Shown piece by piece: positions 1 through 64,000 of a DNA stretch of 64,000 nt (the stretch's first letter is position 1; the number at the start of each line of letters is the position of its first letter). A program made the translations under genes and the position numbers. Source of the DNA: Nostoc sp. FACHB-973 (GTDB lineage Bacteria > Cyanobacteriota > Cyanobacteriia > Cyanobacteriales > Nostocaceae); the NCBI RefSeq assembly GCF_014698115.1, contig NZ_JACJSJ010000005.1, positions 1 to 64,000 on the forward strand, written 5' to 3'. The notes beneath the pieces are model-generated. The model ran no database searches. It saw nothing but the letters and a program-made list of their open reading frames with translations, and was not told the origin of the DNA.

Positions 1-903
1 GCAGAGGCGTTAGGAAAAATCGGCAACCAACAAGCGGTATCTGCCTTAATTAATGCTTTGCAGGATGAAGATTCCTCTGTTCGTAGTATAGCCGCAGAGG
101 CGTTAGGAAAAATCGGCAACCAACAAGCGGTATCTGCCTTAATTAATGCTTTGCAGGATGAAGATTCCTCTGTTCGTAGTATAGCCGCAGAGGCGTTAGG
201 AAAAATCGGCAACCAACAAGCGGTATCTGCCTTAATTAATGCTTTGCAGGATGAAGATTCCTCTGTTCGTAGTATAGCCGCAGAGGCGTTAGGAAAAATT
301 GCTGGCTCTGAAGTTTTGCATTATATCTGGGAGTTACAATTAAAAATTCCATCACAATATAAAAGCGATGCAATTTCTAAAATTCAAGAGCGGTACAAAT
401 TTTATAATCATGAAATTTTTTATACTGTCTTGAATGAGGAAACAAACAGCGCCGATCCTTTAACTAGTTCTCTAAACACACTTAATCAAACACTCAAAAC
501 TATGTCAGAAACTCCTAAAAATGATTTCACAGGTGCTACCTTTGGCAACATCGTAGGCAGTGTTACAGGAAATATCCAAGGTGATAACATTGGCACTCAA
601 AACAATTACGCATCTACAAAAGATATTGCTAATTTGAAAACTGTGCTTGAGCAGTTGCTTGAGAAAATGGAGCAGGATAAACCGACTGTAATCGATGCTG
701 AACCGATTGTTGCTCAAGCTGTTGAGAGTCATCCAGTACTTAAAAATAGGCAAGCGATTGAACAAGTTATCAAAAATAATCCAATGCTCAAAGTACGTTT
801 GCAAAGAGCAGTCACAGCAGCAGGTATTGAGACTGTAAAGGTTTTATTTGCTCCTGCTGGTATTGCGATTGAAGCGATTAGGGCTTGGAATGAACCTACC
901 TAG
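1..903 (+). CDS. HEAT-repeat protein, 5' end outside window
   Basis: The reading frame is open from the first base, so the true start lies upstream. The visible part begins with just over three copies of a 31-residue HEAT/PBS-lyase-like helical repeat ([24 protein letters not shown]), encoded by 93-bp units that are almost identical at DNA level. A region without HEAT repeats follows. It contains a Gly/Asn-rich stretch ([17 protein letters not shown]), a short helical segment and a C-terminal tail ([13 protein letters not shown]) of a kind I recall from large cyanobacterial STAND/NACHT-type and pentapeptide proteins. HEAT arrays are protein-binding solenoids. In cyanobacteria they often form the sensor half of NACHT-HEAT proteins, but the ATPase part, if any, is outside the window. 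The identity of the repeats suggests recent expansion or gene conversion. The HEAT call is firm; whole-protein function is unknown. Confidence 0.8.
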
Positions 904-1411
904 ATGTGCCCTCCTAATACCGTTTCACTTTTAAAAGTTTTTTGGTCGGTAGCAAAACGTTTTAGAGGATGTTTGAAAAGTCCTCTTGTCGGTATCAAAA
1001 GTTTTAGATCCCCCTAAATCCCCCCCTTATAAAGGCTACGGTGTATACACAAGTGCTATCTGCAAAGGTTTCAAACCTTCTAGACACAATAAATTGTCAT
1101 TACTAGTGCAGCGCTAGCGAAGTCCTCAATAAAGGGCACAGCAGTGCTGTGCCCCTACGAAAGATGTGGTTTTTGAATGATGCATGTTTGGTATTTCCTG
1201 TCAATTCCTAATACCATTTCACGAAAACCTTGATACAGATAGATTTCTCGTAGGGGCACGGCACTGCCGTGCCCTTACTAACTTGGGTTAAGGGTTATTG
1301 GCGTAGAATATTGGTCTTGAAGACGCGATGAATCGCGTCTCTACATGAGGGTTTTGTCGCTCATTCTGAACTGTATTGGGGTAAAAATGATACGAAAACT
1401 CAGTGAGTAAA
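904..1411. repeat. Gene-free stretch with several dispersed repeats
   Basis: No convincing gene is present. The stretch holds fragments of repeat families found elsewhere in the window: two ATACCRTTTCAC motifs (near 920 and 1211), two GGGGCACGGCACTGCC-type palindromes (near 1136 and 1254), and a segment near 1321-1379 whose reverse complement recurs near 21858-21915 (GACGCGAT-ATCGCGTC hairpin, then ACAAAACCCTCATGTAG). These are non-coding dispersed elements typical of Nostocales intergenic DNA. Confidence 0.6.
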
Positions 1412-2110
1412 CTATTTCAGACTTATGTATTTCTGCAATTGCTGCACAAACGCATTATGTTCCGCTGACTTCAACCCCCCTTGCACCACCTCTAACACCT
1501 GCACCATCTGATTGTTTAACAGTGCCTCCACCGCTAACCACAAACCTGGAAACACCTGAGAGCGAATAATTCCATCTGCACTGGGAGATAGCAATTGATA
1601 CTCGCCATCAATTAGGCAAAACCATTCAATTTGATTTTCGTAAGATTGCCAGATTACGTACTCCAACACCCCATTACGGCGATAAACCTGCTTTTTGCTG
1701 CCTCTATCGATCGCCACGCTACTCGCTGCAATTTCAACAATCAATTCGGGAGATCCTTCAATGTAACCGTCGCTGCTTAAACGAGTTTGTCCGCCTGCGT
1801 CTGGTTCAATAAACAGCACTGCATCTGGCTGAGGTTCATTGTCTAAATCTAATCTGACGGTTGGTTCAACGCTTAAATCAACGCCAGGAGTCAGTGATTG
1901 GTAGACTCCTAACCAAGTTATCACCCGACTGTGGGGTTTGCCATGTTGCTCATGTCTTACAGGAGATGCGATGTAAACGATTCCTTCTATCAGTTCTGCT
2001 TTTTTGATATGAGGTGCAGCCGCATAACGCCGTTCAAATTCAGGGCGAGTTAAGCGATCGCCACTTTCAAGCGGAGGCAGATGTCTCTGGGTTGAGTACT
2101 CTCTAACCAT
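1412..2110 (-). CDS. Uma2-family (DUF820) putative endonuclease
   Basis: A 232-residue protein of the Uma2 family, a PD-(D/E)XK-like fold greatly expanded in cyanobacteria with no settled cellular role. Visible family marks are an N-terminal LTRPEFERRY segment, AELIEGIVYIASPVRHEQHG, the acidic PDAVLFIEPDAGG motif and SPELIVEIAASS, which supply the Asp/Glu of the proposed active site, followed by KKQVYRRNGVLEYVIW. The frame can be opened 14 codons earlier only with a TTG. I chose the ATG at 2110 because the conserved part begins soon after it. It is a single gene, divergent from the hybrid kinase downstream. Many such copies are thought to spread with mobile DNA, but no transposase is adjacent. 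The family call is firm; nuclease activity is inferred from the fold. Confidence 0.85.
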   Translation of the reverse strand: MVREYSTQRHLPPLESGDRLTRPEFERRYAAAPHIKKAELIEGIVYIASPVRHEQHGKPHSRVITWLGVYQSLTPGVDLSVEPTVRLDLDNEPQPDAVLFIEPDAGGQTRLSSDGYIEGSPELIVEIAASSVAIDRGSKKQVYRRNGVLEYVIWQSYENQIEWFCLIDGEYQLLSPSADGIIRSQVFPGLWLAVEALLNNQMVQVLEVVQGGLKSAEHNAFVQQLQKYISLK

Positions 2111-2533
2111 TTGCCAATCCTTGGAGTTGCCGGATACTTCTGACTTTAGCAAACCTCAGTTATCAGCTAGGAGTTCTTGATTTGCTGCTTTCCTCAAATT
2201 CCAAAAATCAAAAAACGTAATGTTAATTGTCATCGTGTCTTCTACTGTGCGATGGTGTACTTACCCAGGTAGGCATCGCCAATAATTGATGCTGCATAAC
2301 AGAGGCCAACTAGCTATCATTAGCTAAGTGGTATGCCAGATACATCTACAGCAATACCATTTAGTTAGCAGTCTTTGATCGGCTGCTGACACCCGCACCC
2401 ATAAAAATTAGTTTGATCCACTTTCTATTCCCTACTCTCTATTTTGATAACCATTACCTAAAAGCACTTTAACTAGGTACGGGGTGCAAAAAATACAAAA
2501 AATTCTTCAAGGATTAAGATTAAGGATAAGGCT
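2111..2533. other. Intergenic region upstream of the hybrid kinase
   Basis: About 420 bp between the divergent Uma2 gene and the hybrid kinase. I see no ORF with coding character. The stretch should contain both promoters, but I cannot point to a convincing -10/-35 pair. The AAGGATTAAG near 2510 lies close upstream of the kinase start and gives a weak Shine-Dalgarno-like match. Confidence 0.4.
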
Positions 2534-5500
2534 ATGGCAACCGAACAGTTAACTAGAGACAATGACAATCTAGATTTAAATCAGCTACTGAGAACGCTGA
2601 CGGCTGTCAAGCACGGTGACTTCTCGGCTCGGATGCCCTTAGACCATACTGGTGTAGCTGGTAAAATAGCTGATACGCTCAATGATATAATCGATCAAAA
2701 TCAGCGGATGGCGACGGAGTTACAGCGGATTGGTAATGTCGTCGGCAAAGAAGGCAAGATAGCCGATCGCGCCTCTTTAGGTGATGTTCGTGGTTCGTGG
2801 TCAGATTGTGTAACTTCTGTCAATACTTTAATCACAGATTTAGTCCAACCCACAGCAGAAACAACTCGTGTAATTCGGGCTGTGGCTAATGGGGACTTAT
2901 CCCAAACCATCGCTACAGAAATTGAAGGCAGACCTCTGCAAGGTGAGTTTCTCCAAACTGCCAATATTGTCAACACGATGGTAGACAGGCTCGGTTCCTT
3001 TGCTTCGGAAGTGACGCGGGTTGCTCGTGAGGTGGGTACTGAAGGTAAACTCGGTGTTCAAGCCCAAGTGCGCGGCGTGGCTGGCACTTGGAAGGATTTG
3101 ACTGACAATGTGAACTTGATGGCGGGAAATTTGACTGGGCAAGTTCGTAACATTGCCGAAGTTGCCACAGCGATCGCCAATGGTGACCTCTCCAAAAAAA
3201 TCACCGTTGATGTGAAGGGTGAAATTCTAGAACTCAAAAACACCGTTAACACAATGGTGGATCAACTTAATTCCTTTGCATCAGAAGTGACAAGAGTTGC
3301 CCGTGAGGTGGGAACTGAAGGTAAGTTGGGCGTCCAAGCCGAAGTTAAAGGTGTGGCTGGTACTTGGAAGGATCTCACAGATAACGTTAATTTAATGGCG
3401 GGTAATTTAACCGCCCAAGTCCGCAACATTGCCGAAGTCACCACAGCAGTGGCTAACGGCGACTTGTCGAAAAAAATCACTGTGGATGTGAAAGGCGAAA
3501 TTTTGGAGTTGAAAAACACCGTTAACATCATGGTGGATCAACTCAATTCCTTTGCATCGGAAGTAACGCGGGTTGCCCGTGAGGTGGGTGCAGAAGGCAA
3601 ACTCGGCGGTCAAGCAGAAGTCAGAGGAGTAGCGGGTACCTGGAAGGATCTGACGGATAGCGTGAATTTCATGGCGGGAAGCTTGACGGCGCAGGTGCGG
3701 AATATTGCCGAAGTGACTACGGCGGTGGCTAATGGCGATTTATCCAAGAAAATCACCGTTGATGTGAAGGGCGAAATTCTGGAGTTGAAAAACACCATCA
3801 ACACAATGGTGGATCAACTCAATTCCTTTGCCTCAGAAGTCACGCGGGTTGCCAGGGAAGTGGGAACCGAAGGCAAACTCGGCGTGCAAGCAGAAGTCAG
3901 GGGAGTGGCGGGAACTTGGAAAGACTTAACGGATAACGTTAACTTAATGGCGGGGAACTTGACCGGACAGGTGCGGAATATTGCCGAAGTTGCCACAGCG
4001 ATCGCCAGCGGTGACCTCTCTAAGAAAATCACCGTTGATGTCAGAGGTGAAATTCTGGAGTTGAAGAACACTATCAATATCATGGTGGATCAACTCAGTT
4101 CCTTTGCCAGTGAAGTGACGCGGGTTGCTAGGGAAGTGGGAAGTGAAGGCAAACTCGGCGTCCAAGCAGATGTTAAAGGTGTGGCTGGCACGTGGAAAGA
4201 TTTAACTGACAGCGTAAACTTCATGGCGGGAAGTTTAACGGCACAGGTGCGAAACATTGCAGACGTGACTACGGCTGTGGCAAATGGTGACCTTTCCAAA
4301 AAAATCACCGTTGATGTCAAAGGCGAAATTTTGGAGTTGAAAAACACTATCAACACAATGGTGGATCAACTGAGTTCCTTTGCATCGGAAGTTACAAGGG
4401 TTGCCAGAGAAGTGGGAACCGAAGGTAAATTGGGCGTGCAAGCAGAAGTCAGGGGAGTGGCTGGCACTTGGAAAGACTTGACCGACAATGTAAACTTAAT
4501 GGCGGGGAACCTCACCGACCAAGTACGAAACATTGCGGAAGTTGCAACTGCGATCGCCAACGGTGACCTTTCTAAAAAAATTACCGTTGCTGTCAAAGGT
4601 GAAATCCTGGAGTTGAAAAACACCATCAATATAATGGTGGATCAACTCAACTCTTTTGCAAGTGAGGTTACAAGGGTTGCACGGGAAGTAGGCAGTGAAG
4701 GTAAACTCGGTGTACAAGCAGACGTGCGCGGCGTGGCTGGCACCTGGAAAGATTTAACCGACAGCGTGAATTTCATGGCGGGAAGTTTAACGGCACAGGT
4801 GCGAAACATCGCCGCCGTCACAACGGCAGTGGCAAATGGTGACCTCTCGAAGAAAATTTCCGTTGATGTCAAAGGTGAAATTTTGGAGTTGAAAAACACC
4901 GTTAACACAATGGTGGATCAACTGAATTCTTTTGCATCGGAAGTGACAAGGGTTGCCCGTGAGGTGGGAACCGAAGGAAAACTCGGCGTCCAAGCAGAAG
5001 TTAAGGGAGTAGCCGGGACTTGGAAGGATTTAACGGACAGTGTAAACTTCATGGCGGGAAGCTTGACGGCGCAGGTGCGGAACATTGCCGAAGTGACTAC
5101 GGCTGTGGCTAACGGCGACCTTTCTAAGAAAATCACCGTCGATGTGAAAGGGGAAATTTTAGAGTTGAAAAATACCATCAACACAATGGTGGATCAACTG
5201 AATTCTTTTGCATCAGAAGTTACAAGAGTTGCTAGGGAAGTGGGAACCGAAGGAAAACTCGGCGTGCAAGCTTACGTCAGAGGAGTTGCCGGCACCTGGA
5301 AAGATTTAACCGACAACGTAAACTCAATGGCGGGGAACCTCACCGGACAAGTCCGCAACATCGCGGAAGTTACCAAAGCAGTAGCAAATGGCGACCTCTC
5401 GAAGAAAATTACCGTCGATGCCAAAGGCGAAATTTTGGATTTGAAGAATACCACTAATACAATGGTGGATCAACTCAGTTCCTTTGCCAGTGAAGTAACG

Positions 5501-8500
5501 CGGGTGGCGCGGGAAGTGGGCACCGAAGGCAAGTTGGGGGGACAAGCCCAAGTCCAAGGTGTTGCAGGTACCTGGAAAGATTTAACGGACAACGTAAACT
5601 CGATGGCGGGGAACTTAACGGCACAGGTGCGGGGTATTGCCAGAGTTGTGACGGCAGTTGCAAATGGCGATTTGAAACGCAAACTAATGTTAGATGCCAA
5701 AGGTGAAATTGAAACCTTGGCAGAAACAATCAACGAAATGATTGATACCCTAGCCACCTTTGCCAATCAGGTAACCACAGTGGCGCGGGAAGTGGGAATT
5801 GAAGGCAAGTTAGGCGGACAAGCCAGAGTACCTGGGGCGGCGGGAACTTGGAAAGATTTGACAGATAACGTGAATGAACTCGCTGCTACATTGACAACAC
5901 AGTTGCGAGCGATCGCGGAAGTTGCTACAGCTGTAACTAAAGGTGATTTAACTCGTTCCATTGCCGTGGAAGCACTAGGGGAAGTTGCCATCCTCAAAGA
6001 CAACATCAACCAGATGATTGCCAACCTGCGGGAAACAACCCAGAAAAACACCGAACAAGACTGGTTGAAAACTAACCTCGCTAAGTTTACCCGAATGCTC
6101 CAAGGTCAGCGAGACTTGGAAACCGTATCCAAATTAATTCTCTCAGAACTCGCACCCTTGGTAGGAGCGCAACACGGTGTATTCTACTTGATGGACTCAG
6201 CGGACAACAGCACGTATTTGAAACTAATTAGTAGCTACGCCTATCGGGAACGCAAACATCTAGCCAATCGCTTTTTCATGGGTGAAGGTTTGGTGGGACA
6301 ATGCGCCTTAGAAAAAGAGCGAATTCTGCTTACAGAAGTGCCCACTGACTACATCAAAATTGGCTCCGGCTTAGGAGAAGCCACGCCCCTGAATGCCGTA
6401 GTCTTACCCGTACTCTTTGAAGGACAAGTGACAGCAGTCATTGAATTAGCATCCTTCCGCCGCTTTAGCGAAATTCACTTGACATTCTTCGACCAACTTA
6501 CAGAAAGTATAGCGATCGTTCTGAACACCATCGCTGCATCCATGCGAACTGAAGAATTACTCAAGCAATCCCAATCTTTAGCTGAAGAACTCCAAACCCA
6601 GCAAAATGAACTCCGAGAAACCAACAAACGCCTAGAACAACAAGCCCAATCACTCAAAGCCTCGGAAGATTTACTCAAAGGACAGCAAGAAGAACTGCAA
6701 CAAACCAACGCTGAATTAGAAGAAAAAGCAGAATTGTTGGCTCAGCAAAAGAGAGAAGTCGAGCGTAAAAATCGGGAAATCGAACAAGCAAGAACGTCTT
6801 TGGAAGAAAAAGCCGAACAACTCGCCCTCTCTTCAAAATACAAATCAGAGTTTCTTGCCAACATGTCCCACGAATTGCGGACACCCCTGAATAGCTTGTT
6901 AATTTTGGCGAAGTTGTTAACAGATAATATTGATGGCAACCTCAGCAACAAACAAATCGAATACAGCCAGACAATTTACTCAGCAGGTACAGATTTATTG
7001 GCGTTGATTAATGACATTCTCGACCTCGCCAAAATTGAATCTGGAACCATGTCAATTGAAATGACCCAAATGCCCTTGGTAGATTTGGGCGAACAGATTG
7101 AGCGCACCTTCCGACAAATAGCCAACAGCAAACGACTTGCTTTCACAATTGAATTGATTCCCGAATTGCCACTTACTATTTACACAGATGTCAAACGCTT
7201 ACAACAGGTATTGAAAAATCTCCTCTCCAACGCTTTTAAATTTACAGAACAAGGAGAAGTGCGGTTACAAATTACAGCGGCGAGGCAAGGATGGAGTCCC
7301 GACCACGAAAGTTTAAATCGCGCTCAGTTGGTCATCGCCTTCTCAGTCAGCGACACAGGCATTGGCATTGCCCCAGAGAAGCAAAAAGTAATTTTCGAGG
7401 CATTTCAGCAAGCCGATGGTTCTACCAGTCGGAAATACGGCGGTACAGGATTAGGCTTATCAATTAGCCGCGAAATCGCCCGTCTCTTTGGCGGCGAAAT
7501 CAAATTAGTTAGTCAACCCGGTGAAGGTAGTACGTTTACATTTTATTTACCACAAGGGGGAGGACGCGGGGAAATAGCACACGGGGACGCAGGGACGCGG
7601 GGACGCGCAGAAATGGAGAGAATATTTGAGCAATTCTCCGCCTCACCGCGTCTCCCACTCCCCACTCCCCACTCCCCACTCCCCACTCCCCACTCCCCCC
7701 TAAATGACGATCGCACTATCATCGAAACAGGCGATCGCGTATTATTAATTGTCGAAGATGACATTAACTTTGCCCGTATTCTCCTAGATATGGCGCAACA
7801 GCATGGATTCAAGGTAATAACTGCCCAAACTGGCACCACAGGCTTGATGCTAGCCCAGCAATTTTTACCTTCAGCCGTTTTGCTAGACATTAGATTGCCA
7901 GAAATGGATGGATGGACAGTATTAGACCGTCTCAAACACGACCCCAATACTCGTCATATTCCCGTACACATCATGACCGTTGAGGAAGGCAGACAGCGCG
8001 GTTTGCAACTAGGAGCGATCGCATATCTGCAAAAACCATTAACCAGTGAGATAATATCGGCAGCCCTGGGCAAAATCAAAGGTTTTGTCGAACGCCAAGT
8101 CAAAAATTTACTGGTAGTGGAAGACGACGACACCCAACGTCATAGCATTGTTGAGTTAATTGGCAACAGCGACGTTGCTACCACCGCCGTAGCCGACGGT
8201 GCAGCAGCCCTCGAAGCCATCCGCAGCCAGCATTTTGATTGTCTCGTCCTCGATTTAGGGCTACCAGACATGACTGGGTTTGAACTCATCGAGCAAATCA
8301 AGCTTTTACCCAACGGCAAATCTCTGCCAATTATTGTCTACACAGGTAGAGAAATTAGCAAAGCTCAAGAAACGGAACTCAGACGCATTGCAGAGACCAT
8401 TATTATAAAAGATGTGCGATCGCCAGAACGTCTCCTCGATGAAACAGCATTGTTTCTCCACCGAGTCCAAGCGAATTTGCCAGAACCCAAGCGACAAATT

Positions 8501-8905
8501 CTCGAACAACTCCATTCCAGAGACTACTTACTCACTGGCAAAAAAGCGCTAATTGTAGACGACGATATGCGGAATATCTTCGCCCTCACAAGTATGCTGG
8601 AACGTTATCAAATCCAGGTATTATACGCTGAGAACGGCAGAGAAGGAATTACTTTGTTAGAAAATACACCCGATATTGATGTCGTTTTAATGGACGTAAT
8701 GATGCCAGAAATGGACGGTTACGAAACAACGCGCCAAATCCGCCAAAACAATCGCTTTCAATCCTTGCCGATTATTGCACTCACCGCCAAAGCCATGCAA
8801 GGCGATCGTGAAAAGTGCATTGAAGCAGGTGCATCAGATTACATTACCAAACCCGTGGATACTGAACAATTACTTTCACTCTTGCGTGTTTGGTTATATC
8901 GCTAA
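2534..8905 (+). CDS. Poly-HAMP hybrid histidine kinase with GAF and three receiver domains
   Basis: A 2123-residue cytoplasmic sensor kinase; no membrane segment is visible. Order: residues ~20-1165 are HAMP domains, mostly as 92-residue double-HAMP units ([54 protein letters not shown]) with a 276-bp DNA period from about 2995 to 5760. A GAF domain follows (~1180-1330), then a coiled coil (~1340-1430). HisKA has the phospho-acceptor His near 1446 in MSHELRTP; HATPase carries FKFTEQG, DTGIGI and GGTGLGLSI. Three REC domains follow ([53 protein letters not shown]). The architecture resembles fungal group III (Nik1/Os-1) osmosensing kinases and their bacterial relatives. A low-complexity linker between HATPase and REC1 (~1675-1722) is encoded by heptamer repeats. 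The ligand is unknown. No partner regulator is adjacent, so output must be in trans. Confidence 0.93.
2995..5800 (+). repeat. 276-bp tandem coding repeats (double-HAMP units)
   Basis: About ten direct repeats of 276 bp inside the kinase gene, with unit starts near 2995, 3271, 3547, 3823, 4099, 4375, 4651, 4927, 5203 and 5479, and a more divergent unit at 5755. The units differ mainly at synonymous positions, and identical blocks recur between non-adjacent units, which points to repeated internal duplication or conversion. Such arrays can change copy number by recombination and are easy to mis-assemble from short reads. Confidence 0.9.
7651..7700 (+). repeat. Heptamer tandem repeat (CCCCACT) inside the kinase gene
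   Basis: Six or so copies of a 7-bp unit CCCCACT lie in frame between the ATPase and first receiver domains and are read as alternating PLPTPHS. A GGGGACGC-rich stretch at about 7556-7618 precedes them and is read as a Gly/Arg-rich segment. The unit is the same as the heptamer in nifJ, tgt and the spacer before cobS. Seven is not a multiple of three, so the three-frame read gives a 7-residue period. Confidence 0.9.
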
Positions 8906-9389
8906 AAGGGATTGGGCATAGGGCATTGGGCACTTGTACTGAGCGGAGCCGTAAAGCCTGCGGCATAGCTACGCTTAGGGCGCAGCCTCTCGTAGAGAAG
9001 TATGGGGCATAAGGTTGAGCAGTGGATGTCAACCTACCCCTTTATTCACAAATTTCAAGGTGTACGCCTCTTTGTAATTAACGTTGGGTTGGGAAATCTT
9101 AGTATTAACCATGCTATCGAAGAGTGATATCATGTCCGCCTAATCACTAGACTTCTTGCATAAATCAAAAAAAAGAACCCCACCCCGCCTTTGAGTTACG
9201 TCAAAGTCTCCCCTCCCCGCTTGCGGGGAGGGGCTGGGGGTGGAGTGCAATGACTGTGGGAATCATAACTAATGATGCGGACATGATATAATATCAAGTC
9301 CGCTTAATTACTTATAATTTAAAATTCTCCGCGTCCCCGTGTCTTTGCGTCAGCCTTAATTATAAGTATTCATCCGAACTTGATATGAT
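8906..9389. repeat. Gene-free stretch: two adjacent inverted-repeat elements
   Basis: After a repeat-like GC-rich segment (8930-9005) come two non-coding elements. The first is bounded by ATATCATGTCCGC at 9127-9139 and its exact inverted copy at 9277-9289. Its interior (TTGCATAAATCAAAA, a run of CCCCACCCC, and a CCCTCCCCGC hairpin) matches the element at 26072-26210. The second starts at about 9290 with ATATCAAGTCCG and ends at about 9386 with the near-inverse CGAACTTGATAT; AATTATAAGTATT arms lie inside. They look like MITE-type elements. The second ends where homology of the broken transporter gene stops. Confidence 0.6.
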
Positions 9390-10194
9390 TTCCACCTTTA
9401 ATTGAGGCATCAACAAATCGCTGCACTAAATCTGGATCTTTTCTACCAGCTCTTTTTTGGTTTCAATAGTAGTTGCATATAGTTGATAACCATAATCTGC
9501 TAATAAAAATACTACTGCTTCAAAACCGCCCTGTTTTTGAATGGCAAAGGGTTCAGATGTAATATAACCTTGCTGGGCTGAATTTTTGTCAGTTAAAAAA
9601 GGAGCAAGATTAAAGTTGTAGGGGCGCTTTTGGTCGCCAGTAAAACCATACTTTGCTGCGAGTAAAGGCCAATAAGTAATATTAGCAGAAGCAGAGACAT
9701 AAATTGGTTTGACTTTGAGGTCGCCAAGGGTTTTAATTGCTCTGTTGGGATGAGCAATGAGACACCAAGGATCTTTGTGAAAAATTGCTGTGACTGTGAT
9801 TTTAGCAATACTTTGTGCGACGGCGTTCACGGCATCAATACCGTAACCCATGAAGAAATCTACCGCATCCCCCATCAACAATTGAGTACCACTGCCTGCC
9901 AACCTGGGGACTACCCATTTTGATGGTGACATCTAAATTGTAGTCTTTGTAAATACCAGTGGCGTAGGCGCAGCCCGTCGTAGACATCGCCTGGTAAAAG
10001 CCGCCGTGTTCTGCTTGTGCTATCCAGTTTATGCCAAATGTCACTTTGTCCAACTGAGAACTGTTAGTTGACGGTTGGTTGTTGTTAGTACAAGCTGTAA
10101 TCAAGCTGCTAGCAATACAGATAGAACCGTATTGAATAAAATTGCGGCGAGTTAGGCGATGAATTGTTGTTGATGAGGGTGATGACGGATTCAT
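9390..10194 (-). pseudogene. Broken NMT1/THI5-like ABC transporter substrate-binding lipoprotein
   Basis: The N-terminal part (9835-10194) has a twin-arginine-like TRRNFIQY, a hydrophobic stretch and a lipobox (LITAC), then VTFGINWIAQAEHGGFYQA, typical of NMT1/THI5-like periplasmic binding proteins for pyrimidine, nitrate/sulfonate-like or riboflavin-type ligands. The frame shifts around 9893-9915. Family sequence resumes in another frame (QLLMGDAVDFFMGYGIDAVNAVAQ, ITVTAIFHKDPWCLIA) and shifts again near 9440, where KDPDLVQRFVDASIKGG continues out of frame. It then stops at an inverted-repeat element. A short dispersed repeat (GCGTAGGCGCAGCCCG, about 9962-9990) adds roughly eight residues in frame before ATGIYKDY. 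No permease or ATPase follows. This is a decayed remnant. Confidence 0.8.
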
Positions 10195-10215
10195 AAAACA
10201 GTATGATGCTTTCTC

Positions 10216-10698
10216 CTATCTACCGTCGTAACTCAATCTAAATGTACATTCTAGAATCAACTTTTGATTCACCAGTGAATAGGGTTGAATTTCGAGAGCG
10301 CGTTTAAAAGCTCGGATAGCTTCACTATACTTTCCTAGTGCTGCATAACACAAACCCATACCATGCAGGGCACCAAAATGTATTGGATTTATCTGCACAA
10401 CCATCTGACAATCTGCCAGAGATTTTTGATAATCACCAATACTGTAATAGAGGAAAGCCCGGCGATTCCAAGCTTCGGCGAAATCTGGCTGTTCTCTGAG
10501 AAGTTCTGTCAGTGCTGTTTCGGCTTCAGGAATTTCACCGGCATCAAGTAACTTTTGACTCCGGTCAATTCTTTCCAGCCCATAAATTCCCTTTTGCTGA
10601 AACCAGATTCGCCAGATTTTTCTGGTTGCCTGTTCGCGGACTGTAGCATCGGGATTTTTCAACTCTTCAAGTAAGGAATTGATAGATAAAGAATCCAT
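10216..10698 (-). CDS. TPR-repeat protein of unknown function
   Basis: A 160-residue protein without a signal peptide. The N-terminal half is helical (INSLLEELKNPDATVREQATRKIWRIWFQQKG); residues ~45-150 form about three tetratricopeptide repeats (AETALTELLREQPDFAEAWNRRA; YQKSLADCQMVVQINP; YSEAIRAFKRALEIQP). TPR stacks are protein-protein interaction scaffolds. The partner cannot be told from the sequence. It lies in the same direction as the broken transporter gene, 21 bp upstream of it. Similar short TPR proteins are common in Nostocales. The domain call is firm; the role is unknown. Confidence 0.8.
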   Translation of the reverse strand: MDSLSINSLLEELKNPDATVREQATRKIWRIWFQQKGIYGLERIDRSQKLLDAGEIPEAETALTELLREQPDFAEAWNRRAFLYYSIGDYQKSLADCQMVVQINPIHFGALHGMGLCYAALGKYSEAIRAFKRALEIQPYSLVNQKLILECTFRLSYDGR

Positions 10699-11016
10699 GA
10701 ATTTGAGATCAGTGAATATACCTTTCTTTTTACTTTCTCACAAAAATTATCTTCTCAAACATTTTTAAAGTCATCTTTAAATTTACGCAGTTCAATTGCT
10801 ATTTATGAAATTTCTGTGTTATTTTTTGTATTCGACAATATGACTAATGCCAAACTCGACATTGAGAGTCATAAGTGCTTGTTGGAAAGGATCTCACACT
10901 TTTAAAAATAAAAACTGGCTATAGGTAGTTGACAAATCCCTAGTGACTAATAGTTCATAAAAACATTACAAAAAAATTCATTACCATGCCAAAGCAAAAC
11001 GACGTTTCCAGGCATA
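10699..11016. other. Intergenic region before the upp fragment
   Basis: About 320 bp between divergent genes with AT-rich sequence and no coding ORF of note. An ATG at 10986 opens 17 codons ending in a stop at 11037-11039, in a different frame from the upp homology that follows. It could be the relic of the original upp start region after a deletion, but those residues do not match the usual Upp N-terminus. Confidence 0.4.
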
Positions 11017-11514
11017 TTGTTCTCACCACTGAAATCTGAACAAATTCAAACACCACTAGCCCCAATGAATGCGCCGATGCTGGCTCCCGATAAAAAATTG
11101 GTGCTAGTCTCTGTGATGCGTGCAGGACAGGGAATTTTGGATGGTATGCTGGAGCTAATACCATCAGCGCGGGTGGGGCATATTGGTTTATACCGTGACC
11201 CCAAAACTCTAATTCCTATTGAGTATTATTTCAAAGTCCCTCATGATGTTGACAAGCGGGATATGCTTGTGGTTGACCCAATGCTGGCTACTGGAAATTC
11301 AGCTGTGGCAGCTGTGGAACGACTAAAATCAACTAATCCCTTATCAATTAAGTTTGTCTGCTTACTCGCTGCACCGGAAGGTATTGAGCGTTTCTGTGAA
11401 GCGCATCCTGATGTGCCGCTGTATACCGCTGCCATTGACGATCATTTGGATGAACATGGCTATATTATCCCTGGGTTGGGAGATGCAGGCGATCGCTTGT
11501 TTGGCACAAAATAA
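11017..11514 (+). pseudogene. upp: Uracil phosphoribosyltransferase, N-terminally truncated
   Basis: The product would make UMP from uracil and PRPP in pyrimidine salvage. The C-terminal two thirds of a Upp is intact: [33 protein letters not shown], the PRPP-binding loop [42 protein letters not shown] and the terminal [13 protein letters not shown]. Full-length bacterial Upp has about 205-215 residues. Here only about 155 align, and the first ~55-60, with the conserved region around HPLIQHKLT, are absent. Residues before QTPLAPM do not match the family, and no frame upstream restores the missing part. I therefore read it as a 5'-deleted gene; a short but active form cannot be excluded. There is no plausible Shine-Dalgarno before the first ATG. 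Confidence 0.75.
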
Positions 11515-11766
11515 ACTGATGACTCATAAATCAAGGGCGATCGAGGAGTAATTAAACAGACACACAACAACTCGTTGATTAACAAGTTTTACGCTCTTGA
11601 AATTATGAATTTTTTCCTTAAGATTCATACTAGATACATTACATCGATATACTAACTTCATGTATGACATCGATAATTTTTTCAGACTATTCGACGATCT
11701 ACTATAATATTTAAAACTCCGCTTTGGAGACTCTAACAATAAATATTACTTATACTGAAACAGGTA

Positions 11767-12117
11767 ATGAGACAACCTACTATTGGACAATTAGAAAGAG
11801 AAATATCTGAAGTGATCAAAAATTTATATAATGAAAGACTAGGAAAGCCTCCTAGCCAAATAATTTGCCATTTTTTTGATACTGAAATAGTAATTTCTCT
11901 AGAAAACTCTCTTACCCCAGTTGAGGAAACTCTACTTCAGGGAGGCTATGATAGTTTAGCTGAACAAGTACGATTATATTTAGATAGAATTATTAAACCA
12001 CAATTGAAAAAAATGATTGAGGAAATTATGGGAAAACCTGTCCTTGACCTGATGACAAATACAAATTTAACAACAGGTCGTACTGGAATTATTGTTGTTT
12101 TAAAATCAATTACCTGA
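11767..12117 (+). CDS. DUF2294 domain protein
   Basis: A 116-residue soluble protein matching the DUF2294 pattern: an N-terminal GQLEREISEVIKNLYNERLGKPPS segment, an I(V/I)..LENSLTPVEETL core, then a helical region and a C-terminal MTNTNLTTGRTGIIVVLK segment. The family is widespread in cyanobacteria and firmicutes and has no assigned reaction that I can name with confidence. It is a single gene, convergent with the ABC permease that ends 83 bp downstream. The length is usual for the family. Confidence 0.75.
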   Translation: MRQPTIGQLEREISEVIKNLYNERLGKPPSQIICHFFDTEIVISLENSLTPVEETLLQGGYDSLAEQVRLYLDRIIKPQLKKMIEEIMGKPVLDLMTNTNLTTGRTGIIVVLKSIT

Positions 12118-12200
12118 AATATATCCCTAAAGAAAATCTCAAAAATTTTAAGACAACAAGCAATTAATCTTCCCTACTCCCTATTCCCTGCAACAATTGA

Positions 12201-13136
12201 CTAACGATCGCTATTTTCAGGCAAGTAAGCAAGACCTAATGCTTTTGGCGTTGCGGATTTACCAGTTTTACCCACCAATGCCAAAATTGCGATCGCATAA
12301 GGTAGCATCACCAGAAATTGATAAGGAATATTTGCGCCCAAGGCTTGAATTCGCAACTGTAAGGCTTCCGTAGCCCCAAATAACAAACAAGCCAAAGCAG
12401 TGCCTACAGGATGCCATCTACCAAAAATTAAAGCAGCGATCGCAATAAATCCTTTGCCAGCACTCATATTTTCTGTAAAAAATCTTACTTGTACCAAAGC
12501 GATATCTGCACCCCCCAAACTGGCAAGACAGCCGGCGATCGCCACCGCCCAATACCGCACTGATTCTACAGATATTCCAGCCGTTTTCGCTGCCTGAGGA
12601 TGTTCTCCCACTGCCCGCAAAGTCAGTCCAAAGCTTGTATGAAATAAAACATATGTAGTTATTAGAATCAACAAAATAAGTAAATATACTAATATATCTT
12701 GTCGAAATAGCAGCGACCCCAACAGCGGAATCTTAGCAAGCCCAGGAATAACTATAGCTTCAATTCCCGGTAATCGTTGGGTACTACCACCACTAAATAC
12801 CAACCGCGCCAGAAAGGATGTCATCCCAGATGCTACCAGATTAATTGCTAACCCTGATACCAACTGCTCAACACGTAAAGTCACGCACAAAAAAGCATGA
12901 AGTAGACCCACCAAACCCCCAGAAATCAAAGCCGCAAAGACACCAACCCAAACATTCCCTGTGTAAAAAGTAGCAACAGCACTAGTAAAAGCTCCAGTCA
13001 GCAACATACCTTCCAAGGCAATATTTAGCACTCCAGAACGTTCCGAGTACAATCCCCCAAGTGCGGCAAATGCCAGGGGTACGGTTAGACGGAGACTCGC
13101 AACCAGGTAATCAGAAAAGAAAGTTAGGTTATCCAT
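12201..13136 (-). CDS. ABC transporter permease, nucleoside/BMP type
   Basis: A 311-residue integral membrane protein with about eight to ten hydrophobic segments, of the BPD_transp_2 family used by nucleoside (BmpA/NupABC-like, YufQ) uptake systems. Diagnostic stretches are ERSGVLNIALEGMLLTGAF, GLLHAFLCVTLRVEQLVSGLA, the EAA-like loop LRAVGEHPQAAKTAGISV and GRWHPVGTALACLLFG. It should pair with a second permease, an ATPase with two nucleotide-binding halves and a lipoprotein, none of which is in the window. The start is 4 bp after the cca stop codon, so the two are probably co-transcribed. That pairing may be accidental rather than functional. The substrate is inferred from family only. Confidence 0.87.
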   Translation of the reverse strand: MDNLTFFSDYLVASLRLTVPLAFAALGGLYSERSGVLNIALEGMLLTGAFTSAVATFYTGNVWVGVFAALISGGLVGLLHAFLCVTLRVEQLVSGLAINLVASGMTSFLARLVFSGGSTQRLPGIEAIVIPGLAKIPLLGSLLFRQDILVYLLILLILITTYVLFHTSFGLTLRAVGEHPQAAKTAGISVESVRYWAVAIAGCLASLGGADIALVQVRFFTENMSAGKGFIAIAALIFGRWHPVGTALACLLFGATEALQLRIQALGANIPYQFLVMLPYAIAILALVGKTGKSATPKALGLAYLPENSDR

Positions 13137-13140
13137 TTCC

Positions 13141-14469
13141 CTAGTTCATCATTTTTGCCTCAATTAACTCCCGTGCAAATGCGATCGCGTCTGTTGGTGT
13201 TGATATTTTCCCCTCAGCTTGTGCTATGGCAATTTCTGTCAGCAATTTGCCTACCATTGGCGAAGCAGCAATATCTAGTGCTATAATCAGGTCTTTCCCG
13301 CTTACTAGTGGAGTGGGATGAGCGACCAGATCATCGGGGTTGAGGTAGCGGTTGATTAAAGGTGCAAAGACAAGGCAACGCGCTGCATGGGTTCCCTGTG
13401 TTGTAGCAACTGCTGTGTTTAGCTGATTGTCGCCAGACATCGCCTCTACCAAATTATCAAATGCTACGGCTAGCACTACCGTGGCAGGAAACACAATATC
13501 CGCGTCTTGGAACAAAAAATATTGTTCTCGCAAGGACATATTTGCTACTTTCAGATGGGGTGATAATTTTAGAGCAGTGGTTACACCGCGAACTTCAGCA
13601 CGACTATAGGTAAGTTCCTGTAATTCTATTTCTGCTAATTCTGGATTTGGGTTGACAAGACTTGCAAGTTTAGCAATGGCTAACCAAGTAGTTTTGATAC
13701 TATCCCGGACATATGCTTGTAGTTGCACTCCTAGTTGTTGCCAATTTTGGGCGAGTAAAACTGCTGCATTGTCAACAGCTGCTAGTTTATTTAAGCTTTC
13801 ACGGGTGGCGTTTTTGAAGAAAGGGGTAAGTAAACCATCTTCCCAAGCAGTTGTTATCCAGGGAGTACCTTGAGCATTTGCCAATAGATAACCAATTTCT
13901 ACCCGAAATCTTTCTGCTGCAACTGTGCTGATATGTGATGCTAAAGAACGAATTGTGGTTTGGGTCGCTGACTCAATAGTAAAATTCAATTGGGCTGCTT
14001 GGCGATAAGCTCGCATTAATCGCAAAGGGTCATCTTTGAGATTTGCGGGTGATACCATTCGCAAAATGCCCTGTTGTAAATCTGCATATCCTTGTAGAGG
14101 ATCGATGATTTCTTGCGTGTGGGGATCATAGGCGATCGCATTTATTGTAAAGTCCCGTCTGTGCAAGTCAACTTCTAAGCTGTCTCCTTCTTGTTGGGCA
14201 AAGTCAGCTGTGGCGTGGGGAAAAACCACACGAGCAATTTGTCGTTCTGCATCGAGTAACACAAACCCAGCATTGTAATGATGGGCGATCGCTTTGGCCA
14301 CCTTTACCGCGTTAGATGGGATAACAAAATCTAGATCCAAGTATTCGCGGGTTCTGCCAAGGATGGCATCCCGTACAGCGCCACCCACCATGTAAGCAGG
14401 TTGTGGCAATAACGCCAAGCTAAAAGGCCAATTTTCGGGAGCTAGGGTAGAAGCAATAAAAGAATGCAT
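13141..14469 (-). CDS. cca: CCA tRNA nucleotidyltransferase / poly(A) polymerase family
   Basis: A 442-residue class II nucleotidyltransferase that adds or repairs the 3' CCA of tRNAs (in cyanobacteria some members add only CC or A). The N-terminal head has AYMVGGAVRDAILGR followed by the metal-binding DLDFV motif, then RRDFTINAIAYDP, DPLQGYADLQQGILRMV (ribose binding), DDPLRLMRAYRQAAQLNF (the EDxxR-like base selector) and the helical neck/body. The C-terminal extension is divergent. The start codon at 14469 is separated by one base from the TCAA end of an IS200/IS605-type right end, so its leader has been replaced by transposon sequence. It is followed at 4 bp by the ABC permease. Confidence 0.9.
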   Translation of the reverse strand: MHSFIASTLAPENWPFSLALLPQPAYMVGGAVRDAILGRTREYLDLDFVIPSNAVKVAKAIAHHYNAGFVLLDAERQIARVVFPHATADFAQQEGDSLEVDLHRRDFTINAIAYDPHTQEIIDPLQGYADLQQGILRMVSPANLKDDPLRLMRAYRQAAQLNFTIESATQTTIRSLASHISTVAAERFRVEIGYLLANAQGTPWITTAWEDGLLTPFFKNATRESLNKLAAVDNAAVLLAQNWQQLGVQLQAYVRDSIKTTWLAIAKLASLVNPNPELAEIELQELTYSRAEVRGVTTALKLSPHLKVANMSLREQYFLFQDADIVFPATVVLAVAFDNLVEAMSGDNQLNTAVATTQGTHAARCLVFAPLINRYLNPDDLVAHPTPLVSGKDLIIALDIAASPMVGKLLTEIAIAQAEGKISTPTDAIAFARELIEAKMMN

Positions 14470-14470
14470 T

Positions 14471-14770
14471 TTGACACTCCCACTCGTTTAAGGGGTAGGA
14501 TTCTTGGTTCATCCAGTCCACTTATCATGATTAGTTTCCTAATCATACTAGAGGTGGATCTGTCCACAAGCTTTTTGCTTCATCTCAGAAGCCAGATCCG
14601 GTATGCCCTACCGTACTGTTTCCACCAAAAGCTTTGGTTTTCTGACTTGGTGCTTAAAGATTTTACCCGTGCAAGCATTCCTGCACAGAACCCCCTATCT
14701 ACAGTTTTCAAGGTGCGATGCCTTTGGCTTGGGGTTTTTTAAGTGGTTGAATACCGTGTCCACTACAGTC
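14471..14770 (-). mobile_element. IS200/IS605-type right-end remnant abutting cca
   Basis: On the minus strand the last ~33 bp read GAATCC, an imperfect hairpin, then AGTGTCAA, the pattern of right ends of TnpB-carrying IS200/IS605 elements (ISDra2-like: GAATC-hairpin-TCAA). The ~260 bp upstream of it (14504-14770) contains no intact tnpB, but has stem-loop-rich sequence that could be the relic of the right-end guide-RNA region. The element ends one base before the cca start codon. The terminal pattern is well supported; the inner limit is a guess. Confidence 0.55.
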
Positions 14771-14904
14771 AAAATACCACATCAAGCGGTATTTTAATAT
14801 GTCTAACGCGGAAAACTTTGTAATAAAAATCAACCCAGCAACTAATGAATAACAGTCCGGCTTAAGCTAGATTAACAATAAAGGCCCCTGGAGTTGGTTC
14901 TATT

Positions 14905-15153
14905 ATGTGTATTTGCGTGAACTGCCACTATGTAGACAGCTGTCTCACCTATCATGCCGTAGAAGGGCAGCACCAACAACCCCACTTGACGGAAACCCCA
15001 GATTTTGAACCGAATGAACCTTCTATCAACGTCAACATCCGTACAAAAGACGATGTGATTGAAATGGAGTGGGATGTTGTTGGCTGTTTGAGCTTTAAGC
15101 GAGAAATGGGTAAATGGTCGAAATTGCGTCCTGGTGAATTAGTACCGACTTGA
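14905..15153 (+). CDS. ycf34: Ycf34 family iron-sulfur-type protein
   Basis: An 82-residue protein beginning MCICVNCHYVDSC, the Cys-rich signature of Ycf34, which is shared by cyanobacteria and red-algal plastids. Published work on the Synechocystis homologue links it to Fe-S cluster binding and photosynthetic performance (family knowledge, not visible here). The four N-terminal Cys plus a conserved EMEWDVVGCLSFKREMGKW C-terminal segment are all present and the length is usual. It is monocistronic. The upstream region is the IS remnant next to cca; downstream lies an inverted-repeat element. Confidence 0.9.
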   Translation: MCICVNCHYVDSCLTYHAVEGQHQQPHLTETPDFEPNEPSINVNIRTKDDVIEMEWDVVGCLSFKREMGKWSKLRPGELVPT

Positions 15154-15209
15154 ATTTTGGATTTTGCGAAAAGTTCCATTCAGATGGGGTACAACATGAT
15201 ATCGCCAGG

Positions 15210-15435
15210 TGTAGGGGCACGGCAGTGCCCATAGGTGTCAACTTAAGCTCAAATCGTTGTCCCGCAGACGTTATACCCCACCCCCAACCCCTCCCCTTAG
15301 CAAGGGGAGGGGCGGTTTTGGCTTTAGACAAAACCGGGGTGGGGTGACGCGAAGAGTGGTGGTAAAACTAAATGTCACGTCTGGACAAGGGTTTCACGTT
15401 AAGTTGACACCAATGGGCACTGCCGTGCCCCTACA
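15210..15435. repeat. MITE-like element with 37-bp terminal inverted repeats (family A)
   Basis: Left end 15210-15246 (TGTAGGGGCACGGCAGTGCC, then GGTGTCAACTTAA) and right end 15399-15435 are inverse copies matching at 36 of 37 positions. The interior holds a hairpin of CCCTCCCC/GGGGAGGG type and CGGTTTTGGCTTTAGACA, followed by GGGGTGGGGTGACGCG. The same interior recurs at about 28103-28260; the same termini with a different interior recur at 37159-37359. No coding capacity. I see no clear target-site duplication. The element lies in the 458-bp spacer before nifJ. Confidence 0.8.
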
Positions 15436-15611
15436 GGTTTACTTATTAGGCTACAGCGCAGTGTTAGTAACGCAGGAGCGTCACTTTTCAAGATAGATTT
15501 AGAATTTTAGATTGACTTCTTCACAAGTTTCTCAACTTCTTCTTTTAATGTCAAAAGTAGATCTAGCTTAGTCATTGCTAGCGCCCAGAGACTTTCACAG
15601 GTGCTTTGAAG

Positions 15612-18600
15612 ATGAACAAGAGAAGCTTTGCAACCATAGACGGCAATGAAGCTGTTGCCCAAGTCGTCTATCAACTCAATGAAGTCATTGCCATTTACCC
15701 AATTACTCCTTCTTCACCAATGGCTGAGTGGGCAGATGCTTGGGCTAGTGAAGGAAAACCTAACATTTGGGGTACTGTTCCCTCGGTGGTACAGATGCAG
15801 AGTGAAGGCGGTGTGGCTGGTGCTGTACATGGTGCTTTGCAAACTGGTTCACTGACAACTACATTTACAGCATCCCAGGGATTATTGTTGATGATCCCCA
15901 ATATGTACAAAATTGCTGGAGAATTAACACCTACAGTATTTCATATTGCGGCGCGATCGCTAGCTGCACAAGCCCTCTCCATTTTCGGCGACCACAGTGA
16001 TGTTATGGCAGCCCGTGGTACTGGTTTTGCCATGCTGTGTGCCGCATCGGTGCAAGAAGCACAAGATTTTGCTTTAATCGCCACACGAGCAACCTTAGAA
16101 TCACGAATACCCTTTCTGCACTTTTTTGATGGCTTCCGTACCTCCCATGAAATTAACAAACTAGAAACTTTAACAGCCGATGACTTACGAGAATTCATTC
16201 CCGATGAATTAGTATTCGCCCATCGTTCACGTGCCCTCACCCCCGACAAACCAGTTTTGCGCGGTACAACACAAAACCCTGATGTCTACTTCCAAGCCAG
16301 AGAAACTGTCAATCCTTACTATCTTGCTTGTGCAGACATCACCCAGAAAGTCATGGATGAATTTGCCGCGATGACTGGGCGACAATACCAACTATTTGAA
16401 TACCACGGTGATCCAGAAGCCGAACGAGTTATTGTGCTGATGGGTTCTGGTTGTGAGGCTGTACATGAAATAGTCAATTACCTCAACGCCAATGGTGAGA
16501 AAGTGGGCGTTTTAAAAGTACGGCTATATCGCCCATTTGACGCCAAACGGTTTGTCGCCGCCTTACCAGAAACTACCCGTGCGATCGCAGTTTTAGACCG
16601 CACCAAAGAACCAGGCGCATCTGGTGAACCATTGTATTTAGATGTAGTAACTGCTATTCATGAAGCGTGGGAGCAGAGGAGCAGAGGAGAAGAATTGTCC
16701 CCTCTGCCCAAAATTGTGGGTGGTCGTTACGGTTTATCTTCTAAAGAATTCACACCAGCGATGATTAAAGCCGTCTTTGATAACCTGGCTGCGGCTGAAC
16801 CAAAAAATCATTTTACTATCGGTATTAACGATGATGTCACCCACACCAGCTTGAATTATGACCCCGAATTTAGCATTGAACCAGACAATATAATCAGAGC
16901 TATTTTTTATGGTTTGGGTGCAGATGGGACAGTAGGCGCTAATAAAAACTCAATCAAAATTATTGGCGAAGAAACAAACAATTACGCTCAAGGGTATTTT
17001 GTTTACGACTCCAAAAAATCAGGGTCAGTCACAGTTTCTCATCTCCGTTTTGGCTCACAATTAATTCACTCGACCTATTTAATCACTAAAGCTAACTTTA
17101 TCGCCTGTCACCAATGGGAATTTCTCGAAAAATTTCCTATTCTCAAAGACATCGTACCAGGCGGCACGTTCTTAGTTAATTCTCCTTATGAAAAGGATGA
17201 AATTTGGGATCGTCTGCCACCATCAGTACAAGAGCAAATTATTCAAAAACATCTAAAATTTTATGTAATTAATGCCTATAAAGTAGCCCGTCAAGCAGGC
17301 ATGGCTGGTAGAATTAATACAGTAATGCAGGTTTGTTTCTTCGCCTTATCGGGTGTATTGCCACGAGAAGAAGCGATCGCCAAAATTAAAAACTCCATCT
17401 GTAAGACTTACGGCAAGAAAGGCGACGAAATTGTGCAGATGAACCTGAAAGCCGTAGATACCACATTAGAAAACCTCTACCCAGTCCCCAGTCCCCAGTC
17501 CCCAGTCCCCAATCTCCACTCCCCACTCCCCACTCCCCAATCCCCACTCCCCACTCCCCACTCCCTATTCCCCATCCTCAGTAAAATCATTGCCCGTGAA
17601 GGGGATGAACTACCAGTTAGCGCTTTACCAGCAGACGGTACTTATCCCACTGGTACGGCAAAATGGGAAAAGCGTAACATTGCCCAGGAAATACCTGTTT
17701 GGGATACAGATGTCTGCATTCAGTGTGGCAAGTGTGTAATGGTGTGCCCTCATAGTGTCATCCGTAGTAAGGTTTACGAACCGCAGCAGTTAGAAAATGC
17801 ACCACCCACATTTAAAAGTGCTAATGCTAAAGACCACGATTGGCAAGGTTTGAAATACACTATCCAAGTCGCAGCAGAAGATTGTACAGGCTGCGGTATT
17901 TGCGTAGATGTTTGTCCGGCGAAGAATAAATCAGAACTACGGCGCAAAGCCATTAACATGGCACCGCAAAGACCATTACGCGAACAAGAACGGGAAAATT
18001 GGGATTTCTTTTTAAGTATTCCCAATCCAGATAGAAGCCATTTAAAGCTGACTCATATCAACCAACAGCAAATGCAAGAACCGTTGTTTGAATTTTCTGG
18101 GGCTTGCGCTGGTTGTGGTGAGACACCTTATATTAAATTAGCAACTCAGTTATTTGGCGATCGCATGATTGTTGCCAACGCCACCGGTTGTTCTTCTATC
18201 TATGGCGGGAATTTACCCACCACTCCCTGGACGCACAATAGCGAAGGACGCGGCCCAGCTTGGTCAAATTCGTTATTTGAAGATAACGCCGAATTTGGAC
18301 TTGGTTTTCGCATTTCCATTGATAAACAAGCAGAATTCGCCGCTGAATTACTCAAACAACTAACAACAAATGTGGGTGAAGAACTGGTAAATAGTATTCT
18401 CAATGCCGAACAAAAAGACGAAGCTGATATTTGGGAACAGCGAGAAAACATAGCGCTGTTAAAACAGAAATTAGATAAAATTTTGACTACGGAAATAGAC
18501 TCAAATCTAAAATCTAAAATCCAAAATCTAAAATCGATTGCTGATTATTTAGTAAAAAAGAGTGTTTGGATTATTGGTGGTGATGGCTGGGGTTATGATA

Positions 18601-19205
18601 TCGGCTTTGGAGGACTAGATCACGTCTTAGCCAGTGGACACAACGTTAATATTTTGATTCTTGATACTGAAGTTTATTCCAATACAGGTGGACAAATGTC
18701 CAAAGCCACACCCAAAGCAGCTGTAGCCAAATTTGCGGCTGGAGGTAAAGTTGCACCTAAAAAAGACTTGGGTTTAATGGCCATGACTTACGGCAATGTT
18801 TATATTGCCAGCGTCGCAATGGGGGCACGAGATGAACACACCCTCAAGGCATTCTTGGAAGCCGAAGCTTATCAAGGGCCATCATTAATTATTGCCTACA
18901 GTCATTGCATTGCCCACGGAATTAATATGAGTACGGCAATGCAAAATCAAAAAGCTGCCGTCGATTCAGGTCAATGGTTACTATATCGATTTAATCCAGA
19001 CCGGATTAAGCAAGGAGAAAACCCACTACAACTTGATTCACGCACACCAAAGTTGCCCCTAGAACAATATATGTATCTAGAAAACCGCTTTAAAATGTTG
19101 ACTAAGAGTAACGAACAAGTGGCACAGCATTTACTTCAAGAAGCTCAAGCAGATGTAAAAACCCGTTGGCAGATGTATCAATATTTGGCTGCCAGAAATT
19201 ATTAA
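15612..19205 (+). CDS. nifJ: Pyruvate:ferredoxin (flavodoxin) oxidoreductase
   Basis: A 1197-residue single-chain PFOR converting pyruvate and CoA to acetyl-CoA, CO2 and reduced ferredoxin or flavodoxin. Domains in order: pyruvate-binding N-terminal domain (YQLNEVIAIYPITPSSPMAEW), CoA/gamma domains (to ~620), then two 4Fe-4S motifs (CIQCGKCVMVCPHS; CTGCGICVDVCPAK), a further Cys pair (CAGCGETPY) and the TPP domain (GGDGWGYDIGFGGLDH, LDTEVYSNTGGQ). I chose the ATG at 15612 rather than the TTG two codons earlier. Residues ~623-655 are a Pro/Ser/His-rich insert made of heptamer repeats, placed between domains just before IIAREGDELPVS. A dihydroorotate-dehydrogenase-like gene follows 117 bp downstream. 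In cyanobacteria PFOR serves nitrogen fixation, fermentation or mixotrophic growth. Confidence 0.96.
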   Translation: MNKRSFATIDGNEAVAQVVYQLNEVIAIYPITPSSPMAEWADAWASEGKPNIWGTVPSVVQMQSEGGVAGAVHGALQTGSLTTTFTASQGLLLMIPNMYKIAGELTPTVFHIAARSLAAQALSIFGDHSDVMAARGTGFAMLCAASVQEAQDFALIATRATLESRIPFLHFFDGFRTSHEINKLETLTADDLREFIPDELVFAHRSRALTPDKPVLRGTTQNPDVYFQARETVNPYYLACADITQKVMDEFAAMTGRQYQLFEYHGDPEAERVIVLMGSGCEAVHEIVNYLNANGEKVGVLKVRLYRPFDAKRFVAALPETTRAIAVLDRTKEPGASGEPLYLDVVTAIHEAWEQRSRGEELSPLPKIVGGRYGLSSKEFTPAMIKAVFDNLAAAEPKNHFTIGINDDVTHTSLNYDPEFSIEPDNIIRAIFYGLGADGTVGANKNSIKIIGEETNNYAQGYFVYDSKKSGSVTVSHLRFGSQLIHSTYLITKANFIACHQWEFLEKFPILKDIVPGGTFLVNSPYEKDEIWDRLPPSVQEQIIQKHLKFYVINAYKVARQAGMAGRINTVMQVCFFALSGVLPREEAIAKIKNSICKTYGKKGDEIVQMNLKAVDTTLENLYPVPSPQSPVPNLHSPLPTPQSPLPTPHSLFPILSKIIAREGDELPVSALPADGTYPTGTAKWEKRNIAQEIPVWDTDVCIQCGKCVMVCPHSVIRSKVYEPQQLENAPPTFKSANAKDHDWQGLKYTIQVAAEDCTGCGICVDVCPAKNKSELRRKAINMAPQRPLREQERENWDFFLSIPNPDRSHLKLTHINQQQMQEPLFEFSGACAGCGETPYIKLATQLFGDRMIVANATGCSSIYGGNLPTTPWTHNSEGRGPAWSNSLFEDNAEFGLGFRISIDKQAEFAAELLKQLTTNVGEELVNSILNAEQKDEADIWEQRENIALLKQKLDKILTTEIDSNLKSKIQNLKSIADYLVKKSVWIIGGDGWGYDIGFGGLDHVLASGHNVNILILDTEVYSNTGGQMSKATPKAAVAKFAAGGKVAPKKDLGLMAMTYGNVYIASVAMGARDEHTLKAFLEAEAYQGPSLIIAYSHCIAHGINMSTAMQNQKAAVDSGQWLLYRFNPDRIKQGENPLQLDSRTPKLPLEQYMYLENRFKMLTKSNEQVAQHLLQEAQADVKTRWQMYQYLAARNY
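17481..17575 (+). repeat. Heptamer tandem repeat array inside nifJ
   Basis: About 13 consecutive 7-bp units of the CCCCAGT and CCCCACT types, in frame, read as SPQSPVP and SPLPTPH. This is the STRR class of repeat known from heterocystous cyanobacteria and identical in unit to the copy in the hybrid kinase gene. It adds roughly 32 residues to a surface linker of PFOR without breaking the frame. Confidence 0.92.
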
Positions 19206-19322
19206 ACATCTAGTAATTTAAATTTGAAAAATAATTGCAACAGATAAACTACCCAAAGAATTTTAGGAAACACTAGGTAAACACAATCCAAAATCCAAAA
19301 TCCAAAATAGTATGAGGTTATT

Positions 19323-20354
19323 ATGGATCTTACTACAACTTATATGGGGATGAAACTGCGATCGCCTCTTGTTCCCTCTGCATCCCCTCTGTCTGAGGAT
19401 ATTGATAACATCCAGCGCATGGAAGATGCTGGTGCAGCAGCGGTAGTCATGCATTCACTATTTGAGGAACAGTTGCGCCGAGAAAGTTATGAGCTTCACC
19501 ATCACCTGACTCAAGGAACTGAAAGTTTTTCTGAAGCCTTAACTTATTTTCCTGATTCAGTCAGCTTTCGGGTAGGGCCAGAAACTTATTTAGAGCATAT
19601 CTATAAAGCCAAGCAAAAAGTTAGCATTCCAATTATTGCCAGCCTCAATGGCTCATCTGTTGGTGGATGGACAAACTATGCCAAACAAATTCAGCAAGCA
19701 AAAGCAGACGCACTGGAATTAAATATTTACTATGTCCCTACTGATATCGAGCTAACAAGTAATGAAATTGAACAGACTTATATTGATATTCTTCGTGCAG
19801 TCAAAGCAGTAGTAACTATCCCCGTAGCAGTCAAACTTAGCCCATATTTCACCAATATGGCAAATATGGCAAAACGTTTGGATAAAGCCGGGGCTGATGC
19901 TTTAGTTTTGTTTAACCGTTTTTATCAACCGGATATTAATCTCAATCTTCTGGAAGTTGAACCCAATGTGCTATTGAGTACACCACAATCGATGCGCTTA
20001 CCTCTGCGATGGATTGCAATTCTCTATGGGCAAATTCATGCTGATTTGGCCGCAACGAGCGGTATTCATAGAGGCGATGATGCATTAAAAATGCTCATGG
20101 CTGGTGCCAAAATTACCATGCTTTGCTCGGTATTGCTGCGACATGGAATCAATCAAATTCGAGTTATTGAGCAGGAAATACGCGAATGGATGCAAAAACA
20201 TGAATACGAATCAGTACGACAAATGCAAGGGAGTATGAGTCAAAAACATTGTCCAAATCCCAGCGCTTTTGAACGTGCCCAATATATGCGCTCTCTTGCA
20301 ACTTATAAACCTGAATGGAAAGCCACTCACGACACATCGTATTACTTTGGCTAA
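19323..20354 (+). CDS. Dihydroorotate dehydrogenase-like FMN flavoprotein
   Basis: A 343-residue TIM-barrel flavoprotein related to class 1 dihydroorotate dehydrogenases and PreA-type dihydropyrimidine dehydrogenases. Visible marks are MDLTTTYMGMKLRSPLVPSASPLS, PIIASLNGSSVGGWTNYA, ALELNIYYVP, IPVAVKLSPYF, DALVLFNRF and a C-terminal SGIHRGDDALKMLMAGA phosphate-binding turn. The usual pyrimidine-pathway PyrD is a different paralogue, so the substrate here is not established. Its position directly after nifJ, in the same direction with 117 bp between, suggests co-expression and possibly a redox role using PFOR-reduced ferredoxin; this is inference. Confidence 0.85.
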   Translation: MDLTTTYMGMKLRSPLVPSASPLSEDIDNIQRMEDAGAAAVVMHSLFEEQLRRESYELHHHLTQGTESFSEALTYFPDSVSFRVGPETYLEHIYKAKQKVSIPIIASLNGSSVGGWTNYAKQIQQAKADALELNIYYVPTDIELTSNEIEQTYIDILRAVKAVVTIPVAVKLSPYFTNMANMAKRLDKAGADALVLFNRFYQPDINLNLLEVEPNVLLSTPQSMRLPLRWIAILYGQIHADLAATSGIHRGDDALKMLMAGAKITMLCSVLLRHGINQIRVIEQEIREWMQKHEYESVRQMQGSMSQKHCPNPSAFERAQYMRSLATYKPEWKATHDTSYYFG

Positions 20355-20477
20355 AAGTTTTATAGCGGTTTTTGCACAGGTAATACCAATTTGAAATAAT
20401 AATCCGATAGATGTATGGGTAGGGGCGTACAGATGTACGCCTCTACAGCCGATTTGTTGCAAAAATCTTTGCAACAA
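20355..20477. repeat. Dispersed palindrome between convergent genes
   Basis: The spacer contains GGGGCGTACAGATGTACGCC, a near-perfect palindrome of a widely dispersed kind. It lies between two convergent genes and could act as a terminator for both, but no clear U-run follows. Confidence 0.4.
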
Positions 20478-20786
20478 CTAACTATTTTCTTTTCTAAATA
20501 ATTCCACTAAACCAACCGTACCTACAAAAAAAGTATAAATACCATATTGAAATGGCAGTTTACTTTTTGACCCAGCATAAATAGCTGCTATTATTCCTTC
20601 AAATAGATGAGCTATGAGTGCAAACCTGGCTATGCCGAAAATTGGAGTCAGATTATTAGGAATTTGATTAGTATTTAATAGCCCAAAAATGTTTCCTAAT
20701 TCTAATCCTATTGCACTAGTGATTAAAACTATAGATGCAATTTTTATAAACCCAGCTATCTTTTGTCCGATCTCACTTAGACTCAT
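20478..20786 (-). CDS. Small membrane protein of unknown function
   Basis: I do not recognise a family. From the ATG at 20786 it encodes 102 residues with three hydrophobic segments (IKIASIVLITSAIGLELGNIFG; IARFALIAHLFEGIIAAIYA; FQYGIYTFFVGTVGLVELF), consistent with a small inner- or thylakoid-membrane protein. The frame stays open 31 codons further upstream to 20879, but those residues are polar and irregular, so I prefer the internal start. No Shine-Dalgarno is obvious at either start. It is convergent with the dehydrogenase-like gene. Coding status is likely, function unknown. Confidence 0.55.
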   Translation of the reverse strand: MSLSEIGQKIAGFIKIASIVLITSAIGLELGNIFGLLNTNQIPNNLTPIFGIARFALIAHLFEGIIAAIYAGSKSKLPFQYGIYTFFVGTVGLVELFRKENS

Positions 20787-20879
20787 GCTCAAATCAGGTA
20801 ATTTTTGGTTGACTCGACTTTGATTGTAACTGAAGATAAGGGAGCAATAGTAAGCAGTTCTCATTTTAATGCAATACAT

Positions 20880-21221
20880 GGTGGGGTAGTACAGCTACCT
20901 GTGCTACCCTACTTCAGGCAATTGAAAACTGAAATATCAAAAATGTGTGCCATTATACAATAAAATAGAAATAAGTGTTATAGGCTTGTAATGCCCTTTA
21001 CTTTTTATACTTTTGGCGAAACTTCACCGCCAAAAAAACACCAGAGCGATAGGAAATTATCTGTGACCAAGTGCAATTGATACTCATCAAGCGCAAAACT
21101 TGTCAAGTTGAACAAATTCCTGTCAGCAGCATAGGTGACTTCCTACGCCCTGGTTATTTACTAATTTTGATGATTTTAGGTTAACTCGATCGCCCCATTA
21201 CCCAGTTCAACTGCTGTATAA
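20880..21221. other. Gene-free stretch
   Basis: About 340 bp with no coding ORF. A GGGTAGTACAGCTACCTG-type imperfect palindrome lies at about 20883-20910. Nothing else could be assigned. Confidence 0.35.
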
Positions 21222-21767
21222 TTAGAAACTTTGCCGTTGGCGACGATGTAGTAGCCAATACCATCCAGAACCTTCACGGGTTAGCCAAGAGTCATCCGAT
21301 TCAGTATGATTGTTATTTAAGTACGGATCGTAGACAGGGACATCAGAAAAATCTGAGTCGTCTGGAACGTGAATCTTGAGATGGCGACAACTTCCTTCTA
21401 CTTCAATAGTGACAGTGTAATTGCGATCGCCAACAGTAGGTTGCAGAAGCCGATCTCTAATAATTTGGCGCTTCCTATCTACTTGATGTCTATCGGTGGA
21501 AAGACAACGCACCCTTACCAATGAGTTTTCATTGGGATTATCTAAGAGGTAGGGAAGAATTTGAGAATCACGAATTGTGGGAGAAGAGTTGACAGATGGT
21601 ATAGTTTGTGCAAATGCTAAAGATGGTATGGACAAAAACATCGCTGTAGTTAGGGCAATAATTCTCCCTCTTGTGCCAATTTGAAAAATGATTGCAACAG
21701 ATGGATCGCCAAAAATTTTATTCACTAATTTTTCCACAATCCAAAATCGTATTAGCCTGTTTTTCAT
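21222..21767 (-). CDS. Exported protein of unknown function
   Basis: A 181-residue protein with a late N-terminal signal-like segment: a charged start, then IIALTTAMFLSIPSLAFAQ with a likely AFA-Q cleavage site near residue 54. The rest is soluble, with two Cys (VRCLSTDRHQ, EGSCRHLKIHV) that could form a disulphide. I chose the ATG at 21767 because AGGAAA lies just upstream; the frame extends to a TTG at 21794. The very end (GWYWLLHRRQRQSF) looks unlike the rest and may be altered. Unrecognised family. The next upstream gene on this strand (ending at 22002) is also exported. Confidence 0.55.
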   Translation of the reverse strand: MKNRLIRFWIVEKLVNKIFGDPSVAIIFQIGTRGRIIALTTAMFLSIPSLAFAQTIPSVNSSPTIRDSQILPYLLDNPNENSLVRVRCLSTDRHQVDRKRQIIRDRLLQPTVGDRNYTVTIEVEGSCRHLKIHVPDDSDFSDVPVYDPYLNNNHTESDDSWLTREGSGWYWLLHRRQRQSF

Positions 21768-21857
21768 AGTTTTTCCTAAGGCTAAATCAAGCAATTGTCC
21801 GCTGTCCTTTTTAAATTACGAATGACAACGGACAACGGATAAACCTTATAAATTAAT

Positions 21858-21982
21858 ACAGTTCAGAATGAACAACAAAACCCTCATGTAGAGACGCGAT
21901 TGATCGCGTCTTCTTCTGAATTATGCGATTGATCGCGTCTTCTTCTGAATTATGCGATTGATCGCGTCTTCTTCTGAATTCT
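21858..21982. repeat. Dispersed repeat ending in a 29-bp tandem triplication
   Basis: The first part (about 21858-21915, GTTCAGAATGAACAACAAAA and following) is the reverse complement of 1321-1379. It then runs into three head-to-tail 29-bp units starting at 21896, 21925 and 21954, each holding the palindrome GCGATTGATCGC followed by GTCTTCTTCTGAATT. It looks like slippage amplification of one dispersed repeat end. Confidence 0.8.
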
Positions 21983-22001
21983 GCTGTAAATCTGTAACAG
22001 C

Positions 22002-22658
22002 TCATTTATCTTCCAGTAATTGATTAACTTGTTGTCCCCGACGGCCAGTTTTGATTTCATAGCGGCGAGTGAGGTTATCTTCATAGTTCATGTCTCTAGC
22101 AGCGGCGGAGTTAACAAAAGCATCACAATTCCTGCCTTGCACTACTGTTGAGGAACTACTGCTATTTTCCTCTGTACGATTATTGTTTTGATCGCGGGCA
22201 TCACTGTTATTTTTACTACCTTGGCTAGCACCATTACCGCTGACACCAATACCTAAGAAGCTAAAACCACCGCCACCGCCGTCATTATGGCTGCTAGAAG
22301 AACTGGTACGAGTGCTGTTAGAATTTGCTAAGGCAAGTTTGCCAGAACTGTTGCGAGTGTTGCTACCTAAGCCAACATCACTGCACAAAGCGCGGGGATC
22401 TTTAGCTAGGGTTCTCGGATCAACCCAAGATTGATGGTCACCTAATCCTTGAACTTCAGTATTACCAACTGCATTGCTGGGTGAACCAGGGGTAGGAATG
22501 CGAGGAATTACATTCCCCACAGATGCACCAGGGCTAACAGTAACAGGTTTGAAAATACTACTAGACTGAACATCAAAAGGGCCTGCAAAAGCTGGTAGTG
22601 TACTGGTTAGAAGTGCAGTAGCTGTTAACAAAGAACTAGTTAAGTGGCGGAATTTCAT
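22002..22658 (-). CDS. Exported low-complexity protein of unknown function
   Basis: A 218-residue protein with a clear Sec signal peptide (MKFRHLTSSLLTATALLTSTLPAFA, cleavage after AFA). The mature part is rich in Ser, Asn and Gly, including a SSSSHNDGGGGGFSFLG segment, and ends with a charged YEDNLTRRYEIKTGRRGQQVNQLLEDK tail. Two Cys lie far apart. I chose the ATG at 22658 because AGGA sits 8 nt upstream; the ATG two codons earlier would be too close. I do not recognise a family; similar Ser/Asn-rich exported proteins are common in Nostocales. Confidence 0.65.
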   Translation of the reverse strand: MKFRHLTSSLLTATALLTSTLPAFAGPFDVQSSSIFKPVTVSPGASVGNVIPRIPTPGSPSNAVGNTEVQGLGDHQSWVDPRTLAKDPRALCSDVGLGSNTRNSSGKLALANSNSTRTSSSSSHNDGGGGGFSFLGIGVSGNGASQGSKNNSDARDQNNNRTEENSSSSSTVVQGRNCDAFVNSAAARDMNYEDNLTRRYEIKTGRRGQQVNQLLEDK

Positions 22659-22664
22659 GGTCAT

Positions 22665-23110
22665 ATTCCTAAAGTTTGAGTGTTAGTGTGTTTTGGGTTT
22701 CAAACCCTTCACTTACCTAATAGGTTGACCTTTATTTGTTTATGCACCCTTGTCCCAAATTTTTTAACTGCTGCTAGGCGTAGATGAGGTTGAGCCGAGA
22801 TCCGGATCTCGGCTCAACCTCACCTTGGTATTGTTGGGTTTTACACACGGTAAGCCCAACCTACATCTATTTTTCTCTCCCCAGGTGATAGAAGAGGGCT
22901 AATCCAAACAGCTTTTGACCCTTAATAGTCACTGTCAGCCACACAAATTCCTTTACATTTAATACCGTTTGTAGCGGTGCGCTGACAATGAGAACATAGA
23001 ACTTTTTCGTTTTTTGTTTCTTGATTTGTCTTTATACTACTGCTTGTTTGTAATTTGTCGTTGTCGCTTTGGAGTTCTACAGTCATAAGAATGGAAGAAT
23101 TTTTTGCGAT
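22665..23110. repeat. Gene-free stretch with a perfect 38-bp palindrome
   Basis: No gene is visible. At 22785-22822 there is an exact palindrome (left arm TGAGGTTGAGCCGAGATCC, 19 bp) with no loop, followed by GTTGGGTTTTACACACGG, a common dispersed motif. As RNA it would form a very stable hairpin, but no U-run follows on either strand, so a dispersed palindrome is more likely than a terminator. Confidence 0.7.
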
Positions 23111-23788
23111 TTACATTAGTGTTTCTAAATCTAAATCTGATGCTATTTGAGCAAGTTTATCTAAATCAGTGGGATTCTCTAGATAAGGTAAGCAGCCTAA
23201 AACTGGCGTGTTAGTTAATGATTGAATCAATTGGTGTGGTGTCCAGTCCGCTATCTCTGCATCGGAACGGGGTTGGACGCAGTTCAACACAATGCCTACC
23301 AGATGCACCCGCGATTGTCTAGCTAATGCGACATTGGCCACTGCTTGAGCGATCGCTCCTAATCTCACTGGTACTACCAATACCGTTGGTAAACGCCATT
23401 CTGCGGCTAAATCAGCTACCGTTAATTCGTCGGTGACTGGCGAACCCAAGCCACCCAAGGCTTCTACCAGCAGAAAATCACGCTGCGATCGCAATTTAGA
23501 CAAAGTTTGCCACACCAGTGCTAAATCTACTCGGCGATTTTCTCGTGCTGCGGCGATGGGAGGAGCTAAGGGTGCTTGAAAATACAAAGGTGTAATTTCT
23601 TCGGGAGATTGTTCTAGGGTGAATAGATTTTGGTACAATTCGCGATCGCCAATCCCCGATTGAATTGGTTTCATGATTCCCCAGCTACGCTGCGGGTAAT
23701 ATTTTTGCCAATAAGCTGCTAACGCTGTGGTTAAAACAGTTTTACCAGCCTCCGTATCAGTTCCAGTAATCAGTAGTGTCTTCAACAA
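23111..23788 (-). CDS. bioD: Dethiobiotin synthase
   Basis: A 225-residue ATP-dependent enzyme that closes the ureido ring of dethiobiotin from 7,8-diaminopelargonate, CO2 and ATP, the penultimate step of biotin synthesis, in the cytoplasm. The P-loop GTDTEAGKT lies at residues 9-17, followed by MKPIQSG (substrate and carboxylation site), the LLVEALGGLGSP motif and LPTVLVVPVRLGAIAQAVANV. Length is usual. No other bio genes are adjacent, which is normal in cyanobacteria where they are scattered. Confidence 0.93.
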   Translation of the reverse strand: MLKTLLITGTDTEAGKTVLTTALAAYWQKYYPQRSWGIMKPIQSGIGDRELYQNLFTLEQSPEEITPLYFQAPLAPPIAAARENRRVDLALVWQTLSKLRSQRDFLLVEALGGLGSPVTDELTVADLAAEWRLPTVLVVPVRLGAIAQAVANVALARQSRVHLVGIVLNCVQPRSDAEIADWTPHQLIQSLTNTPVLGCLPYLENPTDLDKLAQIASDLDLETLM

Positions 23789-24026
23789 TTTGTATAATAC
23801 TAGTTATTTAATAAATTATCCGGACGCATCATAAATATACAGTAGTTTTTATTTATTTTCACCACATCTGTTGTTATTGGAGTTTGAACGCCAAACTTTA
23901 CTTAATATTGGTTTGTTTGTTCATTATTAGTTATTAGTGATGAGAAAAACCCACTAATAACTAATAACTCATTTTAGTACGATTTCGACAATTACATTCA
24001 TTTCTTTCAAAGATAAACAGCTAAAT

Positions 24027-25757
24027 TTAAGGCGAAATTGTTGGATCGGGAATTGGTGTGAGTGTGCTATCAACAGGCGGATTATTATTTTCTGTCTCTG
24101 GAGTTGGAATTTCTGTTGGAATTGGAGTTGGAGTTAGTGTTGGAATTGGTGTAAATGTTTCTGTTGGAGTTGGCAAAGGTGTCTGTGTTGGAGTTGCCGT
24201 TGGCGTTGGCGTTGGGGTTGGCGTTGGCGTGGGTATTTCTATGGGTGTCGGTTGGATGAGTTTTTGTAATCCAGCATTGAGATTGTAATTGCTTTCGTCA
24301 ACTCCTGAAAGCAGAGTTAACTCGATAGTGTATACTCCAGTAACTAACAATGTGCCTTCATAAGATGTAACTCGCTGAGCATTATTATCAATTGGTTGTT
24401 GATCGGGATTTAAGACAGTTAGCAAAACACTGCTTCCTGGCTCAAGAAACGTACTTAACTTGACTCCTTGCTCGCCAACAAAAGTATAGCGGATGATTTG
24501 ATTTGCTTTGAGAGTACCTTCCACTGCGGTAGCTTTAAATGCTCCCAGATTCAAAGGCTTAGTAGATATAACAGGTTGCTCTTGAGTAGGTGTAGGTGTG
24601 GGTGTAGGTGTGGATGTGAATGTAGTACCACCAGAAATCACTGGTGAAGGAAAATTTTGGGGAAGCGTCTGTTCTGGTGATGTTTTTGACTGACTGCGAA
24701 TCGAACTTACCAGTGCCCAAGAACCAAATCCCGCTAAAATAACTACAGCCGCACCAATTGCTGCGATCGCTAACGGATTATCCAAAATAGAGCTAGTCTG
24801 ACTTGGTGGAATCACCGGATCGGGTTTTTTCGGCGAAGCTGGTGGCGATACCAAATCAGGGCGACGGGCAACAGCCATTGTCTGCAAGTTGGAAACATTA
24901 GAGGTAGGGGCACTGGGTTGCTGCAAAAATTGTAATGCTTGGGATACATCAGCCGCAGTTTGGTAGCGATCGCTGGGAATATGATTTAACATTCGATGCA
25001 AAACTTGGGCAAATTGTGGATTCACTTTTACCCACTGCTGCCAATTCCAAGTTAATTGGTTTTGATCAAATAGATATCTTGGTTCCTTACCAGTCAGCAA
25101 AACAATCGCACTCACCGCTAATGCATACAAGTCACTACTAGGATACGCTCCTCCTGTTTGCACTTGTTCACTCGGAGAGTAGCCTAACTTTACCACACTA
25201 GTTACAGGCATTGGACTATCTGGCGATCGCAAACGCGTTGCCAGTTCTTTTACCACTCCAAAGTCAATTAACACAGGCTTACCATCGCTATCTCGCAAAA
25301 TAATATTTTCTGGCGAGATATCCCGGTGAATAATCCCTCGGCTGTGAATATGCTCTAAAACAGGCAACAAAGACTGAATTAACCCCAATACTTCTGTTTC
25401 TGTGAAAGTTTGACCCACAGCTTGCTTCTCGGTCAGCAGAGTTTGGTACGTTTGACCTGCAACGTAATCCTCCACCAAAAACAAGCGTTGGTCTTCCTCA
25501 AATCTTTCCCGGAATTTCGGCACTTGTGGATGTTCTATTTGATACAAGATAGCAGCTTCTCGGTGGAAAAGCTCCTGTGCCTTCTCCCAAGCCAAAGCGT
25601 CCGTTGCTGTTGAAATCAATTCCTTGATCGCGCAAAGTTCGTTAAAGCGCCTTTGGTCTTCTGCCAGATAGGTTCTACCAAATCCCCCTTGTCCGAGAAT
25701 TTGAATTATCCGGTAACGGTTTTGCAAGACAGTGCCAACTGTAATGGGTGATTGCAT
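24027..25757 (-). CDS. Membrane-anchored Ser/Thr protein kinase
   Basis: A Hanks-type kinase of 576 residues. The kinase domain (about 10-280) has GQGGFGRTYLAED, AIKE, HRDISPENIIL (catalytic loop) and the LIDFGVVKE metal loop, with YSPSEQ as the APE-like segment. One transmembrane helix follows near residue 335 (IAAIGAAVVILAGFGSWALV). The C-terminal half, probably periplasmic or lumenal, has a PPC-like beta domain (GTLKANQIIRYTFVGEQG) and a Pro/Thr repeat tail (TPTPTPTP, PTETFTPIPT). I chose the ATG at 25757 over an upstream TTG at 25817 because the kinase fold starts right after it. Such kinases are numerous in filamentous cyanobacteria; the signal and targets are unknown. Confidence 0.92.
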   Translation of the reverse strand: MQSPITVGTVLQNRYRIIQILGQGGFGRTYLAEDQRRFNELCAIKELISTATDALAWEKAQELFHREAAILYQIEHPQVPKFRERFEEDQRLFLVEDYVAGQTYQTLLTEKQAVGQTFTETEVLGLIQSLLPVLEHIHSRGIIHRDISPENIILRDSDGKPVLIDFGVVKELATRLRSPDSPMPVTSVVKLGYSPSEQVQTGGAYPSSDLYALAVSAIVLLTGKEPRYLFDQNQLTWNWQQWVKVNPQFAQVLHRMLNHIPSDRYQTAADVSQALQFLQQPSAPTSNVSNLQTMAVARRPDLVSPPASPKKPDPVIPPSQTSSILDNPLAIAAIGAAVVILAGFGSWALVSSIRSQSKTSPEQTLPQNFPSPVISGGTTFTSTPTPTPTPTQEQPVISTKPLNLGAFKATAVEGTLKANQIIRYTFVGEQGVKLSTFLEPGSSVLLTVLNPDQQPIDNNAQRVTSYEGTLLVTGVYTIELTLLSGVDESNYNLNAGLQKLIQPTPIEIPTPTPTPTPTPTATPTQTPLPTPTETFTPIPTLTPTPIPTEIPTPETENNNPPVDSTLTPIPDPTISP

Positions 25758-26958
25758 GATCGAATGATTGAGTGTAATGGCAACTGAGGAGGAAGTCACC
25801 CACAAAGATAAGTCCAAGTGGCGACGGACAGTTACATGCAGCGATATTTTACCTTACCTAATAGGTATACTCCCAGTGAGAAACTGTCCACAGCAATCTT
25901 GCCTTTCTGGAGTAGGGTACGTCAACAAACAGCACAAGGTGAATTGGAGACAAGGGTAAAGACTTGTTGCAACTTCCTTCTTTTATCGAACAGAATAGAG
26001 GCGTTAGTCGTCAGAATTAGGTTGGGTATAAGTAGGGAAAAGAAATTTTCATTGTTCCTTGTGAACGCAGCTCATGGAGTCTCTTGCATAAATCAAAAAT
26101 AAAGAACCCCACCCCGCATTTGAGTAAAGCAAACGCTCCCCTCCCCGCAGGCGGGGAGGGGCTGGGGGTGGGGTTGGGGTGTTAGGGGACTTTTGCAAGA
26201 GACTCCATGAACACAGTGAGCGCAAAGCGCACGCTACACAAGCACGAGGAAGGAATGAAAATATCTCTTTCCCAATCCCCAATCCCCAGTCCCCAGTCCC
26301 TATTTTCAAGGCAGGTCTATTGATTCTGACTCCTAAATTCTGACTTCTGAATTCTTCGATTCGTCTATTACCGAGGTATAAAGCGTCTTTTACTCCTGAA
26401 TTCTGTTAGCACAGCGGGGCGTAGCTCATTCTGAATTCTGCCGTATATTCCAGCTTCACCAGAACCCATAACTCTAATAACTTCGATAAATACGGGTATT
26501 TTCGGTTTTAATTGTGTTAATTAGAACCTAAAATGAAATCTGTCAGTTTATTTATTTGCGGTTAAAATCATAGAATATAATAAGATACTCCCTAAACACT
26601 TAGTCACAAGCCTTCTTCTGTCTTTGAACAAATTTCAATATCACTTAACTTGTAAATGCTTTGCTCTCAGTTATAAATGAGGTAGTTAGGACAATCTATC
26701 TATCACACCAATCTTTGAGAGATTAGGGTTATTTACCTCAACGCCAAAAAAATTCAACTAGTGTATCTAGTCGTCTGAGTTGACTTAATGTCAATTTAGG
26801 TATCAACAGTTTCTTAGCCAAAAAGATTAGACAATTAACAAATGATAATTTTATGGAAAAATGTTTAAATTTTGTGTGGAAGCTTCAATAAAACTCACAG
26901 ATGTTTTTTTAGGCTATTTCTTGGTTAAATCTATAAAATCTCCAATGATAATATTGTT
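25758..26958. other. 1.2-kb gene-free region upstream of prs
   Basis: This divergent spacer contains no convincing gene. Apart from the inverted-repeat element at 26072-26210, it holds heptamer-like CCCCAATCCCCAGTCCCC (about 26270-26300) and repeated TTCTGAATTCTG stretches (26320-26450). The AT-rich last 500 bp should contain the prs promoter and a long leader; no specific site can be named. Confidence 0.45.
26072..26210. repeat. MITE-like element with 17-bp perfect terminal inverted repeats (family C)
   Basis: TCATGGAGTCTCTTGCA at 26072-26088 is exactly inverted at 26194-26210. The interior carries CCCCACCCCGC and a CCCTCCCCGC/GCGGGGAGGG hairpin and is nearly the same as the sequence at about 9160-9240. 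No coding capacity. Confidence 0.8.
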
Positions 26959-27975
26959 ATGAATGCACATCGAGGATCTGCTGTGCTCAGTTCTGCAACT
27001 TTCAAAGTGGAAGCACCTGGAACAGGACTGACTGATAATCATCGCCTGCGGCTGTTTTCTGGCTCTGCCAATCTACAACTGTCTCAAGAAGTCGCTCGTT
27101 ACCTGGGCATGGACTTGGGACCAATGATCCGCAAAAGGTTTGCGGATGGAGAACTTTACGTTCAAATCCAAGAATCGATTCGGGGTTGTGATGTCTATTT
27201 AATCCAGCCATGTTGTCAACCCGTGAACGATCACTTGATGGAATTATTGATTATGGTTGACGCTTGTCGTCGAGCTTCTGCACGACAGGTAACCGCTGTA
27301 ATTCCCTACTATGGCTACGCCCGAGCCGATCGCAAAACCGCAGGGCGAGAATCAATAACCGCCAAGCTGGTTGCTAACTTGATCACCGAAGCCGGTGCCA
27401 ACCGCGTTTTAGCAATGGATTTGCACTCGGCTCAGATTCAGGGCTATTTCGACATACCTTTTGATCATGTTTACGGTTCGCCAGTATTATTAGATTATCT
27501 CGCAAGCAAAAAACTGTCCGACCTTGTGGTTGTTTCTCCAGATGTTGGCGGTGTTGCACGAGCTAGAGCATTTGCCAAAAAACTAAATGATGCTCCACTG
27601 GCAATTATTGACAAACGTCGTCAGGCACACAATGTTGCAGAAGTGTTAAACGTCATTGGTGATGTTAAAGGCAAAACCGCAGTCTTGGTGGATGACATGA
27701 TCGATACTGGTGGTACGATCGCTGAAGGAGCGCGACTACTGCGTGAAGAAGGAGCTAGTCAGGTATACGCCTGTGCAACTCATGCAGTGTTCTCCCCACC
27801 TGCTATGGAGCGGTTATCCAGTGGCTTGTTTGAGGAAGTCATCGTCACAAACACGATTCCCATACCAGAAAGTAATCGCTTTCCACAACTAGTGGTGCTG
27901 TCAGTAGCTAATCTCTTAGGAGAAACTATCTGGCGAATTCATGAAGATACCTCAGTCAGCAGCATGTTCCGCTAG
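26959..27975 (+). CDS. prs: Ribose-phosphate pyrophosphokinase (PRPP synthetase)
   Basis: A 338-residue enzyme making PRPP from ribose-5-phosphate and ATP, feeding purine, pyrimidine, His, Trp and NAD synthesis. Visible are the RLFSGSANLQLSQEVA start of the fold, RKRFADGELYVQIQESIRG, PYYGYARADRK (catalytic flexible loop region), AMDLHSAQIQGYF, KRRQAHN and the PRPP-binding loop VLVDDMIDTGGTIAEGA. About 20 residues precede the first conserved segment, as in other cyanobacterial forms. No strong Shine-Dalgarno precedes the ATG. It is monocistronic. Confidence 0.95.
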   Translation: MNAHRGSAVLSSATFKVEAPGTGLTDNHRLRLFSGSANLQLSQEVARYLGMDLGPMIRKRFADGELYVQIQESIRGCDVYLIQPCCQPVNDHLMELLIMVDACRRASARQVTAVIPYYGYARADRKTAGRESITAKLVANLITEAGANRVLAMDLHSAQIQGYFDIPFDHVYGSPVLLDYLASKKLSDLVVVSPDVGGVARARAFAKKLNDAPLAIIDKRRQAHNVAEVLNVIGDVKGKTAVLVDDMIDTGGTIAEGARLLREEGASQVYACATHAVFSPPAMERLSSGLFEEVIVTNTIPIPESNRFPQLVVLSVANLLGETIWRIHEDTSVSSMFR

Positions 27976-28102
27976 CCAATAAAAGACTGTCATTCTCCTG
28001 ATAGGCATGAAGTATGAAGTATGAAGTATAAAATTTTTTAGCCTTCATTCTTCAGGCTTCATTTTTTTGATCAGGGACTTCCAAAGAAAAAAATATTCCA
28101 TA

Positions 28103-28280
28103 GTAGGGGCGTACAGCTGTCATTGGTGCCAACTTAAGCTCAAACAGTTATCCCACAAACGTTTTACCCCTCCCCTTACTAAGGGGAGGGGCGGTTTTGG
28201 CTTTAGACAAAACCGGGGTGGGGTGACGCGGTGAGCAACGCTAACTGAATGAACTCAATATCAGGTCTTGACAAGCATTA
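28103..28280. repeat. Truncated copy of family A inverted-repeat element
   Basis: The left end (GTAGGGGCGTACAGCTGTCA, then CAACTTAAGCTCAAA) and interior (CCCTCCCCTTACTAAGGGGA, CGGTTTTGGCTTTAGACAAA) match the element at 15210-15435. Homology fades after GTCTTGACAAG and the right inverted repeat is missing. No coding capacity. Confidence 0.65.
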
Positions 28281-28354
28281 TCACTTGTCCTGAGTATTAG
28301 GCGATCGCAGACCAGCAAAAAATATTTTCAAATCATCTCTGTATTTTACTTATT

Positions 28355-28388
28355 TAATTACGAATTACGAATTACGAATTACGAATTA
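28355..28388. repeat. Heptamer repeat (TTACGAA) at the ClC stop codon
   Basis: Four to five head-to-tail copies of a 7-bp ATTACGA unit end at the stop codon of the ClC gene on the other strand. The same heptamer in inverse orientation recurs at 31253-31283. Confidence 0.85.
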
Positions 28389-29690
28389 ACTTTGTATCTC
28401 TTCAAGAGATTGCTGTGATTTAAGTTGAGAAGCTATAAAAGGAACTTTTGGTGCGAGAAAAAACCCAATTAAACTAGCAAAAAGGATTGGCGTCAAAGGG
28501 CTAAAATTAGTCAATTTTGATAACAACAAAGTTGTACTTATGGGTGTACGTGTCACCGCTGCATTGATAGCTGCCATTGTACAAATCATAGCTAGTGCAG
28601 GATTCAACCCCGGAATTAAAATTGCAATTGCTTTACCAATACAAGCACCAGTAAAAAATAAGGGAATAATGAAACCACCACGCCACCCACCAGTGACTGT
28701 GATGCTGATAGATGCCATCTTACCCAAGGCTAAAATTAACAAAAAAACAACTGAAAAATTAGTACTTAGGACTGACTCTAATTCTTCATGTCCGAAATAG
28801 CGGGTTAGGGGTAAAAAAGCTGCTAAAGAACCTAAGCCCAATCCTGCTAATGTGGTGCGTACATAAACCGGGCCGGGAAGCATCGCCAACAACCTGTCAC
28901 AGCCGCGAAAAATGACCATAAAAATCCAACCTGCAACAGCGCCGATGATTCCAAACAGGATAGCCACAGCAAAATCATCGATGTTCTCTAAACTGTATTG
29001 GGGAAAATGCCAGGTGGGAGCAATTCCCAAATGGGTGATGAAGGCAAATACTAAATAACTAGCGCAACTAGAAACGATCGCTGGCATTAAAGCTTCGTAG
29101 TATTCGACGATATGCTGATGGTGAAGAATTTCTAAGGCAAACATCGCCCCACCTAATGGTGCGCCAAACAAGGCGGTAAAGCCAGCCGCCATTGCTGCTA
29201 AACTCGTGGATCTCAAGTCTTCGCCCTCAAGACGGAGGCGATCGCCCACCCATGTACCAAAAGAACCTGTAACCTGCACTAATGGCGCTTCTGGCCCTGC
29301 ACTACCCCCAGCAGCGATACTAACCAAAGAAGCGAGAATCATCGCCGGATTTTTTCGTGCATCCAAACGTCCGCCACGAAAATGGATATTATCGACAATT
29401 ACAGCAATTTCCCCAGGATTGCCTAAAAAATGAATTACTAAGCCAACAATTAATCCAGCTATGGGCATAACTATTAGCAGACTCACACCCTCAAATTTTT
29501 CTAGTTGGTGAGTCATCAGTTCCAGAATAATCCAGTACAAACTTGCAAATAGACCACAAACAGTCCCCACCACGACCCAGCGTAAAACCCACCGTGAAAT
29601 GAAAAGAGGATTACGTTTTACGAGTCCAAAAAGTTGTAAAAACTTCCAGCGTTGAGTTTGGTTTGTGGGAGTACGGTTATTTGGTGGCAC
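28386..29690 (-). CDS. ClC-family chloride channel / H+-Cl- antiporter
   Basis: A polytopic membrane protein of about 434 residues and roughly ten to eleven hydrophobic segments, without C-terminal CBS domains. The filter-region motifs are present in variant form: GGSAGPEAPLVQ replaces the usual GREGP, with the Glu shifted two positions, and GGWRGGFIIPLFFTG corresponds to GxFxP. The VGLVIHFLG region is less conserved. ClC proteins move Cl- or similar anions, often in exchange for protons. I chose the GTG at 29690 because AGGA lies 8 nt upstream; a TTG nine codons earlier is possible. The gene ends inside a heptamer repeat. Confidence 0.88.
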   Translation of the reverse strand: MPPNNRTPTNQTQRWKFLQLFGLVKRNPLFISRWVLRWVVVGTVCGLFASLYWIILELMTHQLEKFEGVSLLIVMPIAGLIVGLVIHFLGNPGEIAVIVDNIHFRGGRLDARKNPAMILASLVSIAAGGSAGPEAPLVQVTGSFGTWVGDRLRLEGEDLRSTSLAAMAAGFTALFGAPLGGAMFALEILHHQHIVEYYEALMPAIVSSCASYLVFAFITHLGIAPTWHFPQYSLENIDDFAVAILFGIIGAVAGWIFMVIFRGCDRLLAMLPGPVYVRTTLAGLGLGSLAAFLPLTRYFGHEELESVLSTNFSVVFLLILALGKMASISITVTGGWRGGFIIPLFFTGACIGKAIAILIPGLNPALAMICTMAAINAAVTRTPISTTLLLSKLTNFSPLTPILFASLIGFFLAPKVPFIASQLKSQQSLEEIQS

Positions 29691-29921
29691 TGCTGATTTC
29701 CTAACTGAAAGAATCAAATGTCATCAATTTTTAACATTTATGATAGTAATGTAACGTGAGTTCAAAAGCTATAGACACAAAAAATATTAAAAATTATATC
29801 ATTATACTTTTGGATAGACAGCATTTACAACTTTACTACATCGCCAGATAGATAAAATTTTGAGGTAAATTTATTAAATTGACTCAAGGTTATGATATTT
29901 AAAGTAGGAGTTAATTTAATA

Positions 29922-30662
29922 ATGCCAGAGAGTCCTGGATTAGGAGAACAGGCGCTGAATAAAGCGGCAAAAATAGGATTATCTAGCCAGTTAGATGAAG
30001 TAGAAAATTTAGATGTAAATATCAAAACCGATCCACTCAAAGTGGTTCAGGGAGAGGTAGATGCAGTCACAATCGAAGGCGAAGGTTTAGTAATGCAGAA
30101 AGACCTCCGGATGGAGGAATTGGAAATGCAAATGAGTAGTGTTGCCATCAATCCTCTGAGCGTGGCTTTTGGCAAAATTGAACTCACAAAACCTGCTGAA
30201 GCTAGTACACGAGTTGTTTTAACCGAAGCCGATATCAATCGCGCCTTTAACTCTGAATATGTGCGCTCGCAACTACAAAATCAAAAAATACACGTTAACG
30301 GACAACAGACGACTATTGAACCGCAACATGTAGACTTTCGGCTACCTGGTGATGGAAAAATAGCACTAAATGCCAGCGTTAAATTAGTAGAAACAGGCGA
30401 AAATCAGCAAGTTGTCTTTTCAGCAGTACCTTGGATCAGTGCTAATGGAAAAAGTGTTTCTCTGGAAAATGTTGAGTATGGCGAAAGTGAAGAAATATCG
30501 CCAGATTTGACAAAAGCTTTGATAGATCAAACCAGCGAAATTTTGAATTTGAGTAACTTTGATTTGGAGGGAATGAACCTGCAAGTTAACCAACTAAAAG
30601 TAGAAGTAGGTAAACTCACTCTGCAAGCCCAAGCTTATGTAGAACGAATTCCCTCTGCTTAA
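29922..30662 (+). CDS. DUF2993 (LmeA-like) protein
   Basis: A 246-residue protein matching DUF2993: an N-terminal LGEQALNKAAKIGLSSQLDEVENLDVNIKTDP segment, GEVDAVTIEGEGLVMQKDLRMEELEMQM, then TEADINRAFNS and repeated beta-rich stretches. DUF2993 proteins have a lipid-binding TULIP-like fold; the mycobacterial LmeA acts in cell-envelope glycolipid synthesis. The cyanobacterial role is unknown. No signal peptide is visible. I chose the ATG at 29922 because GGAG lies 11 nt upstream; an ATG at 29892 would add ten residues but has AAGG only 2 nt away. It is followed by the DUF2231 gene after 32 bp, probably one operon. Confidence 0.85.
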   Translation: MPESPGLGEQALNKAAKIGLSSQLDEVENLDVNIKTDPLKVVQGEVDAVTIEGEGLVMQKDLRMEELEMQMSSVAINPLSVAFGKIELTKPAEASTRVVLTEADINRAFNSEYVRSQLQNQKIHVNGQQTTIEPQHVDFRLPGDGKIALNASVKLVETGENQQVVFSAVPWISANGKSVSLENVEYGESEEISPDLTKALIDQTSEILNLSNFDLEGMNLQVNQLKVEVGKLTLQAQAYVERIPSA

Positions 30663-30694
30663 AAATAGACACTCATAAACTCAGGATACTAATA

Positions 30695-31246
30695 ATGGAA
30701 ACTACAGAAACAACCCAAACAAATTCAACACCTTTTCCAAATATTCCACCAGTTATTGAAAGTAACGATAGTGAGTATCGTGATAGTGGCGTACCCAGCA
30801 CAGTTGCGATCGCCGGACATCCCCTCCACCCCCTGAGTGTGATCTTTCCCATCGCCTTTTTAGCCGCCGCTTTGGGAAGCGATTTCGGGTACTGGTTAAC
30901 TAATGATTTCTTCTGGGCTAGGGCTTCGCTATGGTTAATCGGACTCGGATTAGCTGGAGGCCTCCTCGCAGCCGCGATCGGTCTGAGTGACTTTTTGAAA
31001 ATCGAACGAGTCCGCAAGCGTACCGCCGGTTGGGTGCATTTGATACTTAACGTTTCTATCCTGGTTTTAACACTCGTTAACTTCCTCCTGCGCTTGGGTG
31101 ACCCTGAATCCCGAATAATACCTTGGGGATTGGTTCTCTCGGCGATTGTTGGTACACTCACTAGTGCTTCCGGCTGGTTCGGTGCTGAACTCTCCTATCG
31201 CCACAAAATCGGTGTAGTGGGTGCTGGTAGTCGAAGATATCCATAA
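30695..31246 (+). CDS. DUF2231 membrane protein
   Basis: A 183-residue protein with the DUF2231 signature GHPLHPLSVIFPIAFLAAA, followed by three more hydrophobic segments (WARASLWLIGLGLAGGLLAAAIGLSDF; WVHLILNVSILVLTLVNFLL; WGLVLSAIVGTLTSASGWFG), giving four membrane helices. The conserved His residues and the GHP motif are reminiscent of quinone- or haem-related membrane proteins, but the function is not known. It lies 32 bp downstream of the DUF2993 gene in the same direction. Confidence 0.85.
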   Translation: METTETTQTNSTPFPNIPPVIESNDSEYRDSGVPSTVAIAGHPLHPLSVIFPIAFLAAALGSDFGYWLTNDFFWARASLWLIGLGLAGGLLAAAIGLSDFLKIERVRKRTAGWVHLILNVSILVLTLVNFLLRLGDPESRIIPWGLVLSAIVGTLTSASGWFGAELSYRHKIGVVGAGSRRYP

Positions 31247-31252
31247 TTAAAT

Positions 31253-31283
31253 AATTCGTAATTCGTAATTCGTAATTCGTAAT
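31253..31283. repeat. Heptamer repeat (ATTCGTA)
   Basis: Four copies of ATTCGTA in tandem. A short inverted-repeat element (31284-31375) is inserted directly at their end, and GTTCGTAATTAA resumes on its far side. Confidence 0.85.
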
Positions 31284-31375
31284 AGGACTTACGCAAGAAC
31301 TCTCTGAAACTCTCATTCCTCGGTGTCCTCTGCGTCCTCTGCGGTTTGATTTTCCGTTACTTGTGCGTAAGTCCT
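31284..31375. repeat. 92-bp MITE-like element inserted in a heptamer repeat
   Basis: AGGACTTACGCA at 31284-31295 is exactly inverted at 31364-31375. The interior has CCTCGGTGTCCTCTGCGTCC. No coding capacity. The ends of this kind are common in Nostocales intergenic DNA. Confidence 0.75.
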
Positions 31376-31462
31376 GTTCGTAATTAATATTCAATATTAC
31401 GAACTATTAAGAAACGATTGTACAGAGGCTAAAATTTTGCTTAGTCTCTAACCTTTCAGAAA

Positions 31463-31873
31463 ATGCGCCGGAACCAAAACCAAACAATATATATTATTCT
31501 TTCTATGCTCATCGTTGTACCGATGGGTTTTTTCTTTAAGTATTACGCTAGCCCCGGCTATAAGTGGTTTAATGACTACGGAGGAGATATACTTTACGAA
31601 ATATTTTGGTGTCTGTTTGGATTTTGCTTTTTTAGAAGTCGAGCAGCGGTAATCCAAATTCCAATATGGGTTTTTGTCATCACCTGTATAATAGAATTCT
31701 TGCAACTTTGGCATCCGCCACTATTAGACGAGATTCGCGCCACCTTCATAGGTAAATTGTTACTTGGTACTAGCTTTGTTTGGTGGGATTTTCCTCATTA
31801 CCTGTTGGGTTGTATCTTAGGTTGGTTCTGGCTGCAACAATTACAAAAAATCGGTTATGCAAAAAAAAGTTAA
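31463..31873 (+). CDS. DUF2809 membrane protein
   Basis: A 136-residue protein with four hydrophobic segments, matching DUF2809: [37 protein letters not shown], then [22 protein letters not shown]. The PxLLDxIRxT and WWDFPHY motifs are the family hallmarks. The reaction or cargo is unknown. Its stop codon overlaps the next gene by 17 bp, so translation of the two is probably coupled. Confidence 0.82.
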
Positions 31874-32084
31874 GGTTAAACCTAACTCAAAACAGCAAAA
31901 AATCGAAGAACAACCAGATGGTAGCCTGATCGTCTATTTAAAATCGCCCCCAGTTGATGGTAAGGCTAATGAAGAGTTAATTAAACTTCTAGCAGAGAAA
32001 TTTGGTGTGCCAAAATCTGATATCAGAATTAAGTCTGGTTTGTCCTCCCGACAAAAGTTAATTGAAATTGATATGGCTATCTAG
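31857..32084 (+). CDS. DUF167 / YggU-family small protein
   Basis: A 75-residue protein of the YggU (DUF167) family. Visible marks are [35 protein letters not shown] and a C-terminal [19 protein letters not shown]. The length is usual. The family is conserved from bacteria to eukaryotes without a settled role. The start lies inside the 3' end of the DUF2809 gene (17-bp overlap, different frame). Confidence 0.9.
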
Positions 32085-32195
32085 TGCTGATTATTTTGTC
32101 TTTACTGGTTTACTGCCTGGGAAAGCTTCATGTAATATTATGTATCACTTGATGCGACCAGGAATCGAGAGGCACAGGCTTGCAAAACAGAATTT

Positions 32196-32825
32196 TTAAT
32201 ATTCTATATCTTTGTGTACATCCTTAATACTAATATACCTGGACTGCGCTTTGACTCTTTCTATCCAAGCTTGGATAGCAGGAAATTGTGTCAACTCAAA
32301 CCCGCCTTCATCAGCTACATGAGTGTAGGCGAACAAGGCAATATCAGCAATTGTGTAACGCTCTCCTACAAAAAAAGTGCGATCAGTTAAGTGTTTTTCC
32401 ATCAAGTTAAGTGCTGCATAACCTGGTTCACGTTTTTGCTTTATAGCTTCACTATATTCTTCAGGTTTACCTAAAATAGAAATCCAAAATCTCGATCTGG
32501 CAATAAAAGGTTGATGGCTATACTGTTCAAAAAATAACCATTGCAGCACCTGCGATCGCAAAAAGCGATCGTAAGGTAAAAATTCTGTACCTTCACTCAG
32601 ATAAACCAATATAGCATTTGACTCTGACAAATATTTTCCTGGTTGGATTTCCAAAACGGGAATCTTGCCATTGGGATTTTTACTTAAAAATTCTGCTGTT
32701 CGAGTCTCCCCCTTTAAGATATTAACCTCTACTCTCTCAAAAGGCATACCTAGCTGTGTCAATAAAAGACGTATCTTGTAACCATTACCAGAAGGTAAAA
32801 AATCGTACAAACGCAGTATTTCCAT
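32196..32825 (-). CDS. Glutathione S-transferase family protein
   Basis: A 209-residue cytosolic GST-like protein. The N-terminal thioredoxin fold runs from MEILRLYDFLPSGNGYKIRL, which has the catalytic Ser position, through NPNGKIPVLEI (cis-Pro) and YLSESNAILVYLSEG (glutathione gamma-glutamyl site). The C-terminal helical domain contains FVGERYTIADIALFAYTHVADEGGF, the N-capping box of the fold. Substrate unknown. A single gene with no obvious partner. Confidence 0.9.
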   Translation of the reverse strand: MEILRLYDFLPSGNGYKIRLLLTQLGMPFERVEVNILKGETRTAEFLSKNPNGKIPVLEIQPGKYLSESNAILVYLSEGTEFLPYDRFLRSQVLQWLFFEQYSHQPFIARSRFWISILGKPEEYSEAIKQKREPGYAALNLMEKHLTDRTFFVGERYTIADIALFAYTHVADEGGFELTQFPAIQAWIERVKAQSRYISIKDVHKDIEY

Positions 32826-33023
32826 GATAAAATACAGTAAGTAATATGTTGATAACTAAGGGTTCAAAATACAATATCTTACCAAAATATTTTCCAAAAA
32901 CCGGATATTTTCTTTTATATTTAACTTCTTGCTCCCCAGATAAAATCATCCCAAAAAATAAAAAAAACATTATTTATTTAGAAAATGAGATGTTTAATTT
33001 AGTCAGTGGTCGAGAATAAAAGT

Positions 33024-33728
33024 ATGTGTGGAAGATTTACTCTAAACCAGTCAGTAAAAGCTTTAGCTAAAATTTTCGATGTTCAGCAACTTCCAGATTT
33101 AGCAGCCGAATATAACATTGCACCTACGCAAAAAGTTGCAACAGTGTTACAAAATCCTGAAAGCAGAAAGCGGGAATTTCAGCAGTTGTATTGGGGCTTA
33201 ATTCCCTCATGGGCAAAAGATCCAGGAATAGGGGCAAAATTAATCAACGCTAGGGCAGAAACTGTTGCTGAAAAACCGGCTTTTCGGTCAGCTTTTAAGC
33301 ATCGACGCTGTTTAGTGCTAGCTGATGGCTTTTATGAATGGCAACGTCAACAAGGCGGTAAGAAGCAGCCATTTTATTTTCGTCTCCAAGATGGGCAAAC
33401 CTTCGCTTTTGCAGGTTTATGGGAGAGATGGCGATGCCTACGGCAACCCGAAGCGGGAACGACTGCCAATGAGGAAATAATTTCTTGTACAATTTTGACA
33501 ACAGCAGCCAACGAATTACTCCAACCCATCCACGAGCGGATGCCAGTGATTCTAGAGCCGCAAGATTACGATTTATGGCTAGATTCCCAAGTGCAAACGC
33601 CCCAAACCCTACAACAGCTATTGCGTCCCTATCCAGCACCAGCCATGACTGCCTATCCAGTTAGCACCTTAGTAAACAACTCTCGCCATAATAGTCCGGA
33701 ATGCATCATTCCCATTAGTGGGGATTAG
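33024..33728 (+). CDS. SRAP-family (YedK/HMCES) abasic-site crosslinking protein
   Basis: A 234-residue SOS-response-associated peptidase. Family members react through Cys2 with abasic sites in single-stranded DNA and shield them as a DNA-protein crosslink. Translation must therefore start at the ATG at 33024, which gives MCGRFTL, and not at the GTG six codons upstream. Other marks are EYNIAPTQKV, WGLIPSWA, INARAETVAEKPAFRSAF, RRCLVLADGFYEWQ (catalytic Glu), FAFAGLWERW, PIHERMPVIL (catalytic His) and VSTLVNNSRHNSPECI. The length is usual. It precedes ycf3 at about 107 bp across a heptamer-rich spacer. Confidence 0.94.
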   Translation: MCGRFTLNQSVKALAKIFDVQQLPDLAAEYNIAPTQKVATVLQNPESRKREFQQLYWGLIPSWAKDPGIGAKLINARAETVAEKPAFRSAFKHRRCLVLADGFYEWQRQQGGKKQPFYFRLQDGQTFAFAGLWERWRCLRQPEAGTTANEEIISCTILTTAANELLQPIHERMPVILEPQDYDLWLDSQVQTPQTLQQLLRPYPAPAMTAYPVSTLVNNSRHNSPECIIPISGD

Positions 33729-33835
33729 GGATTAGGGACTGGGGACTAGGACTGTATACTATGGACTAGAGAAGAGTTTTCCTAATACCCAGTCCCCAAT
33801 ACCCAATACCCAACACCTAACACCCAGAGACAACT
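33729..33835. repeat. Heptamer-type repeats upstream of ycf3
   Basis: Short runs of GGGATTA/GGGACTG on one side and CCCAGTCCCCAATACCCAAT on the other, i.e. inverted heptamer arrays that could pair in RNA. They occupy the whole spacer between the SRAP gene and ycf3. Confidence 0.6.
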
Positions 33836-34357
33836 ATGCCAAGAACGCAAAAAAACGATAATTTTGTTGACAAATCCTTTACAGTAATGGCGGATATCAT
33901 CCTGAAGATCCTGCCGACTAACAAAAAAGCAAAAGAAGCCTTTGTGTATTATCGAGATGGCATGTCAGCCCAAGCAGAAGGAGAATATGCCGAAGCATTG
34001 GAATACTATGAAGAAGCTCTAACACTAGAGGAAGATACCAACGATCGCGGCTACATTCTCTACAATATGGGGTTAATCTATGCCAGCAACGGCGACCACG
34101 AAAAGGCCTTAGAACTTTATCACCAAGCAATTGAGTTAAACCCACGCCTACCCCAAGCCTTGAACAACATCGCCGTCATTTATCACTACCAAGGCGAAAA
34201 AGCCAAAGAAGCTGGAGATGAAGATGGTGGCGAGGCACTATTTGACCAAGCCGCAGATTATTGGATTCGAGCTATTCGCATGGCTCCCAATAACTACATT
34301 GAAGCCCAAAACTGGTTGAAAACTACAGGGCGATCGCAAATTGACGTATTCTTCTAG
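33836..34357 (+). CDS. ycf3: Photosystem I assembly protein Ycf3
   Basis: A 173-residue TPR protein required for photosystem I assembly on the thylakoid membrane. It starts [20 protein letters not shown] and has three tetratricopeptide repeats: [40 protein letters not shown] and [18 protein letters not shown]. The conserved ending is [14 protein letters not shown]. The length is the family norm. The gene is followed by gatC about 110 bp downstream in the same direction. Confidence 0.96.
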
Positions 34358-34468
34358 TCATTTGTCCTTTGTCATTAGTCACTTGTCTTTTGCCAGTTGA
34401 TAATAACCAATGACTAATGACAAATAACCAATGCCCCATGCCCCATGCCCCATGCCCAATAACAATGT
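34358..34468. repeat. Heptamer-type repeats between ycf3 and gatC
   Basis: The spacer carries AATGACTAATGACAAAT-like units and four copies of ATGCCCC, with an inverted GTCATTTGTCC-type arm before them. They are the same heptamer families as at 38520-38570 and 62940-62985. Confidence 0.7.
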
Positions 34469-34759
34469 ATGATTGACCAAGAACAAGTCCACAAAGTAGC
34501 TAATCTTGCTCGTTTAGAGTTAACTCCAGAAGAAGAGGAACAATTCACTACTCAATTGGGAAGTATTCTGGATTATATTCAACAACTCAACGAACTAGAT
34601 GTTAGTGATGTGCCCCCAACAACACGGGCAATAGATGTTAGTAATGTCACACGAGAAGATGACCTACAACCCTATCCTGACCGTGAAAGCATCCTCAACG
34701 GTGCCCCTGAACAGGAAGGCGAATTTTTCAAAGTACCAAAAATCCTTAATGCTGAATAG
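34469..34759 (+). CDS. gatC: Aspartyl/glutamyl-tRNA amidotransferase subunit C
   Basis: A 96-residue subunit of GatCAB, which converts Glu-tRNA(Gln) to Gln-tRNA(Gln) in organisms lacking glutaminyl-tRNA synthetase. Marks: [46 protein letters not shown] and a C-terminal [18 protein letters not shown]. The length is usual. gatB lies 28 kb away in this window (63102), so the subunits are not in one operon. Confidence 0.94.
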
Positions 34760-35297
34760 TCCAAAGCTATTCTGATTTCTGACTCCTGCTGTATAAGTTA
34801 ATATTATTCGGCTGTCACAAAAAAAACGTTGATTTTGCCGAAATTGCCGTGATAAAGTACAAATACTGAAATCTACGGTATACCAATAGGATCTAAGTAT
34901 ATCAACAGAGCTATGAAATTACTTTTCCCAACGAGCTAGGTGCTTGCTTGTTGCTACCTAATTGTTGAAGATTAATTTTATAGCTCTATGTGTACTTAGA
35001 TTTATATGAGCCGATGTGTTGGTTTAGTTATTAATTATGTGAATCCTGTACAGAGGAATTCTGATATCAGGGATTGACATGTTTAACTGGCAAACTTTTA
35101 ACACAGAAACGTGATTCATACATATTTCGTTTGCATATTCAGTTCCCAAGGTCATTAGGGGACTAATTGTCAAAATAATTTGACAGCAAATAAATTCAAA
35201 TTATGAATACAAAACTGTATTAGCTCAAACATTAAAAAAAACCTATTGGTTGTCAAAAAAAATCAGTAAATATTGTATTTGTGTGTGAGGAATAAAT
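34760..35297. other. Leader region of the porin gene with a long inverted repeat
   Basis: About 540 bp without a gene. At 34891-35001 there are imperfect inverted arms (ATCTAAGTATATCAACAGAG and the inverse of CTCTATGTGTACTTAGAT) around an inner CTAGGTGCTT...ACCTAA hairpin, 111 bp in all. It could be a structured leader or small RNA, or another MITE-like element. Further down, AT-rich sequence leads into the GTG start of the porin. Confidence 0.45.
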
Positions 35298-37058
35298 GTG
35301 AATCACGAGCAATTAAGGTGTATTGCAAGAGTCAGTTTGTTGTGCTTAGTCACAGGTTCGATTTCACTGGGAGCGTATCCTACAGTTGCAAATCCTTCTG
35401 ATACACAGCCTAATTTTAGTATTGATAGTCAATCCCCGAATACTGATGGGATTCCTCAGGTCAACTCTGTATCTCAATTATCTGATGTCAGACCAACAGA
35501 CTGGGCTTTCCAAGCATTACAATCTGTAGTGGAACGTTATGGTTGCATTGCCGGATATCCTGACAGCACATACAGAGGAAATCGTGCATTAACTCGTTAC
35601 GAATTTGCTGCCGGCTTGAATGCTTGCCTAGACAGAATTAACGAACGGATTACTTCCAATATTGTTGATTTGGTCACTAAAGAAGATTTAGAAACTCTGC
35701 AAAAACTCCAAGAAGAATTTGCAGCTGAACTAGCAACATTACGTGGTCGTGTAGATGCCTTGGAAAGTCGGACAGCTACCTTAGAAAAGCAACAATTTTC
35801 TACCACTACTAAACTTAATGGTGAAGCGATTTTATCTTTAGCAGCAGCCACGGGTGGAGAACCAGGTAGTGAAGATGCCAATGTTGTCTTCAATAATCGT
35901 GTCAGACTAAATCTCACCAGTAGCTTTAATGGCAAAGACTTGTTAATTGTTGGACTCCAAGCTTACAACTTTAGAGCAACTGATTCATTTTATAGTCGGG
36001 GAACCATTCAAGGACAATTATTACCAAATTCGAGTTTGTTGGGCGCAGGTTCAACTAAGTTAAGCTTTGAGCCAGAATTTCCTGGTTTTAGTCCTCAGAC
36101 ATTGCAAGCTGATGGCGGAACCAATTCCGTTAGTCTCTACAAGCTAGCGTATGTCTTACCCTTGTCCCAACAATTTGCCGTATTTGCCGCCACAAATGCA
36201 GAGATTACAGATGTGTTTCCTGCCATCACTCCCTACGCCAGCGACAGCCAGGGAGCAATTTCTCGATTTGCAGGCTATAACGCTGCTGTACGAATTACCG
36301 GGGGTACTTCTGGTAGCGGTTTACTTGCAGGCGCCGGTTTTTTGTGGAATCCTTCAAAACAACTAGGACTTGGAGTTATATATGGTAACGGTGCGTCATC
36401 CTTACCCCAAGATCTCGGTGTTTTGAACACACCTTTGGGGGGAGGTTTCTTTAGCGGCACAGGAGCAGTTGCGGCACAACTTACCTTGAAACCAATTTCA
36501 AATCTTGATATTGGAATTAACTACGCACACAGTTACCACGAAATCAACATTTTGGGTACAGGTCTGAGTAGCGCCGATATTGCATCGATTCGGTTTGCTC
36601 CCAGTGCAGCACAGCTGGGACAAGCGGGTGGTAATGCCACGCTAGCAATTCTCAGTGAGCCTATCAAGGTCGATTCTGTTGGTGCAACGGCAACCTGGCG
36701 ATTTACTCCTCAAACATCTTTCTCAGTATCGGGTGCTTTGCTTTTCGCCAATTTGTCGAATGTAGATGCTTCCACAACCTTTAGTAGCTGGTCAGCTGGG
36801 TTGCATATTAGAGACATCTTCGGTAAAGGAAACGCAGCCGCAGTAATTTTCGGACAGCCGCTTTACCGACAGTCTACAGGGGGAATTGCTGTTCGTCCTG
36901 AAGACACGACTCCTTACCATTTAGAAACTTTCTTTAACTACAGGGTTAATGACAATATCAGCATTACCCCTGGCGTATTTTGGCTATTCAACCCCGAAGG
37001 ATTTAGCGCCAATGACACAGCAGTTGTAGGTGTACTTCGTACCACTTTGACTTTTTAG
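35298..37058 (+). CDS. SLH-domain OprB-type outer-membrane porin
   Basis: A 586-residue outer-membrane protein of the cyanobacterial SLH-porin class, called iron-uptake porin or SomA/OprB-like. It starts at a GTG with TGAGGA 6 nt upstream. Order: signal peptide (LLCLVTGSISLGAYPTVANP), an SLH domain (~60-115: LSDVRPTDWAFQALQSVVERYGCIAGYPD), a coiled-coil (~125-165: EDLETLQKLQEEF, LRGRVDALESRTATLEKQQF), then an OprB-like beta-barrel ending in the terminal aromatic TTLTF. The SLH domain anchors the porin to peptidoglycan-linked polymer. The substrate (inorganic ions or sugars) is not clear from sequence. A long leader precedes it. Confidence 0.93.
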   Translation: MNHEQLRCIARVSLLCLVTGSISLGAYPTVANPSDTQPNFSIDSQSPNTDGIPQVNSVSQLSDVRPTDWAFQALQSVVERYGCIAGYPDSTYRGNRALTRYEFAAGLNACLDRINERITSNIVDLVTKEDLETLQKLQEEFAAELATLRGRVDALESRTATLEKQQFSTTTKLNGEAILSLAAATGGEPGSEDANVVFNNRVRLNLTSSFNGKDLLIVGLQAYNFRATDSFYSRGTIQGQLLPNSSLLGAGSTKLSFEPEFPGFSPQTLQADGGTNSVSLYKLAYVLPLSQQFAVFAATNAEITDVFPAITPYASDSQGAISRFAGYNAAVRITGGTSGSGLLAGAGFLWNPSKQLGLGVIYGNGASSLPQDLGVLNTPLGGGFFSGTGAVAAQLTLKPISNLDIGINYAHSYHEINILGTGLSSADIASIRFAPSAAQLGQAGGNATLAILSEPIKVDSVGATATWRFTPQTSFSVSGALLFANLSNVDASTTFSSWSAGLHIRDIFGKGNAAAVIFGQPLYRQSTGGIAVRPEDTTPYHLETFFNYRVNDNISITPGVFWLFNPEGFSANDTAVVGVLRTTLTF

Positions 37059-37121
37059 TACCAGGATGAAGCATTGGGAGTGCTGTTAGCGGTGGCGGGG
37101 CGATGAGCCACGTGCTGAGTT

Positions 37122-37399
37122 ATACCGTTTCACTTTAATTATGATATAAATACGTTGCTAGGGGCACGGCAATGCCCATTGGTGTCAACTTAACGTGAAA
37201 CGGGCGGTTAGAAACCGCGTCTACACAAACAAAACCTGCCTACGCAGGTTTCAAAACCCTTAATTTTCTGTTAGTCCGCGTAGGCGGACTTTGCCTGTGT
37301 AGCCGCGAATTCCATTCGCCCAGGCTTAAGTTGACACCAATGCACAGCTGTGCCCCTACGCGAAATCTATATGTATCAGGGTTTTAGTGAAATGGTATT
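37122..37399. repeat. Nested inverted-repeat elements (family A inside family B)
   Basis: The outer pair is ATACCGTTTCACTTTAA at 37122 and the near-inverse TTTTAGTGAAATGGTATTA ending at 37399 (family B, also at 41958-42073). Inside, at 37159-37359, lie the family A ends: GGGGCACGGCAATGCCC then GGTGTCAACTTAA on the left, and their inverse on the right with a few mismatches. The inner ~130 bp (AAACCTGCCTACGCAGGTTT, TCCGCGTAGGCGGA palindromes) is unrelated to the other family A copies. No coding capacity. Confidence 0.7.
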
Positions 37400-37496
37400 A
37401 GGAGTGCTGAGTTAGGAGCGAATTCTCCCCTCTGCTCCCCCATCTCCCCCACTGCCCTCAAAGTAAATAGAAAAGACTTCTGGAATTTCTACGGTT

Positions 37497-37730
37497 ATGA
37501 CAGAAGGCAACAGTAGGATACACTGGCTCTTGAATACGCTAGAAGTTCCTGGGCGAGTTGGTTTGCTGCTGCTGGTTACTTCTTTCCTAGTATCCTACGC
37601 TTTTTCTTGTATGAAACTTACTCAAATCTACGGTAAGTCCCCCCAAGAAGTTTTTTTTGCATCTACTAAAGACTCCCACTGTTTTCGGTCTATAGCTTTA
37701 GAATATTTACAAGCTTTAATTACAAATTAG
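37497..37730 (+). CDS. Possible small membrane protein
   Basis: A 77-residue ORF with one hydrophobic segment (VPGRVGLLLLVTSFLVSYAF). I do not recognise a family. It starts at an ATG without a clear ribosome-binding site and lies alone between repeats and the next gene. It has moderate coding look, but could be a chance ORF. Confidence 0.3.
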   Translation: MTEGNSRIHWLLNTLEVPGRVGLLLLVTSFLVSYAFSCMKLTQIYGKSPQEVFFASTKDSHCFRSIALEYLQALITN

Positions 37731-37925
37731 CTCTCTGTAGAAAAACCGCTGTTTTTGCTGTCTGGGCTTACGTCTTGCCTGTTTTTATCACAATTTGTGT
37801 AGCTTAGTCAATCAGCGAATTCAGTTAATATTAAGCCTGTTTTACTATTTAGTTTCTTACCCTGACTATTAGACTCCTAGTGTTCATTTCATTTTGTTCA
37901 ATAGCTTTTAGCCCTTATCGCTCCC

Positions 37926-38438
37926 ATGCTGACCCATCATCGCAAGCCCGTGTGCTTATCAATTATTTCTACTGACCTACCAATCTGGTCTGTTGTTGAA
38001 ACTGCCGGGACATTGTATCAAAAAGATACTGACCGATTTCATTTACTGTTGACTGCACCGCCCCTAATTACTTGCGAAGTCGAGAGTGTCCTCAGTCCAG
38101 AGGATGCTTCTCCTCAAAGTAAAAGCAAAGCCTACGCTCCTAGCAGTCCGAGAATTTTGTGGTTGGAGATTTCCCCATATCGAGTAATTATGACTATGCA
38201 AGGTAACGCCCAAGTGAGTTATCGTCACTTCTGGGAACAGGGTGTTTATGGCATTAGTCGTTATTGGTTGCCAACTGAGTCGTTGCAATCTAACGATCCG
38301 ATTCGTTTACGAAATTTTACTAGTAGCCTAACTCTCAACGGACATCCCTTACCAGAACATTTACGACTGGAATATGAATTGTGGGCAGAAAAAATCCAAC
38401 TAGGATGCTACATCCTGAATTTGGAAATTAAGCATTGA
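37926..38438 (+). CDS. Conserved-looking cyanobacterial protein of unknown function
   Basis: A 170-residue soluble protein without signal peptide or recognised domain. Beta-rich segments are visible (PVCLSIISTDLPIWSVVETA, RILWLEISPYRVIMTMQGN, RYWLPTESLQ, HLRLEYELWAEKIQLGCYIL). The composition is like that of a real protein, and the regular ending next to a heptamer array supports coding. The family is not recognised and no function is proposed. It is convergent with the redoxin gene. Confidence 0.65.
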   Translation: MLTHHRKPVCLSIISTDLPIWSVVETAGTLYQKDTDRFHLLLTAPPLITCEVESVLSPEDASPQSKSKAYAPSSPRILWLEISPYRVIMTMQGNAQVSYRHFWEQGVYGISRYWLPTESLQSNDPIRLRNFTSSLTLNGHPLPEHLRLEYELWAEKIQLGCYILNLEIKH

Positions 38439-38439
38439 T

Positions 38440-38573
38440 ATCAGGGGAGTGGGGAGTGGGGAGTAGGGAGATGAGGGGAAAAGGGGCAGAGGGGCGAATA
38501 ATAACAACAGTCAACATTGTCAATGCCCCATGCCCAATGCCCAATGCCCAATGCCCCATGCCCCATGCCCCTT
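38440..38573. repeat. Heptamer repeats between convergent genes
   Basis: GGGGAGT units at 38444-38468 and ATGCCCC/ATGCCCA units at 38522-38572, about seven copies of the second. They fill the spacer between the hypothetical protein and the redoxin gene and end at the redoxin stop codon. Confidence 0.85.
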
Positions 38574-39155
38574 TCAACCAAAATAGCTCGGTTGGTTTCC
38601 AGGTTTCCATTTAATGTTGCAACCAACACTCGGCTTTTGCTCAGTTGTAACAGGTTTATCTGCTAACACTGCTTCAATGGCTCCACGTAAATCTGCACCC
38701 GTTACAGGTTTACCGTTACTAGGACGACTATCATCTAATTGTCCACGATAAACAAGTTGGCGCGAACCATCAAATACAAAAAAATCTGGTGTGCAAGCTG
38801 CTGTGTAAGCCTTTGCTGTTTCTTGGCTCTCGTCATAGCATAATGTAAAAGTAAATCCTTGTTCTGTAGCAAATGCCTGCAAAGATTCAGGTGCGTCATC
38901 TGGATAATTCTTCGCGTCGTTAGCACTAATGGCAACGATCGCTAAATCACTTGTGAAATAATCTTTTCCTATCTGCACTAATTCTTGTTGCACATGCTTG
39001 ACAAATGGGCAATGCCGACAAATGAACATTACCAACAGCGCTTTTTTATCTGCAAAGGTCGAAAGTGAAGTTGTCTTTCCAGATACAACTTCTGGTAGAT
39101 GAAAATCTGGTGCTTTGGTGCCTAGCGGCAACATTGTTGAAGCTGTTAAAGCCAT
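38574..39155 (-). CDS. Thioredoxin-fold redoxin (AhpC/TSA-like)
   Basis: A 193-residue cytoplasmic thioredoxin-like protein: GTKAPDFHLPEVVSGKTTSLSTF, then ALLVMFICRHCPFVKHV with a CRHC active-site pair, AIVAISANDAKNYPDD and TPDFFVFDGSRQLVYRGQLDD. This is the TlpA/AhpC-like redoxin group with a CxxC in place of the single peroxidatic Cys, often seen in cyanobacteria. It probably acts as a thiol-disulphide or peroxide-reducing enzyme; the substrate is unknown. The last residues (PGNQPSYFG) lie right at the heptamer array. Confidence 0.88.
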   Translation of the reverse strand: MALTASTMLPLGTKAPDFHLPEVVSGKTTSLSTFADKKALLVMFICRHCPFVKHVQQELVQIGKDYFTSDLAIVAISANDAKNYPDDAPESLQAFATEQGFTFTLCYDESQETAKAYTAACTPDFFVFDGSRQLVYRGQLDDSRPSNGKPVTGADLRGAIEAVLADKPVTTEQKPSVGCNIKWKPGNQPSYFG

Positions 39156-39234
39156 AGTTCACCCGATATTTTTACCCTGATAAAAGCTTTTGCTATCAGT
39201 ATGTTTTCAACATATCACTAAATTTTCCATAAAT

Positions 39235-39264
39235 TTAAGAGACGGGAAATTTCCCGTCTCTTAA
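39235..39264 (-). terminator. Palindromic terminator downstream of the HLIP gene
   Basis: A perfect 30-bp palindrome (TTAAGAGACGGGAAA and its inverse) lies 34 bp after the HLIP stop codon. On the minus strand it is followed by ATTTATGG, only a short U-poor tail, so termination is likely but not certain. Confidence 0.6.
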
Positions 39265-39297
39265 TTGTTTTCAAAGTTATTTTATATAAATCAGTTA

Positions 39298-39513
39298 TTA
39301 CAGGCTTGTCAAAAAACCAATGATTCCGTGTCCTGTTAGTACTTCTAATGCTATCAGAGAAACAAAACCAATCATTGCTAGACGACCGTTGAGCAGTTCT
39401 GCGTATGTGGTGAAGCCAGTGCGATCGCCTTGCTCGTCTACATAAACTTTTGGCTCAAGCGCAAAGTTGTTTAATTTGCCTTGGTCGTCAATGATAGCGG
39501 CGGTTGTACGCAT
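39298..39513 (-). CDS. High-light-inducible protein (HLIP / SCP)
   Basis: A 71-residue single-helix chlorophyll a/b-binding-like protein. The ELLNGRLAMIGF motif supplies the chlorophyll ligands (Glu, Asn, Arg) and runs into one membrane helix (IGFVSLIALEVLTGHGIIGFL). HLIPs bind chlorophyll and carotenoid in the thylakoid, dissipate excess energy and protect photosystem II assembly under high light. The N-terminal ~35 residues are soluble (YVDEQGDRTGFTTYAE). It is monocistronic with its own terminator. Confidence 0.93.
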   Translation of the reverse strand: MRTTAAIIDDQGKLNNFALEPKVYVDEQGDRTGFTTYAELLNGRLAMIGFVSLIALEVLTGHGIIGFLTSL

Positions 39514-39709
39514 GTGATTATCCCCTGTTTTGTCTTATGTAAAGAAGTGTAACAAAGTTATTAATATTTGTAAAGTATCTGAATGTGTTTAAGTAGAAGT
39601 CCACGGCAGAGTATGATCAAGGATTGAGTTCAAAGCCATGTTTAACTTTCATAGGCTCTGTTCTCTGTTCTGATGCCCTCTCAATCACAAATCCAGTTCC
39701 ATACAGCCA

Positions 39710-41791
39710 ATGCATCGATTTCGAGTAGAGGTTATTGCCAAAACCCCAAACCCGCAGCAGCTGATCTATGCCGCGATGCACCAAGACTATACCGATGGGT
39801 TCGTGTTTGATGAGCGCGACTCATGGCCTTCGGAGTCACAAAGCGGTGAAATTATTGTCAAGCGACTTTTAGCGGGAGAAAGAGGACATTATGGGCCTCT
39901 AGAGCATCCCCAGATTGTTTTCAACTGTGGTTATTTTCCCCACAGTGTTATGCAGCAGGCACGTACTCATCGAGTTGGAGTATCGTTTGATGTTCAATGT
40001 CTAGCATCTGATACAGAAATTACCTTCGTTAACTGTGAAGGTCAAACTAACCAGAAATTGAAAAAAACCATTGGAGGGTTATACGACCTTTGGACTAATG
40101 GGGAAAAAGCCATTCGTCAACGGTCGATTCGCGGTAGAAATGGACAACCACCCGGTCAATATCGACGTGACTATAAACAACGTATCCGCAAAATGCGCCT
40201 GCGAGTTCTAAACGAAGAAACTGGCTTATTTGAAGTTGGACATATTAAAGATCTAATGTGCAGTGGTCTTCAGCCTGTCTACCGAGTAACTTTAGAAGAT
40301 GGAAAAACCTTAGATTGTACCGTTAATCATCGCCTTTTTACTTCAGAAGGCTGGGAAAAGATGGGTGATGCAGTTGGTTTGGTTACTAATCTTGATGGTA
40401 GTGTAGCCAAAATGACTAAGCCATGCAATGTAATGTGTAATGGTATGGCAGTAGTAGGCAATGGGCTTTACAGAAATCGAGAATGGCTGGAATCTCAGAT
40501 TGTAAAAGGATTGTCTACATTAGAGATTGCACAAATGTCTGAATGTTCAATCAATACACTAAAAAATTGGGCTAATAGATATGGATTATCTTTAAACCAA
40601 AAAGATAGTAAATTTTCTCATGGTCATCAACCCTGGAACTATAACTCTAATGCACTTTATCGAGACAAAGCTTGGTTAGAAGAGCAACTTCATCGAGGAC
40701 TTCATGCTGATGAAATAGCAGCATTGGCTAACTGCTCAATAGAAGCAATTAAAAAATGGGTTTATGCTTACGGATTATCCTTGAATAAGAGATCCCCTGG
40801 CACAAAAAAACCGTGGAATAAGGGTAAAGGTGGTTACAATTTAAACCTATCAGAAGAAAGTAGTCAAAAACGTATTGAGAATGCCAAGAAATATACCAGA
40901 AGAGGAGAAGAATCGAACTTTTGGAAAGGGGGTACATCTACTGAGCGTGAGCTAATAGGTGCATGGACAAGGGAAATTGCGCCAGTAGTACACGATAAGT
41001 TTAACTATATTTGTCAACAATGTAGAGTTCGGGGTGGTATTCTTCATGCTCACCATCTAGTACCAGTTTATGCTGATGAATCCTATGCTTATGACTTTGA
41101 AAATTTAGTGACTTTATGCAAACAGTGTCACGAATCTATTCATCAGAACAACCAAGAAACGGAATTTGCTCAATTTTACAACCCCATTATAGATACAGAA
41201 AATTGGCAACCTAAACCAAAGCCACTGAGCAAAAAACTCCAAGCGCATCCAGTCAAAGTGAAAAGTGTAGAATACCTTGGACAACAAATGACTTATGACA
41301 TAGAAGTAGAAGGATCTTGGCATAATTTTGTTGCTAATGGCATGGTAGTTCATAACTCTTTCCGTTATACCGGGAACCAATTTATTGATGTAGTAGAAGG
41401 CAAAAAGGACATAGAAGATGTTATTTATCTGCGTCCCGTTGGTTATTACACAGACAGGCAAGGGAAAAAGTACCACTACACACCAGAACAACGAGCAGCG
41501 GATTTGGAGTGGTGTCTAGAAGCAGCTAAACGATATAAAGCCGATTTTGAAGGTGGAATGTCTGAAGAACACGCCAGAGGTAAAGTGCCTTTTGACTATC
41601 GTCAGCATTTTGTAGTTAGTTTCAATTTAAGGTCTTTCTTGCATTTTTGTGACCTGAGAAATAAGAAAGATGCTCAACTTGAAATTCAAAAGTTGTGTGA
41701 AATGATGTGGCCTCACTTTGCAGATTGGGCACCTGCGATCGCCCAATGGTATGAAAAGCAGCGTCTAGGTAAGGCTAGGTTAGCACCTTAG
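39710..41791 (+). CDS. thyX: Flavin-dependent thymidylate synthase ThyX with intein
   Basis: A 693-residue precursor. The exteins (1-96 and 550-693, 240 residues together) form ThyX, which makes dTMP from dUMP with FAD, NADPH and methylene-tetrahydrofolate. Visible are YGPLEHPQIVF and the signature RTHRVGVSFDVQ-SFRYTGNQF, an RHRxxSxxxxSxRYT-type motif. An intein with N-terminal Cys97 and C-terminal Asn549 splits this motif between Gln96 and Ser550, in the substrate and flavin site, so the unspliced enzyme should be inactive. The C-extein has YTPEQRAADLEWCLEAA and the catalytic-region FNLRSFLHFCDLR. No separate thyA is in the window. Confidence 0.95.
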   Translation: MHRFRVEVIAKTPNPQQLIYAAMHQDYTDGFVFDERDSWPSESQSGEIIVKRLLAGERGHYGPLEHPQIVFNCGYFPHSVMQQARTHRVGVSFDVQCLASDTEITFVNCEGQTNQKLKKTIGGLYDLWTNGEKAIRQRSIRGRNGQPPGQYRRDYKQRIRKMRLRVLNEETGLFEVGHIKDLMCSGLQPVYRVTLEDGKTLDCTVNHRLFTSEGWEKMGDAVGLVTNLDGSVAKMTKPCNVMCNGMAVVGNGLYRNREWLESQIVKGLSTLEIAQMSECSINTLKNWANRYGLSLNQKDSKFSHGHQPWNYNSNALYRDKAWLEEQLHRGLHADEIAALANCSIEAIKKWVYAYGLSLNKRSPGTKKPWNKGKGGYNLNLSEESSQKRIENAKKYTRRGEESNFWKGGTSTERELIGAWTREIAPVVHDKFNYICQQCRVRGGILHAHHLVPVYADESYAYDFENLVTLCKQCHESIHQNNQETEFAQFYNPIIDTENWQPKPKPLSKKLQAHPVKVKSVEYLGQQMTYDIEVEGSWHNFVANGMVVHNSFRYTGNQFIDVVEGKKDIEDVIYLRPVGYYTDRQGKKYHYTPEQRAADLEWCLEAAKRYKADFEGGMSEEHARGKVPFDYRQHFVVSFNLRSFLHFCDLRNKKDAQLEIQKLCEMMWPHFADWAPAIAQWYEKQRLGKARLAP
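39998..41356 (+). mobile_element. ThyX intein with HNH homing endonuclease
   Basis: 453 codons, in frame. Splicing block A is CLASDTEITF (Cys1) and block B is YRVTLEDGKTLDCTVNHRLFT with the TxxH. Block F is MTYDIEVEGSWHNFVAN and block G is GMVVHN followed by Ser. Between them lies an endonuclease region with two related helix-turn-helix modules (REWLESQIVKGLSTLEIAQM and KAWLEEQLHRGLHADEIAAL, each ending YGLSLN), a NUMOD3-like KKPWNKGKGG segment and an HNH domain (CQQCRVRGGILHAHHLVPV, then ENLVTLCKQCH). All splicing residues are present. The endonuclease also looks intact. Confidence 0.93.
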
Positions 41792-41846
41792 TGAATAAAA
41801 TTGAGATACCACTTAAGTGTCCCGATCAATTTTCACAAAAAGCTGA

Positions 41847-41960
41847 ATGGCCAAAGACCGCTTTCACCATGCAGTTAGAATGGCTCTGGAAAAAAAGTAT
41901 GGACAATTACTACAAATACTGCGGGACACGCAGAAATTCAAGCTTGCAAAGAAACAGTAA
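41847..41960 (+). pseudogene. Possible xisH 5' remnant
   Basis: A 37-codon frame starting MAKDRFHHAVRMALEK resembles the N-terminus of XisH, the fdxN-element excision control family common in Nostocales (family likeness from memory). Similarity ends there. The rest (KYGQLLQILRDTQKF) does not fit, and the frame stops at the first base of a family B inverted-repeat element. In another frame MDNYYKYCGTRR vaguely resembles a XisI start. A relic of a xisH-xisI pair is possible but weak. Confidence 0.35.
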
Positions 41961-42073
41961 TACCATTTCACTAAATTATTGATACAAATTACTTCCCCTG
42001 CTTCCCCTGCTTCCCCTGCTTCCCCTGCTTCCCCTGCCTGCCATCTGTATCAGTCTTAAAGTGAAACGGTATA
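41958..42073. repeat. MITE-like element of family B with inner 9-bp repeats
   Basis: The left end TACCATTTCACTAAATTATT with TGATACA and the right end TGTATCAGTCTTAAAGTG with AAACGGTA are imperfect inverse copies. Between them five direct copies of CTTCCCCTG are found. No coding capacity. Confidence 0.7.
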
Positions 42074-42118
42074 AGACTCGTTGGTACTTGTGCCAAAAAG
42101 CGTGTTTCTCAGAGGCAA

Positions 42119-42163
42119 GAATCTCCCGCTACACTGCTTTGCAGTGTAGCGGGGGAGTGTCAA
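42119..42163 (+). mobile_element. Solo IS200/IS605-type right end near hom
   Basis: GAATCT, a perfect 13-bp stem (CCCGCTACACTGC, loop TTT, inverse arm), then GGGAGTGTCAA: the same GAATC-hairpin-AGTGTCAA pattern as at cca. About 45 bp upstream may be residual right-end guide region. No transposase is nearby. The hairpin lies 10 bp from the hom stop codon and may serve as its terminator. Confidence 0.55.
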
Positions 42164-42173
42164 TCATGTAATC

Positions 42174-43511
42174 TCAAAGTACGCGCAGTAAGCTAGGAAT
42201 ACTTTCTATCGCTTCAAAATCCCGAATTTCTGCCAAAGCTTGACGAAAGTTCCCTTCCCGCACATCATGGGTAACAACTACAATCTCTGCTAGTTCTCCT
42301 TGAAAGCCAGTTTGAACAATTGACTCTAAGCTGACGCCATAGTTACCAAAGCAAGTGCCCAATTTACCGATAACCCCAGGTTGGTCATTCGTGAGGAAAC
42401 GGGCATAGAACCGAGTTATCAATTCTGCCATCGGCGCAATTTGGCAATATTCCTGATGTCCACAAGCTAATAAGGGATTTGGAACTGCTGTATTAGTTTT
42501 GAGGACAGCAACTAAATTCAAAATATCAGATGTTACAGCGCTGGCAGTTGCACCAGCACCAGCACCAGGCCCAAAAAACATTACTTGCCCGATGGGTTCT
42601 CCTTCCACAAGGATGGCATTGTAAACACCGTTGATGCTAGCCAAAGGATGTACTTTCGGTACTAAGGTCGGATGAACTCTTACCGACAGAGGAGATAGAG
42701 AAAATGTCGCCGCGTCCCCACGTAAGAGCGTCCCCCCATTTTCTTCTGCCGATGTAATTCTTTTGGCGATCGCTAACAATTTAATTACAAATCCCAATTT
42801 TTCGGCGTAGGTAATATCTGTTTTGCTGACTTGCCGAATTCCCTCAGTATAGATATCTTTGAGGTGAATACGTCCACCAAAACCTAATGATGCCAGGATG
42901 GCAATTTTATCTGCTGCGTCTAAGCCATCAACATCAGCTGTGGGGTCAGCTTCAGCATAACCCAAGCGTTGAGCATCAGCCAAAACATCGTTGAAGTTGC
43001 TCCCTTCTGTTTGCATCCTTGTGAGGATGTAGTTAGTTGTACCGTTAACGATACCAATTACAGTATTAATACGGTTAACACTTAAGGACTGCTTGAGGGG
43101 TTGAATCACGGGAATCCCACCACCCACAGCGGCTTCTAACATGACGTATACGCCGGCTTGATTGGCAGTTGTGAAAATTTCTGCCCCAAAGCGAGCGATC
43201 GCTGCTTTATTGGCGGTGACTACATGCTTACCATTACTTAAAGCTTTGAGGATGAGCGATCGCGCTGGCTCTAGTCCACCCATGACTTCCACAACTATAT
43301 CCACCGCCGGATCGTTGACAATGGCTTCTAAATCTGTGGTCAACACATCCGTGGGCAATTCTACTGCACGGGGTTTATCTAGCGATCGTACTCCCACCCG
43401 GTATATTTCTATCTCTTGCAACAACGGGTGACGCCCAGTTTTATCTTGCAACAACTGTACTGTACCCGTTCCCACAGTTCCTAATCCCAGTATTCCTAGT
43501 TTCACACCCAC
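42174..43511 (-). CDS. hom: Homoserine dehydrogenase
   Basis: An approximately 445-residue NAD(P)-dependent enzyme reducing aspartate semialdehyde to homoserine, for Thr, Met and Ile synthesis. Marks: Rossmann start KLGILGLGTVGTGTVQLL, VEVMGGLEPARSLI, VTANKAAIARFG, the signature GYAEADPTADVDGLDAADKIAILASLGFG, and a C-terminal ACT domain (~365-440: RFYARFLTNDQPGVIGKLGTCFGNYGVSLESIVQTG) for feedback control by threonine. No ATG fits. The likely start is a GTG at 43511 (VGVKLGILG), with another GTG two codons later and a TTG at 43526. The length is usual. Confidence 0.93.
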   Translation of the reverse strand: MGVKLGILGLGTVGTGTVQLLQDKTGRHPLLQEIEIYRVGVRSLDKPRAVELPTDVLTTDLEAIVNDPAVDIVVEVMGGLEPARSLILKALSNGKHVVTANKAAIARFGAEIFTTANQAGVYVMLEAAVGGGIPVIQPLKQSLSVNRINTVIGIVNGTTNYILTRMQTEGSNFNDVLADAQRLGYAEADPTADVDGLDAADKIAILASLGFGGRIHLKDIYTEGIRQVSKTDITYAEKLGFVIKLLAIAKRITSAEENGGTLLRGDAATFSLSPLSVRVHPTLVPKVHPLASINGVYNAILVEGEPIGQVMFFGPGAGAGATASAVTSDILNLVAVLKTNTAVPNPLLACGHQEYCQIAPMAELITRFYARFLTNDQPGVIGKLGTCFGNYGVSLESIVQTGFQGELAEIVVVTHDVREGNFRQALAEIRDFEAIESIPSLLRVL

Positions 43512-43648
43512 AAATTTTGCACCCAATTTATTTTTAAGTGCTGAGTGCTAAGTGCTGAGTGCTGAGTAGTAAGAAGTAGTTAGTACTTTACCCTTCAGAA
43601 CTGAGAACTCTTTCCTCAGCTATTTACAATATTCATAACAAAACAATT

Positions 43649-43673
43649 GTAGGGTGAGCATTGCCCACCCTAC
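43649..43673 (-). terminator. Hairpin downstream of petH
   Basis: GTAGGGTG and CACCCTAC arms with a 9-base centre, about 65 bp after the petH stop codon. On the minus strand AATTGTTTTG follows. It is also a commonly dispersed motif, so the terminator role is tentative. Confidence 0.4.
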
Positions 43674-43736
43674 TCATTCATAACTCAGAACGGGCTAAAC
43701 GCCCCGCTACCGCTAACAGCACTTGGAATTTAGCAC

Positions 43737-46469
<2,733 letters not shown>

Positions 46470-47474
46470 ATGACAAGTAAGCCGGAACGCGTGGTACTGA
46501 TTGGAGTAGCCGGAGACTCTGGTTGCGGTAAATCTACGTTTTTGCGTCGTTTGATAGATTTATTTGGTGAAGATTTAATGACAGTCATCTGCTTGGATGA
46601 CTATCACTCCCTCGATCGCAAACAGCGCAAAGAAACAGGGATAACTGCACTAGACCCCAGGGCGAACAATTTTGACCTGATGTATGAGCAAATTAAAGCG
46701 CTCAAAAATGGTCAAGCGATTGATAAGCCGATTTATAACCACGAAACCGGCTTGATCGATCCGCCAGAGCGGGTGGAGCCAAATCATATTATAGTGGTTG
46801 AAGGGCTGCATCCTTTATATGATGAACGGGTGCGATCGCTAATTGACTTCAGCGTTTATTTCGACATTAGCGATGAAGTCAAAATTGCCTGGAAAATCCA
46901 GCGAGATATGGCAGAACGCGGTCATCGCTACGAAGATGTCTTAGCACAAATCAATTCTCGTAAACCTGACTTTGAAAAGTTTATTGAACCACAAAGAGAA
47001 TTTGCTGACGTAGTTCTTCAGGTGTTACCCACAAACTTGATCAAAAACGACACTGAGCGTCGAGTCTTACGGGTACGTATGCTCCAGCGGGAAGGTAAGG
47101 AAGGCTTTGAGCCAACCTACCTATTTGATGAAGGGTCAACAATTAATTGGACTCCCTGTGGACGCAAACTGACCTGTTCCTACCCTGGTATGCAACTGTA
47201 CTACGGTTCAGATGTTTACTACGGTCGCTATGTATCAGTACTAGAGGTAGATGGTCAATTTGACAACTTGGAAGAAGTAATTTACATCGAAACCCATCTC
47301 AGCAATACATCCACTAAATATCAGGGTGAATTGACTCACTTATTACTCCAGCACCGCGAGTATCCTGGTTCCAATAATGGTACTGGTTTCTTCCAAGTGC
47401 TTACAGGTTTGAAAATGCGTGCTGCCTATGAGCGCTTGACAGCTACGGAAGCAAAGTTAGCGGTTCAGGTTTAA
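46470..47474 (+). CDS. prk: Phosphoribulokinase
   Basis: A 334-residue Calvin-cycle enzyme that phosphorylates ribulose-5-phosphate to ribulose-1,5-bisphosphate. The P-loop GVAGDSGCGKST is at 12-23; its Cys19 and the later Cys41 (VICLDDYHSLDR) are the redox-regulatory pair targeted by thioredoxin and CP12 in oxygenic phototrophs. Further marks are TALDPRANNFDLMYEQ, KPIYNHETG, IVVEGLHPLYD and the C-terminal Cys pair (TPCGRKLTCSYPG). The ATG has AGAGGAGA close upstream. An intrinsic terminator follows at 47503. Confidence 0.97.
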   Translation: MTSKPERVVLIGVAGDSGCGKSTFLRRLIDLFGEDLMTVICLDDYHSLDRKQRKETGITALDPRANNFDLMYEQIKALKNGQAIDKPIYNHETGLIDPPERVEPNHIIVVEGLHPLYDERVRSLIDFSVYFDISDEVKIAWKIQRDMAERGHRYEDVLAQINSRKPDFEKFIEPQREFADVVLQVLPTNLIKNDTERRVLRVRMLQREGKEGFEPTYLFDEGSTINWTPCGRKLTCSYPGMQLYYGSDVYYGRYVSVLEVDGQFDNLEEVIYIETHLSNTSTKYQGELTHLLLQHREYPGSNNGTGFFQVLTGLKMRAAYERLTATEAKLAVQV

Positions 47475-47502
47475 AGCAGCAGTGTTTGTGTCAAAGCTTG
47501 CA

Positions 47503-47533
47503 GGGGCACTTTTCGGAGTGTCCCGCTTTTTTT
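47503..47533 (+). terminator. Intrinsic terminator after prk
   Basis: GGGGCACT, loop TTTCGG, AGTGTCCC (one G-U pair), then GCTTTTTTT: a classic rho-independent terminator 28 bp after the prk stop codon. Confidence 0.85.
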
Positions 47534-47740
47534 GTATTGTTAAAAACATTTTTGGCAGAAAATAATTCGTGCAAATTCTATTTTCTTTACAGATTCTTAA
47601 CTGTAGTTAGTAGTTTTGATCGATCTTCAGAAGAGACTAACGACTTAAGTATAAATATTGTTATGATTTCATAAATTAGGTAGCTCAACTAAATACCCAC
47701 ATTTAGTCAGCGAAAATACTCAAAGAAGGAGGAACTACCT

Positions 47741-49012
47741 TTGTCTCGTCGATATTTATTTACCTCCGAGTCAGTCACTGAAGGTCATCCAGATAAAATC
47801 TGCGATCAGATTTCTGATACCATTCTTGATGCCCTACTGACACAAGACCCCAGTAGCCGTGTTGCCGCTGAAGTAGTAGTTAATACTGGTTTAGTGCTAA
47901 TCACAGGCGAAATCACCACCAAAGCCAATGTGAATTTCGTCAATCTCGCCCGCAAGAAAATTGCCGAAATCGGCTATACCAATGCTGATAACGGCTTTTC
48001 TGCCAACAGCACCAGCGTTCTGCTAGCTTTAGACGAACAATCACCTGATATTGCCCAAGGCGTCAACACCGCCCAAGAAACCCGCCAGCAAGATAGTGAA
48101 GAACAATTCGACAAAATTGGCGCTGGCGATCAAGGTATAATGTTTGGCTTTGCCAGCAACGAAACACCAGAATTGATGCCCTTGCCCATCAGTCTGGCTC
48201 ACCGTATTGCTCGCCGATTGGCAGCAGTTCGCAAAACAGGTGAATTGCCATACCTACGTCCTGACGGCAAAACCCAAGTAACTGTAGTTTACGAAGATGG
48301 ACGTGCTGTAGGCATTGATACTATCTTGATTTCCACCCAACATACAGCCAGTATTGGGGAAATCACAGATGACGCGGCGGTACAAGCCAAAATTAAACAA
48401 GACCTGTGGTCAGCTGTAGTTGAACCTGTTTTTGGCGACATCGACATTAAGCCAAATGAGGAAACACGCTTTTTAGTCAATCCCACTGGCAAATTTGTTG
48501 TTGGTGGTCCTCAAGGAGACTCTGGTCTGACAGGACGGAAAATAATCGTTGATACCTACGGTGGATATTCACGACATGGTGGCGGTGCTTTTTCGGGCAA
48601 AGACCCCACCAAGGTAGACCGTTCTGCGGCTTATGCGGCTCGCTATGTAGCGAAGAATATTGTCGCTGCCGGGTTGGCAGAAAAAGTTGAAATCCAACTT
48701 TCTTATGCCATCGGTGTAGCGCGGCCAACCAGCATCCTAGTGGATACCTTTGGCACTGGCAAAGTAGATGAAGAAACCTTGCTGGAATTAATTAAGCAGC
48801 ACTTTGAACTGCGCCCAGCGGGGATTATCCATACTTTCAAACTACGTAACTTACCAAGTGAACGAGGCGGACGTTTTTATCAGGACGTCGCGGCTTACGG
48901 TCACTTTGGGCGGAGTGATTTAGACTTGCCTTGGGAACAGACCGATAAAGCCGAATTGTTGAAGCAAGCAGCAAATGAGTTACTTTCGGCAGCAGCTCAA
49001 GCATTAACTTAA
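47741..49012 (+). CDS. metK: S-adenosylmethionine synthase
   Basis: A 423-residue enzyme making S-adenosylmethionine from Met and ATP. Marks: [20 protein letters not shown] with the first catalytic His, [36 protein letters not shown], the P-loop-like [21 protein letters not shown] and [22 protein letters not shown]. The length is slightly above the enterobacterial form, as in other cyanobacteria. Translation starts at TTG: AAGGAGG lies upstream at ideal distance and no ATG fits. It is monocistronic with a strong terminator. Confidence 0.96.
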
Positions 49013-49050
49013 ACTTGTACGTTACTAGAAAAAATTAGCTTGTTTATCTG

Positions 49051-49085
49051 AGGGTATTGTCACAAATTGACAATACCCTTATTTA
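49051..49085 (+). terminator. Terminator after metK
   Basis: Perfect 12-bp stem (AGGGTATTGTCA, loop CAAAT, TGACAATACCCT) followed by TATTTATA, 38 bp after the metK stop. The far arm overlaps the end of the relic gene on the other strand and may terminate both. Confidence 0.75.
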
Positions 49086-49291
49086 TAGCTTTGATCGTGA
49101 ACTTTCCAACTGCTTTCTGACTCCACCAAGGCGCGATCGCCAAAATAATCACCGTCAGCTAGGATATCCAACAGAGCCTGCTCGTCATACTTACCAACAC
49201 CAATCTTGTTCACCTTGCCATCTACGATCAAAAAAAGCTGACTAGCTGGCTGACCTGACTGGACTATTAAAGAAAAAAAGCAATACCTAGA
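49079..49291 (-). pseudogene. Fragment of a cyclic-nucleotide-binding / family 2B encapsulin-like gene
   Basis: On the minus strand a stop-bounded frame without start codon reads IVQSGQPASQLFLIVDGKVN, then KIGVGKYDEQALLDILADGD and YFGDRALVESESSWKVHDQS, ending two codons later. GKVN, the LADGDYFGDRAL phosphate-binding-cassette-like turn and the following Trp are the look of the cNMP-binding insert in family 2B encapsulin shell proteins, and less specifically of CRP/FNR-type sensors. About 65 residues remain of a protein that would have ~450. No shell (HK97) part or cargo gene is nearby. It is a relic rather than a gene. Confidence 0.6.
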
Positions 49292-49592
49292 CTAAAGCAA
49301 TTAAGTCAACAGTTGAGTAATTATTTGAAGAATAATAAGACAGTTAAGCAGATTAGTGAAAACATTTAAGACAGTTATTAAACAATAATTACTAATTGTA
49401 AATCTTTTGCTAATAAAAAAAATCCCTCTGCTCTCATCATGTTGAAGTAATTACAAGGCAGAAGGTTTTATTTATCTTAATATTTTTGTAGGGGCAGGTC
49501 TAGGGAAAATGCTTGCAAACAGCTAGTTTCTTTGATTAAAAATCTGCAAAAACTTTTGTTGTGTTTATTTGAACCTGCCTACTTAGTTGAAC
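49292..49592. other. Gene-free AT-rich stretch
   Basis: Nothing assignable was seen. Upstream sequence continuing the encapsulin-like relic could not be recognised in any frame. Confidence 0.35.
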
Positions 49593-50048
49593 CTATTTCC
49601 AATCGGGAATTTCGGCATCTTCTCCACCAATACCGATTCCAGTGTTAAATATTTCGGCATCAGTGAGATTGAGATCGTTCATTGATGCTTTATACACATT
49701 AGAATCGTGAATCGTCGCGCGAGTAAAATTTACGCGATCGAGATTGGCTTGCTTCATATTCACATTGGTGACATATGCTGATGTTAAGTTAGCACCCGCC
49801 AAGTTAGCACCAGTTAAGTCTGCACCTTCTAGGTTAGCTTCTACAAGGTTGGCTCCTTGGAGTTTAGCTCCTCTTAAGTCAGCACCAATTAAATGAGCGC
49901 CACTAAGGTTGGCTCCCGATAGATCACACTGGATACATTCCCCAGTAGAAAGCAGCTTTTGTAAGTCCTGCGGATTCTCAGCTCTAACCGAGCTAATGAA
50001 AAATAGGGGAGTTGCTAAGGCTGTGGCCGCTAATAGCTGGAGTTTCAT
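49593..50048 (-). CDS. Exported pentapeptide-repeat protein
   Basis: A 151-residue protein with a Sec signal peptide (MKLQLLAATALATPLFFISSVRA, cleavage before ENPQ). Residues ~40-125 form about 16 pentapeptide repeats of the A(D/N)LxG type (LSGANLSGAHLIGADLRGAKLQGAN), which fold into a right-handed quadrilateral beta-helix. A CIQCDL Cys pair precedes the helix. The destination is probably the thylakoid lumen or periplasm. These proteins are abundant in cyanobacteria and mostly without known role. It is monocistronic. Confidence 0.9.
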   Translation of the reverse strand: MKLQLLAATALATPLFFISSVRAENPQDLQKLLSTGECIQCDLSGANLSGAHLIGADLRGAKLQGANLVEANLEGADLTGANLAGANLTSAYVTNVNMKQANLDRVNFTRATIHDSNVYKASMNDLNLTDAEIFNTGIGIGGEDAEIPDWK

Positions 50049-50506
50049 AATTTTCCCCCTTGATTATCAAGTTGCGTCCGTTCTTTACCTCACAGTTCTA
50101 TTATCTCACCAAACTTCTTCAGGTTACAGATTGACCTAACAAGTTTGTTGTGATATCGAAGCAAGGGTGATAGAAACACAACAATTGCAATTTATTCTAA
50201 TTTTTGGCTATTTTACGCGAATAAACTCTGAAAATCCACTGCTGTTAAATTAGTGTTAAATCTTTTGGAAAGCTTATGCCAACCGTCTGAGTTTTGCTGG
50301 ATTAATAAGTATTTATACTTGAAAAATTAACGCTTTAGTTTAGTTAGGTATTACCCATTTAAGTTGCAGCTTAACTCGTGAGGTTACCCTTTGTCATTAG
50401 TCGTTGGTCATCGGTCATTTGCAAACGACCAATGACCAATGATTAATGACGCTTTTGAAGACAAAATGTAACATCTAGGCAGCTTAGCTTAACAAATACT
50501 GTTAGC
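50049..50506. repeat. Gene-free stretch with inverted heptamer repeats
   Basis: No gene. At about 50393-50450, GTCATTAGTCGTTGGTCATC faces its approximate inverse CGACCAATGACCAATGATTA, i.e. TGGTCAT/ATGACCA heptamers on both arms. The rest is AT-rich without clear features. Confidence 0.6.
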
Positions 50507-51370
50507 CTAACTCCTGAGAAATTCTACCATGTACTGATTAACTAACTCTGGCTGTTCTTGTTGCACCCAATGGCCACAATTGGGAATGTACTTGATTTGA
50601 AAGTCTTTGACATAGGCTGCGGTGTCGTAGGTTAGTTCCTTGCCGAGTGCAGTGTCATTTTCCCCCCAAATCATCAGCGTTGGCACTTCCAGAATTCCCC
50701 AATTTGGATTTAGGATTCTCTGCCCAAAAATGTTGCGGTAATAGTTCAACATTCCTGTGAGGGCACCGCGTTTTGCGGCAGCATCTTTATACGCATTAAT
50801 ATCTGCTTGTGTGAAAGCGCTCTTATTAACTGCTGTGCCTTTAAAAGCTGTTTCAATTGCTTGGTAATCTGAAGATTGCAAAAGTAATTCTGGTATCCAC
50901 GGGAGTTGAAAAATAAAGATGTAATAACTACGTAGCAATTGTTGGGGAGTGCGTAAGCCTTGGGCAAATTTAGCAGGATGAGGCAAGTTAAGGATAATTA
51001 ATCGCTCGATCATTTCCGGATGAGCATAAGCAAAACTCCAAGCGATCGCTCCTCCCCAATCATGTCCAACTAAAACACATTTTTCGTATCCTAATCCTTT
51101 AATTACTCCCTCAACATCTTTGATAAATTCATCCATGACATAAGCTGATTGTTCTGTCGGCTTATCACTATCGTTGTAACCACGCAAGTCAATAGCGACG
51201 ACTTTAAAATCTTGGGCAAATTCTGGTATTTGATGCCGCCAAGAGTACCAAAATTCAGGAAACCCATGCAACATCAACATCAAGGGACCTTCACCTTGGG
51301 TGACGTAATGTAGTTTCACGCCATTGGTAATTATATATTCGTGTTTCCAAGATTCTTTTATTACAGACAT
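50507..51370 (-). CDS. Alpha/beta hydrolase, epoxide hydrolase-like
   Basis: A 287-residue alpha/beta-hydrolase. HGFPEFWYSWRHQ gives the oxyanion HGxP, DLRGYNDSDKP the lid-side motif, and GHDWGGAIAW the nucleophile elbow with Asp, as in epoxide hydrolases and haloalkane dehalogenases. GENDTALG carries the acid region and PNCGHWVQQEQP the catalytic His. A Tyr-rich cap (LLRSYYIFIFQLPW) fits an epoxide hydrolase better than a dehalogenase. No signal peptide. The substrate is unknown. Confidence 0.9.
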   Translation of the reverse strand: MSVIKESWKHEYIITNGVKLHYVTQGEGPLMLMLHGFPEFWYSWRHQIPEFAQDFKVVAIDLRGYNDSDKPTEQSAYVMDEFIKDVEGVIKGLGYEKCVLVGHDWGGAIAWSFAYAHPEMIERLIILNLPHPAKFAQGLRTPQQLLRSYYIFIFQLPWIPELLLQSSDYQAIETAFKGTAVNKSAFTQADINAYKDAAAKRGALTGMLNYYRNIFGQRILNPNWGILEVPTLMIWGENDTALGKELTYDTAAYVKDFQIKYIPNCGHWVQQEQPELVNQYMVEFLRS

Positions 51371-51565
51371 AACTAATACAATTTCAACCTGATAAAGTAC
51401 TAAATAATAATACTACCTTTAATATTATTTTGATTAGCTTAACATCTATTGAAAGACAGTAGATAATAGCAATTCTTAGGAAACCTCTTAGAGAATTTAT
51501 CTTGAGGTAGATGTCAATTGTGGCTATATATTGCTAAGACATAGACATAATTATTTTGAACTAAT

Positions 51566-52381
51566 ATGACACAACAATTAATACACCATCGCTCATCCTG
51601 GGTTGAGCGACTGGCACGATTTGGCTACGTTTCTAAGGGAGTAGTTTACGGTATCGTTGGACTGCTGGCAACACAGGCGGCTTTTGGCACGGGTGGTAAA
51701 ACAACTGATACCCAAGGCGCTCTCGAAACAATTGTCAATCAGTCATTTGGTAAGTTTTTACTAATTTTGATTGCAATTGGCTTGATTGGATATGTAATTT
51801 GGCGTTTTGTACAAGCAATTAAAGACCCAGAAAATAAAGGTAACGACGCCAAAGGTTTAGCAATACGAATTGGTTACGCAATTAATGGCGTAATTTATGC
51901 AGGTTTAGCCTTAAGTGCTGTACAAATCGTTATGGGTAAAGACAGCGGCAAAAATAGTAATTCTACCGAAGATTGGACGGCACGTTTGCTTTCTCAACCC
52001 TTTGGTCAATGGTTAGTTGGAACTGTGGGAGTCTTGATAATTGCTCTAGGCTTCTATCAGTTTTATCAAGCTTTTAGTGGCAAATTTCGTAAAGAACTCA
52101 ATTTAACTGAGTTAAGCAACACAGAGGCCAAATGGGTTATCAGGATTTCTAGATTTGGTTTAGCGGCACGGGGTATAGTATTTTGTATTATCGGCTGGTT
52201 TCTTATCGAAGCTGCAAGGCAGTCCAACGCCTCAGCCGCAGGAGGTTTGGATGAAGCATTGCAGACGCTAGCGCAACAGCCTAACGGAGCATGGCTCTTG
52301 GGTATTGTGGCGCTAGGTTTGGTTGCCTATGGGATTTATACAATAATACAGGCGCGGTATCGTCGGCTAGTCAATGTTTAG
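51566..52381 (+). CDS. DUF1206 membrane protein
   Basis: A 271-residue protein made of three copies of the DUF1206 two-helix unit (LARFGYVSKGVVYGIVGLLA; IRIGYAINGVIYAGLALSAV; ISRFGLAARGIVFCIIGWFL), each followed by a GQWLxGxxGLxxxxYGxYQ-like second helix, six membrane spans in total. The function is unknown. It is followed by the GHL10 gene after 33 bp in the same direction, probably co-transcribed. Confidence 0.88.
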   Translation: MTQQLIHHRSSWVERLARFGYVSKGVVYGIVGLLATQAAFGTGGKTTDTQGALETIVNQSFGKFLLILIAIGLIGYVIWRFVQAIKDPENKGNDAKGLAIRIGYAINGVIYAGLALSAVQIVMGKDSGKNSNSTEDWTARLLSQPFGQWLVGTVGVLIIALGFYQFYQAFSGKFRKELNLTELSNTEAKWVIRISRFGLAARGIVFCIIGWFLIEAARQSNASAAGGLDEALQTLAQQPNGAWLLGIVALGLVAYGIYTIIQARYRRLVNV

Positions 52382-52414
52382 AGGGTGGAGCGCAGAAAAT
52401 TTTAGTTTCTGAAA

Positions 52415-53566
52415 ATGGCAATGATAGAAACGCGTGGTATCTGGCTGACTACTACTGATAGTAAAGTTCTCAGGTCAAAGGAACGCATTGCCGAGGCGAT
52501 GGATTTTCTTGCTGAGACGGGATTTAATGTCGTGTTTCCCGTTGTTTGGAATCAGGGTGTAACTTTGTATCCGAGTCAGACAATGCTACAGAATTTTGGG
52601 TTTGAAATTGACCCTATGTCTGTAGGACGCGACCCTTTAGAAGAAGTGGTGGTAGAGGCGCGGCGAGTTGGCTTGAAAGTTATTCCTTGGTTTGAATATG
52701 GTTTTGCCAGTTCTTACAATTTAAATGGCGGTATTATTTTAGAGAAAAAACTCCAATGGGCTGGGCGCGATCGCAATGGTAATTTACTCAATAAAAACGG
52801 CTTTGAGTGGTTAAATGCCCTCGACACCCAAGTGCAGGAATTCTTATTGAATTTAGTGCTAGAAGTTGTAAAAAATTATGATGTTGATGGTATTCAAGGG
52901 GACGATCGCTTGCCAGCATTTCCCTGTGAAGGTGGCTACGATCAACTAACTTTAACACGCTATCGGCAGGAATTTAATCGCAACCCACCACAAAATCCCA
53001 AGGATAGGCAATGGCTACAGTGGCGTGCAGATATTCTCACTGATTTCTGGGCGCATCTTTATCAGCAAGTCAAAGCAGTGAATCCTAATTTATTAGTAGC
53101 GATCGCACCTAATATTCATGATTGGGCTTTTCAGGAATATCTGCAAGATTCACCCACATGGCTGAAGCGGGGAATAGTCGATATGATTCACCCCCAGATT
53201 TATCGCCGTGACTTTAGGAGTTATCAGGCGATCGCTGATAAACTGGTAACTCAACAATTCACTGATACAACCTTGTCGAAGTTAGCGCCAGGAATTCTGA
53301 TGAAGCTTGGCAGTTATTGTATTAGTCCAGAATATTTGGTGCAGGCAATTGAATACAATCGCCAAGTTGGCATTCAAGGTGAGGTATTCTTTTTTTATGA
53401 AGGGTTACGAGAAAATAATCATGCCCTAGCAAAAGTTTTGCGAAATGAGGCTTATGCTAAATGTGCATCGTTTCCCACTTTGTCAGACTTGAGTCGGGGT
53501 AGTGGGAGTAATAAAAAGTCAGCTGCAATTTGGCAAGGGGTGGCGAGGTTTTTGAGAAATCTTTAG
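52415..53566 (+). CDS. GHL10-type glycoside hydrolase-like protein
   Basis: A 383-residue TIM-barrel protein of the glycosyl-hydrolase-like GHL10 (YddW/DUF187) group. Marks: ETRGIWLTTTDSKVL, FLAETGFNVVFPVVWNQGVTLYPS, VIPWFEYGF, NALDTQVQEFLLNLVLEVVKNYDVDGIQGDDRL with the acid pair, LLVAIAPNIHDWAF and VDMIHPQIYRRDF. GHL10 relatives are thought to cleave peptidoglycan or related glycans. No signal peptide is visible here, so location and substrate are open. It lies directly downstream of the DUF1206 gene. Confidence 0.87.
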   Translation: MAMIETRGIWLTTTDSKVLRSKERIAEAMDFLAETGFNVVFPVVWNQGVTLYPSQTMLQNFGFEIDPMSVGRDPLEEVVVEARRVGLKVIPWFEYGFASSYNLNGGIILEKKLQWAGRDRNGNLLNKNGFEWLNALDTQVQEFLLNLVLEVVKNYDVDGIQGDDRLPAFPCEGGYDQLTLTRYRQEFNRNPPQNPKDRQWLQWRADILTDFWAHLYQQVKAVNPNLLVAIAPNIHDWAFQEYLQDSPTWLKRGIVDMIHPQIYRRDFRSYQAIADKLVTQQFTDTTLSKLAPGILMKLGSYCISPEYLVQAIEYNRQVGIQGEVFFFYEGLRENNHALAKVLRNEAYAKCASFPTLSDLSRGSGSNKKSAAIWQGVARFLRNL

Positions 53567-53723
53567 CATTATAGATGAAAGTTATCAAGCACAAGCGCTC
53601 CAGATGGACAGAAGTAAGATAGTTAGAAGGGCTAGAACTAAAATCTGCAAGAATTGCTATTTGCTGAGTAAATTGGGATATAGAGCCAGAAAAATTTCTG
53701 TGTAAACTTGACCAGCAAATGGT

Positions 53724-54215
53724 ATGAAAAAATATTATCAAGACTTTTTAATTCGTGATTGGGTGCAAAGCGATCGCACCAGAGCTGCCCAAGTGATCAA
53801 TTATGTATTATCAGAATACGGTTTGGGTTGGGAACCAAACGGTGCAGATCGAGACGTGCTGCAAGTAGAGGAATTTTATTTAGCTACTGGAGGAGAGTTT
53901 TGGGTAATTGAACACCAAAGCCAGTTAGTAGGTACTGGGGCATACTACCCCATCAAACGTGGGCAAAAAGCTGTAGAAATCCGCAAAATGTATCTTTTAC
54001 CGAGCATTAGGGGTTTAGGATTGGGGAAATATTTGTTACAACAGCTAGAAGTAGCGATCGCAGAACGTGGTTTTGAGCAAATTTGGATTGAAACTGCCAG
54101 TGTTTTGGTAGAAGCAGTCAAGCTGTATGAAAGCAACGGCTACAAAGCAGCAACGGGAGTTGAAACAACAAGGTGCGATCGTGTCTATCTTAAGTCATTG
54201 CTTAATGGTCATTAG
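53724..54215 (+). CDS. GNAT-family N-acetyltransferase
   Basis: A 163-residue acetyl-CoA-dependent transferase. The fold is seen in FWVIEHQSQLVGTGAYYPI (beta3-4), VEIRKMYLLPSIRGLGLGKYLLQQLE with the pyrophosphate-binding R/Q-x-x-G-x-G/A (RGLGLG), then IWIETASVLVEAVKLYESNGYKAA. The substrate cannot be told. A short heptamer spacer separates it from comF. Confidence 0.88.
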   Translation: MKKYYQDFLIRDWVQSDRTRAAQVINYVLSEYGLGWEPNGADRDVLQVEEFYLATGGEFWVIEHQSQLVGTGAYYPIKRGQKAVEIRKMYLLPSIRGLGLGKYLLQQLEVAIAERGFEQIWIETASVLVEAVKLYESNGYKAATGVETTRCDRVYLKSLLNGH

Positions 54216-54287
54216 TCATGGGGCATTGGGCATGGGGCATTGTTAACTAACAAAAGACAAATGACAAGGGACAAAGGACAATTCTAA
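54216..54287. repeat. Heptamer repeats before the ComF-type gene
   Basis: GGGGCATTGGGCATGGGGCA followed by ACAAATGACAAGGGAC-type units, members of the same heptamer families as elsewhere. Confidence 0.6.
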
Positions 54288-54965
54288 ATGCACACTTGGA
54301 CTAAAAATTTCACAAGCTTACTTAATCTTTTTCTCCAATCCCATTGCCCACTGTGCCAACGCTCGACTTCCCAAGAAATCTGTCATAACTGCACTAAACA
54401 ACTGCAAAAATGTCAACGTCAAGACCGAATTTCTTTGTGGCAAGAACAACTACCAGTGTTTGTCTGGGGTCAGTATGGGGGTCCAGTCAAAAGGGCGATG
54501 GCGGCGTTGAAATACGAAAATCAACCCCAAATAGCTCGTCCTTTGGGTCAATGGTTAGGAGAATCTTGGTTGTTAAATTCACCCAAGCGAGATAGCCAGA
54601 CTGTGGTAGTTCCCATCCCACTCCACGCTAGCAAGCAAAGGCAACGAAAATACAATCAAGCTGCACTAATAGGACAAAGCTTCTGCGAAATAACTGGATT
54701 AAAATTGAAACTAAATGGATTAACAAGAGTGCGACAAACTGAAGCACAATTTGGTTTATCTGTATCTGGGCGAGAACAAAACTTGTCCAAAGCTTTTGCT
54801 GTTGGGCAAGATTTTCGCCATAGCCCTCCAAATGTCCCAGTGCTGTTAGTGGACGACATTTATACTACTGGTGCTACTGCCAGATCTGCTGTGCAAACAC
54901 TTCGTGAGTATGGAATTGTAGTCTTAGGACTAGTAGCAGTAGCCACTACCGTCAAAGACGGATAA
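54288..54965 (+). CDS. ComF-family phosphoribosyltransferase-like protein
   Basis: A 225-residue ComF homologue. An N-terminal zinc-ribbon (CPLCQRSTSQEICHNC) precedes LPVFVWGQYGGPVKRAMAALKYE, VVPIPLHASKQRQRKYNQA and the PRPP-binding VLLVDDIYTTGATARSA. ComF proteins act in DNA uptake in naturally competent bacteria; the homologue in a filamentous cyanobacterium may share this. Length is usual. No other competence gene is adjacent. Confidence 0.91.
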   Translation: MHTWTKNFTSLLNLFLQSHCPLCQRSTSQEICHNCTKQLQKCQRQDRISLWQEQLPVFVWGQYGGPVKRAMAALKYENQPQIARPLGQWLGESWLLNSPKRDSQTVVVPIPLHASKQRQRKYNQAALIGQSFCEITGLKLKLNGLTRVRQTEAQFGLSVSGREQNLSKAFAVGQDFRHSPPNVPVLLVDDIYTTGATARSAVQTLREYGIVVLGLVAVATTVKDG

Positions 54966-55051
54966 ATCCAGAATTAATGGGCAACCTTGGACACAAAAGT
55001 GTATGAGTTGACCAATTTACCCTATTTTTGCGGAAAAATTGCTTGAAATGT

Positions 55052-55507
55052 ATGAATAAAGCTTTTGCGGCGGGTTTAAAACAATTGATCGTCGTTCCTG
55101 CCACGTTGCTGGCAATAGTTACAAGTACGAGTGCAGCTTTGGCTCAAAATAAGTTGTATAGTCCAATTCCTTTATCTAACAGTACTGAATTTTCCGATAG
55201 CCTTTCAGACAAAGACATTCCCACAGGTCAAGGTGGGTTTGCCCGTGATTACACAGTCAAGCTAGACAAGGGCGATAATTTAGCAGTTGACCTGTCATCT
55301 GAAAGCTTTGACAGCATCATCACACTGCTTGCACCCGATGGTTCCACTTTAGCAGAAAATGATGACGGCCCTGATGGTAGTAGCAATTCTCTCCTATTTA
55401 CTCGCATCGTAGAGACAGGGACTTATGTTATCCGCGTCCGGTCTTTTGGAGAAACTGGAGTTGGGGCTTTTAAACTCAAGGTGACAAAATTGCAACCGAT
55501 TAAATGA
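55052..55507 (+). CDS. Exported PPC-domain protein
   Basis: A 151-residue protein with a signal peptide (FAAGLKQLIVVPATLLAIVTSTSAALAQ) and one bacterial pre-peptidase C-terminal (PPC) beta-sandwich: DYTVKLDKGDNLAVDLSSESFDSIITLLAPDGSTLAENDDGPDG, then FTRIVETGTYVIRVRSFG. PPC domains usually sit at the end of secreted proteases; here the domain stands alone. I chose the ATG at 55052; a TTG eight codons earlier is possible. The stop lies at the edge of a long heptamer array. Confidence 0.85.
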   Translation: MNKAFAAGLKQLIVVPATLLAIVTSTSAALAQNKLYSPIPLSNSTEFSDSLSDKDIPTGQGGFARDYTVKLDKGDNLAVDLSSESFDSIITLLAPDGSTLAENDDGPDGSSNSLLFTRIVETGTYVIRVRSFGETGVGAFKLKVTKLQPIK

Positions 55508-55702
55508 AGTGGGGAGTGGGGAGTGGGGAGTGGGGATTGGGCATTGGGAAGAAGCAGGGGGGCAGGGGGCGGGGGGCAGAGGGGAAGATTTTCTCCCCTG
55601 CTCCCTGCTCCCCTGCCTCCCTCATCTCCCTCATCTCCCTCATCTCCCTCATCTCCCCATCTCCCCATCTCCCCATCTCCCCACTCCCCACTCCCCACTC
55701 CC
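55505..55702. repeat. Heptamer array forming a long inverted repeat before cobS
   Basis: The left side is four or more copies of GGGGAGT with GGGGATT, the centre is G-rich then C-rich, and the right side has nine-base CATCTCCCT/CATCTCCCC units and three ACTCCCC. The two arms can pair, so transcripts of the convergent PPC and cobS genes could both end here. The last heptamer supplies sequence right at the cobS stop codon. Confidence 0.9.
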
Positions 55703-56475
55703 TAAAAAGCAGTCAATACACACAAAAATAAGGCTTCAGTCCACTCAACGACTGCGCCGTAGGTATCTCCCGTGTGTCCGCCTAATTTGTGGTTGAACCA
55801 GGCTGCTGTGAAAATGGCGATCGCACTTCCAGCAACTACCATTCCGATTGCCAAAAATAACTGCTGTTTATCTATCAGCCAGACTAAACCACTCAAACCC
55901 AACAGCAACAACAATCCCGGTAACAAATCTTTGTAAGAACGAATGGCTTGTTTGTGAAAAGCACCTTTGCCAGTTGGTTTGAGGTAAGGATATCGAGCGA
56001 TCGCTACTTGCTGTCCCCAGCGTCCCCAACCACAAGCAGCCATCAACACCAGCCAACGGTTGTCTGACATATCCGTTAAGGCTGTTATTTTTAATAGTAC
56101 TAAGGCGATCGCTGCCATTGCCCCAAAGGCACCTGTGGCACTATCCGCCATCACCTCCAATCGCCGATCTGGATCGCCCACTGCCAAGCCATCGGCAGTA
56201 TCCATTGCCCCATCTAAATGCAGCCCTCCAGTTATCGCAATCCAAAGACTTACTACCAAAGCACTACGAGTTAGCACTGGTATACCAATATAATTCATCC
56301 CCGTATCCAGTAACCCTAAAATTCCCCCAATTATCAACCCTACAGTCGAGACTAGACCTGCCACACCCCGAAAATCTAATCCATTCAAATACGGCAGTGG
56401 AATAACTGTGTAAAATATAATACTCGCCGCTAGGTTTAACAGCAGGTTTTTCCACCATTGTTGCTGTTTCATCAT
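55702..56475 (-). CDS. cobS: Adenosylcobinamide-GDP ribazoletransferase (cobalamin synthase)
   Basis: A 257-residue membrane enzyme joining adenosylcobinamide-GDP with alpha-ribazole, the last step of nucleotide-loop assembly in B12 (pseudo-B12) synthesis. Marks: [25 protein letters not shown] with the metal-binding acids, [19 protein letters not shown], then several hydrophobic helices and a final [19 protein letters not shown]. The length is usual. Only about 13 bp separate its start from the right end of an IS200/IS605-type element, so promoter and leader are probably not native. The stop codon (TAG) is followed directly by GGGAGTGGGG heptamers. Confidence 0.93.
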
Positions 56476-56493
56476 TTGAGTTAGATTGGTGAA

Positions 56494-57765
56494 CTACCCC
56501 AACTTACCGAGTACGGTTGAAGTTGGGGCTTCTGTAATCACGGGGGAGTGCCTAAACTTAGACTTTCGCCCAAGAATAGGACTTACCTCCCCTCCTACAG
56601 CAGAGACGGCTGAACCTTCCGCCTTTATTATTCTGATACCTTCTGCTCTAATGTTCTGTGCGGCGTTCGCATCACGATCGTGATGAGTATCGCAGTGAGG
56701 ACAAGTCCATTCACGGACATCCAATGACAACTCACTGAGTTGATAAAAACAATTAGAGCAGAGTTTGGAACTGGGGAACCATCTATCAATTTCAACCAAC
56801 CTTGTACCTTTGCGTTCCAATTTGTACGCCAAGAAATTGGTGAATGTTCCCCAACCAACATCAGATATTGACTTTGCCAATTTATGATTACGAACCATGC
56901 CTTTGACATTAAGATTTTCTACTATGACAGCTTGGCTATCGCTGACCAACTTATAACTAAGTTTATGTAGAAAATCCCGCCGCGAATTACTAACTCGCTC
57001 GTACACTTTGGCGACAACTCTTTTATATCTATTTCTTGAAATACTCCCTTTTACTTTACGCGCTAATTTTTTCTGCTTACGTTTGAGGTTAAACTCATGT
57101 TTGGCAAGGTGTTTAGGATTGTCATATTTAGAGATTTTCTCGCCGTCAGTAACAACAGCAAAATGTTTCAGTCCTAAGTCAATGCCGTAAATCTTCCCCT
57201 CTGAGATCACATGATTTTCACTCCTCTTCGCTCCACTTGGGCTTTGGCCAAGACCGCGCTGCTCCTCTACCTCAGTCAGGATAGATGCAAAGTATTTGCC
57301 TGATGGCGTTTTACTTACAGTAACAGTCTTTATTATCCCCTCAATCGCTCTATGTATTTTGGCTTTCACTATCCCGATGTTACCAGGGAGTTTGAGATCA
57401 CCATCTACAATCTTGATGTTTTGAGGATATTGGATAGACTGTTTTCCAAACTTAGATTTGAACTTAGGAAATCCAGCACGTTTTGCAAAAAAGTTTTTGT
57501 ACGCTGTGGTTAGATTCAGTGTTGTAGCCTGTAAAACTTGACTATAACAATCAGATAACCACACCGTATCTTCAGCTTTTTTGAGTGCGGGTAAAAATGC
57601 GTTGAGTGCTGCACGGCTAAGTCCTTTCCCCGTCTCATTATAAGTCTCAATTGACTTATTTAGGGCGTAATTCCACCACCATCTAGCACACCCAAAAGCC
57701 TGCGCTAATTGAATTTGCTGCTCAACAGATGGATATAAGCGAACTTGTACAACCTTATGCAACAC
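56494..57765 (-). CDS. tnpB: RNA-guided nuclease TnpB (IS200/IS605, IS1341 group)
   Basis: A 423-residue TnpB. The N-terminal HTH_OrfB region (VRLYPSVEQQIQLAQAFGCARWWWNYALN) is followed by the RuvC-like nuclease: YGIDLGLKHFAVV (Asp), AVIVENLNVKGM (Glu), a zinc ribbon (CSNCFYQ, CPHCDTHHDRD) and the last Asp in DRDANAAQNI. All catalytic residues are present, so the protein could be active. TnpB uses an RNA from the 3' end of its own gene (omegaRNA) to cut DNA and keep the element. Here the stop codon lies inside the right-end hairpin region, so the guide RNA would overlap the coding end. It is the only transposase gene in the window. Confidence 0.93.
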   Translation of the reverse strand: MLHKVVQVRLYPSVEQQIQLAQAFGCARWWWNYALNKSIETYNETGKGLSRAALNAFLPALKKAEDTVWLSDCYSQVLQATTLNLTTAYKNFFAKRAGFPKFKSKFGKQSIQYPQNIKIVDGDLKLPGNIGIVKAKIHRAIEGIIKTVTVSKTPSGKYFASILTEVEEQRGLGQSPSGAKRSENHVISEGKIYGIDLGLKHFAVVTDGEKISKYDNPKHLAKHEFNLKRKQKKLARKVKGSISRNRYKRVVAKVYERVSNSRRDFLHKLSYKLVSDSQAVIVENLNVKGMVRNHKLAKSISDVGWGTFTNFLAYKLERKGTRLVEIDRWFPSSKLCSNCFYQLSELSLDVREWTCPHCDTHHDRDANAAQNIRAEGIRIIKAEGSAVSAVGGEVSPILGRKSKFRHSPVITEAPTSTVLGKLG

Positions 57766-57923
57766 TCAGTATCACCTATGAAGGTATCTGTACTTTACCA
57801 CTTATATATATTCTGGTAAAGTACCAAAATAAAATAATTGGGGATTCGTCATACATTTGGAATTTCTTTTTGCATAAGCAAAAAAATCAATTCCAGATGC
57901 AATCCTCATCAAGAGCTCCCTAT

Positions 57924-57961
57924 CCCCACCTTATGAGTACATTGAAGGTGGGGACTTCCGC
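57924..57961 (-). mobile_element. Second right-end-like hairpin of an IS200/IS605 relative
   Basis: Translated on the minus strand, the hairpin and its surroundings give VAEVPTFNVLIRWG and a stop, which parallels the end of the neighbouring TnpB (VITEAPTSTVLGKLG and a stop). Both also share GAAGtCCCCA and GTACTC at DNA level. This favours a solo right end of a sibling element over a true left end, though left-end hairpins of this superfamily can resemble right ends. Confidence 0.5.
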
Positions 57962-57970
57962 GACACGTTA

Positions 57971-58736
57971 ACTGCTGGAAAATAATCTAAGTTTCAGTAC
58001 AAATGACATCTTTCAACTTTAAAGCTTAAGATAAGATTTACTTCCATTAGAGATTATCCCAGAAAATTTTGTTATGCTGATCTAAGTGGTAATTCCATAT
58101 ACAATAGCATTGGTTTATACAAAATCAGCTTAGTTAAATTACAATTCCATCAAGGAGCAAAATTCGTGTTTTGTATTCGTTAACTCAAAACTGACTCCAG
58201 ATTATCGACTGGGGCGCTAGGTAGAAAAATCCACATTTTGGGATTGGAGATGCTGCACCAACGCAGAATTTAAGAAAGCGTCAACATGCTAAGATGCCAA
58301 TAGTGGAAATGGGAGAGAACCACCTCTAGCTTAGGTGACGCAAGAAACCTAATCTAATTAGACCTGTTGCTTTGGCAAATCTCTCGAATTCAATTTGGGA
58401 AAGTGTCAAACAATTTTGGATTTTAGATTTGCGATTTTGGATTGACCCCGCGCCACTTGCGGTGCGTGGCATTATGATTTTAAATTTTGGATTTTGAATT
58501 TGTTCCGCCCACGCGATAGCGGGGCATGTAGCTTGCTTCTGGGTTCGTGTAGCGTTCCGTAGGAAACGAGTACCGAAATAATCTAAAATCTAAAATCTAA
58601 AATCTAAAATTGACACCCTCAATAGACGATCGCCCCAAAAAATTGATATTTTTTTAAATATAGGGAGTAAACAAGCTATTCAATCTCACTGTATTAGCTA
58701 TGTTGTCACTCTCCGTAGCTCAATCGCTATTTCCCT
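57971..58736. repeat. Gene-free stretch with heptamer and AT-type repeats
   Basis: No gene is visible. The part at 58420-58500 has repeated TTTTGGATTTTAGATTT-like units; 58581-58610 has four copies of ATCTAAA (heptamer). A GC-rich patch at 58447-58560 (CGCGCCACTTGCGGTGCGTG) looks like a dispersed repeat. The sequence at 58254-58360 could be structured, but I cannot assign it to an RNA family. Confidence 0.5.
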
Positions 58737-59189
58737 ATGAGTCACCATCTACCCGACGCCAGGATACCAGCTCCGTGCATTGTGAACGCGGGCATCATTG
58801 TGAATAAGCTCGACATGCGGCGATTGCTGACAGATTTAGGTCGAGTCCACTACATCTACACCCAAGAAGATAAGGTACTGAGCGAGGGTGAAGGGGATGT
58901 GATGGAAGTTTTTGCCAATCCACAAAGGTCTACCTTGGTGGCTAACCATGCGCTATATTTGAATGTCTGTAGTTTTGATTACTTGGAACTCAAACAGTCG
59001 TCACCAGAAGAAACCTACTTTGATTTGATGCAAGAAGGAGTGTGCCTACGGTTGATTCCTCGGTCAACTCCTCTGCAAGAGCGGCGGGAGCGAAGCTTCA
59101 ATGTCAGCGCCATAGAAGCGATGATGGAGCAAGTACTCTCAGCTAGATGGGATGCAGAAATTGACGATGATTGTTCTGATTGTTTCTAA
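58737..59189 (+). CDS. Soluble protein of unknown function upstream of tgt
   Basis: A 150-residue acidic protein with no signal or membrane segment. Two-fold features: VNAGIIVNKLDMRRLLTDLGRVHYIYTQED and DVMEVFANPQRSTLVANHALYLNVCSFDYLEL look like a compact beta-alpha domain; a DDDCSDCF C-terminus carries two Cys. The frame and codon use look real, and its place before tgt in the same direction suggests it is conserved there. I do not recognise the family. Confidence 0.7.
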   Translation: MSHHLPDARIPAPCIVNAGIIVNKLDMRRLLTDLGRVHYIYTQEDKVLSEGEGDVMEVFANPQRSTLVANHALYLNVCSFDYLELKQSSPEETYFDLMQEGVCLRLIPRSTPLQERRERSFNVSAIEAMMEQVLSARWDAEIDDDCSDCF

Positions 59190-59232
59190 ATAGCAACTGT
59201 TATACAAATTTTATGTGAGGCTGCGCTTTATT

Positions 59233-59266
59233 GATGTAGGGGCAATTCATGAATTGCCCCTACATC
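59233..59266. repeat. 34-bp palindrome between genes
   Basis: GATGTAGGGGCAATTC, AT, then its exact inverse. A common dispersed palindrome. It may terminate transcription of the preceding gene, but no U-run follows. Confidence 0.7.
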
Positions 59267-59311
59267 ATGTAGTTTTGCGTAAGTTATATAGGCGCATCTT
59301 CAAAAATTTAA

Positions 59312-60463
<1,152 letters not shown>

Positions 60464-60564
60464 GGGGGATAACTAATGACAAATGACCAATGACCAATGA
60501 CCAAACCATGTTAAGATATTTCTCAATTATTAACGCTGTGTTGGATAGGTGGATTTAAACAAAC

Positions 60565-60702
60565 ATGGAAGCAGCACTTTTATTAGCAAAACTGCCTGAA
60601 GCTTACCAAATCTTTGATCCCTTAGTGGATGTTCTCCCAGTTATCCCCGTATTCTTCTTGTTGCTTGCTTTCGTTTGGCAAGCAGCTGTGGGGTTTAGGT
60701 AA
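60565..60702 (+). CDS. psbK: Photosystem II reaction-centre protein K
   Basis: A 45-residue single-helix PSII subunit of the thylakoid membrane. A short leader (MEAALLLA) is cleaved before [20 protein letters not shown]; the helix [17 protein letters not shown] ends the protein. Sequence and length match the cyanobacterial norm. It is the usual neighbour of tgt in Nostocales, and an intrinsic terminator follows. Confidence 0.96.
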
Positions 60703-60728
60703 GTTAATTTATCTTTCAATTGTTTATT

Positions 60729-60757
60729 AGGACAGGTACTATGCCTGTCCTATTTTT
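60729..60757 (+). terminator. Intrinsic terminator after psbK
   Basis: AGGACAGG, loop TACTATG, CCTGTCCT, then ATTTTTG, 26 bp after the psbK stop codon. Confidence 0.85.
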
Positions 60758-60889
60758 GTGGGGTTATGTTCGTTAAATTAACATTTATTAATATTTTGTA
60801 ATGAATTATGATAATAAGTAAGATATGAATCAAGCCATGTCAATATGAAGCCTTGAAAGCAAAGCTTACAGTCAAGGAGGAATCTAGCT

Positions 60890-61186
60890 ATGGGTAATAT
60901 CAAATTCGTTAAAGAAAATAAAGAAGTAGTGGCAGCGGATGGTGCAAATCTCCGACTCAAAGCGATGCAAAATAACATTGATATATATACGTTGATTGGC
61001 AAGATGACGAATTGCGGTGGCTATGGTCAGTGTGGCACTTGCATTGTCGAGATAGTGGAAGGACAACAGAATCTTTCCCCCCGTACTGACGTAGAGAACC
61101 GGAAATTAAAGAAAAAACCCGACAATTACCGTCTTGCTTGTCAAACTTTAGTGAATGGCCCTGTCAGTGTGGTCACAAAGCCTTAA
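60890..61186 (+). CDS. 2Fe-2S plant-type ferredoxin
   Basis: A 98-residue ferredoxin-fold protein with Cys ligands in [17 protein letters not shown] and a fourth in [11 protein letters not shown], the plant-type CX5CX2C...C arrangement. It differs from photosynthetic PetF in its basic composition (KKPDNYRL) and is closer to the adrenodoxin-like or bacterial-type sets found next to psbK/psbM in Nostocales. Electron partner unknown. AAGGAGG lies 11 nt before the ATG. Confidence 0.9.
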
Positions 61187-61303
61187 GTTTTTTGGAATTA
61201 TGCGTCGCTAGCATTTAAGTAAGTAAAAAATTTGAGCCAACTCTGTCATCGATGATGATATCCTAATGGTGTTGATTGGAAATTTAAGAGAGGCTTTCTT
61301 GCC

Positions 61304-61420
61304 ATGCAAGTTAACGACCTGGGGTTCGTAGCGAGCATTTTGTTCGTACTTGTGCCCTCTGTGTTTTTACTAATTCTGTACATCCAAACTGCTAGCCGCG
61401 AAGGTGGAAAAGATACTTAA
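61304..61420 (+). CDS. psbM: Photosystem II reaction-centre protein M
   Basis: A 38-residue single-helix subunit at the PSII dimer interface. [20 protein letters not shown] leads into the helix, and the polar end [11 protein letters not shown] is typical. The length is usual. An intrinsic terminator follows. Confidence 0.95.
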
Positions 61421-61437
61421 GGGTTTGTGTATAAAAT

Positions 61438-61475
61438 AAAAACCCCTGCATTAATCATGTAGGGGTTTTTATTTA
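61438..61475 (+). terminator. Intrinsic terminator after psbM
   Basis: AAAACCCCT, loop, AGGGGTTTTT and ATTT: a rho-independent terminator about 18 bp after the psbM stop codon. Confidence 0.88.
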
Positions 61476-61701
61476 CAGCAGAATTCAGGAGCGGAGCCGG
61501 AGACGCTCCGCCGACGGTCAGAATGGGTTACGCCCCGCTGAACTAACAGAATTAGAATAGGCTCTATAGCTGACTTTAATACCTAGATGCTGTACTTCAC
61601 GCTTCTTGAAATCTGCTGTATCAACGTGCCCAGTAGTAAAGGCAAAATCTGACTTGTTTCCTATGTGAGTACGATAATTCTGATACTCAGCATTTTTTAA
61701 C
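61476..61701. repeat. Spacer with dispersed repeat pieces
   Basis: AGCAGAATTCAGGAGCGGAG and GACGCTCCGCCGACGG are pieces of the dispersed TTCTGAATTC repeat family seen at 26330-26450. No gene. Confidence 0.5.
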
Positions 61702-62553
61702 TTAATCGATAGTTCGCGCTAATAACACTGGACAGGTGGCGTTGACTCGCACATAATCAGACAAAGAAGCGCCAATGAGTCGGTCGATATCAACAAAACT
61801 CTTAGCGATCGATGGACGACGATCTGGAGAACCGAGCAATAATAAGTCTACATTCAACTCCTCTGCTAACCGACAAATTTCTTCACCAGGTTTGCCACTA
61901 CTGATATAACAACGAGATTTGACGCCGAATTTTTCAGCTTCTGCAACGGCGGCTGCCAAAACTGGATTTTTCTCGGAAGTAACCTGAGTTATTTCTGATT
62001 TTTTACCGCCTAAATCTGTGGTAATATTTGCCAAAATCAACTCACCACCCTGAATATCTCGTAGCAAAAATAGTGCCAATTTCAAGCAATTTTTTGCTGC
62101 ATCAGAATTGTCTATTGCCACCATAATGCGCTTAATTCTTTTGACATAAATGTCATCTTTAACCAGCAACATGGGGCGAGAAGATAGCTGAAAAACGTAC
62201 TGACTGACCGAGTTGGATAAAATGGATTGTAGCCGCTTGAGTCCGCGTGAACCCATAATAATTAAATCAGCGTCGATTTCATCAGCTACTTGACAAACTA
62301 CATCCTTGGGGTCACCTTGGCGCAAAATTGAAGAAACCTGGCTAGGATCGAGGTTTAAAGTTTGAATGGCATTAGCCAAAAGTTTACCACCATCTTCCCA
62401 TTTAGATGTCATGGTAGCAGCAGTACTTTGGGCCTGAACAACATGCAAAACTGTAACTTTTGCAGATTGAATTGAGGGGATTTCTTTGAGGGTTTTGAGC
62501 ATTTCTTCCGCATGTCCCAATCCCGATATAGCCAGCAAAATTTTTTGTATCAT
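61702..62553 (-). CDS. Universal stress protein, two UspA domains
   Basis: A 283-residue cytoplasmic protein with two tandem Usp folds (1-~130 and ~140-283). Each carries the nucleotide-binding-type loop: GSRGLKRLQSILSNSVSQYV in the first and LLGSPDRRPSIAKSFVDIDRLIGASLSDYV in the second, with RIMVAIDNSDAAKNCLKLAL opening the second. The G2xG9xG(S/T) ATP motif is partly degenerate in the second domain. Usp proteins accumulate under stress. The target is unknown. It is monocistronic. Confidence 0.9.
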   Translation of the reverse strand: MIQKILLAISGLGHAEEMLKTLKEIPSIQSAKVTVLHVVQAQSTAATMTSKWEDGGKLLANAIQTLNLDPSQVSSILRQGDPKDVVCQVADEIDADLIIMGSRGLKRLQSILSNSVSQYVFQLSSRPMLLVKDDIYVKRIKRIMVAIDNSDAAKNCLKLALFLLRDIQGGELILANITTDLGGKKSEITQVTSEKNPVLAAAVAEAEKFGVKSRCYISSGKPGEEICRLAEELNVDLLLLGSPDRRPSIAKSFVDIDRLIGASLSDYVRVNATCPVLLARTID

Positions 62554-63101
62554 CTTACGTGATTGTTGTTAAGTTTACTTTTGTTTTCGTTGTGATTAGT
62601 TGCTTAAGGTCGGATTTTCACCGCCTTGTTTGACAATCTAGTTAGCAAGTTTGGACAAATAAATTTTGTTTTTGGTTTTAATATTCAAACAAACACTTAA
62701 TTTTATTTGCACCTACTTACTTAATTTTTCAACTAGACTTCAATCATTAAGCATACTCTCAATTTAGCTTGATAAACTTAATAAATTATGATGTTAGTTA
62801 TTATTTTTAATCTATATTAACTTTTTTTAATTAGAAAGTAGTTAAGTATTGCAAAGAAATGCCAAATCAATCCTTGAGGAACATTTATATAGTAGAAATA
62901 TATGATATTGAACTGTTACGTTTTGTCTTTTACAAATAACAAATGACCAATGACTAATAACAAATGACCAATGACTAATGACAGACACCTTACTCAGTTT
63001 TTTCAAGTCAGGATAATTCACTAATTAACCGTCTTCAGGGCAACTCCAGAGGCAGCTACAATAGTACTCTAAGGAAGAATTATGCCCAAATTAGTGATAT
63101 T
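62554..63101. repeat. Gene-free stretch before gatB
   Basis: AT-rich sequence without a gene. At about 62940-62985 heptamer units AATGACC and AATGACT occur five to six times. The gatB promoter and a leader should be in the last 100 bp; ACTCTAAGGAAGAATTATG near 63066 also holds an out-of-frame ATG. Confidence 0.5.
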
Positions 63102-64000
63102 ATGACCTCTGCTACAACTGTAAAAACTGAGTACGAAGCGATTATTGGTCTAGAAACCCATTGTCAACTCAGTACTAATACCAAGATTTTCTCCAGTAGC
63201 TCTACAGCATTCGGTGGTGACCCTAATACTAACATCGACCCGGTTTGTATGGGTTTACCTGGGGTCTTACCTGTACTAAATCAAAAAGTATTAGAATACG
63301 CCGTCAAAGCTGGTTTGGCACTGAATTGTCAAATCGCTAGATATAGCAAATTCGACCGTAAACAGTATTTTTATCCAGATTTACCGAAAAATTACCAAAT
63401 TTCTCAATATGACTTACCGATCGCTGAACATGGTTGGTTAGAAATTGAGTTGGTAGACGCTGAGGGAAAACCCACCCGCAAACGCATTGGCATCACGCGT
63501 CTGCATATGGAAGAAGATGCTGGAAAATTGGTACACGCTGGTAGCGATCGCCTTTCCGGTTCTACCTATTCTCTGGTAGACTACAACCGCGCAGGCGTAC
63601 CATTAGTAGAAATTGTCTCGGAACCAGACTTGCGTTCTGGACTCGAAGCTGCTGAATATGCCCAAGAGTTGCGCCGGATTGTCCGCTATCTCGGTGTCAG
63701 CGACGGGAACATGCAAGAAGGATCTTTACGTTGCGATGTCAACATTTCCGTGCGTCCATTGGGACAAGAGAAGTTTGGCACCAAAGTAGAAATTAAAAAC
63801 ATGAACTCCTTTAGCGCCATCCAACGGGCGATTGACTACGAAATTGAACGGCAAATAGCAGCTATCGAAGCAGGCGATCGCATTATTCAAGAAACTCGTC
63901 TGTGGGAAGAAGGCGCACAACGTACAATTAGTATGCGGGTGAAGGAAGGTTCCAGCGATTACCGCTATTTCCCCGAACCAGATTTAGCGCCAATTGAGGT
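63102..64000 (+). CDS. gatB: Aspartyl/glutamyl-tRNA amidotransferase subunit B, 3' end outside window
   Basis: The first 299 codons of GatB, the kinase/tRNA-binding subunit of GatCAB that activates the Glu-tRNA(Gln) carboxylate. Marks: [109 protein letters not shown] and [17 protein letters not shown]. The start [14 protein letters not shown] is chosen because it gives the normal length to the first motif. The C-terminal YqeY-like domain is beyond the window. gatC is 28 kb upstream. Confidence 0.96.

Follow-up and report, generated by a model that had tools for sequence, protein, structure and literature searches.

The thyX gene of Nostoc sp. FACHB-973 (labelled G000 in all comparisons) contains a long insert within the conserved ThyX motif, which raises the question of whether this insert is an intein and, if so, whether it was inherited, moved recently or acts as a switch of dTMP supply. 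Inteins are thought to spread by homing. We consider the insert to be a selfish class 1 HNH homing intein that lies in the only thyX found, would splice itself out, is apparently still mobile and has probably moved recently by homing together with a short flank, rather than serving as a switch. We give this reading, which is drawn from sequence comparison, a probability of about 0.87. The window referred to below is the whole stretch of 64,000 nucleotides that was analysed.

Identity and anatomy of the ThyX insert

The insert (1359 nt, 453 codons) lies in frame within thyX, directly after Gln96 and before the second of the conserved serines in the ThyX motif (SFDVQ/SFRYTG, the slash marking the insertion point). 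The initial annotation had placed an intein in the ThyX signature at the positions given in Table 1, and it proposed comparing the insert with intein families and surveying relatives for the empty site. Its placement is correct to the base, as indicated by Cys1, the TVNH block, the terminal HN, the +1 Ser and the match to PF14890, and both comparisons agree with it. A search of 53 genomes of the genus found the intein in 3 of 43 orthologous thyX; because the other 40 are empty at exactly this junction, the boundaries of the intein are not a guess. In hmmscan searches of Pfam, the whole protein matched Intein_splicing (PF14890; E 1.5e-14, 54.5 bits vs. a cut-off of 35.8) and HNH (PF01844; E 7e-8, 32.9 bits vs. 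21.4). Of the NCBIfam models, intein_Cterm (TIGR01443) scored 23 bits, over its cut-off of 15.6, and intein_Nterm scored 20.7 bits, below its cut-off of 24.5. The equivalog TIGR02170 (cut-off 87.9) scored 147.7 bits on the FACHB-973 ThyX and 171.2 bits on the identical ThyX protein from an empty allele. By its profile matches and residues, the insert is a class 1 intein with a predicted HNH homing endonuclease. The computed masses are 28.2 kDa for the spliced ThyX and 51.8 kDa for the intein, where ~27 and ~50 kDa had been given initially. The HNH endonuclease is absent from the initial annotation. In the six-frame genome search, the ThyX intein is split into two pieces (29.9 and 25.5 bits), each below the PF14890 cut-off, and there are three more intein-like matches in the FACHB-973 genome (L203 on C68, L204 on C187 and L207 on C193), two of which exceed the family cut-off.

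Table 1. Features of the thyX locus of FACHB-973, with positions in the window
Feature	Positions	Strand	Evidence
thyX open reading frame, 693 aa	39710..41791	+	no interruption of frame
ThyX N-extein, 96 aa, ends ...ARTHRVGVSFDVQ	39710..39997	+	runs straight into the C-extein at the same place in 40/43 genus orthologues
Class 1 intein, 453 aa, C1 ... T-V-N-H ... V-V-H-N, then Ser	39998..41356	+	profile matches; invariant residues
ThyX C-extein, 144 aa, starting at the +1 Ser, with stop codon	41357..41791	+	profile match; empty alleles of the genus
N-terminal splicing region, intein residues 1-126	39998..40375	+	closest solved structures are DnaB inteins (4o1r and 1mi8 among them)
Endonuclease insert, intein residues 127-410, two HTH-like stretches and HNH domain	40376..41227	+	PHROG 8446
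HNH domain, intein residues 339-383	41012..41146	+	PF01844 over cut-off; residues invariant in A1
C-terminal splicing region, intein residues 411-453	41228..41356	+	TIGR01443 over cut-off; PF14890
Upstream part of carrier-shared tract, -4 to -1	39994..39997	+	differs from G399 at -4 and -1; G419 and FACHB-3921 the same at both, G404 at -4 only
Downstream part of carrier-shared tract, +1 to +9, TCTTTCCGT	41357..41365	+	differs from G399 at +3, +6, +7 and +9; identical in G000, G404, G419 and FACHB-3921

The FACHB-973 intein can be aligned over its whole length with fifteen other full-length inteins, at 58-92% identity, and in this alignment (A1, n = 16) C1, T108, N110, H111, H452 and N453 are invariant (16/16), as is C107, near block B, an internal Cys that might form a disulfide with Cys1. 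Block B of the class 1 intein is the T-V-N-H at residues 108-111, and the C-terminal His-Asn is followed by Ser, one of the residues (Cys, Ser or Thr) that class 1 inteins require there. The best-matching solved structures for the splicing halves are DnaB and DnaX inteins. Between these halves, PHROG 8446, a family of phage HNH endonucleases, covers intein residues 158-383 (E 5.4e-22), the FACHB-973 version being embedded in an intein. Two HTH matches in Pfam, at residues 169-195 and 230-255, are below their cut-offs, and the HNH residues C339, C342, H352, H353, N369, C374, C377, H378 and H382 are invariant in A1.

According to these conserved residues and the example of a splicing-active relative, Cys1 would attack the Gln96-Cys1 bond, the chain would move to the +1 Ser, Asn453 would cyclise, and the ligated 240-residue ThyX would regain its motif. 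In four carrier pairs, which have sequences in common with one another, dN/dS was 0.09-0.14 in the N-terminal splicing region (residues 1-126) and 0.10-0.15 in the splicing halves; the endonuclease part had values of 0.17-0.35, its 95% upper limits being 0.27-0.71 in 4/4 pairs. Because the upper limits are below 1, the splicing and endonuclease parts have both been under selection, and by this measure the selection on the endonuclease part is purifying.

Distribution among relatives and the route to dTMP

In total, 168 thyX loci were fetched and 143 were parsed; the 25 unparsed loci comprise 22 divergent ThyX among the best family matches, G036, G183, and G335, for which only the N-extein was found in the stretch. 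With CHAB 5836 and G419 counted once, 142 rows were obtained: 71 counted as empty (a number that includes the misplaced parse of G268 and a few second thyX copies of their genomes), 56 with an insert at the junction of the FACHB-973 intein (site b), 14 whose intein lies five codons further upstream (site a) and 1 unclear. An order-wide draw of 388 genomes, with a ThyX match in 217, contains at least 53 genes with an insert at site b, FACHB-973 included, counted among the matches that were fetched; these make up 53 of the 56 site b rows, and the other three are G404, G419 and FACHB-3921. The site b inteins start with Cys in 56/56 rows and end with His-Asn in 55/56. One site b row (G123) was parsed out of frame. 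Their lengths of 166-456 aa extend from inteins with a complete endonuclease down to mini-inteins. The other site b inteins of the order share the junction of FACHB-973, and the full-length ones (16 with that of FACHB-973) share its whole length, but in many the endonuclease, complete here, is partly or wholly missing. In G404 (L173 9454-10314), the intein has 287 residues; an internal deletion has removed residues ~173-338 and left the reading frame, the splicing ends and the HNH residues intact.

The site a inteins, seen in 14 parsed genes (L091, L092, L093, L156-L165 and L167), form a second, distinct clade and precede the first conserved Ser of the motif. In 11 of these genes a Cys stands directly before the intein and in 3 a Met; elsewhere this position is mostly Val or Ile. 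Those with a Cys next to Cys1 would be better candidates for redox control than the FACHB-973 intein.

The FACHB-973 genome (9.52 Mb in 263 contigs, estimated to be 100% complete) contains one copy of thyX according to the genome search, and it has no match to PF00303 (thyA) or to PF00265 (thymidine kinase). Because a single thyX was found together with no match to either family, dTMP synthesis in FACHB-973 probably requires splicing. The initial annotation had proposed that dTMP supply depends on splicing and might respond to redox or stress, and it named a second thyX or thyA as grounds for rejection. The dependence remains plausible in FACHB-973, where no such second gene was found, whereas for the proposed control no supporting feature was found. 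A thyA-like gene does occur in the carrier G419, ~1 kb downstream of the intein-bearing thyX, so that the ground for rejection applies there, and given this gene, the dependence of dTMP on splicing is not general among carriers.

The slot beside the redoxin-like gene is occupied by thyX in 9 of 12 compared loci (noted for L172 9069-15237, L208 2564-8836, L209, L210 and L211). In G240, G265 and G378, which have no thyX match, a thyA-like gene of ~500 residues occupies that slot instead, and in G419 and G402 both genes are present in succession. The thyA-like protein of G419 exceeds the cut-offs of PF00303 and of the pterin-binding domain PF14251; its match to TIGR03283, the methanogen-type ThyA, stays under the cut-off, and its N-terminus shows a weak MtrA-like match. 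The thyX of G402 (L183, ~1530) has an in-frame stop, and the thyA-like gene lies downstream. This pattern looks like gene displacement in progress.

The empty sister allele and the probable movement of the intein

A genome labelled as the same species, G399, has an empty site and an identical 240-residue ThyX. It aligns with the window in blocks of 96.4-99.1% identity with several breaks; the break in thyX is the intein, and the two blocks flanking it are 99.1% and 99.0% identical. Over 2000 flanking bases (1000 on each side), FACHB-973 and G399 differ at 16 positions, located upstream at distances 1, 4, 37, 302, 413, 526 and 726 and downstream at distances 3, 6, 7, 9, 420, 469, 577, 787 and 803. 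Seven of them (-37, -4, -1, +3, +6, +7 and +9) lie no more than 300 bases from the insertion. The binomial probability is 3.8e-8 for 7/16 differences in the 47 bases from -37 to +9 and 5.7e-10 for 6/16 in the 13-base stretch from -4 to +9, both ranges having been picked after the data were seen.

At the six sites from -4 to +9, FACHB-973 is identical to G419 and FACHB-3921 and unlike G399, and G404 deviates at -1 only. Over the other 666 extein bases, 1 difference separates FACHB-973 from G399 and 103 separate it from FACHB-3921. When 720 extein positions were scanned for bases shared by the carriers (4/4) and rarest among 57 near empty alleles, +9 (4/57), +6 (6/57), +7 (8/57) and -4 (20/57) came out on top. 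FACHB-3921 itself is nearest to the empty allele G370 away from the junction (62/666 differences) and matches the carriers at the junction. Both the cluster of differences and the shared bases are accounted for by homing in which a short flank was co-converted. We infer that the HTH-HNH part cuts the empty site SFDVQ/SFRYTG and that the break is then repaired on an intein-bearing template, which brings in the intein with a short flank; the flank common to the carriers fits such cutting of an empty allele by the FACHB-973 intein. The activity of the endonuclease, the identity of the donor and the choice between a gain here and a loss in the sister are likewise matters that we infer.

Silent divergence was compared among the intein, the extein and the adjacent redoxin-like gene. 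The silent differences per site in that order are 0.137, 0.286 and 0.375 between G000 and G419, 0.225, 0.603 and 0.639 between G000 and FACHB-3921, and 0.114, 0.294 and 0.307 between G000 and G404, with the intein interval below both others in each pair; in these 3 of the 7 comparisons with the FACHB-973 allele, the intein value is less than half of the other two. For G000 and G035, the values are 0.437, 0.618 and 0.657, and the intervals are likewise separate. In three of the seven comparisons (G000 with G274, G278 and G292), silent change is not clearly lower in the intein, which is therefore not simply slow at silent sites. The intein is also not clearly below the neighbouring gene in the pairs G035-G274, G035-FACHB-3921, G274-FACHB-3921 and G278-G292. 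On an extein tree of 80 rows, which omits three site a rows and one duplicate genome, the presence of the intein needs 13 changes (gains or losses), at least 10 of them on well-supported branches, and a tree with the omitted rows also needs 13. FACHB-3921 groups with the empty G370 on the extein tree (100/99) and with G000, G419 and G404 on the intein tree (92/45, a weak grouping with an SH-aLRT of 45).

If the intein were ancestral to the family and had been lost many times, no recent transfer would be needed. The 13 changes on the extein tree could indeed be mostly losses, inteins of 166-167 aa without an endonuclease suggest long residence in other lineages, and the 3/7 comparisons without a silent deficit agree with such a history. 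However, old vertical inheritance does not readily accommodate the three comparisons in which silent divergence falls below half of that in the extein and the neighbouring gene, the bases at -4, +6, +7 and +9 common to carriers of different species, or the conflicting positions of FACHB-3921 on the two trees, and we consider it quite improbable. A different account would place the event in G399, where an empty donor would recently have converted an intein-bearing thyX. Such a conversion would likewise leave a short tract, and G404, on a neighbouring branch, is also intein-bearing. Against this account, the FACHB-973 allele agrees with carriers from other species at all six differing positions that lie no more than nine bases from the junction, and the junction bases GTA and TTTAGG of G399 are common to its empty relative G400. 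Because of the latter, a gain in FACHB-973 is favoured, and we regard a loss in G399 as unlikely, though a serious contender.

That the insert is no intein, but an in-frame insertion by chance, a mistake of assembly or a dead fusion, has a vanishingly small probability in view of the family matches over cut-off, the full set of splicing residues, the constraint on the splicing region and the 55 further parsed genes with an insert at the junction (one of them out of frame). In a regulatory intein, redox or stress acting through Cys1 would tune splicing and gate the supply of dTMP. Cys1 is the ordinary nucleophile of class 1 inteins. The N-extein has no Cys beside Cys1, ending in SFDVQ with its nearest Cys at -24. 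Although thyX seems to be the sole route to dTMP in the FACHB-973 genome and conditional splicing is reported for other inteins (PMC7765530), 40 of 43 congeners do without the intein, including the same-species-labelled genome with an identical ThyX, and G419 additionally has its thyA-like gene. Moreover, the Ter ThyX mini-intein was spliced nearly fully in E. coli (PMC3620165). With no Cys at the junction on the N-extein side and 40/43 congeners free of the intein, no feature in support of a redox or stress switch was found, and we believe it to be very improbable. Recent homing into thyX is the reading that we retain.

In the search for a close phage donor, a scan of viral contigs with the single protein gave no match, and a plasmid search gave none either. 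A scan of viral contigs with A1 identified 9 loci, six of which have a ThyX-like ORF with an intein as judged by eye (in L198, L201 and L202 the filter used gave none). The closest full-length viral intein, L194, is only 56% identical, and therefore no near donor was found. By eye, the viral inteins occupy site b in L194, L195 and L196 and site a in L197 and L200. L195 and L196 carry a cyanobacterial-type thyX with a 234-residue intein, and L195 also has a repeat-rich ORF that resembles a phage tail protein by eye. The site a intein of L197 matches the FACHB-973 intein in two blastp pieces (4e-69 and 7e-48) with nearly full coverage together, and it sits among the site b inteins in the tree (89/78, on a long branch), which suggests that an intein switched between the two neighbouring serines.

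Known ThyX inteins and the motif arginine codon

A ThyX intein of Trichodesmium erythraeum (Ter ThyX) was reportedly described by Liu and Yang in 2004. Like the FACHB-973 intein, it lies in a cyanobacterial thyX, and its engineered mini version splices efficiently in E. coli, at ~100% (PMC3620165). A mycobacteriophage ThyX intein, TdS, is also known (PMC5050341). TdS and the ThyX inteins of the mycobacteriophages Colt and StAugustine resemble the FACHB-973 intein in their ThyX host, HNH-type insert, Cys1, His-Asn end and +1 Ser; unlike it, they lie before the first conserved Ser, by eye the equivalent of site a, and they are ~27-34% identical to it in parts only. Natural co-conversion of a flanking residue is reported for the MCM inteins of Haloferacales (PMC10643990). 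These inteins have several close insertion sites, as do the ThyX inteins with sites a and b; both MCM sites can be filled, whereas no parsed thyX has both (14 at site a, 56 at site b). In searches of the open-licence literature on ThyX inteins and intein co-conversion, we recognised no account of a near-identical empty ThyX sister allele. ThyX inteins as such are already known, and what is new is the clear trace, read from sequence, of recent movement between relatives. A natural case with a near-identical empty sister is useful, and a G399-type background combined with several carriers offers matched natural alleles for tests of splicing, cutting and silent changes.

One such silent change concerns the motif Arg codon, located two codons after the +1 Ser. 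In 54 of the 56 site b rows it reads CGN (of the other two, one has AGA and one is out of frame); among the 71 empty rows, 53 have AGR, 17 have CGN and 1 (G268) has neither. When only rows with an identity of 80% or more in both exteins are compared, 14/14 carriers and 8/58 empty alleles have CGN, and 50/58 of the latter have AGR; all of these counts are inflated by the relatedness of the rows. For reference, AGR makes up 21% of the Arg codons in the long open frames of the window (123/598). On the extein tree, codon and intein are concordant in ~6 sister pairs and discordant in 1, as counted by eye, and the sign test is not significant (two-sided p ~0.13). A clear exception is G220, which is intein-bearing with AGA and has two empty sisters with CGT. 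It is conceivable, though distinctly unlikely in our view, that a homing intein shapes the silent codons of the ThyX motif, with AGR weakening recognition by the endonuclease and carriers bringing a CGN flank. If this were true, the empty alleles would be naturally resistant to a selfish drive through synonymous changes inside an essential active site. The near empty alleles with CGN at this codon are G413, G295, G363, G229, G228, G166, G386 and G270 (n = 8), and on the tree G228 and G166 fall among intein carriers, where past carriers would be expected.
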